36,488 nucleotides of DNA, taken from contig DUPW01000070.1 in the NCBI GenBank assembly GCA_012838125.1, forward strand, positions 1 through 36,488. The letters are read 5' to 3'. Made by a program: the position numbers and the translations under genes. The DNA is from Papillibacter sp. (GTDB taxonomy: Bacteria > Bacillota > Clostridia > Oscillospirales > Oscillospiraceae). The notes beneath the pieces are model-generated. The model was not told the origin of the DNA, made no database searches, and saw nothing but the letters and a program-made list of their open reading frames with translations. Shown in pieces: positions 1-36,488 of this stretch; the first letter of the stretch is position 1, and each line of letters begins with the position of its first letter.

Positions 1-555
1 CAGGTGTGGCCGGTGGAGACGGAGGAACAGGCGCGGGAGATTATCGACCGTGAGAAGGCGAAGTACCACGACGCGCGCCACAACTGCTGGTGCTACATCC
101 TGCGGGGCGGCGTGGTGCGCTATTCCGACGACGGGGAGCCTCAGGGGACGGCGGGGCAGCCTATGCTGGAAGTTTTCCGGCGGGGCGGTGTGGAAAACGT
201 CGTCTGCGTCGTCACGCGCTATTTCGGCGGCATTTTATTGGGGACGGGTGGGCTGGCGCGCGCCTATTCCGGGGCGGCGAAAATGGCCCTTGAGGCGGCG
301 GGGCTGGCGTCAATGCAGCGGCGGCTGCAGGCGGAGGTGTCCGTGTCCTACGCTCTGTACGAGCGGGTGAAGAAGGGGATTGAGCAGTCCGGCGGCGTGG
401 TGACGGATACGCAGTTTGGCGCGGACGTCTCGCTTTCTTTCCTCTGCCCGCAGGAGGCCGTTGAGCGCATCCGGTCGTTTGTAACGGAAGTGACGGCCGG
501 CTCGGCGGAAATCATTGAGCAAGGCGAGGTTTACGTCCCTGTTCCGGTGGAGTGA
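1..555 (+). CDS. YigZ/IMPACT family protein (5' end probably outside window)
   Basis: Motifs DGEPQGTAGQPML and VTRYFGGILLGTGGLARAYS typical of YigZ/UPF0029; the ORF starts at the window edge. Confidence 0.9.
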   Translation, partial: QVWPVETEEQAREIIDREKAKYHDARHNCWCYILRGGVVRYSDDGEPQGTAGQPMLEVFRRGGVENVVCVVTRYFGGILLGTGGLARAYSGAAKMALEAAGLASMQRRLQAEVSVSYALYERVKKGIEQSGGVVTDTQFGADVSLSFLCPQEAVERIRSFVTEVTAGSAEIIEQGEVYVPVPVE

Positions 556-679
556 AGGTAGTGGTGCCTTTGTGCGAAAAATGAGCCGGTAAAATCTATT
601 ACTTTGTGAAATATGGGCTTGCATTTGAGCGTAAATTGTGGTACTATCATTGAGCGCCTGACGGCGCTCAAGTTCATAT

Positions 680-755
680 CCGGGTGTGGCGCAGTTGGTA
701 GCGCGCATGACTGGGGGTCATGAGGCCGCAGGTTCAAGTCCTGTCACTCGGACCA
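680..755 (+). tRNA. tRNA-Pro (GGG anticodon), CCA encoded
   Basis: Acceptor CCGGGTG/CACTCGG, D-arm GCGCAGTTGGTAGCGC, anticodon stem CATGA-CTGGGGG-TCATG, T-arm with GGTTCAAGTCC, terminal ACCA. Confidence 0.95.
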
Positions 756-762
756 GATGAAA

Positions 763-810
763 GTGCCTGAAATCCTTGATAATACAGGGGTTTCGGGCAT
801 TTTTTGTTTT
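763..810 (+). terminator. Rho-independent terminator after tRNA-Pro
   Basis: TGCCTGAAATCC...GGGGTTTCGGGCA stem followed by TTTTTTGTTTT. Confidence 0.8.
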
Positions 811-934
811 CCTTTCACTTCAAAGGAGAGACGGAATTTTCGGTTCTTTAGGGGCTTTATGTTGTTAAAACTTTGTCTTCTGAAGTTCGGCGGAATGTTT
901 TTTGTTTTATAGCTGAGAAGCGGCGAACTATTTG

Positions 935-968
935 AAAACAAAAATCCGGCTCCCGTCAGGGAGCCGGA
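935..968 (-). terminator. Rho-independent terminator for the minus-strand Cys-rich ORF/splB unit
   Basis: Perfect 10-bp stem TCCGGCTCCC-GTCA-GGGAGCCGGA (945-968), followed on the minus strand by TTTTTGTTTT. Confidence 0.85.
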
Positions 969-1053
969 AACAATGAGGCGGCAAAGCTGTGTAAGCAGGC
1001 CTTCTGAACAGGCCTGCGCTTTATTTATAACCGGCAGCGCTGACGCTGGTCAG

Positions 1054-1209
1054 CTAAAAACAGCAGCGCTTGCGCGGGAAGCAAACAGGTTCGAAGCACT
1101 TAAATCTATATCCCGTCCGCTCGCACCAGTTGCACCTAATCTTTTGGCACCGGCAGTCGAAATCAAAATGTTTCTTCGGCGGGGGGCAGCATTTCTTTTT
1201 GCAGCACAT
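1054..1209 (-). CDS. Small cysteine-rich protein (51 aa, 12 Cys)
   Basis: Manual translation MCCKKKCCPPPKKHFDFDCRCQKIRCNWCERTGYRFKCFEPVCFPRKRCCF*; RBS-like GAGGTGAGG upstream; strong terminator downstream. Below the ORF-track length cutoff. Confidence 0.6.
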   Translation of the reverse strand: MCCKKKCCPPPKKHFDFDCRCQKIRCNWCERTGYRFKCFEPVCFPRKRCCF

Positions 1210-1303
1210 TGGCCTCACCTCACTTCATGTTATGAGGCAGGGGGCGGACGTGTGCCCGTTTCGCCTGAGAAAACGCTCAAACCGCCAATAGGCGCTGGGA
1301 TGC

Positions 1304-2305
1304 CTACACGCAGTAGAGGATGGGCATGTCAGGAAGCCTTTGGGCGAGCTTTTCCCGCAGGAACGCCTCCGCCTGCGCCCGCTCCTCGTTTTTGTACCAG
1401 TACTTGCCCCGCCCGCGCCCCGTCATTGTCTCCCGGTCGAGAAGCGGCGCAGCGTTCGGAAACGCCTCCGTGTTGATGGCGTTGTGGATGTAGCTGTAGG
1501 TCATAAGGATTATCTCGATAAAGGCGCTTTGCCGCACCTTTTCACTCAGCCCCACGCTTAAAATATCAATCAGCTCCCCGTAGAGCCTCTGCCAGTCGGG
1601 CAGCAGGATAACAGGCGCGATGAGAAGCCCCACGGGATAGCCCGCCTCCGCCATGGCGTTGAGCGCCTGAATCCGGCCCGTGAGGGGCGATGTGCCGATT
1701 TCGATACGGCGGATAATGTCCTCGGGGTTGACGCTCATGCGGAAGATAGTAGAGCCCCTGTGGTCGAGAGAAAGGAGGGGCTCTACGGCGTCAAACTTCG
1801 TGGGGAAGGTGAGCCTGCCGCGCCCTTCCCGGGCGAAACGCTCGATGGTGTAAGTGAGGTTGTCCGTTACGGCGTTTTCGAGAATGAGGTCGCTGTTGCT
1901 GCCGATTTCAAAGGTCTCAGCCGTCGGCGCCTCATGAGACTTGCGGATAATTTTGTTTAGCATCTGCTCGCGGTTGACAAACAGGCGCAGATACGCACAT
2001 TTATTGTAGTTGCACACGAGGTAGCAGTACAGGCACATAGCCCGGCAGCCCGATGAGGTGTAAGGGACGAGCCAGTTGGAGACTTTGTGGTTCGGCACGT
2101 ACTTATGGGTTTTCCGCACGCCCACTATTAGATGGCTTTTTAACTTGGGAAAATCTTTGTTCTCCGACGATGTAAACTCCTCAATCCTGTTGTGGTTTTC
2201 AATCTCAAACCATGGCAGGTGCGCATATTTTTCGCGCAGAGTTTTCCCGAGGGGGTATTGGAGTGCCGCCGGCTCATAGTAGACTGCGTCAAAGTGGACG
2301 TTCAT
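1304..2305 (-). CDS. splB: Spore photoproduct lyase family radical SAM protein
   Basis: SGCRAMCLYCYLVCNYNKCAYLRLFVN radical SAM/SPL motif; ATG at 2305 preceded by GGGAGG. Confidence 0.9.
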   Translation of the reverse strand: MNVHFDAVYYEPAALQYPLGKTLREKYAHLPWFEIENHNRIEEFTSSENKDFPKLKSHLIVGVRKTHKYVPNHKVSNWLVPYTSSGCRAMCLYCYLVCNYNKCAYLRLFVNREQMLNKIIRKSHEAPTAETFEIGSNSDLILENAVTDNLTYTIERFAREGRGRLTFPTKFDAVEPLLSLDHRGSTIFRMSVNPEDIIRRIEIGTSPLTGRIQALNAMAEAGYPVGLLIAPVILLPDWQRLYGELIDILSVGLSEKVRQSAFIEIILMTYSYIHNAINTEAFPNAAPLLDRETMTGRGRGKYWYKNEERAQAEAFLREKLAQRLPDMPILYCV

Positions 2306-2543
2306 CGTTTTCGCCTCCCGGCCTTTAGTTTGACCGAAAAGGCCGAAGAATTGCGGGAAAACAAGAAAAGACCCTCGTTTTGAGAGCATCTCGGGGGGTG
2401 TGGGATGAATGGTTATGGGCGGGCTTCTTTTTTGATTCAGGGAATACGTTATCAAAACAGACAAACTGGGAATTGACTTCTCAGCCAATTCCCCGTTTTT
2501 TATTGTGCCAGCGCGAAATCTGTCTTCAGCTTAACAAATTTTC

Positions 2544-3563
2544 CTACTCAAGCAGGGAGACAAGGCCGGTTAGGAACATCTCCGTAAGCCTATCCTGCAG
2601 CGGTCTGTTTGACCCGTCATCATATTGCGCTACCATGCCGGCATCCCGCAGGAGGGACCTGCATGCCGTGACGACGTCCGCATCACTTAACAGCCCCCAG
2701 CTTCGCTCATCCAGAAGGTGAGCGTAAAGCGCCGCGCAGGTGACGAGTTTCGGCTCCCGAGCGAGTTTTTCAAGGCCCTCCGCCGAAGCGCCCCTTGCGA
2801 TAGCGGCGCCGCGGGTGACGCCAAAGCGGGATAGGCGCATGAAAACGTCGTATTGCCGGGCGGGGCAAAGGCCCGTTTCCTTGTAAAGCGCCTCTTTTAC
2901 GGCTTGTTGGACCACCCGCCCGATGAGCTCGCCCAGCTTCGCGTGTTTTCCTGCGAAGGTGAAGGTGCGGGGGGAGGAGCGGTCGCACACGACAATGATT
3001 CCGTCCGTTCCGGAGCCAGTGGCAAGGCCGCTGGAGTAAAGGCTCGGCACCACAAGTTCCTGCAGGGCGGCGGTTTTGGCTTCCGTCGCCGTGATGATGG
3101 CCCGGGCCATGGTCCACGCCGGGAGGTCTGCGCTGACGAAAAGCAGGATGTTTATCGTGCCGCCGGGAGGTTCGTGCCACGATGCCGGATCTCCCACGCG
3201 GCCGCCGTTTTCATCCACGCCTGCCGTCACAGCCGCCGTGACGGTGACGTCCTTATACGTCTCCTCCCACAGCGCAAGGTTACACATACTGGCCGCAGTG
3301 GTCAGCCCACAGACGCGGGCGGGGTCAAGCCCCAGTTCCCGGGCGATAACGGCCAAATGACCGGTGTACGTAGGGGCGCGAAGGGGGGTGTCTTTCCGGC
3401 CGTTTTCCTTGCAGTCGTGGTTAAAAACCGCCACAAGGTCCTCCCGCTCACCGCCGCCGAGGGCCGCAGTGGAAAGCACGCGGCGCTCTCCCGCAAAACG
3501 GGCAATGACGGCCTTTTCCGTGCGTTCTATGGTATCGCCGTTTGCAAAACGGTGAAGTATCAT
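2544..3563 (-). CDS. cbiZ: Adenosylcobinamide amidohydrolase (CbiZ family)
   Basis: AAVTAGVDENGGRVGDPASW and TINILLFVSADLPAWTMARAIITATEAKTAALQEL motifs; follows a BtuD-like ATPase; RBS AAAGGAGGG. Confidence 0.85.
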   Translation of the reverse strand: MILHRFANGDTIERTEKAVIARFAGERRVLSTAALGGGEREDLVAVFNHDCKENGRKDTPLRAPTYTGHLAVIARELGLDPARVCGLTTAASMCNLALWEETYKDVTVTAAVTAGVDENGGRVGDPASWHEPPGGTINILLFVSADLPAWTMARAIITATEAKTAALQELVVPSLYSSGLATGSGTDGIIVVCDRSSPRTFTFAGKHAKLGELIGRVVQQAVKEALYKETGLCPARQYDVFMRLSRFGVTRGAAIARGASAEGLEKLAREPKLVTCAALYAHLLDERSWGLLSDADVVTACRSLLRDAGMVAQYDDGSNRPLQDRLTEMFLTGLVSLLE

Positions 3564-4333
3564 GTCCCGCCGCCCTCCTTTTGCCACTGGGAGAGCAAAT
3601 CCACCATCCACTGGCGCACATCCATGCTGTAGACGGGGTCAATGTGCTCCGAGTCGATGACGTCATTGACCGGACCGTGCCCCACGAGCTTGCCTTTGTG
3701 CATGAGAAGCGCCGTTGTGCCGTATTTGCGGGCAAGGCTGAGGTCATGGACCACGGAGACGACGGCCCGCTCCGTCTCCTGCACCCACTGGGAAATAAGC
3801 TCGAAAATCTGCCGCTGGTAGACGAGGTCTAAGTGATTTGTGGGCTCGTCCAGAATGAGCAGGGGCGGGTCCTGGGCCAGCACTTGCGCAAGGAAGGCGC
3901 GCTGCAGCTCGCCCCCTGAGAGGGTGAGCACCGACTGGTTGCGCAGGGCTTCAAGGCCCGTCATTCGCAGGGCTTTTTCGATTATCGCTTCCGATACCTC
4001 CTCATTTCGGCTGAAGAAGCCGCCGGAGAAGGAATAGCGCCCGAGGCGCACCACTTCCTCCACGGTAAAGCTGTACCCCACGGCGTGCTTTTGCGTGAGC
4101 ACGCCGAAGCACTTGGCCACGTCTTTTGATTTTAAGCTGCGGATATCCCGCCCGTTAAAGGCCACAGTGCCGGTATAGGGTACGGCCTGGGAGATGGCGG
4201 AGATAATACTGCTTTTTCCGGCACCGTTGGGGCCGACTATCATCAGCCACTCCCCGGGCGAAACAGTAAAGGAGACATTGTCAACAACCGTATAATCGCC
4301 GAAGCGGACGGTCAAGTTTGTCACATTAAGCAT
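3560..4333 (-). CDS. ABC transporter ATP-binding protein (cobalamin/siderophore type)
   Basis: Walker A GPNGAGKSS, signature LSGGELQRAFLAQVLAQ, Walker B LLILDEPTNHLD; ATG at 4333. Confidence 0.95.
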   Translation of the reverse strand: MLNVTNLTVRFGDYTVVDNVSFTVSPGEWLMIVGPNGAGKSSIISAISQAVPYTGTVAFNGRDIRSLKSKDVAKCFGVLTQKHAVGYSFTVEEVVRLGRYSFSGGFFSRNEEVSEAIIEKALRMTGLEALRNQSVLTLSGGELQRAFLAQVLAQDPPLLILDEPTNHLDLVYQRQIFELISQWVQETERAVVSVVHDLSLARKYGTTALLMHKGKLVGHGPVNDVIDSEHIDPVYSMDVRQWMVDLLSQWQKEGGGT

Positions 4334-4335
4334 CC

Positions 4336-5388
4336 TTACCGCCCCTTTCTCGTCTGGTAGAAAATCAGCACGAACGCAAAGGCGCCCACAAAGGAGGTCA
4401 CCACGCCGATGGGCAGCTCCCGTGGGCTGAGCACCGTCCGCGCCGCAAGGTCGGCCAGCATCAAAAACACCGCACCGGAAAAGGTCACGGCGGGGAGTAG
4501 GCGGCGGTGGTTCGGGCCCACAATCATACGTGTCATGTGGGGAATCACAAGGCCCACGAACCCGATGGAGCCGCCGATGGACACGCACACGCCCACAAGG
4601 GCGGAAACGGCGATAAGCACCGCGTATTTCACCCGCCCCACATTTACGCCCACGTTACGGGCATTTTCCTCCCCGATGGCAAAGGCGTTTAACTCCCTGG
4701 CGTAGTAGAAAATCACCGCGCCGAACAGGACAAGGGAGCCGGCGAGAACCACCACGTCTCTGTATTTTGCGCCGGAGAGGGAGCCCATCATCCAGAAAAT
4801 GATGGAGTTGACCTTATCGCCGGCAAAGGTGACGATGAGACTCGTTATGGAACTGGCGAACATCGTGAAGATGAGGCCGATGAGGATAATCGTATTTGTG
4901 GAGAGGGAGTAGTCGAGCCGGTAGGAGAGGGTGAGGATTAAAACAAGGGAGATAAAGGCGAAAACCATGGCGCTGACCATCGTGCCCGCTTGAAAGAAGC
5001 CGGGGATGGAAAATCCGAAGGCGATGGAGAGGGCCGCACCCACAGCGGCGCCGGAGGAGACGCCGAGGTTCGACGCGTCCGCCAGTGGATTGCGCAAAAG
5101 GCCCTGCACTGCGGCCCCGCAGAGGGAGAGGGAGGCGCCCGTGAGGGCCACCGCCAGCACCCGGGGCAGCCGCACGGCGAGAATCACCGACGCGTGCATC
5201 GTCTCCGGCGGCGCCGAGCCGGTAAAGGCCCCTGTGACGGCCCCGAAAATGGCGGAGACCGTCTCGGAAATAGGGACAGAGACGCTGCCCAGACAGACGC
5301 ACACAATCGCCGTCACAACGGTGACGGCGGCAAAGACGGCGTACTCAATGAGTCTGAATCGCTCGGCTCGTTTTTTCATGGGACGCAC
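4336..5388 (-). CDS. FecCD/BtuC-family ABC transporter permease
   Basis: RLPRVLAVALTGASLSLCGAAVQGLLRNPLADASNLGVSSGA and GSIGFVGLVIPHMTRMIVGPNHRRLLP motifs. Confidence 0.95.
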   Translation of the reverse strand: MRPMKKRAERFRLIEYAVFAAVTVVTAIVCVCLGSVSVPISETVSAIFGAVTGAFTGSAPPETMHASVILAVRLPRVLAVALTGASLSLCGAAVQGLLRNPLADASNLGVSSGAAVGAALSIAFGFSIPGFFQAGTMVSAMVFAFISLVLILTLSYRLDYSLSTNTIILIGLIFTMFASSITSLIVTFAGDKVNSIIFWMMGSLSGAKYRDVVVLAGSLVLFGAVIFYYARELNAFAIGEENARNVGVNVGRVKYAVLIAVSALVGVCVSIGGSIGFVGLVIPHMTRMIVGPNHRRLLPAVTFSGAVFLMLADLAARTVLSPRELPIGVVTSFVGAFAFVLIFYQTRKGR

Positions 5389-5451
5389 CTCAACGTTTTA
5401 TTAAGAAAAGTGCGCGGGGCGGCCAAGGCCGCCCCGCAGAAACGGCACGGG

Positions 5452-6405
5452 TTAGGCTGCGCCGCCATACAGAAGCTCGAAAAGCTGCTCCGCCGCGTCC
5501 ACAAGGCGGGGACCGGGGCGGGTGATTTCGTCGTTATCGGCGTTGAGGACGTTGCCCTCTACGATGGCGGTGATGCCGCCCCAGCCGGCGCGGCCTTTGA
5601 TTTCCTCAACGGGGTCGGGGGAGCCTTCGTAGGACATCGTCGTGGTGACGATGAAGTCCGGATTGCGCTGGATGACCTGCTCTTCGCTCACTTCGGCCCA
5701 GAGGGAAAGGTCTGCAAAGATGTTCTCGACGCCCAGAAGTTCGCCCATCTCGTGCATAAAGGTGCCGGTGCCGGCCGTCCACAGGCCGTACTGCAGCGGG
5801 GAGACTTCAAAGTAGATGGTGGGTGTCTTCTCCAGCTGGGGAACCTTTGCAGAAAGGGCGGCGAATGCGTCTTTCATAGAGGTGATGAGTGCGTCGGCTT
5901 CGGCGGTCTTATCAACAACCTCGCCGAGGAGGGCAATAGCGTCGTAAACGCCCTCCAGATGGGGGGCTTCCGTCACAATCACGGCAAGGCCTGCATTTTC
6001 AAGGGACTCTATATGCTCGTTTGTCTGCGCCATGGTGCTCATGACGACAACGTCTGGATTTAAGGCAATAATCTGCTCGATGTTCGTATCGTATCCGGAT
6101 GCCACGGACGGGACAGCCAGCACGTCCTCAGGATAGTCACAGTATTCGCCCCGGCCAACGATTCTGTCCCCGACGCCGAGGGCATAGAGGATTTCGCAGT
6201 CGCCGGCGGTGAGGGCGACGATGCGCTCGGCCGGCTTCTCAAGGGTCACCTCGCGGCCCTTCATGTCCGTGACGGTCAGCCCGTCCGGCGATGAAGTGGG
6301 CGCGGGAGACGAGGTGGGCGTGGGAGACGGCGGACCGTCATTTTTGCAGGCCGCAAAAGATGCAATCGCGAGTACGGCTAACAGTAGTGCGCAGAGTTTT
6401 TTCAT
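5452..6405 (-). CDS. ABC transporter substrate-binding lipoprotein (BtuF-like)
   Basis: Lipobox-like LAIASFAAC, PAERIVALTAGDCEILYALGVGDRIVGRGEYCDYP fold signature; upstream of permease. Confidence 0.9.
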   Translation of the reverse strand: MKKLCALLLAVLAIASFAACKNDGPPSPTPTSSPAPTSSPDGLTVTDMKGREVTLEKPAERIVALTAGDCEILYALGVGDRIVGRGEYCDYPEDVLAVPSVASGYDTNIEQIIALNPDVVVMSTMAQTNEHIESLENAGLAVIVTEAPHLEGVYDAIALLGEVVDKTAEADALITSMKDAFAALSAKVPQLEKTPTIYFEVSPLQYGLWTAGTGTFMHEMGELLGVENIFADLSLWAEVSEEQVIQRNPDFIVTTTMSYEGSPDPVEEIKGRAGWGGITAIVEGNVLNADNDEITRPGPRLVDAAEQLFELLYGGAA

Positions 6406-6477
6406 GCTTAGACTCCTTTTCCTTTGGAGAGAATCTGGCTCTCCGGCGTATTTCGCAGAGTGCGGCTATCTTTTGGC

Positions 6478-6507
6478 ATTTTACCATAGCGCGGGGGAAG
6501 GGGTCAA
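6478..6507 (-). promoter_or_regulatory. Predicted sigma70-type promoter for the btuF-like operon
   Basis: Minus strand TTGACC-18-TAAAAT. Confidence 0.5.
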
Positions 6508-6660
6508 CTGAAGGGGATGGGGGAAGGGGGCCGAAAAAGGTCAAAATTCCGCTGGAAATTTGTGATAAACTGTGGTAAACTGAAGCAAAACAAGTGAGTG
6601 GGCAAGGTGGGAATATTGGAAAAAGACTCGGCGAGTGTGTCATTGAGGTGGAGGATTTTC

Positions 6661-6966
6661 ATGGACGACGAGAAGATTATCGGAAAGACCACGCCCGAAT
6701 GGATGCCGGTGAATATCGTAGAGGAAATCGTCATTGAGAAGGTCAAGAAAGCCGCCGCGGAGCTGGGCGGGTGCGGGTGCGATATCTGCGTGTCGGATGC
6801 CGCGGCCCTTGCCCTCAACGAGGTTTCTCCGCGGTACGTGACGACGCGAAAGGGCGCTCTGCTGCAAAGCATCGACTCCGCCAGTTACGAAAGCTTAACA
6901 GAAATCCTCGTTTCTGTGACGAAAGCCGTTATGAAGGTTATGGAAAACCCCCGGCACAAAACGTGA
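6661..6966 (+). CDS. Late competence development ComFB family protein
   Basis: NIVEEIVIEKVKKAA...CGCDICVSDAAALALNEVSPRYVTT; RBS GGAGG before ATG 6661. Confidence 0.85.
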   Translation: MDDEKIIGKTTPEWMPVNIVEEIVIEKVKKAAAELGGCGCDICVSDAAALALNEVSPRYVTTRKGALLQSIDSASYESLTEILVSVTKAVMKVMENPRHKT

Positions 6967-6985
6967 GAAAAATGAGAACAATCAA

Positions 6986-7026
6986 GGCGCCGCCGAACGA
7001 CTTATCGGCGGCGCCATTTTATTTTA
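6986..7026 (+). terminator. Rho-independent terminator after comFB
   Basis: GGCGCCGCC-N12-GGCGGCGCC followed by ATTTTATTTTA. Confidence 0.85.
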
Positions 7027-7225
7027 TGTGCAAAAGCGACAAAACAATTTCGCCTATTTTGCCTAAATCCAACTAAATTGCTCTTGTTTTGACAGGTTTC
7101 CTTTTGCTAAGATAACAAAGCTATTCTCAAGGCATAAAGGCAGGCGATGAGTTGAGGGAGATGACAAACCGGCTTTAAGGCCGGCCGCTTTATTTTTAAA
7201 ACTACTTTTGGGAGATGAAAAAGCA

Positions 7226-7295
7226 AATGTCAACCTTATACTTTGGCATCATCTATGGCGAATGTCAACCTTATACTTTGGCATCATCTATGGCG
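7226..7295 (+). repeat. Exact 35-bp tandem duplication over the hppA start codon
   Basis: aatgtcaaccttatactttggcatcatctatggcg occurs at 7226-7260 and 7261-7295 without mismatch. Confidence 0.98.
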
Positions 7296-9430
7296 TAATC
7301 GCCGTAGCGCTTGTTGCCATCGGCCTGCTGTTTCGCTATGTGTTGAAGCAGAGCAAGGGCAGCCTGGAAATGCAGGAAATTGCCGACGCAATCCGCGAAG
7401 GCGCCATGGCACTTTTAAGGCGCCAATATAAGTCCATTGCGATTATTTCGGCCATATCACTCGTTGTCATTGTTGTGGCCGTCTACTTCGGCAACGTGGC
7501 AAAGGGCGAGGCAGACGCCCTCTCCATTGCCGTTCACTCCGGCATCGCCTTCATCGTGGGCGCAATCTGCTCGGCGATTTCCGGCTACATCGGCATGTAC
7601 ATGTCCGTCAGCGGCAATATCCGCGCCGCAGAGGGCGCCAGAACGAACCTGGACAAAGCCCTTCAGATTGCCTTTAAAGGCGGCTCCGTGACGGGCCTTG
7701 CCGTCACGACCCTGTCTCTTCTGGGCGTCACCACCCTCTTCCTTCTGTTCGGCGGCGGCTCTTCTTCGGAAGCGGCTGTGAAGGAAGCGCCCCTTCTCAT
7801 CATCGGTTTCGGTTTCGGCGCCTCGCTGGTTGCCCTTTTTGCACAGCTGGGGGGCGGCATCTACACGAAAGCCGCCGATGTGGGCGCCGACCTCGTGGGC
7901 AAAGTGGAAGCCGGTATTCCGGAGGACGACGCCCGCAACCCCGCCGTAATTGCCGACCTCGTTGGCGACAACGTGGGCGACTGCGCCGGCCGCGGCGCCG
8001 ACCTGTTTGAGTCCACGGCGGCGGAGAACATCGGCGCCATGATTCTCGGCATCGGCCTGTATCAGATTTTCGGTATCAAGGGCATCCTCTTCCCGCTGGT
8101 GGCCCGTGCCGTGGGGATTATCGCGTCCCTCATCGGCATCCTGCTTGTCCGGGTGAGAGACGAGAAGAAGGACCCCATGGATTCCCTCAACCTCGGCTAC
8201 GCCGTGACGAGCATCGTCGTGGCCGTTTTGATGTTCTTTGTTATCACGAACATGTTTGCACCCGTGGGTATTTATGAAGGCATCCGCGTGAACACATTCC
8301 TGCTGTTCCTCTGCTCAGTGGTGGGCCTTATCCTCAGCTATGTCTTCGTATGGCTGACGATTTACTACACCTCCTCCGCGAAACGCCCTGTGCGTCAGAT
8401 TGCGCAGGCCAGCCGCACCGGCTCCGCCACGAACATCATTTCCGGCATCTCCGTGGGCATGGAGTCCACGGCCCTGCCCGTCATTTTTATCTGCATCGCG
8501 ATTTTCATCGCGTACAGGCTCGGGGTGGTTGCCTTCTCCGATATTATCGCCGCCACAGCCGGAACGGCTGACGCCGTCTCCGCCGGAACGGCGGGCCTTT
8601 ACGGCACCGCCATCGCCACCATGGGCATGCTCTCCACCTGCACCTTCGTTCTCGCCATGGACGCCTTCGGCCCCATTACAGACAACGCCGGCGGCATCAT
8701 CGAGATGTCCGGCGCGCCGGAGGAGATTCGCAAGACAACGGACCGCCTCGACGCCTGCGGCAACACCACGAAGGCGCTGACGAAGGGCTACGCCGTGGGT
8801 TCTGCGGCGCTGGCCACCTTCCTGCTCTTTGCCTCGTATCTGGACGAAGTCAAGGCCCTCGGCTTTGAGCTGTTTACCGTGGACATCGCAAACCCCAACG
8901 TCTTTATCGCTGCGTTTATTGCGACGATGGTGGTGTTCCTATTTAGCTCCACGGCGATGAACGCCGTGAGCAAAGCGGCGCAGGTGGTTATCCTTGAAGT
9001 GCGCCGGCAGTTTGCAGACATCCCCGGCATCATAGAAGGCAAGGCCAAGCCCAATTACAAACAGTGCGTCGATATCGTCACGAAGGGCGCTCTGCGCGAG
9101 ATGGTTCTGCCGGGCCTGATTGTGGTCATTGCGCCCCTCGTCACCGGCATCCTTCTGGGCAAGGAGGCTGCGGCGGCGTACATCCTCGTCAGCACCATCG
9201 CCGGCACCATTGTGGCCCTGTTCCTCAACAACGTCGGCGGCGCCTGGGACAACGCGAAGAAGTTCGTGGAGCTGGGCTTCGACGGCGGCAAAGGCTCCGA
9301 CACTCACAAGGCCGCCGTTGTGGGCGACACTGTGGGCGACCCGTTTAAGGACACGGCCGGCCCCTCCATCCACGTGCTCATCAAGCTGACGAGCACCCTC
9401 ATGGTTCTCTTCGTCGTCCTTTTCCGCTAA
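7262..9430 (+). CDS. hppA: Membrane-bound H+-translocating pyrophosphatase
   Basis: DVGADLVGKVEAGIPEDDARNPAVIADLVGDNVGDCAGRGADLFES, GNTTKALTKGYAVGSAAL, GGAWDNAKK, DTVGDPFKDTAGPS motifs. Confidence 0.95.
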   Translation: MSTLYFGIIYGVIAVALVAIGLLFRYVLKQSKGSLEMQEIADAIREGAMALLRRQYKSIAIISAISLVVIVVAVYFGNVAKGEADALSIAVHSGIAFIVGAICSAISGYIGMYMSVSGNIRAAEGARTNLDKALQIAFKGGSVTGLAVTTLSLLGVTTLFLLFGGGSSSEAAVKEAPLLIIGFGFGASLVALFAQLGGGIYTKAADVGADLVGKVEAGIPEDDARNPAVIADLVGDNVGDCAGRGADLFESTAAENIGAMILGIGLYQIFGIKGILFPLVARAVGIIASLIGILLVRVRDEKKDPMDSLNLGYAVTSIVVAVLMFFVITNMFAPVGIYEGIRVNTFLLFLCSVVGLILSYVFVWLTIYYTSSAKRPVRQIAQASRTGSATNIISGISVGMESTALPVIFICIAIFIAYRLGVVAFSDIIAATAGTADAVSAGTAGLYGTAIATMGMLSTCTFVLAMDAFGPITDNAGGIIEMSGAPEEIRKTTDRLDACGNTTKALTKGYAVGSAALATFLLFASYLDEVKALGFELFTVDIANPNVFIAAFIATMVVFLFSSTAMNAVSKAAQVVILEVRRQFADIPGIIEGKAKPNYKQCVDIVTKGALREMVLPGLIVVIAPLVTGILLGKEAAAAYILVSTIAGTIVALFLNNVGGAWDNAKKFVELGFDGGKGSDTHKAAVVGDTVGDPFKDTAGPSIHVLIKLTSTLMVLFVVLFR

Positions 9431-9439
9431 AAGAAAAAA

Positions 9440-9478
9440 CGGGAGTCTCTACATTGCGGAGACTCCCGCCCTTTTAGA
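9440..9478 (+). terminator. Rho-independent terminator after hppA
   Basis: GGGAGTCTC-N9-GAGACTCCC followed by GCCCTTTTAG. Confidence 0.8.
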
Positions 9479-9565
9479 TAAAAGTGCCTCCGGAAAAAAG
9501 AAATAGCAAGACGCCTTTTTGTGCATAATCTGATGGTGCAGTGAAAAAACATGACAAGACGTGTA

Positions 9566-9594
9566 TTGACAACCCTTTCAAGGACTGGTATAAT
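9566..9594 (+). promoter_or_regulatory. Consensus sigma70-type promoter of infC-rpmI-rplT
   Basis: TTGACA-17-TATAAT, exact consensus. Confidence 0.85.
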
Positions 9595-9706
9595 AACTTG
9601 GACAAAGAAGCAGAACGGTATCCCCGTCCTCACCTGGCCGCATCAGGCGCGCCATGGTTAACATCGATCTGAGCACCGGCCTTTCGGCCGGATTGGATTG
9701 TTGTGT

Positions 9707-9740
9707 ACGCGGATGCTCTGCATACCGCGTTTTTTGTTTT
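9707..9740 (+). terminator. Leader attenuator terminator upstream of infC
   Basis: ACGCGGATGC-TCT-GCATaCCGCGT followed by TTTTTGTTTT, between the promoter and infC SD. Confidence 0.7.
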
Positions 9741-9770
9741 CGGGCTTAAATTTTATGGAGGTGCGTACTT

Positions 9771-10286
9771 ATCAGTAACAACGTTTACCAAATTAACGAG
9801 GATATCCGTGACAAAGAAGTTCGCCTTATCGGGGCGGACGGTACTCAGCTTGGCATCATGCCGGCTTCACAGGCCCTTGAGATTGCCTACGAGCAGGATC
9901 TTGACCTTGTGAAGATTGCGCCGGGCTCTGTTCCGCCTGTCTGCAAAATTATGGACTACGGCAAATATCGCTTTGAGCAGGCAAAGCGCGAGAAGGAAGC
10001 CCGTAAGAATCAGCATATCGTTGAGGTCAAAGAAATTCGCATGTCCCCGAGTATCGGACTCAACGACTTTAAAACAAAGCTCAAAAACGGCCAGCGTTTC
10101 CTGCAGGAAGGCAACAGGCTGAAAGTCACGGTTCGGTTCCGCGGCAGAGAGATGGCTCATACCAACATCGGTGAGGAGCTGCTGAAGAAATTTGCCGAGG
10201 AATGCTCCGAGTTAGGCACCGTTGAAAAAAACCCGAAGCTCGAAGGCCGCTTTATGACGATGTTTATTTCGCCGAAATCGAAGTAA
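9771..10286 (+). CDS. infC: Translation initiation factor IF-3 (apparent AUC start)
   Basis: ISNNVYQINEDIRDKEVRLIGADGTQLGIMPASQALEIAYEQDLDLVKIAP...; SD GGAGGTG at 9757-9763; no in-frame ATG/GTG/TTG between the in-frame stop (9747) and 9771. Confidence 0.9.
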   Translation: MSNNVYQINEDIRDKEVRLIGADGTQLGIMPASQALEIAYEQDLDLVKIAPGSVPPVCKIMDYGKYRFEQAKREKEARKNQHIVEVKEIRMSPSIGLNDFKTKLKNGQRFLQEGNRLKVTVRFRGREMAHTNIGEELLKKFAEECSELGTVEKNPKLEGRFMTMFISPKSK

Positions 10287-10338
10287 TTCGACTTTCGCGT
10301 TGACTATCGTGTAATTGATATTGGAAGGAGAACGACCC

Positions 10339-10542
10339 ATGCCGAAGATTAAAACCCATAGCGGGGCGAAGAAGAGATTCTCTCTTACGAAGTCCGGCAA
10401 AGTCAAGCGCGCGCAAGCGAATAAGAGCCACCTGCTCAATGGTCACGGGAAAACCCCGAAGCGCAAGAGAAAGCTTCGTAAGGGCGCTTATGCCGATGTG
10501 ACGAACGAGGCGGCAGTCAAGCGCCTGATTCCCTATAAGTAA
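10339..10542 (+). CDS. rpmI: 50S ribosomal protein L35
   Basis: [24 protein letters not shown]. Confidence 0.97.
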
Positions 10543-10556
10543 GGAGGTAGACCGAA

Positions 10557-10916
10557 ATGGCCAGAGTAAAAGGCGCAACGATGACGCGCAAAAGAAGAAA
10601 TAAAGTATTAAAGCTCGCTAAGGGCTATTGGGGCGCAAAGTCCAAACACTTCAAGATGGCAAACCAAGCTGTGATGAAGTCCCTCACGTATGCCTACGTG
10701 GGCCGCAAACGCAAGAAGAGGGAATTCCGTCAGCTGTGGATTACGCGAATCAACGCCGCGTGCAAACTCAACGGACTCAACTACTCCCGTTTCATGCATG
10801 GGCTGAGACTCTCCGGCATCGAACTGAACAGAAAGATGCTCTCCGAGATGGCCATCCACGAGCCTGAAGCTTTCGCCGCCCTCTGCACGACGGTGAAAGA
10901 AGCCATCGGTGCGTAA
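10557..10916 (+). CDS. rplT: 50S ribosomal protein L20
   Basis: [30 protein letters not shown]. Confidence 0.98.
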
Positions 10917-10933
10917 CTAACGCTGCAAACATA

Positions 10934-10974
10934 AACGCCGCATGTCTCGATGACGAGTCTGCGGCGTTTTTTCG
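10934..10974 (+). terminator. Rho-independent terminator after rplT
   Basis: AACGCCGCA...TGCGGCGTT followed by TTTT. Confidence 0.8.
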
Positions 10975-11025
10975 CGGCGTTTTTGTTATTCGCACCAATC
11001 CGACAGATTTGGATACGTATCGCTC

Positions 11026-11054
11026 TTGTCAATACGGCAGGAGGAGACTATAAT
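11026..11054 (+). promoter_or_regulatory. Predicted sigma70-type promoter of murC
   Basis: TTGTCA-17-TATAAT. Confidence 0.7.
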
Positions 11055-11195
11055 GAACGAATGCGGGAAGAGCGATTCTTCCCGCTCCACGCGATACGAT
11101 TGACCCGGCGTTAAAGGGTTCGCTCTAAAGCCGCATCCCCGCCGCGGCGGAGTCGGATACTGGTCGGCGTTTACATTATTTGAGGAGTGCATTCT

Positions 11196-12584
11196 ATGAG
11201 TATTACTGCTTTAGAGCAGTGTCTTAATTCCGGAGGAAGGGCCCACCTCGTGGGAATCGGCGGTGTGTCCATGTCCGCACTGGCGGAGGTGCTCAAAAGC
11301 CAGGGCATCGTCGTCACCGGCTCGGACAGTCAGGAAAGCCGCAACACCCGGAGATTGCGGGAGAGCGACATCCCGGTTACCATCGGCCACTTTCCCGAAA
11401 CAGTAAGCGGCGCGTCCTACATCATCCGCACCGCCGCCGTTCGGGACGACAACGTGGAAATCAAGGCCGCCCGGGCCGCCGGCATCCCCGTATTCGAGCG
11501 GGCGGAGGCGTGGGGCTATATCATGCGGGCATACGCAAACGCCGTCTGCATCGCGGGGACCCACGGGAAAACCACCACAACGTCCATGTCCGCCCATATC
11601 TTCCTCGCCGCAAAGGCCGACCCCACCGTCATGGTGGGGGGGACCCTCTCCACACTCAACGCGGCCTACCGCGTGGGGGAAGGGGACACGATTATTCTCG
11701 AGTCCTGCGAGTACTACAACTCCTTCCTCAATTTCTCGCCCACCGTGGCCGTTATCCTCAACATTGAAGCCGATCATCTCGACTTTTTTAAGGATTTAGA
11801 GGACATCAAGAAGTCCTTCCGCACCTTCGCCGAGCTTGTGCCGGCGGGGGGCTGCGTGGTGTATAACGCCGACGACGAAAATACAATGGACGCCATGGCC
11901 GGCCTTAAGCGGCCCGTCCTCACCTTCGGGCTGGGGGAAGGGGCGGATGTGCGCGCGAAGGCGGTGTCATACACCGAGGCGGGCTCGGAATTTGACGTGA
12001 CGGTTCACGGCAAGTCCTACTGCCGCGTGACGCTCCGCGTGCCGGGACAGCACAATGTGATGAACGCCTTGGCGGCCATCGCCGCGGCCTACTGCGTGGG
12101 CGTTCCGGGCAAGGCCGTGGAAGAAGGGCTTAACGACTTCTGCGGCGCCGGACGGCGGTTTGAGTACAAGGGCACCTTTAACGGCGCCCGGGTGTACGAC
12201 GACTATGCCCACCACCCCTCCGAACTGAAGGCGCTTCTGGACGCTGTTGCGGCGATGCCCTACCGGCGCACCATCCTCGTCTTCCAGCCCCATACCTATA
12301 CACGCACCTACCGGCTCTTTGACGACTTTATCGAGCAGCTGCGCCGGCCGGACGTGTTGCTGCTGGCGGAGATTTACGCCGCCCGGGAGAAAAACACCAT
12401 CGGCATCTCCTCTAAGCAGCTGGCGGAACATCTCCCCAACGGGCGCTACTGCGCCACCTTCGATGAGATTGAAGCCGCCCTGCGCGCCATGGCCCGGGAG
12501 GGGGACATTATCCTCACCGTGGGCGCCGGCGACATTGTGAAAGTTGGCGAGCGCCTTGTGGCGCCGGAGCAGGAGGCTATCTAG
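11196..12584 (+). CDS. murC: UDP-N-acetylmuramate--L-alanine ligase
   Basis: HLVGIGGVSMSALAEVL, IAGTHGKTTTTSM, YDDYAHHPSEL; RBS GAGGAG. Confidence 0.95.
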   Translation: MSITALEQCLNSGGRAHLVGIGGVSMSALAEVLKSQGIVVTGSDSQESRNTRRLRESDIPVTIGHFPETVSGASYIIRTAAVRDDNVEIKAARAAGIPVFERAEAWGYIMRAYANAVCIAGTHGKTTTTSMSAHIFLAAKADPTVMVGGTLSTLNAAYRVGEGDTIILESCEYYNSFLNFSPTVAVILNIEADHLDFFKDLEDIKKSFRTFAELVPAGGCVVYNADDENTMDAMAGLKRPVLTFGLGEGADVRAKAVSYTEAGSEFDVTVHGKSYCRVTLRVPGQHNVMNALAAIAAAYCVGVPGKAVEEGLNDFCGAGRRFEYKGTFNGARVYDDYAHHPSELKALLDAVAAMPYRRTILVFQPHTYTRTYRLFDDFIEQLRRPDVLLLAEIYAAREKNTIGISSKQLAEHLPNGRYCATFDEIEAALRAMAREGDIILTVGAGDIVKVGERLVAPEQEAI

Positions 12585-12795
12585 GCGCTTCGTACGCACC
12601 GGAAAAGGCAGGTCATGCCACGCTGGACGTGGCAAAGCCGGTGGCGTTGCCGTCTCGCCGCCCGAGTACGAGGAAGCCCGTGCAGGCGGGGTGAATGCGG
12701 CGGCTAAACGCTATCACACCGTCCGAGTATCACTCAAACCTCATGCGGGCGCGGCGGAACAGTGTCGCATCGCGCAGAGCGGATAAGCAAGAAAC

Positions 12796-12830
12796 AAACC
12801 CCAATCGATTTACTCGATTGGGGTTTTTGT
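12796..12830. terminator. Bidirectional terminator between convergent murC and ABC exporter
   Basis: AAACCCCAATCGA-TTTAC-TCGATTGGGGTTT with A-tract/T-tract. Confidence 0.85.
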
Positions 12831-12831
12831 T

Positions 12832-14658
12832 TTACTCTTCCAGTTCCGGAACAGAGAAATGTTCCTCCCGAAGCTGCATGGCGCGGCAGAGGGCAGCGTA
12901 CCGCCCGCCTTTGCGGAGAAGCTCTAAGTGGGTGCCCTTTTCGACAATGCGGCCTTTGTCCACCACGAGGATAAGGTCGGCACCACGAATGGTAGACAGG
13001 CGGTGGGCGATGATGAAGGAGGTGCGCCCCTTGAGCACCCGGGAGATGGCGTTTTGGATAAGACGCTCCGTCTCCGTGTCCACGTTGGCGGTGGCTTCGT
13101 CCAGAACGAAGATGGGCGGGTCAGCGAGAACGGCCCGGGCGAGGGAGATAAGCTGCTTTTCGCCGGAGGAGAGCCGGTCGCCCCCTTCGCCCACGGGTTC
13201 GTGGTATCCCTTCGGCAGGCGCACCGCCACTACGTCCGCCGAGACGAGCTTGGCCGCTTCAATGACTTCCTCGTCCGTGGCGTCTAGCCGGCCGTAACGG
13301 ATGTTTTCCATAATCGTGCCGGAAAAGAGGAAGGGAGTCTGCAACACGTAGCCCAGGGCGGAGTGGAGCCAGAGGGTGCTGCGCTCCCGGCTGTCCTTCC
13401 CGTCGATGAGCACGCGCCCTTTTGTGGGCTCGAAGAAGCGGCATGCGAGGTTCACAAGGGTAGATTTCCCCGCCCCCGTCTCGCCCACGATGGCCACGGT
13501 GGTCCCTGCCGGGATGTGGAGGTTAAAGTCTTGAAGCACGTCCTCCTCTCCGTCCGGATAGCGGAAGGAGACGTTTTCAAAGGTGATATCGCCCCGTATG
13601 GGCTCCCAGTTTTCCTTTTTGGGGTGGAACACATCGCCGTATTTCTCGATGACCTCCGGCGTGTCTGCCACGGTGACGGGGGCGTCAATCAGGGCTGTGA
13701 CCCGCTCGATGCCCACCTGCGCCACGATGACGTTCTCCAGCATGCCCACAAGCTGGACAATCGGCTCCACGATGCCCAGAGCGTAGGTGATGAGGGCGCT
13801 TAAAATGCCAAAGTCCATGAGATTTTCGTCCACCAGAAGGCCGCCTTTGTAGAGGACAGTCCCCACGGCCAGAGCGCCGGCGACGGACATCAGGGGCGTC
13901 AAGAAGGCGCTGATGCGGGCCGAGCGGATGGAGTAGCGGTACATTTTCCGCGTGATACCGGAAAACTCCCGGCTCACCACATCTTCAATCACAAGGGTTT
14001 TCGTCACCTTTGCGCCGGTGATGCCCTCGTTGTATGCGCCGGTGATTTCCGAGTTTGCCTCCCGCACCTTCCGCTGCAGGCGGATAATCTTCGACTGGAA
14101 GAACCACACCACCGCTGTGATAACAGGCACGTACGCCAAAAGCAACAGCGCAAGGGACGGCTTTAAGATGAACATGTAGACAAAGGCGCCGATGACATAG
14201 CAGACGTTCCAGAAGGCGTGGGTGAAGCCCCAGGCGATGACGGAGCTGATGCGGTCCACGTCCGACATGACCCGGGCCAGAAGATACCCCACGCTGGAGG
14301 TGTTGTAAAAGGGGATGGACAGCTCCTGCAGGTGCACAAAGGCCCTGCGGCGGATGTCCTTCGCCAGATACAGTTCCACCTTCATGGAGTGGCGGAAGAA
14401 GAACAGGGAAGCCACGCCGTCCACGAGGATTGCCCCAAAGTAGACGATGATAAAGAGCGGCAGACCTGTGAGACTTCCGGGGCCGATGAACCTATTGACG
14501 GCAAAGGCCGTAAACATGGGCTGGGCGGAGGTGACGAGGGCGGAGACAATCATCAGCACCATCGCCAGCACAAAGTGCCGCCGCACGCCGCTTAAATAGG
14601 GGAGAAGGCGCTTCCAGACGCGCAGACTCAGGTGCGCCGATTCAGTTTCGCGATTCAT
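12832..14658 (-). CDS. ABC exporter, fused TMD-NBD (heterodimer partner)
   Basis: Walker A GETGAGKST, signature LSSGEKQLISLARAVLADP, Walker B IFVLDEAT; 4-bp overlap with the next ABC gene. Confidence 0.93.
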   Translation of the reverse strand: MNRETESAHLSLRVWKRLLPYLSGVRRHFVLAMVLMIVSALVTSAQPMFTAFAVNRFIGPGSLTGLPLFIIVYFGAILVDGVASLFFFRHSMKVELYLAKDIRRRAFVHLQELSIPFYNTSSVGYLLARVMSDVDRISSVIAWGFTHAFWNVCYVIGAFVYMFILKPSLALLLLAYVPVITAVVWFFQSKIIRLQRKVREANSEITGAYNEGITGAKVTKTLVIEDVVSREFSGITRKMYRYSIRSARISAFLTPLMSVAGALAVGTVLYKGGLLVDENLMDFGILSALITYALGIVEPIVQLVGMLENVIVAQVGIERVTALIDAPVTVADTPEVIEKYGDVFHPKKENWEPIRGDITFENVSFRYPDGEEDVLQDFNLHIPAGTTVAIVGETGAGKSTLVNLACRFFEPTKGRVLIDGKDSRERSTLWLHSALGYVLQTPFLFSGTIMENIRYGRLDATDEEVIEAAKLVSADVVAVRLPKGYHEPVGEGGDRLSSGEKQLISLARAVLADPPIFVLDEATANVDTETERLIQNAISRVLKGRTSFIIAHRLSTIRGADLILVVDKGRIVEKGTHLELLRKGGRYAALCRAMQLREEHFSVPELEE

Positions 14659-16454
14659 TCAAGGCCCTCCCCGTTGTCCGTTTGCAAGTCGTAGACGCGG
14701 CGGTAAAGACCCGGGCGGGAGATGAGCTCTGAATGGGTACCGCTGTCCACAAGCCGTCCCTCCTCAAGGACGATGATTTTATCGCACAGCATCAAGGTGG
14801 AGATGCGGTGGGAGATGAGGATGAGGGTGGCATTTTTGGCGTTTTCCCGCAGCGCCTGACGGATGCGGGCGTCCGTCTCTGCGTCGAGGCTGGACATGGA
14901 GTCGTCAAATATCATGATGGGCGCGTCCAGCATGAGGGTGCGGGCGATGGCGATGCGCTGTTTCTGCCCGCCCGAGAGGGTGACGCCCCGCTCGCCCACA
15001 AGCGTGTCGTACTGCTTGGGCATGGCGTCAATGGTCTCGTCCACAGCGGCCACAGCCGCCGTTGCCTGAACGCGCTCACGATCCTCCGAGCGGGCGGCGA
15101 TGTCGATGTTCTCCATGATGGTGCGGGAGAACAGGAAGGGCTCCTGCAGCACAAGGCCCACGTTCCGGCGCAGATAGTAGCGGTCAATCTCCCGGATGTC
15201 TACGCCGCCGATGGTGATGCGCCCGCCGTCAGCCGGCAGGTCAAATAGCCGGTTGAGCAGGTAGGTGAGGGTGGATTTCCCCGAGCCGGTGGCGCCGAGG
15301 ATGCCGAGGGTGGTGCCGCGCCGGATGGTGAAGCTCACGTTTTTGAGCACGTCCTGCTCCCCGTAGCCGAAGGAGACGTTTTCAAATACGACATCCCGGT
15401 CAAGGGGCGGTTTTTTGGCATCCTCCTTTTCCATTTCAGGCTCGGCGTCGAGGATTTCGGCAAGGCGGGCTACCGATACGCCCGTTTTACTCACTTCCGA
15501 GAGGATGCGCCCGAGCATACGCACCGGCCACGCCAGCGTCGCGGCGTAGCTCAGGAAGACGAGGAAGGTGCCGAGGGACACCGTTCCGCGGACGCACAAC
15601 GCCGCTCCCACGGCGCAGATAACAAGCAGAAGGCTGGAGGAGAATACGTCTCCGATGCTGAAAAACCACCCCAGCGTATTGCCCAGCTTAATCCACTTGC
15701 TGATGAAGATGTCGTTCTTTTCGTCAAACCGTTTCAGCTCGTACCGCTCCCGTCCGAAGGCCCGCACCACGCGCACACCCGTGAGGTTTTCCTGAATGTG
15801 CACCATGAGCTCCCCCTCCGCCTCGTCGCAGGCAAGAAACTCGCTGGCGATGTTTGAGTAAAAGAGCAGGGAGTAGGTCAGAACAAGGGGGACGTACGCC
15901 GTCGCAATCAGGGCCAGGACGGTGTTGAGCTGAAACATAATCACCACCGCCACGCCCACCATCAGCAGGATGCGCGCGATTTCAATGAGCTGCTGGGACA
16001 CGAACCGCTGCACCATGTTCACGTCCTGTGTACAGCGCTGGACGATATCGCCCGTTCTGTTTTCGGTGTGCCACGCAAAGGGCAGCTTCTGAATGTGGGC
16101 GAAGAGGGTATCCCGCATGGAGCGGGTCAGGCGCTCCGTGCCTGTGGCAAGGCACAGGCGGGCGAGAAACGTCAGGCACCCTGAGAGTACCGCACAGGCG
16201 AGCACGACAAGGGCGCAGGTGAGAAGGTCTGAAGCGATGTCCCCGCGGCCCATTTCAGGCAGTCTGTTGAGAAGAAAGGGGGGAAGGTTTGGCTCCTTCC
16301 CGCCGATGACCTTATCGACGGTAAAGCCGACGATGAGGGGCAGGGCGTAGGAGAAGATGATGCCCCCACAGGTTAAAAGAAGGGCAAAGGCGAAATAGCG
16401 CTTTGCCCTGTGGGAGAAGCGAAGAAGAAAGGATGTTGTTTTATGTTTGGCCAT
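14655..16454 (-). CDS. ABC exporter, fused TMD-NBD (heterodimer partner)
   Basis: Walker A GATGSGKST, signature LSGGQKQRIAIARTLMLDAP; Walker B IMIFDDSMSSLD ends in Asp rather than catalytic Glu, as in degenerate sites of heterodimeric exporters. Confidence 0.93.
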   Translation of the reverse strand: MAKHKTTSFLLRFSHRAKRYFAFALLLTCGGIIFSYALPLIVGFTVDKVIGGKEPNLPPFLLNRLPEMGRGDIASDLLTCALVVLACAVLSGCLTFLARLCLATGTERLTRSMRDTLFAHIQKLPFAWHTENRTGDIVQRCTQDVNMVQRFVSQQLIEIARILLMVGVAVVIMFQLNTVLALIATAYVPLVLTYSLLFYSNIASEFLACDEAEGELMVHIQENLTGVRVVRAFGRERYELKRFDEKNDIFISKWIKLGNTLGWFFSIGDVFSSSLLLVICAVGAALCVRGTVSLGTFLVFLSYAATLAWPVRMLGRILSEVSKTGVSVARLAEILDAEPEMEKEDAKKPPLDRDVVFENVSFGYGEQDVLKNVSFTIRRGTTLGILGATGSGKSTLTYLLNRLFDLPADGGRITIGGVDIREIDRYYLRRNVGLVLQEPFLFSRTIMENIDIAARSEDRERVQATAAVAAVDETIDAMPKQYDTLVGERGVTLSGGQKQRIAIARTLMLDAPIMIFDDSMSSLDAETDARIRQALRENAKNATLILISHRISTLMLCDKIIVLEEGRLVDSGTHSELISRPGLYRRVYDLQTDNGEGLE

Positions 16455-16509
16455 GTATTCACCAACTTATAGGGGTTATAGGGTCATTATATCTCACCGG
16501 CGCCCTGCG

Positions 16510-18027
16510 CTATGGGGTGTTGTCCGCCGGTGCATCGCCCGCCTGCGAATCGGTGGGGAGGGAGGCGGGCGGTATTGAGATGGTGTCCCGCGCACTTGAC
16601 GGGAAGCAGACACGAAAATGCATGCCGCCGCCCCGGCGCGGTTTCGCTTCGATGGAGCCGCCGTATTCAAAGACCGTTTCGCGGACAATGGACAGGCCCA
16701 GTCCGCTGCCGCCGGAGACGCGGGAGCGGGCTTTGTCCACACGGTAGAAGCGGTCAAAGATAAAGGGCAGGTCGTCTTCAGGCACGCCGATGCCCGTGTC
16801 CTCCACGATGAGGTCGATAAACCCGTCCGAACAGGTCAGGCGGATGAAAACGTCGCCCCCTGGGCGGTTGTACTTGATGGCGTTTTCCACCAGATTGAAC
16901 ACCACATGGTGGAGGTCGTCCTCCAGCGCGTCCACGACGCAACCCGTCTGGAGATCGGCGTGGAGCGTCACACTGTTAGACTTGGCAAGGGGGCGGAGCA
17001 TGCGCAGGGACTGATTGACCACGTGGCGCATGTCCACGCTGGAGTGCTCCTTCGAGAGTTTGGAGTCAAGCCGCGTGAGCGTCATGAGCTTTGCCGTAAT
17101 GCGGGAGAGGCGCTCGGCCTCGGAACCGATGTCGGCAATGAATTCCCTGACGGTGGGCATGTCCATGTGCTCGTTTTGCAGGATGCTGTCCGTCAGGAGC
17201 CGGATGGAGGCGAGGGGCGTTTTCAGCTCGTGGGACGCGTCCGCCACGAAACGGCGGCGGATTTCCTCCGTCTCATGCAGGCGGCTTGTGAGGCTGTTAA
17301 ATTCGTCTCCCAAAAGGGCCAGTTCGTCCTTCCCCCTGATGGTGATGCGGTAGTTGTATTCCCCTTCCCGCACCGACTCAATGGCCTTGAGGACGGAGGT
17401 GATGCGGTTGACGATGGTCCAAATCATAAAGACCACCATCACAATGGACAGAAAGAGGATGACGAAGGAGATGCTTTTGATGGTGCTCTGCAGCCCGATG
17501 AGGATTTGGCCCTGCTCGGAGTCGTATTCATGGACGTAGACAACGCCAATCAGGCCGGTGTCCTTCCCCGTTACGGGGGTGTAGGCGCTGGAGGAGAAGG
17601 AGCCTTCCGAAAAGCGGGAGATAAAGATTGAGTTCCCCTGAAGGGCGAGGTGCGCTTCAGCGGGGCTGTAGCCGCTGTCGGGACTTTCGCTTCCGATGGC
17701 GACGTCGTAAATCGGCTCGGCGTCCGCGCCGGTCACCGTAACGTGGGTCACGCCTTTAAGGTCAAGGCGGGAGATGATTTGTCCCACACCCTCGTAGGTG
17801 AGGGTTGTGAACACATCGGAGAGGTTTGCGGCGATGGTGCCGGATTGGCTCTGGATAAAGGACTGTTTCGAGGCGAAAATCACGTCCCGGGAGGCGGTGA
17901 GGAAGTAGGTGTTCATGAGCACTAAAACGATGGCGATAACGGAGAAGTACATCAGCGTGAATTTCGTTTTGATGCTCGTGAGAAAACCGATACGGCGGGG
18001 TTTAGCTCTTGATGTAATAGCCAACAC
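16510..18027 (-). CDS. Sensor histidine kinase (HAMP, HisKA, HATPase_c)
   Basis: DASHELKTPLASIRLLTDSI, NLVENAIKYN, DTGIGVPEDDLPFIFDRFYRVDKARSR, GGSGLGLSIV. Confidence 0.95.
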   Translation of the reverse strand: MLAITSRAKPRRIGFLTSIKTKFTLMYFSVIAIVLVLMNTYFLTASRDVIFASKQSFIQSQSGTIAANLSDVFTTLTYEGVGQIISRLDLKGVTHVTVTGADAEPIYDVAIGSESPDSGYSPAEAHLALQGNSIFISRFSEGSFSSSAYTPVTGKDTGLIGVVYVHEYDSEQGQILIGLQSTIKSISFVILFLSIVMVVFMIWTIVNRITSVLKAIESVREGEYNYRITIRGKDELALLGDEFNSLTSRLHETEEIRRRFVADASHELKTPLASIRLLTDSILQNEHMDMPTVREFIADIGSEAERLSRITAKLMTLTRLDSKLSKEHSSVDMRHVVNQSLRMLRPLAKSNSVTLHADLQTGCVVDALEDDLHHVVFNLVENAIKYNRPGGDVFIRLTCSDGFIDLIVEDTGIGVPEDDLPFIFDRFYRVDKARSRVSGGSGLGLSIVRETVFEYGGSIEAKPRRGGGMHFRVCFPSSARDTISIPPASLPTDSQAGDAPADNTP

Positions 18028-18685
18028 CCCACTTCGTCATGATACGCTCCGGGGAGGCGGGATTGCGCTCTAACTTTTCCCGCAGGCGGCGCACGTGCAC
18101 GTCCACGGTGCGGATGTCGCCCTGATAGTCGTATCCCCAGATTATATTGAGCAGGTTTTCCCGGCTGTAGACCCTGTCGGGGTTGCGGGCGAGCAGCTCG
18201 ATGACGTCAAACTCCTTGGCGGTCAGCTCCACGGCCACGCCGTCTTTCTTTGCCATGCGCTTGTGGGTATCGAGGGTGATGTGGCCCACGGTGATAATGC
18301 TCTCGCTGGCGCCCGACTGGCTTGTGAGGGTACTACGCCGCAGCAGGGCGCGGATGCGGGCCTTCAGCTCGATGATGTTAAAGGGCTTGGTGACGTAATC
18401 GTCCGCCCCGTACTCGAAGCCAAGGATTTTGTCCACGTCTTCGCTGCGGGCTGTGAGCATTATAATCGGCACGGTGGAGAATTCACGGATGCGCATGCAG
18501 GCCTCAAGCCCGCTGAGCTTCGGCATCATCACGTCCAGGATGATGAGGTCGAAATTCCCTGTGCGTGCCCGCTCCACGGCCTCCTCGCCGTCAAAGGCTG
18601 CTTCAACCTGATAGCCTTCCGTTTCCAGGTTGAACTTGATGCCTTTCACCAGGAGCTGTTCATCGTCAACGACAAGAATTTTCAT
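18002..18685 (-). CDS. OmpR/PhoB-family response regulator
   Basis: ILVVDDEQLLVKGI, LIILDVMMPKLSGLE, winged-helix C-terminus RTVDVHVRRLREKLE. Confidence 0.96.
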   Translation of the reverse strand: MKILVVDDEQLLVKGIKFNLETEGYQVEAAFDGEEAVERARTGNFDLIILDVMMPKLSGLEACMRIREFSTVPIIMLTARSEDVDKILGFEYGADDYVTKPFNIIELKARIRALLRRSTLTSQSGASESIITVGHITLDTHKRMAKKDGVAVELTAKEFDVIELLARNPDRVYSRENLLNIIWGYDYQGDIRTVDVHVRRLREKLERNPASPERIMTKWGVGYYIKS

Positions 18686-18695
18686 AGTACCGCCC

Positions 18696-19157
18696 TCATC
18701 CTTCCGTAGTAATCATGTCTCGCATGGCGTTAAACTTACTCGGCCCGATGCCGGAGACGTCCATAATATCTGCCGGCGTGAGAAAGGGGCCGCTATTTTC
18801 GCGGTGGTCGATAATCCTCTGGGCAAGTGCCGGACCGATGCCGGGCAGGGTGTCAAGCTCCTCTGCCGTGGCTGTGTTGATATTTATGAGACTGCCATCG
18901 GCGGGAGTCGTTACCTCGGAATCGGAGACGTCCGCCGTAGGTAAAGGCGCTGGCTCGGATGCGGCGGCATCGGGCTGCGGCGCACTGGGTGCGGGGCTTA
19001 TGGCGCTGACCGGTGCCTGAATCGAGGCCCCATCGGGTTCGGCAAAGGTAATCACCGTTGAAGCGGTGCTTTTTCCCACGAAATAGCCCGCCGTAAAGAC
19101 GAGAAAGAGAAGCGTCAGGCCGATGGCGGCCTTTTCTATACGCGAGAGGTTTTTCAT
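18696..19157 (-). CDS. ComEA-like helix-hairpin-helix protein, membrane-anchored
   Basis: N-terminal TM segment; LININTATAEELDTLPGIGPALAQRIIDHRENSGPF HhH domain. Confidence 0.85.
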   Translation of the reverse strand: MKNLSRIEKAAIGLTLLFLVFTAGYFVGKSTASTVITFAEPDGASIQAPVSAISPAPSAPQPDAAASEPAPLPTADVSDSEVTTPADGSLININTATAEELDTLPGIGPALAQRIIDHRENSGPFLTPADIMDVSGIGPSKFNAMRDMITTEG

Positions 19158-19426
19158 TGAAGGGGCTCCTTTAAGAAAATCGTCGCAGAATAAGCAAAAG
19201 GCGGAGCGAATTCTTGCTTCCGGGCCGTGCAGTCTGGTATACTTAAGTCAAAAAGCTGAAAAGCAAAGCGCCTGAGGCCGGCCTTTGAAGTATTTTGACG
19301 AATCGGCACGCGGGCAAAAAAGCGTCTGCCTTAATATTATCATATCGCTTGAGCGCTAAGTCAATAAACGAAGATAAATACTGGAAACTATTGTGAATAG
19401 TATACCATACTTTGCGGGGGAATCAT

Positions 19427-21196
19427 ATGAGAATATTTGTGTCATTTTTCATAAGTATCGCTGTGCTCTTTGCGATTTTGATTCCCTTTTCCTCCGTTGC
19501 CCGGGCGGAAAACGCAGAAGAATTCGAGCTGCGCGCGGCGGCGGCCGTGCTGTATGAGAAGAATTCCGGGCAGATTTTGTATGACAAAAATGCGGCAGAG
19601 CCCCTTCACCCCGGTTCCCTTGCTAATTTGATGACTGTTCTTCTGGCCGTGGAGGCCGTGGGGCGCGGGGAGTTACGGCTGCACCAGACGATAACCGTAT
19701 CTCAAGAGGTACGAAGCCGCCTCGGCAGCGCCTCGGCCAACTATGACGTAGGCGAACATGTGCGCCTGTCAGACATGCTGTACGCGGCCTACATTGGCGT
19801 GGAGAGCGAGGCCTGCTATATCATCGCCGAGGCGGTGGGCGGCAGCGTGGAGGAGTTCGTGGCCCTCATGAACGCCCGGGCCAAGGCCCTCGGCTGCGGC
19901 GACACCCTTTATGCCGACCCCGCCGGAGAGGGTTCTGGTGAGCAGTATACAACCGCCCGGGATCAGGTGGTGATTTTCCGCGCCGCCGCTGAAAACGCCC
20001 TCTTTCTGAACATTGCCCAGACCACGTCCCACCGCACCGCTGCCACGGAGCGGTCTCCCGAACGCACCATCGTCAACGCAAACCTCGCCCTGCGCCCTGA
20101 GTCGGAGTACTATTACCCCGGCCTTTACGCCGGAATGCCCGATGGGCCGTCCTCAAGTGCCGGCAGTTTCGTTTCTGCGGCACAGGTAGGCGGAATGCAT
20201 TTCTTCGCGGCGGTCATCGGCGCTGAACAGGTGGAGCGGCGGGGACAGGCCCCCCTCATGGAGAGCTACACCGAAACGGTGCGGCTGTACGAATGGGCCG
20301 CCTCAACCTTTGCATGGCGCAACGTGACGATGGAGCACCGCGTCGTCGCCACCATGCCGGTGGATTACGGCCTGGGGCGGGACAAAGTCGATTTAAGTCC
20401 GGCGGAGACGGTTCGCCTGCTCCTGCCGAACGCGGTGACCGATGCAGACATTAAATACGCCGTCTTCCTGCACGGGCGGGAAAACGGTGAGGCCATCACG
20501 GCACCCGTGACCCGGGGTGAGATTCTCGGGGGCATGACCATCAGTATCCCCGGTCAGCCGGAGGTGAAGGTGCCCCTTGTGGCCGAGCAGAACATCCAGA
20601 TGGACCGCAAGACATTCTTTAAGGCGGAACTGAAACGGGCCCTGACGAACAAGTGGGTTCTCATCGGCATCGTGGTGCTGGCCATTATTATGGGTACATA
20701 CACTTACATCGTCGTCATGTACAGGCGGACGCAGTATGAAAACACCATACGCCGCCGCGAATCCCTGCGCCGCTACTACGAAGAGCGGCAGGAGGAGCAG
20801 GATACCACCCGTCTGCCGCGCCAGCCCGCGCAGATAGCCCTTCACCGAGATGCATCACCAGAAGAGAGCGGCGGAGGTGCCGAGCCGCCTGAAAAGCCCC
20901 AGAGGGTGTTCAATGGCAGTGCCGAGCCGCCTGAAAAGCCCCAGAGGGTGTTCAATGGCGGTGCCGAGCCACCTGAAAAGTCCCAGAGGGCGTTTAATGG
21001 CGGTGCCGAGCCGTTTGAAAAGCCCCGGAAGACGCTCAGCAGTGGCGCACTAAAACCCATAGCTTCGCCGCAGGACGCGCTCTCTGAGGTGCAGGAACTG
21101 ACGGACGAGGAGATTATTAGACTGGCCTCCCTGAGCAAAGACGATTTGCTCGCCGAACTGGATGCCCTCATCGAAACGGACTCCGTCGAGTTTTAA
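19427..21196 (+). CDS. DacF/peptidase S11-like protein with degenerate active-site motifs, C-terminal TM and repeat tail
   Basis: S11-like fold order (AAAVLYEKNSGQILYDKNAAEPLHPGSLANLMTVLLAVEAV...), TM segment WVLIGIVVLAIIMGTYTYIVVMY, then 14-aa repeats. Confidence 0.8.
   Translation: MRIFVSFFISIAVLFAILIPFSSVARAENAEEFELRAAAAVLYEKNSGQILYDKNAAEPLHPGSLANLMTVLLAVEAVGRGELRLHQTITVSQEVRSRLGSASANYDVGEHVRLSDMLYAAYIGVESEACYIIAEAVGGSVEEFVALMNARAKALGCGDTLYADPAGEGSGEQYTTARDQVVIFRAAAENALFLNIAQTTSHRTAATERSPERTIVNANLALRPESEYYYPGLYAGMPDGPSSSAGSFVSAAQVGGMHFFAAVIGAEQVERRGQAPLMESYTETVRLYEWAASTFAWRNVTMEHRVVATMPVDYGLGRDKVDLSPAETVRLLLPNAVTDADIKYAVFLHGRENGEAITAPVTRGEILGGMTISIPGQPEVKVPLVAEQNIQMDRKTFFKAELKRALTNKWVLIGIVVLAIIMGTYTYIVVMYRRTQYENTIRRRESLRRYYEERQEEQDTTRLPRQPAQIALHRDASPEESGGGAEPPEKPQRVFNGSAEPPEKPQRVFNGGAEPPEKSQRAFNGGAEPFEKPRKTLSSGALKPIASPQDALSEVQELTDEEIIRLASLSKDDLLAELDALIETDSVEF
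20876..21043 (+). repeat. Four tandem 42-bp coding repeats (14 aa, consensus GAEPPEKPQRVFNG)
   Basis: Units at 20876, 20918, 20960, 21002; the last is diverged (GAEPFEKPRKTLSS). Confidence 0.95.
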
Positions 21197-21233
21197 CCGG
21201 TGCATAAAAATCGAAAAGGACAGCCGAAACAAA

Positions 21234-21266
21234 GCGCCCGTGCCGCATCATGGCACGGGCGCTTTT
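21234..21266 (+). terminator. Rho-independent terminator (possibly bidirectional)
   Basis: GCGCCCGTGCC-N7-GGCACGGGCGC followed by TTTTG. Confidence 0.8.
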
Positions 21267-21330
21267 GTCTATAGGAGGAAGATGGATGGCGGTTTCGGTG
21301 GACAGGCTTCCATCGTTTTACCCTTGTGGA

Positions 21331-23358
21331 TTAGAAGGTGACTCTTCCGACGAAGGTGAAGGTGTGAATGTTGAAGACGGAGACGTCGTCAGAGCTGACG
21401 ATATAGACGTAGTCGCCGATATACAGTCCGCGGGAGTTATAGGTCCACTGGGCGGAATCGGTTTGGAGCAGGCGGTAAAAGCCGGTGGTATCGTCGTAGC
21501 CGTAGAAGGCGTAGCCGTTGTCCACGGGGAAGCCGATGAGCTTTTTCGCCGGCGAGATGAGGATGGCCTTGTGGTTATACAGGGCGGGGGAGTATCGGTC
21601 TCCCAGCAGGAGCTCGTGGTAAACGGTGACGTCCGTCTTATCCGTGGTGTCGAACATCACGAGCTTCATGCCTGTGGTGCGGCCCGTTTCGGGGTCGGCG
21701 TCCATCCCCAGGCCGAAGAGGCGGTTTTCCCCGAAGACGTGCATGTACTGGGAGAAACCAGGGATTTTCAGGGCGCTGAGGACCTGCGGGTTTGCGGGAT
21801 CGGACAAATCTACGGCAAAGAGGGGGTCCACCCGCTCAAACGTCGTGATATAGCCGATGGGGCCGTCGAACCGGACGGAGTAGACCTGTTCACCGGGGGC
21901 TAAATCGGTGACGCTGCCCATGACGTTTAAGTTCTCATCCAGCACATACAGGTTATTGTGCGTGCCGTTATCGTGCCACTTGTAGTTTGTAAATCCCATC
22001 TCCTCGTCAACGTAGACGGACCAGCGGGAGGTAAACTGGGTTGTGACGACGCGGAGCGCATTCTCGTAGGCGTCCAAGGCGAACTGCCCGTAGAGAGAGC
22101 CGTTTACGGAGCCGCTGGCGGCAATTTCAAGGCCCCCTTCGGCGAGGTCAAAGCGGACGATGTCCGTCCTGTTACTGGAGGCGTAGTCGGTGACGGTGTA
22201 GACGCTGTAGCGATACGGCGCAGACTGCTCTTCCACGTACTGCGTGCCGGCGACGTACAGGGCGTCAGCGTTCATGTAGATGGTGCTGCCGCCGCCGAGG
22301 ACGGAGCGGGTGGCGGAAAGGGCGCCGCTTTCAAGGTCGTAGGCGCAGACGACGGTGTACTGGGTGGAGGGGATGATGGGCATGATGCCGATTTCCCCCG
22401 GTGCAACCAGGCGCTTTTCACCATCCTGATACACGCTGGGGACGAAGGTCTCCGGCGTTCTTTCGTCGAAGCTGTACATGGAGTAGTTGGACACGAGATA
22501 GAGGGTGCCGCTTAAAAGGCGGGAAGACAGGAGGCTGCCGTCCTGCGCCAGCACTGTCGAGCGTTTCGGCGCACTGCGGTTGGAGATGTCATAAAGCGTG
22601 ACTTTGGTGACGGTTTTGCCGGAGGGGTAGGGGAGGATAGCGACATCGGCGGCGATGCGCTCGGCCTCAACGGGATCTGCCTTCACAGCAGGCGCAGCCT
22701 TCGTGGCCACGGGCGCTTTGGCCTTCGAGGGTTCGACCTCCGAGGATGAGGTGCCGGAACCGGACGCGAAGGACTCCGGCGGGGCGGACGTTTCAACGCC
22801 CTTTTCCCACGCAATCACATCGTCCCTGTAATAGACCGTGTAGGAATAGAAGGATGAGACCACGGCGGCCACGTCACCGCTTATATAGAGGTCGGTGGCG
22901 TATTCGTTGAAGTGGATGGTATCATTTTGCGGGGTATCGAAGAGCTTGATGGCGGAGAGTTTCACGGGTTTTCCGCCGAGGGCTTCCAGAATGACGAGTT
23001 CGTCGTTTCGCAGGACGTAGATGTAACGCCCGTCCGTCTTGACGATATCGCCTTCGTCGATGCCCTCAACCTGGACGTTCGTCTGGGAATAATCGTCCCG
23101 GCCTCCGACCGGAGCCTGTGAGGCCTCCGGGGCGGGCGCGGCCACATCGGCAGGTACAGCCACATCCGCAGTTGCCATGCCTTTGCCTTCATAAGCGAAG
23201 CGGGAGCGAGCGGCTTTCAGAGCGCTTAAAATATCATCGTACGATGCGGCGAGTTTGATTTCTTCTTCCGTTTCCGGCTTTTCGGCGGCAAAGGTGCCGC
23301 CTGTCAGGAGTATAAACGAGAGACAGAGAAGCCCGGCGATAAACGATTTCAGTCGCAT
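21331..23358 (-). CDS. Secreted beta-propeller domain protein (PF09826-like)
   Basis: Signal peptide MRLKSFIAGLLCLSFILLTGGTFA; YSQTNVQVEGIDEGDIVKTDGRYIYVLRNDELVILEA signature; RBS GAGGAGTG. Confidence 0.8.
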   Translation of the reverse strand: MRLKSFIAGLLCLSFILLTGGTFAAEKPETEEEIKLAASYDDILSALKAARSRFAYEGKGMATADVAVPADVAAPAPEASQAPVGGRDDYSQTNVQVEGIDEGDIVKTDGRYIYVLRNDELVILEALGGKPVKLSAIKLFDTPQNDTIHFNEYATDLYISGDVAAVVSSFYSYTVYYRDDVIAWEKGVETSAPPESFASGSGTSSSEVEPSKAKAPVATKAAPAVKADPVEAERIAADVAILPYPSGKTVTKVTLYDISNRSAPKRSTVLAQDGSLLSSRLLSGTLYLVSNYSMYSFDERTPETFVPSVYQDGEKRLVAPGEIGIMPIIPSTQYTVVCAYDLESGALSATRSVLGGGSTIYMNADALYVAGTQYVEEQSAPYRYSVYTVTDYASSNRTDIVRFDLAEGGLEIAASGSVNGSLYGQFALDAYENALRVVTTQFTSRWSVYVDEEMGFTNYKWHDNGTHNNLYVLDENLNVMGSVTDLAPGEQVYSVRFDGPIGYITTFERVDPLFAVDLSDPANPQVLSALKIPGFSQYMHVFGENRLFGLGMDADPETGRTTGMKLVMFDTTDKTDVTVYHELLLGDRYSPALYNHKAILISPAKKLIGFPVDNGYAFYGYDDTTGFYRLLQTDSAQWTYNSRGLYIGDYVYIVSSDDVSVFNIHTFTFVGRVTF

Positions 23359-23421
23359 TGTATTCACTCCTCGTGATTTACTACGGTGACTTAGACGCAC
23401 GGGAGAGGAGGATTGTTCCAT

Positions 23422-23455
23422 AAAAAAGCAGGCAGCGTGAAAGCTGCCTGCTTTT
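23422..23455 (-). terminator. Rho-independent terminator after groEL
   Basis: Minus strand GCAGGCAGC-N6-GCTGCCTGC followed by TTTTTTA. Confidence 0.85.
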
Positions 23456-23464
23456 CGGTTAATT

Positions 23465-25105
<1,641 letters not shown>

Positions 25106-25121
25106 TTATGAATCTCTCGTG

Positions 25122-25433
<312 letters not shown>

Positions 25434-25446
25434 TTAACCTGAAAAA

Positions 25447-25473
25447 TTAGCACTCGAACTAGTGGAGTGCTAA
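25447..25473. promoter_or_regulatory. CIRCE element (HrcA operator)
   Basis: TTAGCACTC-N9-GAGTGCTAA, exact consensus. Confidence 0.98.
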
Positions 25474-25481
25474 CGCATACT

Positions 25482-25510
25482 ATAATAGTCCAAGAAATGC
25501 TATTGTGCAA
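25482..25510 (-). promoter_or_regulatory. Predicted groES-groEL promoter
   Basis: Minus strand TTGCAC-17-TATTAT directly upstream of CIRCE. Confidence 0.65.
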
Positions 25511-25733
25511 CTACCGTCTTGCCCAAATTTGCGCAAATACAGCAAAATAACGGGGTTAGCGCAAAAATATCAAGGTATTTCTGTTGCAAGGTTAAAAATA
25601 CTTCAATTCTCTACCGAATTCTAATGTCCAAGTGGAGCAAAAGGGGTAGAAAATGAGAAATCACCTCACCCATCCTTCCAAAAAAGGGGTAGATGCAGCC
25701 CGAAACAAAGCTAGTATACCCCATTGGGCTGGA

Positions 25734-26861
25734 TTATTTCGCCGGCCTTTTCGGGTAGTACATGAACAGGTCGCACTTTATCATGCCGTTGTACAGCTTG
25801 CGTTTTTTCGTGGCCGAACGCCCGAAGGCCTGCTCAAACTCCGTGTGGGAGGAGAGGATATAGAGATTCCAGTCCCGAAGGGTCGAGACGGCCTTTCCGA
25901 ACGCCGTATAGAGCCGCTCGGCGTCTTTGCGTTCCATCACCCGCTCCCCGTAAGGCGGATTTGTCATGATGATGCCGCCGGCCGTTTCCCTCGTAAACGC
26001 GCACGCATCGGCCACTTCAAAGCAGATGTGTTCCGCGACGCCGGCGCGGCGGGCGTTGTCCTTCGCGATTTGAACGCTCTGAGGGTCGATGTCCCCGCCC
26101 CAAATTGAGTAGTTGCCGCGGTATTCCTTGTCCCGTGCCTCGTCCTTCGCCGCTGTCCACACGTTCTGGGGCAGCCATGCCCATTTCTCGGCGGCAAAGG
26201 GGCGATTTAGCCCCGGGGCGCGGTTGAGCGCGGCGAGGGCGGCTTCGATGCAGATTGTGCCGGAGCCGCAGAAGGGGTCGCAGACCTCATCCCGCCCGCG
26301 GTAGCGGGCAAGGCGCACGATGGCGGCGGCGAGGGTCTCCCTCAGGGGAGCGGCGTTGCCCACGGGGCGGTAGCCGCGCTTATGCAGACCGGCGCCGGAG
26401 GTGTCAATGGAGAGAGTGGCCACGTCGTTCATAATCGCAAACTGCACCTGATACGTGGCGCCTGTCTCCTTAAACCAGCTGTTTTTGTACTTCGTTTTCA
26501 GCCGCTCAACAATGGCCTTCTTCACGATGCTCTGGCAGTCCGGCACGGAAAACAGCTTTGAATTGAGCGCGTGGCCTTTTACGGGAAACGCCCCGTCCAT
26601 GGGGATATACCGCTCCCATGGCATGGCTTTCACGCCCTCAAACAGGGCGTCGAACGTCTCGCACCGCGTCCGACCCACCACAATGAGCACCCGCTCACCT
26701 GTGCGCAGGTTGATGTTGACGCGGGCGATATCTCCTTTCGTACCGGTGAAAAAGACGCGCCCGTTTTCCGCTTTGACGTCTTTCATGTCAAGGCGGCGCA
26801 GCTCGTCAGATACGAGCCCTTCCAGTCCGAACAAAGTCGGAACACACAGAGTCATTTCCAT
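25734..26861 (-). CDS. THUMP domain class I SAM RNA guanine-N2-methyltransferase (RlmL N-terminal/YpsC-like)
   Basis: DPFCGSGTICIEAAL and IIMTNPPYGERV motifs; N-terminal THUMP region. Confidence 0.9.
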   Translation of the reverse strand: MEMTLCVPTLFGLEGLVSDELRRLDMKDVKAENGRVFFTGTKGDIARVNINLRTGERVLIVVGRTRCETFDALFEGVKAMPWERYIPMDGAFPVKGHALNSKLFSVPDCQSIVKKAIVERLKTKYKNSWFKETGATYQVQFAIMNDVATLSIDTSGAGLHKRGYRPVGNAAPLRETLAAAIVRLARYRGRDEVCDPFCGSGTICIEAALAALNRAPGLNRPFAAEKWAWLPQNVWTAAKDEARDKEYRGNYSIWGGDIDPQSVQIAKDNARRAGVAEHICFEVADACAFTRETAGGIIMTNPPYGERVMERKDAERLYTAFGKAVSTLRDWNLYILSSHTEFEQAFGRSATKKRKLYNGMIKCDLFMYYPKRPAK

Positions 26862-26941
26862 GATTTTAACCTTTTACCATCCTTTGTGTAAGCGGTGAGC
26901 ATCATATCATAATGTTGCCTGCTTTGTAAACGAAAAATACG

Positions 26942-26970
26942 AAAGCGAAGGCGAATGCCTTCGCTTTTTT
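26942..26970. terminator. Terminator between thyA and the methyltransferase
   Basis: AAAGCGAAGGC-GAAT-GCCTTCGCTTTTTT. Confidence 0.75.
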
Positions 26971-26976
26971 GCGTTT

Positions 26977-27720
26977 TTATCCCTTTTTCTCTCTCAGCTG
27001 CCGTACCATCTCCGCGATGTCCGGCCGGGCTTCCGCCATGAGCTCGTCCCACTCGCCGGCGTAGCGGTAGGTCACCTCCGCGCCGCTGTGAAGGCGCTTT
27101 ATGTAGCCGTCGAAGAGCCCGTAGTCCCGCTCGTAGACGTGAAAGCTGTTGGCGCGGTGGGTGTATGTGCCCATGTCTACGCCTACAGCGTCGGCAATGC
27201 GTTTTTGGAGCAGGACGAGGGCAAAGGCGTTCATGAAGGCGGCTTTCGTGGCGTCGTTGGAGCGGAAGAGGACTTTGCAGTGGAGTTTTCCGCCGCGGAT
27301 GAGATAGTGGATGCTTTGCAGGCAGGCGGGGGAGCCGGTGTGCATATCCTCATCACTGCGGATGCTGATAACGGCGCGGCGGGTATCCGGATTGCGGCGT
27401 AGCTCCTCGATGACCCAGGGCAATTGTTTTTCCATGCGCTGGTGGTAGGTGTATTCCCATTTGCCCCGCGCCACTTCAAAGTCCAGAATACCGTCCAGCA
27501 TTTCCTGACGGTACTGCTCCAGCGAGCGGGGGTCCCCGATAAACAGGCGGCTGATCATCGGCTCTGAAAGGGGCTCGAGAACCACCATCGTCATGGACGC
27601 TTCCTTCTGGTTCGTGTTGTAGTCGGTGCAGGGCAGTTCATCGTGGTTTTCAGAGAGGGCTAAAAGGGCGTTGTGGTACGCCTCCGGCAATGTACGGCCC
27701 GTTACAAATAACTCGTGCAT
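26977..27720 (-). CDS. Thymidylate synthase-family protein (short, divergent)
   Basis: RRAVISIRSDEDMHTGSPACLQSIHYLIRGGKLHCKVLFRSND and YTHRANSFHVY; adjacent to DHFR. Confidence 0.8.
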   Translation of the reverse strand: MHELFVTGRTLPEAYHNALLALSENHDELPCTDYNTNQKEASMTMVVLEPLSEPMISRLFIGDPRSLEQYRQEMLDGILDFEVARGKWEYTYHQRMEKQLPWVIEELRRNPDTRRAVISIRSDEDMHTGSPACLQSIHYLIRGGKLHCKVLFRSNDATKAAFMNAFALVLLQKRIADAVGVDMGTYTHRANSFHVYERDYGLFDGYIKRLHSGAEVTYRYAGEWDELMAEARPDIAEMVRQLREKKG

Positions 27721-27724
27721 CCTG

Positions 27725-28237
27725 TTACCTCGCTTCCTGTGTGTATCGGAGGGGGCTTACGTTTTCGTAGCGGTGATAGGCGAAAGTAATGCCCTGGGAC
27801 TCAAAAACATCGCTACTTTCCCGAAGCACCCAGTTTGGCATCGCGTCCAGATTGGGGAAGTAGACGTCCGACTCGGCGGTGGTGTAAAACTTCGTGATAT
27901 ATGCGGTGTCGCAGTAGTTGAGGAGGAGGTGAAACACCATCGCCCCGCCCACGACGAAGACATTTTCGTCGTGCGCAGTTTCGCGAAACACCTCATCGAT
28001 GGAGGAGGCCACCGTGGCCCCTTCAATACTAAAGGAAGGATTGCGGGAGAGGATGATGTTGCGGCGGCCGGGAAGGGGCTTTTGCCCCGGGAAATCCAGC
28101 ACGGTGCGCCGCCCGACGATAATCGTTGAGCCAAGGGTTTTTTCGCGAAAGTACTTGCGGTCTTCCGGAATGATGATGTTCTGGGTGCCGTCCTTCCCGA
28201 TACCCCAGTTGTTGTCTACGGCGACGATGACATTCAT
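27725..28237 (-). CDS. Dihydrofolate reductase
   Basis: MNVIVAVDNNWGIGKDG, STIIVGRRTVLDFP, ENVFVVGGAMVFHLLL. Confidence 0.93.
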   Translation of the reverse strand: MNVIVAVDNNWGIGKDGTQNIIIPEDRKYFREKTLGSTIIVGRRTVLDFPGQKPLPGRRNIILSRNPSFSIEGATVASSIDEVFRETAHDENVFVVGGAMVFHLLLNYCDTAYITKFYTTAESDVYFPNLDAMPNWVLRESSDVFESQGITFAYHRYENVSPLRYTQEAR

Positions 28238-28265
28238 ATAAAGGCCTCCATAAGTGTCCGGCATC

Positions 28266-28610
28266 CTAGAGAATGACGATGGTGATGCCGTTGTTGTGAC
28301 GGTCAAGATCCGGGTCACTTCGAAGTTCGGGACAGGTATTCAGTGCCCGGCGGGTGGCTTCGTCGAAGATGGAGAAGTCCTCGCCCGTTATGTAGTCTTT
28401 GATGAGCCCTTTGCGCTTTTGCTCGCTGAGATACCGACGCGTTTTCGTGCGGATGACGCCGCCGGCGCCGGTGGAGCCGTACCCATGGATAAACTTGATG
28501 GCGCGGGTGCCGAGGGCTTTGCTGTTGCGGATGTTGTACGTCACCCGTTTTACGGCATCGTCCGAGCCCGGCATATCAAACTTTATGTTCACGGTTTTTA
28601 CATTGGACAT
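28266..28610 (-). CDS. Smr domain protein
   Basis: AIKFIHGYGSTGAGGVIRTKTRRYL. Confidence 0.85.
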   Translation of the reverse strand: MSNVKTVNIKFDMPGSDDAVKRVTYNIRNSKALGTRAIKFIHGYGSTGAGGVIRTKTRRYLSEQKRKGLIKDYITGEDFSIFDEATRRALNTCPELRSDPDLDRHNNGITIVIL

Positions 28611-28667
28611 TATGCGGACACTCACTTTCAGCGTCATAAAGGCGAATTCGGTGCGAAACAATCTCCA

Positions 28668-28696
28668 TTGACAAAACAGTGAATATAGTGTACACT
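28668..28696 (+). promoter_or_regulatory. Predicted promoter reading into both tRNA-Ser copies
   Basis: TTGACA-17-TACACT. Confidence 0.6.
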
Positions 28697-28748
28697 GACT
28701 TTCGCGGTTTTACAATGCCCAAATGCACCATTGGCTGCGTCTTAATAT

Positions 28749-28790
28749 GGAGAGGTATCGAAGTGGTCATAACGGGGCTGACTCGAAATC
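28749..28790 (+). pseudogene. Truncated tRNA-Ser(CGA): first 42 nt only
   Basis: Identical to 28963-29004 from tRNA nucleotide 1 into the anticodon loop/stem; no 3' half follows. Confidence 0.9.
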
Positions 28791-28962
28791 GTGGTCGCTA
28801 TTCGGTAGCCTCCACTCCGGAATCCCTTGTATGTAGCGGGTTTTTGCGGTATTATGTAATTAAATATTTCAGTCGTTCTCCCCACGAAATCTCCCCAAAT
28901 TCTCAGTTTTTTCTGAGCCGGTTTTTCAACCGCGGGAGAAAAAATCGTGTTGAGATAGATAC

Positions 28963-29051
28963 GGAGAGGTATCGAAGTGGTCATAACGGGGCTGACTCGA
29001 AATCAGTTTGCGGGCAACCGCACGCGGGTTCGAATCCCGCCCTCTCCGCCA
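28963..29051 (+). tRNA. tRNA-Ser (CGA anticodon), CCA encoded
   Basis: GGAGAGG/CCTCTCC acceptor, anticodon loop CTCGAAA, long variable arm GCGGGCAACCGC, GGTTCGAATCC T-loop. Confidence 0.95.
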
Positions 29052-29058
29052 AAATCGT

Positions 29059-29103
29059 GTAGAAAGTGCCTAAATTGCCAAGCGTGGTTTAGGCACTTTC
29101 TAC
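29059..29103. repeat. 16-bp perfect inverted repeat 8 bp after tRNA-Ser
   Basis: GTAGAAAGTGCCTAAA-N13-TTTAGGCACTTTCTAC; possible tRNA terminator or att-region structure. Confidence 0.85.
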
Positions 29104-29201
29104 TATTCTTTTCCTCATTTGAACCCACAGATATGCGTTCAGCGACCTTTTTTACGATCTCCCCTTTTTCCCGAGGGGAGATCATCGGGGAGAACGGACG
29201 C

Positions 29202-30359
29202 TTATTTTGCCTCTGCGATGCCAAGGCCGGAGAGCATTGCATCTGCGGAGGTCAGCTTGGAGCTGTAGTCCAGATGGGCGTAAATATTTGCTGTGGTAGA
29301 AAAATCGCTGTGACCAAGCCATTCCTGAATCTGCTTCATGGGAACACCGTTTGCGAGCATCAGACTGGCACAGGAGTGCCGGAGATCGTGAAAACGGATG
29401 CGCCGCAGACCGTTTGCTTCCAGAAGCTTCGGAAACTGCTCCGTCACATAATGGGGCTTGATGAGATCACCGATCTCATTGATGCAGACATAACCTGCAT
29501 ACTTCTTGTTGTACGATTTCCCGCAGAGCCGTCTGTTGTTGTCCTGCTCCGCTTTGACGGCAAGCAGCCGTTCCTTGACGAAAGGAACCAGCGGAAGGGT
29601 TCGCATACTGGACTTGGTTTTGGTGGTATCCGCCGCCACGAGAACGTGCTTATTGTCGAGGTTCACCGATGTAACGGTGTGCCGGATGACAATGGTGTCG
29701 TTCTCAAAATCAATGGCATCCCATTTAAGACCGATGGCTTCGCTGCGGCGCAGACCGTAGAAAGCACCGAACAGAATCGGCAGCTCCAGTTTGGTTCCCT
29801 TGGAGACCTCAAAAAGCTTGTTCACTTCGTCCGCATCAAAGAAGCTGCCGACGAAATGATCCTTCTTGGGGCGTTCAACCTTGTCCGCGGGATTCGACGG
29901 GATCAGATCCAGCTTGACTGCGTACTTCAGAGCTTTGTGAATGTTCGCGTGGTAATGGATAACAGACGAAGCACTCACACTCTTCAGTTTGAACAGATAG
30001 AAGTCCTGGATATCCTTTGCGGTCAGTTCCTTGAGGGTGATCCTTCTCTCGCGAAAATAAGGCGCGATGATACGCTTCACGGATGCTGCGTATGAAGCGT
30101 ATGTAGCGACTGCAATAGAGCTTTTCACGACATCAAGCCACTGCTCCATATAATCAGCGAAAAATATGTCTCCCTCTACCGGTTCTTCGGGCTGGAGCTT
30201 CTGACGTTCTTCCATCAGAAAGGCTTCGGCCTTTTTCTTATTGCCTTTCACAGTGAGACCCGTGGCGATCCACTTGGTCTTTCTCTTACCAAAGGCGTCA
30301 TTGTAATTCAGGACGGCATAGTAATAGCCGTTTTTTTCTCGAAGGTGTCCTGCTACCAT
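29202..30359 (-). CDS. Tyrosine-type site-specific integrase
   Basis: GAFYGLRRSEAIGLKWDAIDF, RFHDLRHSCASLMLANG, WLGHSDFSTTANIYAHLD (R-H-R-H/Y catalytic pattern). Confidence 0.96.
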   Translation of the reverse strand: MVAGHLREKNGYYYAVLNYNDAFGKRKTKWIATGLTVKGNKKKAEAFLMEERQKLQPEEPVEGDIFFADYMEQWLDVVKSSIAVATYASYAASVKRIIAPYFRERRITLKELTAKDIQDFYLFKLKSVSASSVIHYHANIHKALKYAVKLDLIPSNPADKVERPKKDHFVGSFFDADEVNKLFEVSKGTKLELPILFGAFYGLRRSEAIGLKWDAIDFENDTIVIRHTVTSVNLDNKHVLVAADTTKTKSSMRTLPLVPFVKERLLAVKAEQDNNRRLCGKSYNKKYAGYVCINEIGDLIKPHYVTEQFPKLLEANGLRRIRFHDLRHSCASLMLANGVPMKQIQEWLGHSDFSTTANIYAHLDYSSKLTSADAMLSGLGIAEAK

Positions 30360-30465
30360 TTTGTAAATCCTCCTACTCGTCTTAATTGCAGGACGACACC
30401 TACCGATGACCGTGGTTCTATTATATCACCTTGTGGGTTCGAGTGGTAGGATGTCGCCCAATGTG

Positions 30466-30714
30466 TCAAGCCTCTGCGGATGCGGTCTGAATTCCGATGC
30501 AGAGATAAGAAAAAAGATGAGCCTTGGGAATCCGGTAGGCTCGTCCAACCTTCAGACAGCAGATGCTGCCGGATTTGATGATCTTATATCCCGTCTTTGT
30601 GCTGACGGAAAGAATCTCACACATCTGATCGATGTTCAGCACGTCGGGGTAATCCCTCAGCATGAGCTTGTACGCTTCACGCTGGGAGATGTTTGCTGCA
30701 TTGTTGTTTCCCAT
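30466..30714 (-). CDS. Excisionase-like helix-turn-helix protein
   Basis: DVLNIDQMCEILSVSTKTGYKIIKSGSICCLKVGRAYRIPKAHLFSYL; RBS AGGAGG. Confidence 0.85.
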   Translation of the reverse strand: MGNNNAANISQREAYKLMLRDYPDVLNIDQMCEILSVSTKTGYKIIKSGSICCLKVGRAYRIPKAHLFSYLCIGIQTASAEA

Positions 30715-30848
30715 GTTCTTCCTCCTGTCTTCATTGCGCGGCGCTTCTCAGCGGCTTTGCGGTTTTCTTCTCGCTCGATGTTCTGGAGAGCGAGATAAGC
30801 GGTCAGGTCAAGGCAGCCGGAGCTGTTGTATTTATCTTTTCTGCTCAT
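30657..30848 (-). CDS. Small charged protein (63 aa), unknown
   Basis: MSRKDKYNSSGCLDLTAYLALQNIEREENRKAAEKRRAMKTGGRTWETTMQQTSPSVKRTSSC; RBS GAGGGAGG; starts 13 nt after mazF stop and overlaps xis-like gene. Confidence 0.6.
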   Translation of the reverse strand: MSRKDKYNSSGCLDLTAYLALQNIEREENRKAAEKRRAMKTGGRTWETTMQQTSPSVKRTSSC

Positions 30849-30861
30849 AGCCATTCCTCCC

Positions 30862-31242
30862 TCACGGTGCTTCCACACATTCGGGAATCTGGAGACCAAG
30901 ACTGATTTCGATGCAGTCATCAACGCGTCGCATCTGTTCCTTATCCAGTCTGCCCATATACTTTTTAAATCTGCGCTTGTCGATGGTCTTGATCTGCTCA
31001 AGAAGTACCATTGAAGTGTCGCTGAGACATTTCACATTTTCAATGCGGCAATGCGTAGGCTGTTCGCTTTTCTTCCAAACACGGGAAGTGATCGGAGCAA
31101 TGATAAGCGTTGGACAAAAGTAATTGCCGGCATCGTTCTGGAGAAGAAGTACCGGTCTGGTGCCGCCCTGCTCAGAGCCGACATAGGGGTTAAGATCTGC
31201 AAGATAAATATCGCCACGGCGATAGTTCCAGTTTTCATTCAT
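30862..31242 (-). CDS. MazF/PemK-family toxin
   Basis: YRRGDIYLADLNPYVGSEQGGTRPVLLLQNDAGNYFCPTLIIAPITSR; RBS AGGAGGAAC. Confidence 0.93.
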   Translation of the reverse strand: MNENWNYRRGDIYLADLNPYVGSEQGGTRPVLLLQNDAGNYFCPTLIIAPITSRVWKKSEQPTHCRIENVKCLSDTSMVLLEQIKTIDKRRFKKYMGRLDKEQMRRVDDCIEISLGLQIPECVEAP

Positions 31243-31279
31243 GTTTATGTTCCTCCTAAGAATTGATTGGTATGTAGAT

Positions 31280-31735
31280 GGGCGAGCTGTATGGTGCAGC
31301 TCGCCCTTTGATATCGGACTGGAATGACAAAGTATATCTGCCATTCCCGATGTTGTTATAAGTCATCTACTTCATACAGACTGCCTTACGCTCTCGGCAC
31401 TCGCTTCACGCCTATGCTTAACTTACATAGCCTCTCACCGGATTGCCTGCGACGGTTGTTAACACGCTCGGACTGTCCCTGGTGGGGAGTAGCACCTCTC
31501 CGTCCTCGTCGCCAATCGGGAGCTACCCGACTTTTCCGAAGCTGGCATTGATCGCTCCCCGTCAAACGGATCGTGGCGTACCCTTCGGCTCGGCTCTTAC
31601 TAGAGAGTTCGTTATCTGATAAAGGTATTCAGTTTTCAAGGAACGTTCACCGCATCCGGGATTAAACTATTACCGTCAGCGGTATAGGAAGTGATTTCTC
31701 CCTTCCAGGTGATAGCCGACGAGAAAGCTTTTTTT
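31280..31735 (-). ncRNA. Candidate long structured RNA (boundaries approximate)
   Basis: No credible long ORF; many short inverted repeats including GGGCGAGCTG/CAGCTCGCCC, GGAATGGCA/TGTCATTCC, GTCGGG/CCCGAT, CCGAAG/CTTCGG; GNRA-like loops (GUGA, GAGA) on the minus strand. Confidence 0.55.
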
Positions 31736-31744
31736 AGAACCAAA

Positions 31745-32221
31745 TCAGCAAAAATATTTGAAGAATTTTCTCAGCTTCTCAATTCTCTTGCCCACCGCCC
31801 TTTGTGAAATTCCAAACTCCTTGCTGATTTCTTCTTGAGTGAAGTTTTCGAACACATGAAGCGTAATTAGTTCGATATCCTTCTTGCCTAATGCTTTGAT
31901 TTGTTTGGCCAGCTCAGGATTGTCGATTTCCTCAGTCCACCAATAACGGGATTTCGCATCAGACTGTTCGATAGTGACTGACATTATTTCGAGGAACTTG
32001 TCGTTCAGCGGGCAAAGCCCCTCGTCATCAGTTCCGAATACATTGTCTGGAATCTGTTGGTTGTGTTCAAAGAATCTGCGTGTGCTGTTGAATGCCTCCA
32101 AATCGAACTGATGCATCTGCTCGATCTGTTCCTCTGTCATGCCTGCAGCGCGATATCCCGCCGCAAGCTTTTCCTGTTCTTCATCAAATCTTTTTCTTTC
32201 AAGCCCGTTGTTCCATGCCAT
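31745..32221 (-). CDS. Sigma-70-like helix-turn-helix regulatory protein of mobile elements
   Basis: LGKKDIELITLHVFENFTQEEISKEFGISQRAVGKRIEKLRKFFKYFC region-4-like HTH; SD AAGGAGATTAC. Confidence 0.8.
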   Translation of the reverse strand: MAWNNGLERKRFDEEQEKLAAGYRAAGMTEEQIEQMHQFDLEAFNSTRRFFEHNQQIPDNVFGTDDEGLCPLNDKFLEIMSVTIEQSDAKSRYWWTEEIDNPELAKQIKALGKKDIELITLHVFENFTQEEISKEFGISQRAVGKRIEKLRKFFKYFC

Positions 32222-32226
32222 TTTTT

Positions 32227-32281
32227 GTAATCTCCTTTGAATTTCGTTTCTTGGTTGGCTGGTAAGAAACGAGGAGATTAC
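32227..32281 (-). promoter_or_regulatory. Shine-Dalgarno-sequestering hairpin of the sigma-like gene
   Basis: Minus strand GTAATCTCCT CGTTTCTT...AAGAAACG ...AGGAGATTAC; the SD is the 3' arm. Confidence 0.85.
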
Positions 32282-32439
32282 GGATACTCTGCGAGATAGC
32301 ACTCCCAGCGTTTGTACATAAAAAATCCTTTCTGCCGGGAGCGACAGAAAGGAAAGAAAAAGAGCCGCATGATGGTGGTCATAAAATCCATACCGATAAA
32401 ACAGAGGCTCGTAAAACGAAACTCTGTCTCATGCGGCAT
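32278..32439 (-). CDS. Leader ORF (53 aa; possible internal 13-aa start MYKRWECYLAEYP)
   Basis: MPHETEFRFTSLCFIGMDFMTTIMRLFFFPFCRSRQKGFFMYKRWECYLAEYP*; RBS GGTGAG for the first ATG, AGAAAGGA for the internal ATG. Confidence 0.6.
   Translation of the reverse strand: MPHETEFRFTSLCFIGMDFMTTIMRLFFFPFCRSRQKGFFMYKRWECYLAEYP
32320..32352 (-). terminator. Intrinsic terminator embedded in the leader ORF
   Basis: Minus strand CCTTTCTG-TCGCTCCCGG-CAGAAAGG followed by ATTTTTT. Confidence 0.7.
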
Positions 32440-32502
32440 TAGGATGACTCACCATTCAGCGGCTCCACAGCTCAGCGTCTGTTATTCGATTGTTTGTATC
32501 GG

Positions 32503-32748
32503 TCAGCGGGATAGGATTCTTCTGAGCCGTCTCATGCTCATTACATCGAAAACGGTGATCCTTCCACATTTTTTGCATTTTGATTCGACATGACCGCGTG
32601 TATCCTCGTACACGACAATTGCATTATGCTTACAATATGGGCACTTGATATATCGCGGTTCCTGATTGGCAATCGCTTTTCGTGCCCGTATAATTTTTTG
32701 CTGCATTTCAGCAGAAGGTTCTGTAATTCTGATTTCACATCTGCTCAT
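32503..32748 (-). CDS. Small zinc-ribbon protein
   Basis: IKCPYCKHNAIVVYEDTRGHVESKCKKCGR (CxxC...CxxC); ATGA overlap with upstream gene; RBS GGAGGTG. Confidence 0.75.
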   Translation of the reverse strand: MSRCEIRITEPSAEMQQKIIRARKAIANQEPRYIKCPYCKHNAIVVYEDTRGHVESKCKKCGRITVFDVMSMRRLRRILSR

Positions 32749-33479
32749 GGCCACACCTCCAATGGATCGCGATATTCCGAAAAGGGGCGATCCTCAAGAT
32801 ATCCAAGCTGGCGCAGCCGTATGGTTAAGGCTGTCTTTGACACTTTGAACACATCGCAGATCAACTTGATTGCCAGCCTGTCGATGTAAATGAAGTGATT
32901 CTCATAGCATACCAATTTGCGATTCGGACAATAGCGGACTATCGCATATTTGATTTCCTCCTGCGGCATCAAAATTGCAGCGCCCAGCGCGTTCGCCTGC
33001 CATTCATTCCAGTCCTCTCTGGTTTTCAGATCGCGAAGCGAATACGCACGTCGTTCGGAATACTGCCTTCTGCAAGCGGTTTTGCTCGCGTCACTTTCCA
33101 TCTGGAACAGAATTTGATGCGCACATTCATGGGCCAATGTAAACCTCCGCTTTCCGCAGAGCTTTTTGATTTGCCCCGGTTCTATGAAGCTTGAATCCAG
33201 TAAAACCTGATTTTGCTTCAATGGAATCGTCCTGGTCATCCCATCCGTCTCAACGATATACTCCGTATCGCTGTAAGCGGTTACCCCGCAGAGACTTCCG
33301 TCGGGCGATAAGCGGGTAAAAGACACTTTCAACCCAAGGTATTGACTTGCAAGCTGATCTATTGGTGTGCCGCGAGGTGTAGATCTTGCTGCCTGTCCAT
33401 CTTCTCTGAAAAAGAATCTATTGAAGTCTTTTGTTGTTGCTGCTGCTATGTCTTCGATTTGCGCGTGAGATAAAATCAT
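32745..33479 (-). CDS. ImmA/IrrE-family metallopeptidase-like protein
   Basis: RRFTLAHECAHQILFQMES (HExxH) and downstream NEWQANALGAAILMP. Confidence 0.88.
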   Translation of the reverse strand: MILSHAQIEDIAAATTKDFNRFFFREDGQAARSTPRGTPIDQLASQYLGLKVSFTRLSPDGSLCGVTAYSDTEYIVETDGMTRTIPLKQNQVLLDSSFIEPGQIKKLCGKRRFTLAHECAHQILFQMESDASKTACRRQYSERRAYSLRDLKTREDWNEWQANALGAAILMPQEEIKYAIVRYCPNRKLVCYENHFIYIDRLAIKLICDVFKVSKTALTIRLRQLGYLEDRPFSEYRDPLEVWP

Positions 33480-33736
33480 CAACTGCCCTCCCTGGCTTCT
33501 ACAAACCATTTCTCACCTTCACGAAACAGGAAGGTTTCCTTTCCTTAAATCATTACGGTGTAGCGAATGCCGCCACCGCCGACCTTTTTTGAGGAAGCGC
33601 GGCATTTATACAGTATTTGATCAATCTGATAAACCAGGCCGTTGTCCCAGCGAATCAGGCGTGGATAAAAGACGCCTTCTTTGTCTACGTCTAAATTGAC
33701 AGAGACGTATGCTTTTCTACATGACGCGGTCTGCAT
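33479..33736 (-). pseudogene. Small mobile-element protein interrupted by in-frame TAA (33545-33547)
   Basis: RKAYVSVNLDVDKEGVFYPRLIRWDNGLVYQIDQILYKCRASSKKVGGGGIRYTVMI*GKETFLFREGEKWFVEAREGS*; second stop overlaps the next gene's ATG. Confidence 0.65.
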
Positions 33737-33772
33737 ATGATTCCTCCGTTCATAAAAAACTCAAAAGAAATA

Positions 33773-33880
33773 CGAACAATATTTCGCATTTCTATTGACA
33801 CACAAGGTTTCGCGTGGTATCTTTAGGACACGAACGGGATTTCGCGTAAGTGACCATAGTGTATCACGAACATATTTTCA
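33773..33880. promoter_or_regulatory. Switch region: three CGAA-N6-TTCG-like operators and two predicted face-to-face promoters
   Basis: Operators 33773-33786, 33831-33844, 33867-33880; + promoter TTGACA-17-TATCTT (33795-33823); - promoter TTGACA-17-TACACT (33858-33886). Confidence 0.65.
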
Positions 33881-33942
33881 TGTCAATGGTTGCATATGAA
33901 AAAGTGTTCGTGTTCACAAAAAGTTTTAGAAAGAGGTGCCTT

Positions 33943-34359
33943 ATGGTATTCAAAGACAGGCTGAAAGAAAAGCGAGTGGAGGCTGGACTTACTCAGGCTG
34001 AACTGGCGCAGAAGGCTGGTGTTACCACTCGTACCATCCAGAACTATGAACTCGGAAATAGAAAACCGGCTAACATGGAAGTCATTCAGAAGATCGCAGA
34101 TGCTCTGGCGACTACTACGGAATACCTGCTTGGCAGCAGCGGCGCTTATGTTGTCGAGGCCCATGAGAAGGGCGGTGCAAAGGCAGCGCGAGATATTGAT
34201 GAACTGGTCAGCGAAGTGACCGGTATGTTCGCCGGTGGTAAATTGAGCGAAGAAGCGCTGGAAGGTGCAATGAAGGCTTTGAACGATGCCTATTGGATGG
34301 CAAAAGAAAAGAACAAAAAATACGGCAGACGCAAAAGCAAAGAGGTTGCACAGGATTGA
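33943..34359 (+). CDS. XRE-family repressor (ImmR-like)
   Basis: FKDRLKEKRVEAGLTQAELAQKAGVTTRTIQNYELGNRKPANMEVIQKIADAL. Confidence 0.93.
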   Translation: MVFKDRLKEKRVEAGLTQAELAQKAGVTTRTIQNYELGNRKPANMEVIQKIADALATTTEYLLGSSGAYVVEAHEKGGAKAARDIDELVSEVTGMFAGGKLSEEALEGAMKALNDAYWMAKEKNKKYGRRKSKEVAQD

Positions 34360-34418
34360 GTCCTTATTTTGGTACAACTGAAATGTTATAATGATTCCCC
34401 ACGAATGGAGGTGGAGCG

Positions 34419-34928
34419 ATGCGTGCTGACTATCTCTCAAAAGTAGGCAGCGATCTCGTGAAACGGTGCGGAACAAGAGACCCCTTTCGCATAGCACATG
34501 AGCTTGGCATAGAGGTGCTGTTTTGTGATGACTTTGGCCCTCTCAAGGGGATGTACCGAGTAATCAAGCGCAATCGTTTCATTTTTATCAACAAGGACTT
34601 AAGCGAGCGAATGCAGCATATCGTCTGCGCTCATGAACTGGGCCACGATCAACTGCACCGTCACTTTACAAATGGAAGCGTGTTGCAGGAGTTCATGCTT
34701 TACGATATGGCAACGAAGCCTGAATACGAGGCAAACATTGTCGCCGCAGAAATCCTTCTTGATACTGATGAATTGCTTGAGTATATCTATCAGTACGGAT
34801 ATACCTCTGAACAGATTGCACGAGTTATGAACACAGACATAAACCTGGTTGCTTTGAAGATTGCGCATCTGGCAGAAACCGGATATGACCTGCGCCGGAT
34901 CGAGCATCGAAGCGACTTTTTGAAATAA
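34419..34928 (+). CDS. ImmA/IrrE-family metallopeptidase
   Basis: RMQHIVCAHELGHDQLH (HExxH); directly follows the XRE gene. Confidence 0.93.
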   Translation: MRADYLSKVGSDLVKRCGTRDPFRIAHELGIEVLFCDDFGPLKGMYRVIKRNRFIFINKDLSERMQHIVCAHELGHDQLHRHFTNGSVLQEFMLYDMATKPEYEANIVAAEILLDTDELLEYIYQYGYTSEQIARVMNTDINLVALKIAHLAETGYDLRRIEHRSDFLK

Positions 34929-34940
34929 TGGAGGCTTGCG

Positions 34941-35420
34941 ATGAGCAGAAAATTAGTTGCATACTTCTCTGCAAGCGGAGTGACCGCAAAAGTGGCAGAG
35001 ACTTTATCTGAGGCTATCGGCGCAGACCTTTATGAGATCGAGCCGGAAGTCCCCTACACGAAAGCTGACCTTGATTGGATGGATAAGCAGTCTCGCAGCA
35101 CCATTGAGATGAACGATCCTGCCTCCCGTCCTGCTATCGCCGGTATGCGTGACAACATGGATGACTATGATACCGTGTTTGTTGGCTTTCCTATCTGGTG
35201 GTATGTCGCACCGACAATCATCAATACCTTCCTTGAGAGCTATGACCTGACTGGAAAAACTATCATCCCGTTTGCTACATCCGGTGGCAGCGGAATGGGA
35301 AAAACCAATGAACGGCTTGCTTCAAGCTGCAAGGGCGCAAAACTGATTGAGGGCAAGGTTTTCAATCATAGCGCCAGCCACGAAGAACTGGCAGCTTGGG
35401 TTGATGGATTACATATTTAA
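34941..35420 (+). CDS. Flavodoxin family protein
   Basis: [75 protein letters not shown]. Confidence 0.93.
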
Positions 35421-35556
35421 GAGACAAGCTAATCGAGATTTGTTGGAGGAGTATCGTCGAGTACTTTATCGAGAATGAAAGATACAATGTCTTTGAAATA
35501 AACGAGGCTCTGTTCGCTTTTGACCAGAGTTTGCTCGGAGCATAAAGGAGAAAACC

Positions 35557-36102
35557 ATGGGAAACTATGTAAAGAAGAAAAAGGAAATGGTGTTCCAAAG
35601 TGTTGACTCACTGCAACAAGTTGTGAATGTGGTCAATGAGGCTGCTATGGCTGTCAATGATAAGACGAGAACAATCCGTCACAGTGCAATTCCCGAAGTC
35701 CTTACCGGAGCTTTAGGAGCTGGCATTGGTGGAGTTGGCTCTTTCCTTGCGCTTTATGGCTTAGGAACAGTTGGTCTTTCAGCAGCAGGAATCACTTCTG
35801 GATTGGCAGCAGCAGGAGCAATCGTTGGTGGTGGTATGGTTGCCGGTGTCTTTGTTTTGGCTGCGCCCGTAGCTGCGCTTGCTGCTGGTGGTGTGGGTAT
35901 TGCGGCGCATCTCAAGAACAAGCAGCTTAGACAAGAAAAAGAACGTCTGTATAAAGAAGCGCTCCTAAAGCATGATGGTATCATCAAGGCACTCAAAGAA
36001 GAAGCGGATGCTGAAAAAGAGCGCGTTGACTACTTACAGAGCTTAAATATCCTGCTTCAACAAGCAATAAAAGACCTGAGCAAAGACTTGGGTGTTGCCT
36101 GA
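35557..36102 (+). CDS. Gly/Ala-rich membrane protein with flanking coiled-coil-like segments, unknown function
   Basis: LTGALGAGIGGVGSFLALYGLGTVGLSAAGITSGLAAAGAIVGGGMVAGVFVLAAPVAALAAGGVGIAAHLKNKQLRQEKERLY; RBS AAAGGAG. Confidence 0.8.
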   Translation: MGNYVKKKKEMVFQSVDSLQQVVNVVNEAAMAVNDKTRTIRHSAIPEVLTGALGAGIGGVGSFLALYGLGTVGLSAAGITSGLAAAGAIVGGGMVAGVFVLAAPVAALAAGGVGIAAHLKNKQLRQEKERLYKEALLKHDGIIKALKEEADAEKERVDYLQSLNILLQQAIKDLSKDLGVA

Positions 36103-36114
36103 GAGGACGATACG

Positions 36115-36488
36115 ATGAGCAAATATAACTATACCGATTTTGAGAAACAACTGAATACTGTTCTTGCTCATCAGTCAAGTGAGCTTTCCTCTATCCATTT
36201 TCCGAACGCTGACAGTCTCGATGAAAGCATTACATCCAGCGAAGCACTACTGAGAAAGCTCGGATATAAAGTGGGAAAACCAGCGTCTTTGAAGCGCGAG
36301 GATGAGCGTAAAATTATGGTCATACCAACATGGGAAAAGCTATGCCTTGAAGCGGAGCGTCATGTGGGTACTGACTGTGCGTTAGAAGACTTGTTTACAG
36401 AGGACGAGTTGAACAGCAACTCCGACGCAATTAGAAAACTAAATGCCGAATACTCCGCAATTCATCACCTTGACGGTATCGACATATC
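36115..36488 (+). CDS. Unknown protein, truncated by window end
   Basis: MSKYNYTDFEKQLNTVLAHQSSELSSIHFPNADSLDESITSSEALLRKLGYKVGKPASLKREDERK...; open to last base, 12 nt after preceding stop. Confidence 0.75.
   Translation, partial: MSKYNYTDFEKQLNTVLAHQSSELSSIHFPNADSLDESITSSEALLRKLGYKVGKPASLKREDERKIMVIPTWEKLCLEAERHVGTDCALEDLFTEDELNSNSDAIRKLNAEYSAIHHLDGIDI

Follow-up and report, generated by a model that had tools for sequence, protein, structure and literature searches.

What does the non-coding stretch between a sigma-like gene (stop at 31745) and a mazF/pemK-type toxin gene (start at 31242) do on the minus strand of the 36,488-nt stretch of DNA analysed here (the window)? A sequence-only reading had placed a large structured RNA of this element family at 31280-31735, pointing to dense inverted repeats on the minus strand and to the lack of a convincing ORF. 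The repeats that it listed were located on that strand, which folds better than its dinucleotide shuffles (z -2.74, 0/100 shuffles as good), and the plus strand gives no better fold than its own shuffles (z -0.90). Together with strong covariation in homologues, this folding bears out a structured RNA, and no sense ORF of at least 60 aa was found over its conserved part. The proposed extent held in that the RNA lies within it and had to be narrowed in that the family-conserved part covers only about 31402-31641 (minus strand), with the hairpins at 31280-31348 falling outside and 31642-31735 lying upstream of boxA (Table 1). The hairpin at 31280-31306 resembles a terminator only on the plus strand. 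A 75-aa ORF at 31324-31551 (plus strand) runs antisense to the RNA and corresponds to orf5, which overlaps canT of Tn916 and is dispensable; in public records, ORFs overlapping the RNA carry the labels hypothetical protein or TnpW. Directly after the sigma-like stop, at 31713-31759, GGTTCTAAAAAAAGCTTTCTCGTCGGCTA is almost identical in the same-genus relative L006, in different reading frames, and its part TTCTCGTCGGCTA was found, at ≤1 mismatch, at no locus other than the window and L006.

Table 1. Features of the RNA and its neighbourhood in the window
Feature	Positions	Strand	Remarks
tRNA-Ser(CGA)	28963-29048	+	likely attachment site at integrase end
Tyrosine integrase	29202-30359	-	PF00589, E 4e-27
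Excisionase-like gene	30466-30714	-	PF12728, TIGR01764
mazF/pemK-type toxin gene	30862-31242	-	PF02452, E 3e-32
Strong hairpin GGGCGAGCTG...CAGCTCGCCC	31306-31280	-	outside family core; directly 5' of mazF Shine-Dalgarno
Hairpin GGGAATGGCA...TGTCATTCC	31348-31321	-	outside family core
HP3, GGC-GTGAA-GCG	31402-31412	-	position corresponds to pemK RNA terminal hairpin
HP2, CTATG/CATAG (31430-31426/31416-31412)	31412-31430	-	compensatory changes in L131, L122, L017
P1, CCACC..GG/CC..GGTG	31434-31485	-	main covarying stem, around core; 8/8 pairs with compensatory changes (A2)
Near-invariant core CAGTCCGAGCGTGTTAACAACCGTCGCAGGCAATC (P2)	31442-31476	-	94% identity over 35 nt in relatives
P0, 3' strand GAGAG	31496-31500	-	aligned with canT(S3) site of Tn916
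Hairpin TCGGGTAGCTCCCGA	31516-31530	-	covarying
5' domain: helix CCGAAG/CTTCGG (31588-31583/31541-31536) around CGCCACGA - hairpin CCGT/ACGG - GAGCGA	31536-31588	-	
P0, 5' strand CTCTC	31603-31607	-	pairs with GAGAG 31496-31500; helix covaries (19 sequences)
boxA CCTTGAAAACTGAATA	31626-31641	-	identical to rRNA-spacer 16-mer of relative G044
Sigma-like ORF (sigma-70 region 4)	31745-32221	-	PF08281, E 1e-7; upstream of RNA, same strand

Relatives of the RNA and its covarying structure

When the region was compared by blastn with 60 related genomes, a 35-nt core (minus strand, 31476-31442) matched with 94% identity in a second genome of the genus and in one from another family of the order; only through this core is the kinship visible in blastn, and the whole region gave no blastn match among plasmids and phages. 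A pattern derived from the core retrieved at least 115 matching stretches in bacterial and archaeal genomes plus 12 viral contigs, and among the matches listed 56 of the 132 core occurrences were Tn916-like. The Tn916-type core is also present in two records filed as Streptococcus and Enterococcus phages (H19 and H20; KY065497.1 and OR846592.1), which are perhaps Tn916 insertions or mislabelled elements.

Four of the relatives (L002, L003, L004 and L006) are members of Rfam RF02913, "pemK RNA", with scores of 50-62 bits (gathering score 34.8); the pemK motif reportedly originates from Weinberg 2017. At gathering scores Rfam matched nothing in the window except two tRNAs, the region searched alone up to E 10 gave nothing above a gathering score, and a search with the RF02913 model itself, taken up to E 10, left the window without a hit. 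There was likewise no match to GOLLD, ROOL, HEARO, OLE, raiA, group I/II introns, tmRNA, RNase P or T-box (at Rfam gathering scores, and up to E 10 in 31200-31800), nor to the antiterminator families in Rfam at the region. A caiA RNA match at the mazF leader (24.5 bits, gathering score 55.5) was judged to be chance, given its context of a hairpin and a Shine-Dalgarno sequence. The lack of an Rfam match thus holds for the window copy, but since its relatives are pemK RNA, the RNA does not belong to an unknown class.

A covariance model (R1) built from 36 relatives, with the window excluded, found the window copy at 31400-31497 (minus strand; 70.1 bits, E 9.1e-19) as its sole match in the window, and canT of Tn916 scored 99.8 bits with it. 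The Rfam model probably misses the window copy because the HP2 and HP3 sequences differ in its subtype, which consists of the window, L017, L122, L126 and L131, all missed by that model. Relatives with the same core and layout exceed the gathering score of RF02913, and a PemK/MazF gene lies downstream both there and in the window, whereas in the RF02913 model the conserved core is handled as an insertion, and boxA and the 5' domain are missing. R1 matches were found in 66/295 genomes of the order and, counting the window's own genome, in 13/299 genomes sampled across the phylum. The window's genome carries a second RNA of the pemK/canT type (G000:C61:16108-16188, minus strand; L136, L186; 53.8 bits), a short form that lacks the long core. 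No adjoining sigma-like or recombinase gene was found, and its upstream side is cut by the contig end. In genome G003, two pemK RNA copies stand in tandem behind one sigma-like gene (L002, 900-1640).

The sequence-only reading had named covariation among blastn-found homologues as one check on a structured RNA, and the structure was evaluated in two alignments. In alignment A1, which was aligned by sequence only, 18/23 pairs changed on both sides (162 cells vs 55 shuffled; structures slid along the alignment, ≤59). In A2, with 68 sequences fitted to the model and therefore leaning towards its own structure, 20/23 pairs showed compensatory changes (368 cells vs 99 shuffled; slid structures ≤47). 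P1 stays paired while every one of its pairs varies, its inner two pairs being UC/GA, CC/GG or CU/AG in relatives and GG/CC in the window. P2 is invariant in A1, which hence speaks neither for nor against it. The HP2 counterparts differ in sequence and can be folded alike (CTATG/CATAG in the window, TCATG/CATGG in L131, CTGTAC/GTACAG in L122 and CTTCG/CGGAG in L017).

Because the 5' domains vary in length, a consensus fold computed automatically from the full-length mixed alignment showed little beyond P1. Restriction to 19 sequences with similar 5' domains resolved P0, a long-range helix closing the 5' domain, and the inner hairpins, which are both supported by covariation: 24/33 pairs changed on both sides (96 cells; shuffles averaged 27 and reached at most 41). 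The motif order of the 5' domain is kept in relatives, where its inner hairpin covaries.

boxA and the gene context

A boxA-like stretch had been noted near the 5' side, and a true boxA does lie there, at 31641-31626. In the window's genome the only occurrence of the pattern CYTTGAMAAYTGAAYA is at the RNA analysed here, and in G003 the only one is at that genome's RNA; the complete genome G044 holds three, one at its RNA and one in each of two 16S-23S spacers. The boxA of the G044 RNA is one base different from that of the window, and the exact 16-mer of the window occurs in G044 only in the two spacers, about 160 nt before the 23S match. Across the family, boxA-like sites (≤4 mismatches to CTTTGAAAACTGAATA) were present within 450 nt upstream of the core at 51/61 loci, mostly about 60 or 145-230 nt from it, against 5/57 downstream, 3/61 on the other strand and 2/61 in shuffled sequence. 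In rRNA and lambda antitermination, boxA recruits NusB and S10 (reviewed in PMC12691694), and the window boxA would be expected to recruit NusB-S10 as well. The rRNA operons of G044 carry the same 16 nt in their spacers, whereas in the window boxA precedes an extensive, dedicated RNA fold carried by a mobile element.

The gene order in the window is sigma-like gene, RNA, mazF, xis-like gene, tyrosine integrase and tRNA-Ser. A search for a second copy of the tRNA-Ser 3' end in the genome returned only the tRNA itself. A strong terminator-like hairpin (29059-29103, plus strand) is situated close to the likely attachment site, in the gap separating the tRNA-Ser from the integrase end. On the other flank, beside the sigma-like gene, 32503-35420 holds two M78-type peptidase genes, a Cro/C1-type repressor and a flavodoxin gene, which are probably the regulatory genes and cargo of the element.

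Of the 112 loci, 71 showed a sigma-like ORF upstream; on the downstream side, 85 showed a tyrosine or serine recombinase and 42 showed mazF. These counts are lower bounds because many loci are short, and wrong-side controls gave 0 or 1. The usual layout is therefore sigma-like gene, boxA, RNA and recombinase. As the recombinase is found twice as often as mazF, the common partner of the RNA is the recombination module and not the toxin, which goes against the suggestion of a dedicated regulator of the toxin operon.

A VirD4-like coupling-protein gene mostly lies upstream of the RNA in complete or near-complete relatives, at 5-63 kb and in the same orientation; the conjugation marker used to find it was NF045973, Pfam AAA_10 having been dropped as too generic. 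The distances are 49 and 35 kb in G003, 47-63 kb in G044, 40 kb in G201, 33 kb in G206 and 5 kb in G104; exceptions are one G119 copy with the coupling-protein gene 5 kb downstream and a second G201 copy with none near. With this arrangement, a transcript continuing beyond int in the circularised element would extend into the transfer genes. In the window's own genome (G000) no relaxase, VirB4 or coupling protein was found, and the contig ends at 36488, before the element does; the element may therefore be a remnant, a non-conjugative island or incompletely assembled.

Comparison with canT of Tn916 and rival explanations

Tn916, read in plasmid pCF10, carries the motif between orf8 and xis, with a pemK RNA match at L134 6000-6100 (55.0 bits). 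At this position lies canT, an orientation-specific, cis-acting, processive antiterminator (Wirachman and Grossman 2024, PMC11658703), which is essential for transfer and most likely acts as RNA, and which neither complements nor interferes when supplied in trans (PMC11658703). The canT(S3) mutation, ATA to TGC at +283 after orf8, inactivates canT (PMC11658703); its triplet corresponds to locus positions 6000-6002, exactly the first 3 nt of the pemK RNA match, and the S3 site of canT lies at the end of P0, at the P0/P1 junction. The 452-bp canT fragment that was tested begins two bases inside the 16-nt boxA, so that boxA may be partly dispensable.

Both canT and the window copy follow a sigma-like gene, stand ahead of xis-int and are co-directional with the recombination genes, and they share boxA at the 5' end, the order P0-P1-core-HP2-HP3 and a near-identical core. 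The window copy differs from canT in its HP2 and HP3 sequences, in having mazF ahead of xis, where Tn916 has no mazF at the corresponding place, and in the S3 triplet AUA, which is not conserved: the window has GAG at the aligned place, within the covarying helix P0, and this is its main departure from canT. RNA-based processive antitermination is also known from the put RNA of phage HK022, the EAR RNA of the eps operon and conAn2 of pLS20 (PMC11658703), to none of which we found any sequence relation of the window RNA.

No structure of canT could be obtained by its authors from single-sequence folding, and their paper mentions neither pemK nor boxA (PMC11658703). Neither a link between pemK RNA and canT nor a boxA in canT was found in the literature searched (open-licence papers), where pemK RNA appears in a software test set and as an Rfam entry with improved structure, and where further papers containing its name or accession bear unrelated titles. 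Judged on these open-licence papers, the link seems unreported so far. New here are the equation of pemK RNA with canT, the presence of boxA throughout the family, the covariation-supported structure and a subtype missed by Rfam.

We conclude, with a probability of roughly 0.8, that the region is a divergent member of the canT/pemK-RNA family, i.e., a cis-acting processive antitermination RNA of a Tn916-type integrative element. The window copy is tied to this family by homology, conserved structure, gene order, co-orientation and boxA identity. Antitermination in cis is shown for Tn916 only, and by kinship with canT the window copy would be active in the same manner; an antitermination element had been one of several guesses from the sequence, and the canT homology favours it over the others.

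The alternative that fares best, a cis-regulatory leader by which mazF is controlled through attenuation or at the level of translation, would fit the filing of pemK RNA as cis-regulatory in Rfam, the presence of mazF as the next gene here and in many relatives, and the strong hairpin directly ahead of the mazF Shine-Dalgarno sequence. We nevertheless consider it unlikely, as mazF was not found downstream in 70/112 loci (some of them short), and Tn916 has no such gene there, yet its RNA is active as an antiterminator. That the RNA works in trans, as an sRNA or an RNA antitoxin for MazF, had also been suggested and would suit a discrete, highly structured RNA adjoining a toxin gene; this is highly improbable given that its homologue canT works only in cis (PMC11658703). 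The conserved place of the RNA, a co-directional leader position ahead of varied recombinases, argues against a trans-acting RNA as well. Just as improbable is a DNA-level element (an att site, oriT or protein-binding repeats), which the inverted repeats and the location near the recombinase end of mobile elements might suggest, since compensatory changes preserve pairing as the sequence changes, the layout is strand-specific and boxA is a known RNA signal; canT is, moreover, orientation-specific (PMC11658703).

Proposed mechanism and implications

On the antitermination reading, transcription would start upstream of the sigma-like gene, and boxA would emerge in the transcript ahead of the folded RNA. 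This RNA would remain associated with RNA polymerase, probably together with host NusB-S10 on boxA, and make the complex ignore terminators; read-through would then yield transcripts of mazF, xis and int. After excision and circularisation, the genes at the other end of the element would also be transcribed. The parts played here by boxA and the Nus factors, and the read-through after excision, are inferred.

It is tempting to speculate, at what we regard as even odds, that pemK RNA and canT constitute one widespread family of two-part, processive antiterminators, in which an rRNA-type boxA captures host NusB-S10 and a conserved RNA fold remodels RNA polymerase, and by which mobile elements of Clostridia and Bacilli tie the expression of transfer genes to excision.

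The comparison with canT suggests a testable function for pemK RNA, an unexplained Rfam family, and supplies a covariation-supported structure, unlike the single-sequence folding of canT. In addition, the range of RNA-based antitermination grows from Tn916 to roughly one in five sampled genomes of the order (the 66/295 with R1 matches). Mobile elements, carriers of resistance genes included, may need a host pathway, boxA/NusB-S10, to switch on their transfer genes.

Follow-up and report, generated by a model that had tools for sequence, protein, structure and literature searches.

Before the sigma-like regulator gene of an integrated mobile element in a gut Clostridia genome lies what is probably a leader-peptide translational attenuator with a double lock: a ribosome that slows down or arrests at a Pro-stop would uncover the SD of the regulator gene. 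We refer to the whole stretch of DNA that was analysed, 36,488 nucleotides in length, as the window; it is one entire contig of a genome assembly comprising 138 contigs, and its features are collected in Table 1. The initial annotation had placed a leader peptide and an SD-sequestering hairpin before the sigma-like gene, a proposal that is now strongly supported by peptide conservation and covariation. The regulator seems to be kept off at three levels: transcription termination, initiation on the leader and initiation on the regulator gene itself.

Table 1. Features of the window that bear on the leader and on the element carrying it.
Feature	Positions	Strand	Evidence or remark
tRNA-Ser	28963-29051	+	ARAGORN
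Tyrosine integrase gene of the element, adjoins tRNA-Ser	29202-30359	-	PF00589, 4e-27
MazF/PemK-like toxin gene, downstream of the sigma-like gene	30862-31344	-	PF02452, 6e-32
Sigma-like regulator gene, 158 aa	31745-32221	-	PF08281, 1.1e-7
H3, SD-sequestering hairpin: 5' arm from the leader stop, inner 8-bp stem, 3' arm with AGGAGA	32227-32281	-	
SD (AGGAGA) of the sigma-like gene, within H3	32231-32236	-	
13-codon leader ORF MYKRWECYLAEYP-TAA, class A	32278-32319	-	conserved ending, free third positions
H2, 12-bp terminator-like hairpin followed by T6; 3' arm carries the leader SD AGAAAGGA	32326-32353	-	
H1, long terminator hairpin GGAGCCGC ... GCGGCTCT, then TTTTTCTTT	32361-32466	-	fold of growing transcripts
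Zinc-ribbon protein gene, directly upstream of the leader region	32503-32751	-	CxxC...CxxC in translation
ImmA/IrrE-like metalloprotease gene	32745-33509	-	PF06114, 2.5e-6

The leader ORF begins with an ATG at 32319, preceded by its own SD (AGAAAGGA), and closes with a TAA at 32280-32278. A 54-codon ORF had first been taken for the leader; its frame is indeed open, but relatives share just the last ~13 codons, and the longer version was rejected because its extension upstream of the 13-codon ORF was not found in them. Searching the leader region against Rfam 15 returned nothing at gathering score. Homologues of the sigma-like protein were gathered from whole genomes and viral contigs (the sample consists of Clostridia relatives and viral contigs plus small numbers of plasmid and phage records), and their leaders were read without assuming a peptide. 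Half of the homologues with upstream sequence (19 of 38) carry the ending W-x4-A-[KER]-Y-P-stop, which we call class A and which is exemplified by MISRWEPYIAEYP, MPLWLCYIAKYP, MRDGWYCYIAKYP, MKKAFYWQPYIAKYP and MKKQWTAYAARYP, each followed by a stop. W, Y, P and the stop are invariant across these 19 leaders, and the position of A is occupied by A in 18 and by T in one. Third bases, by comparison, are close to random, with entropies of 1.94 bits for the Ala codons and 1.85 bits for the Pro codons, and the stops are divided among TAG (seven), TAA (six) and TGA (six). Free third positions together with the use of all three stops indicate that selection has acted on the peptide as translated and on there being a stop, whichever of the three it is. 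Under uniform codons, and ignoring composition, the chance of a class A ending is ~1.5e-6 per leader region. Most relatives have leaders of 12-17 aa, and an ATG yielding 11-17 aa is missing in 12 of 42 class A leaders. Codon-level conservation and the position of the SD in H2 point to a translated short leader ORF with an SD of its own, as expected of an attenuator, and translation of the leader and control by hairpins are, on evolutionary grounds, strongly supported.

Invariant W and YP codons might also be expected if shortage of an amino acid, or of its charged tRNA, caused pausing at W, Y or P codons. The leader, however, holds a single W codon and no runs, the conserved A and [KER] would go unexplained, and a ribosome paused at W, eight codons before the last sense codon, would leave H3 closed. 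We regard this form of attenuation as very improbable.

A second ending occurs at the same place in 14 of the 38 homologues: R[SAG]PP, usually CR[SAG]PP, written in varied codons and with the same codon-level signature at R, P and P (class B). The remaining five have neither motif. The start codon is unclear in many class B frames; where it is clear, the stretch up to PP mostly comes to 15-18 residues. When the three labels (class A, class B, neither) are placed on the tree of the 38 proteins, five changes are required, compared to 15.7 in shuffles; the labels cluster, yet they form no single clades, and few deep branches of this tree are well supported. That homologous leaders carry, in one position, either of two arrest-type endings unrelated to each other is, in our view, the best single argument that selection has favoured arrest and not mere coupling.

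The class A ending is also found beyond the homologues. Scanned with the pattern, 295 genomes gave 26 matches, spread over 23 of them, whereas the reversed pattern gave none. In 24 of the 26, an SD-hiding hairpin and a regulator-like gene come next, the gene being mostly from sigma-like families (not all with a Pfam match) and in one case of the Cro/CI type. Given that these loci were picked by their peptide, they were excluded as evidence of peptide conservation. At L095, the class A leader stands before a Cro/CI-type repressor gene, not a sigma-like gene. Among viral contigs, the class A scan yielded 12 stretches, nine of which combine peptide, SD hairpin and regulator-like gene, with regulator families that include some without detectable similarity to the gene of the window; the other three were discarded as chance matches inside genes. 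A narrow second class A scan of viral contigs added one new contig, in which no leader was visible by eye. For class B, the permissive pattern gave at least ten convincing viral contigs, with other sigma-like genes, among the matches listed, most of which were rejected as chance. Recurrence before unrelated regulator genes points to a widespread and, as it seems, undescribed switch for mobile DNA. None of the open-access papers searched describes these peptides, class A included, and the peptide strings matched unrelated proteomics papers only.

Folding of growing transcripts gives H1 as a single hairpin of ~106 nt and about -58 kcal/mol. The "longer nested stem" noted earlier (GCCGCATGA/TCATGCGGC) is ~23 kcal/mol less stable than this single hairpin and is not favoured, and a terminator/antiterminator switch in H1 based on the same pairing was rejected on that account. 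The terminator-like hairpin (CCTTTCTG/CAGAAAGG plus T6) is present at 32353-32320 as originally reported, but it precedes the real leader, and its 3' arm masks the leader SD. Since both terminators lie upstream of the leader, a ribosome translating the leader cannot relieve them, which speaks against the suggestion that it might defeat the terminator. All arm sequences quoted in the initial annotation were recovered at their positions, including the 10-bp pairing of GTAATCTCCT (32281-32272) with AGGAGATTAC (32236-32227), which places the TAA in the 5' arm of H3, and the inner stem CGTTTCTT/AAGAAACG. Compared to chance, folding stability corresponds to a z-score of -7.6 for the whole leader and of -5.6 for H3 by itself. 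Of 37 class A loci with a recognisable leader SD, 29 have this SD paired within a hairpin that lies upstream and is often trailed by a T run; beyond H2, one more terminator-like hairpin precedes 43 of 49 class A leaders (the rule applied was crude and had no control).

The frequency of terminator-like hairpins before leaders would also suit a model in which H1, H2 and H3 merely block read-through expression and a promoter inside the leader drives the regulator. Such insulation leaves the conserved peptide unexplained, and no promoter-like site was found on the same strand between H1 and the sigma-like gene, although this is a weak test; we judge it to be quite improbable.

The position of the leader stop relative to H3 is nearly constant. 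The first anti-SD base lies 1-3 nt past the stop in 18 of the 19 homologue-derived class A loci and in nearly all pattern-derived ones, and despite this fixed register the inner H3 stems differ wholly in sequence and length. Mean z-scores for H3 are -4.7 in the 19 homologue-derived and -4.9 in 25 pattern-derived loci. Pairing of the SD alone is frequent in shuffled leaders (13.7 of 19 expected), so that a count of paired SDs set against shuffles did not discriminate and was dropped; the evidence lies in stability, register and covariation instead. In the larger class A subgroup, the stop codon itself lies within the H3 stem, with UAA facing UUA, UGA facing UCA or UUA (via G-U), and UAG facing CUA. 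This stop-codon pairing was matched in three of 2000 permutations, and the second stop base forms 11 AU, seven GC and three GU pairs, with no broken pair. An alignment of 21 leaders displays two-sided changes at six of the seven outer H3 pairs, a number reached in none of 500 shuffles, and pairing drops to 24-67% in controls with slid alignments. In class B leaders, the PP codons touch or overlap the base of the 5' arm. Joint absence of covariation and peptide conservation had been named at the outset as grounds for abandoning the model; both are clearly present. Covariation indicates a conserved SD-sequestering hairpin, the second element expected of an attenuator, and the evolutionary record shows, at the level of sequence, the peptide ending, H3 and the register between them.

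Near-constant spacing between the stop and the anti-SD is precisely what plain translational coupling would require; under that model, H3 would open for every short ORF whose stop lies at its base, regardless of the peptide encoded. Coupling alone, however, predicts random peptides, whereas W, A, Y and P are kept at the amino-acid level with free third positions, and it does not account for the fact that an unrelated ending, R[SAG]PP, is conserved in that position as well. We consider it unlikely, though worth keeping in mind. Conservation of the peptide could likewise reflect a trans-acting microprotein of 13 aa to which H3 is unrelated; this we find scarcely conceivable, given that the stop keeps a constant distance of 1-3 nt from the anti-SD, that it covaries with H3, and that the peptide travels with H3 before different gene families.

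For the attenuator that we favour, we propose the following sequence of events. By default, transcripts from the upstream operon would run into the terminator H1 and the terminator-like H2, with H2 masking the leader SD and H3 masking the regulator SD; with termination at H1 and H2 and both SDs hidden, the sigma-like gene would thus be off. If polymerase passes H1 and H2, a ribosome could translate the 13-codon leader up to the Pro-stop, the stop being at the base of H3, and its footprint over the 5' arm would open H3 and expose the regulator SD. When Pro occupies the P site and a stop codon the A site, the ribosome shields roughly a dozen nucleotides downstream of the stop, and in class A leaders these dozen nucleotides are the anti-SD arm. 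The conserved ending (W at -9, A at -4, K/E/R at -3, Y at -2, and P) might slow termination, either intrinsically or through a small molecule or a state of the ribosome, and slow termination would keep H3 open for long enough to permit synthesis of the sigma-like protein. The early guess of stalling at a terminal Pro-stop agrees with the conserved A-[KER]-Y-P-stop. Both release factors free a peptide slowly when its last residue is Pro, as discussed in PMC7246954; the conservation of residues beyond Pro, namely W, A, K/E/R and Y, argues for specific contacts of the nascent chain over slow release alone. In other elements, CR[SAG]PP, a motif of the elongation-arrest type, might do the same job. 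We infer nascent-chain arrest, opening of H3 by the ribosome footprint and switching-on of the element from this arrangement.

Leader-peptide attenuation is an already known kind of control. In erm-type attenuators (ErmCL, ErmBL), a ribosome on a short leader ORF opens a hairpin that masks a downstream SD (PMC5118997). The leader described here shares the short ORF and the downstream SD in a hairpin, but it differs in its peptide, in its Pro-stop ending, in the location of the stop in the hairpin arm, in having a regulator rather than a resistance gene downstream and in having no known drug response. Neither an IFVI-type nor an R/K-x-R/K stall motif of the erm type occurs in the leader, which ends in A-[KER]-Y-P-stop instead. 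Spacing and residues differ from those of TnaC and of the NAP/NSP-stop peptides (PMC10987492): against W12-x11-P24-UGA in TnaC, class A leaders have W-x7-P (W eight residues before P) and use UAA, UAG and UGA alike. Further differences are that class A leaders come without a signal sequence and that control would be translational, not Rho-dependent. MsrDL, a leader of 6 aa (MYLIFM), arrests at its stop codon in the presence of erythromycin with both release factors blocked (PMC10314930). It resembles the present leader in being very short and may serve, by analogy, as a precedent for stop-codon arrest in class A; MYLIFM is absent here, however, and MsrDL senses a macrolide and controls a transcription terminator, whereas the terminators precede the leader in our case. 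Ribosome-linked attenuation in a mobile element is also known from the tet(M) region of Tn916, where it is relieved by tetracycline or other translation inhibitors (PMC9632896), but there it is transcriptional and the leader is unrelated.

Class B resembles the RAPP-like arrest peptides (SecM, ApdA, ApdP and the RQH family) in its R-[SAG]-P-P motif. RSPP, RGPP and RAPP favour arrest, RSPP having been reported as arrest-permissive, and leader ORFs with RAPP or RGPP have been reported as absent from Bacillota (PMC12992588). Class B would therefore extend the range of this family, and would do so without a secretion signal: none is shown 30 or more residues upstream, the downstream genes encode sigma-like regulators and not sec or yidC products, and the motif forms part of an SD hairpin arm. 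In total, the arrest peptides would gain two groups, and one of these, CR[SAG]PP, would come from a phylum reported to lack RAPP and RGPP leader ORFs.

The set of minus-strand genes in the window, together with the integrase beside tRNA-Ser, is an integrated mobile element, and the contig stops short of its other border. Following tRNA-Ser, the order on the minus strand is integrase, MazF-like, sigma-like, zinc-ribbon and ImmA/IrrE-like; a Cro/CI-type repressor gene and a second ImmA/IrrE gene point away from this set. The zinc-ribbon protein has weak Pfam and NCBIfam matches only, and its gene probably shares an operon with the sigma-like gene. The sigma-like protein carries a sigma-70 region 4 helix-turn-helix at its C-terminus (PF08281, 31.8 bits at a cut-off of 25.7), scores below the cut-off for NCBIfam TIGR02937, and has no Pfam or NCBIfam match to region 2 (core binding, -10 recognition). 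Its AlphaFold model (pLDDT 79) has an N-terminus made up of a helical pair only, and the best-fitting structures are sigma region 4 domains, none of them below an E-value of 0.001. A search of plasmids revealed no close relatives of this protein.

For the little-understood departure of integrated elements from the chromosome in gut Clostridia, a conserved arrest-like peptide before the regulators of many unrelated elements provides a short, portable handle that could be used to screen for the signal; the 30-nt pattern also offers a means to annotate controlled regulators. More tentatively, and with less than even confidence, we suggest that mobile elements of Clostridia and their relatives share an interchangeable cassette, composed of a terminator, a hairpin-locked leader, an arrest peptide and an SD hairpin, which could read the state of the ribosome through at least two independent nascent-chain codes, gate whichever regulator starts the programme of the element, and in this way make excision or transfer depend directly on stress in translation or on some small molecule.

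Several further observations emerged from the same loci. The MazF/PemK-like gene belongs to a cluster with members in 11 neighbourhoods and lies downstream of several relatives of the sigma-like gene; there, as in the window, the toxin-like gene stands alone, with no adjacent antitoxin identified. Between the sigma-like and MazF-like genes of the window, positions 31420-31700 are non-coding, GC-rich and structured-looking, with no match in Rfam. At L029, L039 and L040, and more weakly at L007, GCCGTATGAAGC before H1 is complementary to GCTTCATACGGC after H1, possibly a further switch across the terminator. Three loci with neither motif (L009, L013 and L016) have a long terminator-like hairpin almost abutting the regulator SD and no SD hairpin by eye, and perhaps rely on transcriptional attenuation. 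In L027, L034 and L237, an A AAA AAA heptamer marks the opening of the class B frame, and A7 is also found in L035, L052, L054 and L057; at three class B loci, an ORF with a strong SD enters the class B frame in the phase of a -1 slip, hinting at programmed frameshifting, whereas the other four do not fit. Finally, the sigma-70 gene encoding WP_002326549.1 adjoins bcrABD in Enterococcus plasmids, and its family occurs in 33 Enterococcus plasmid records. Its class B leader (positions 7790-8000 of L237, NZ_CP110291.1, and the same in L239) ends in ...IDPRCRSPP at the base of an SD hairpin, and the locus provides a cultured model for the class B motif.
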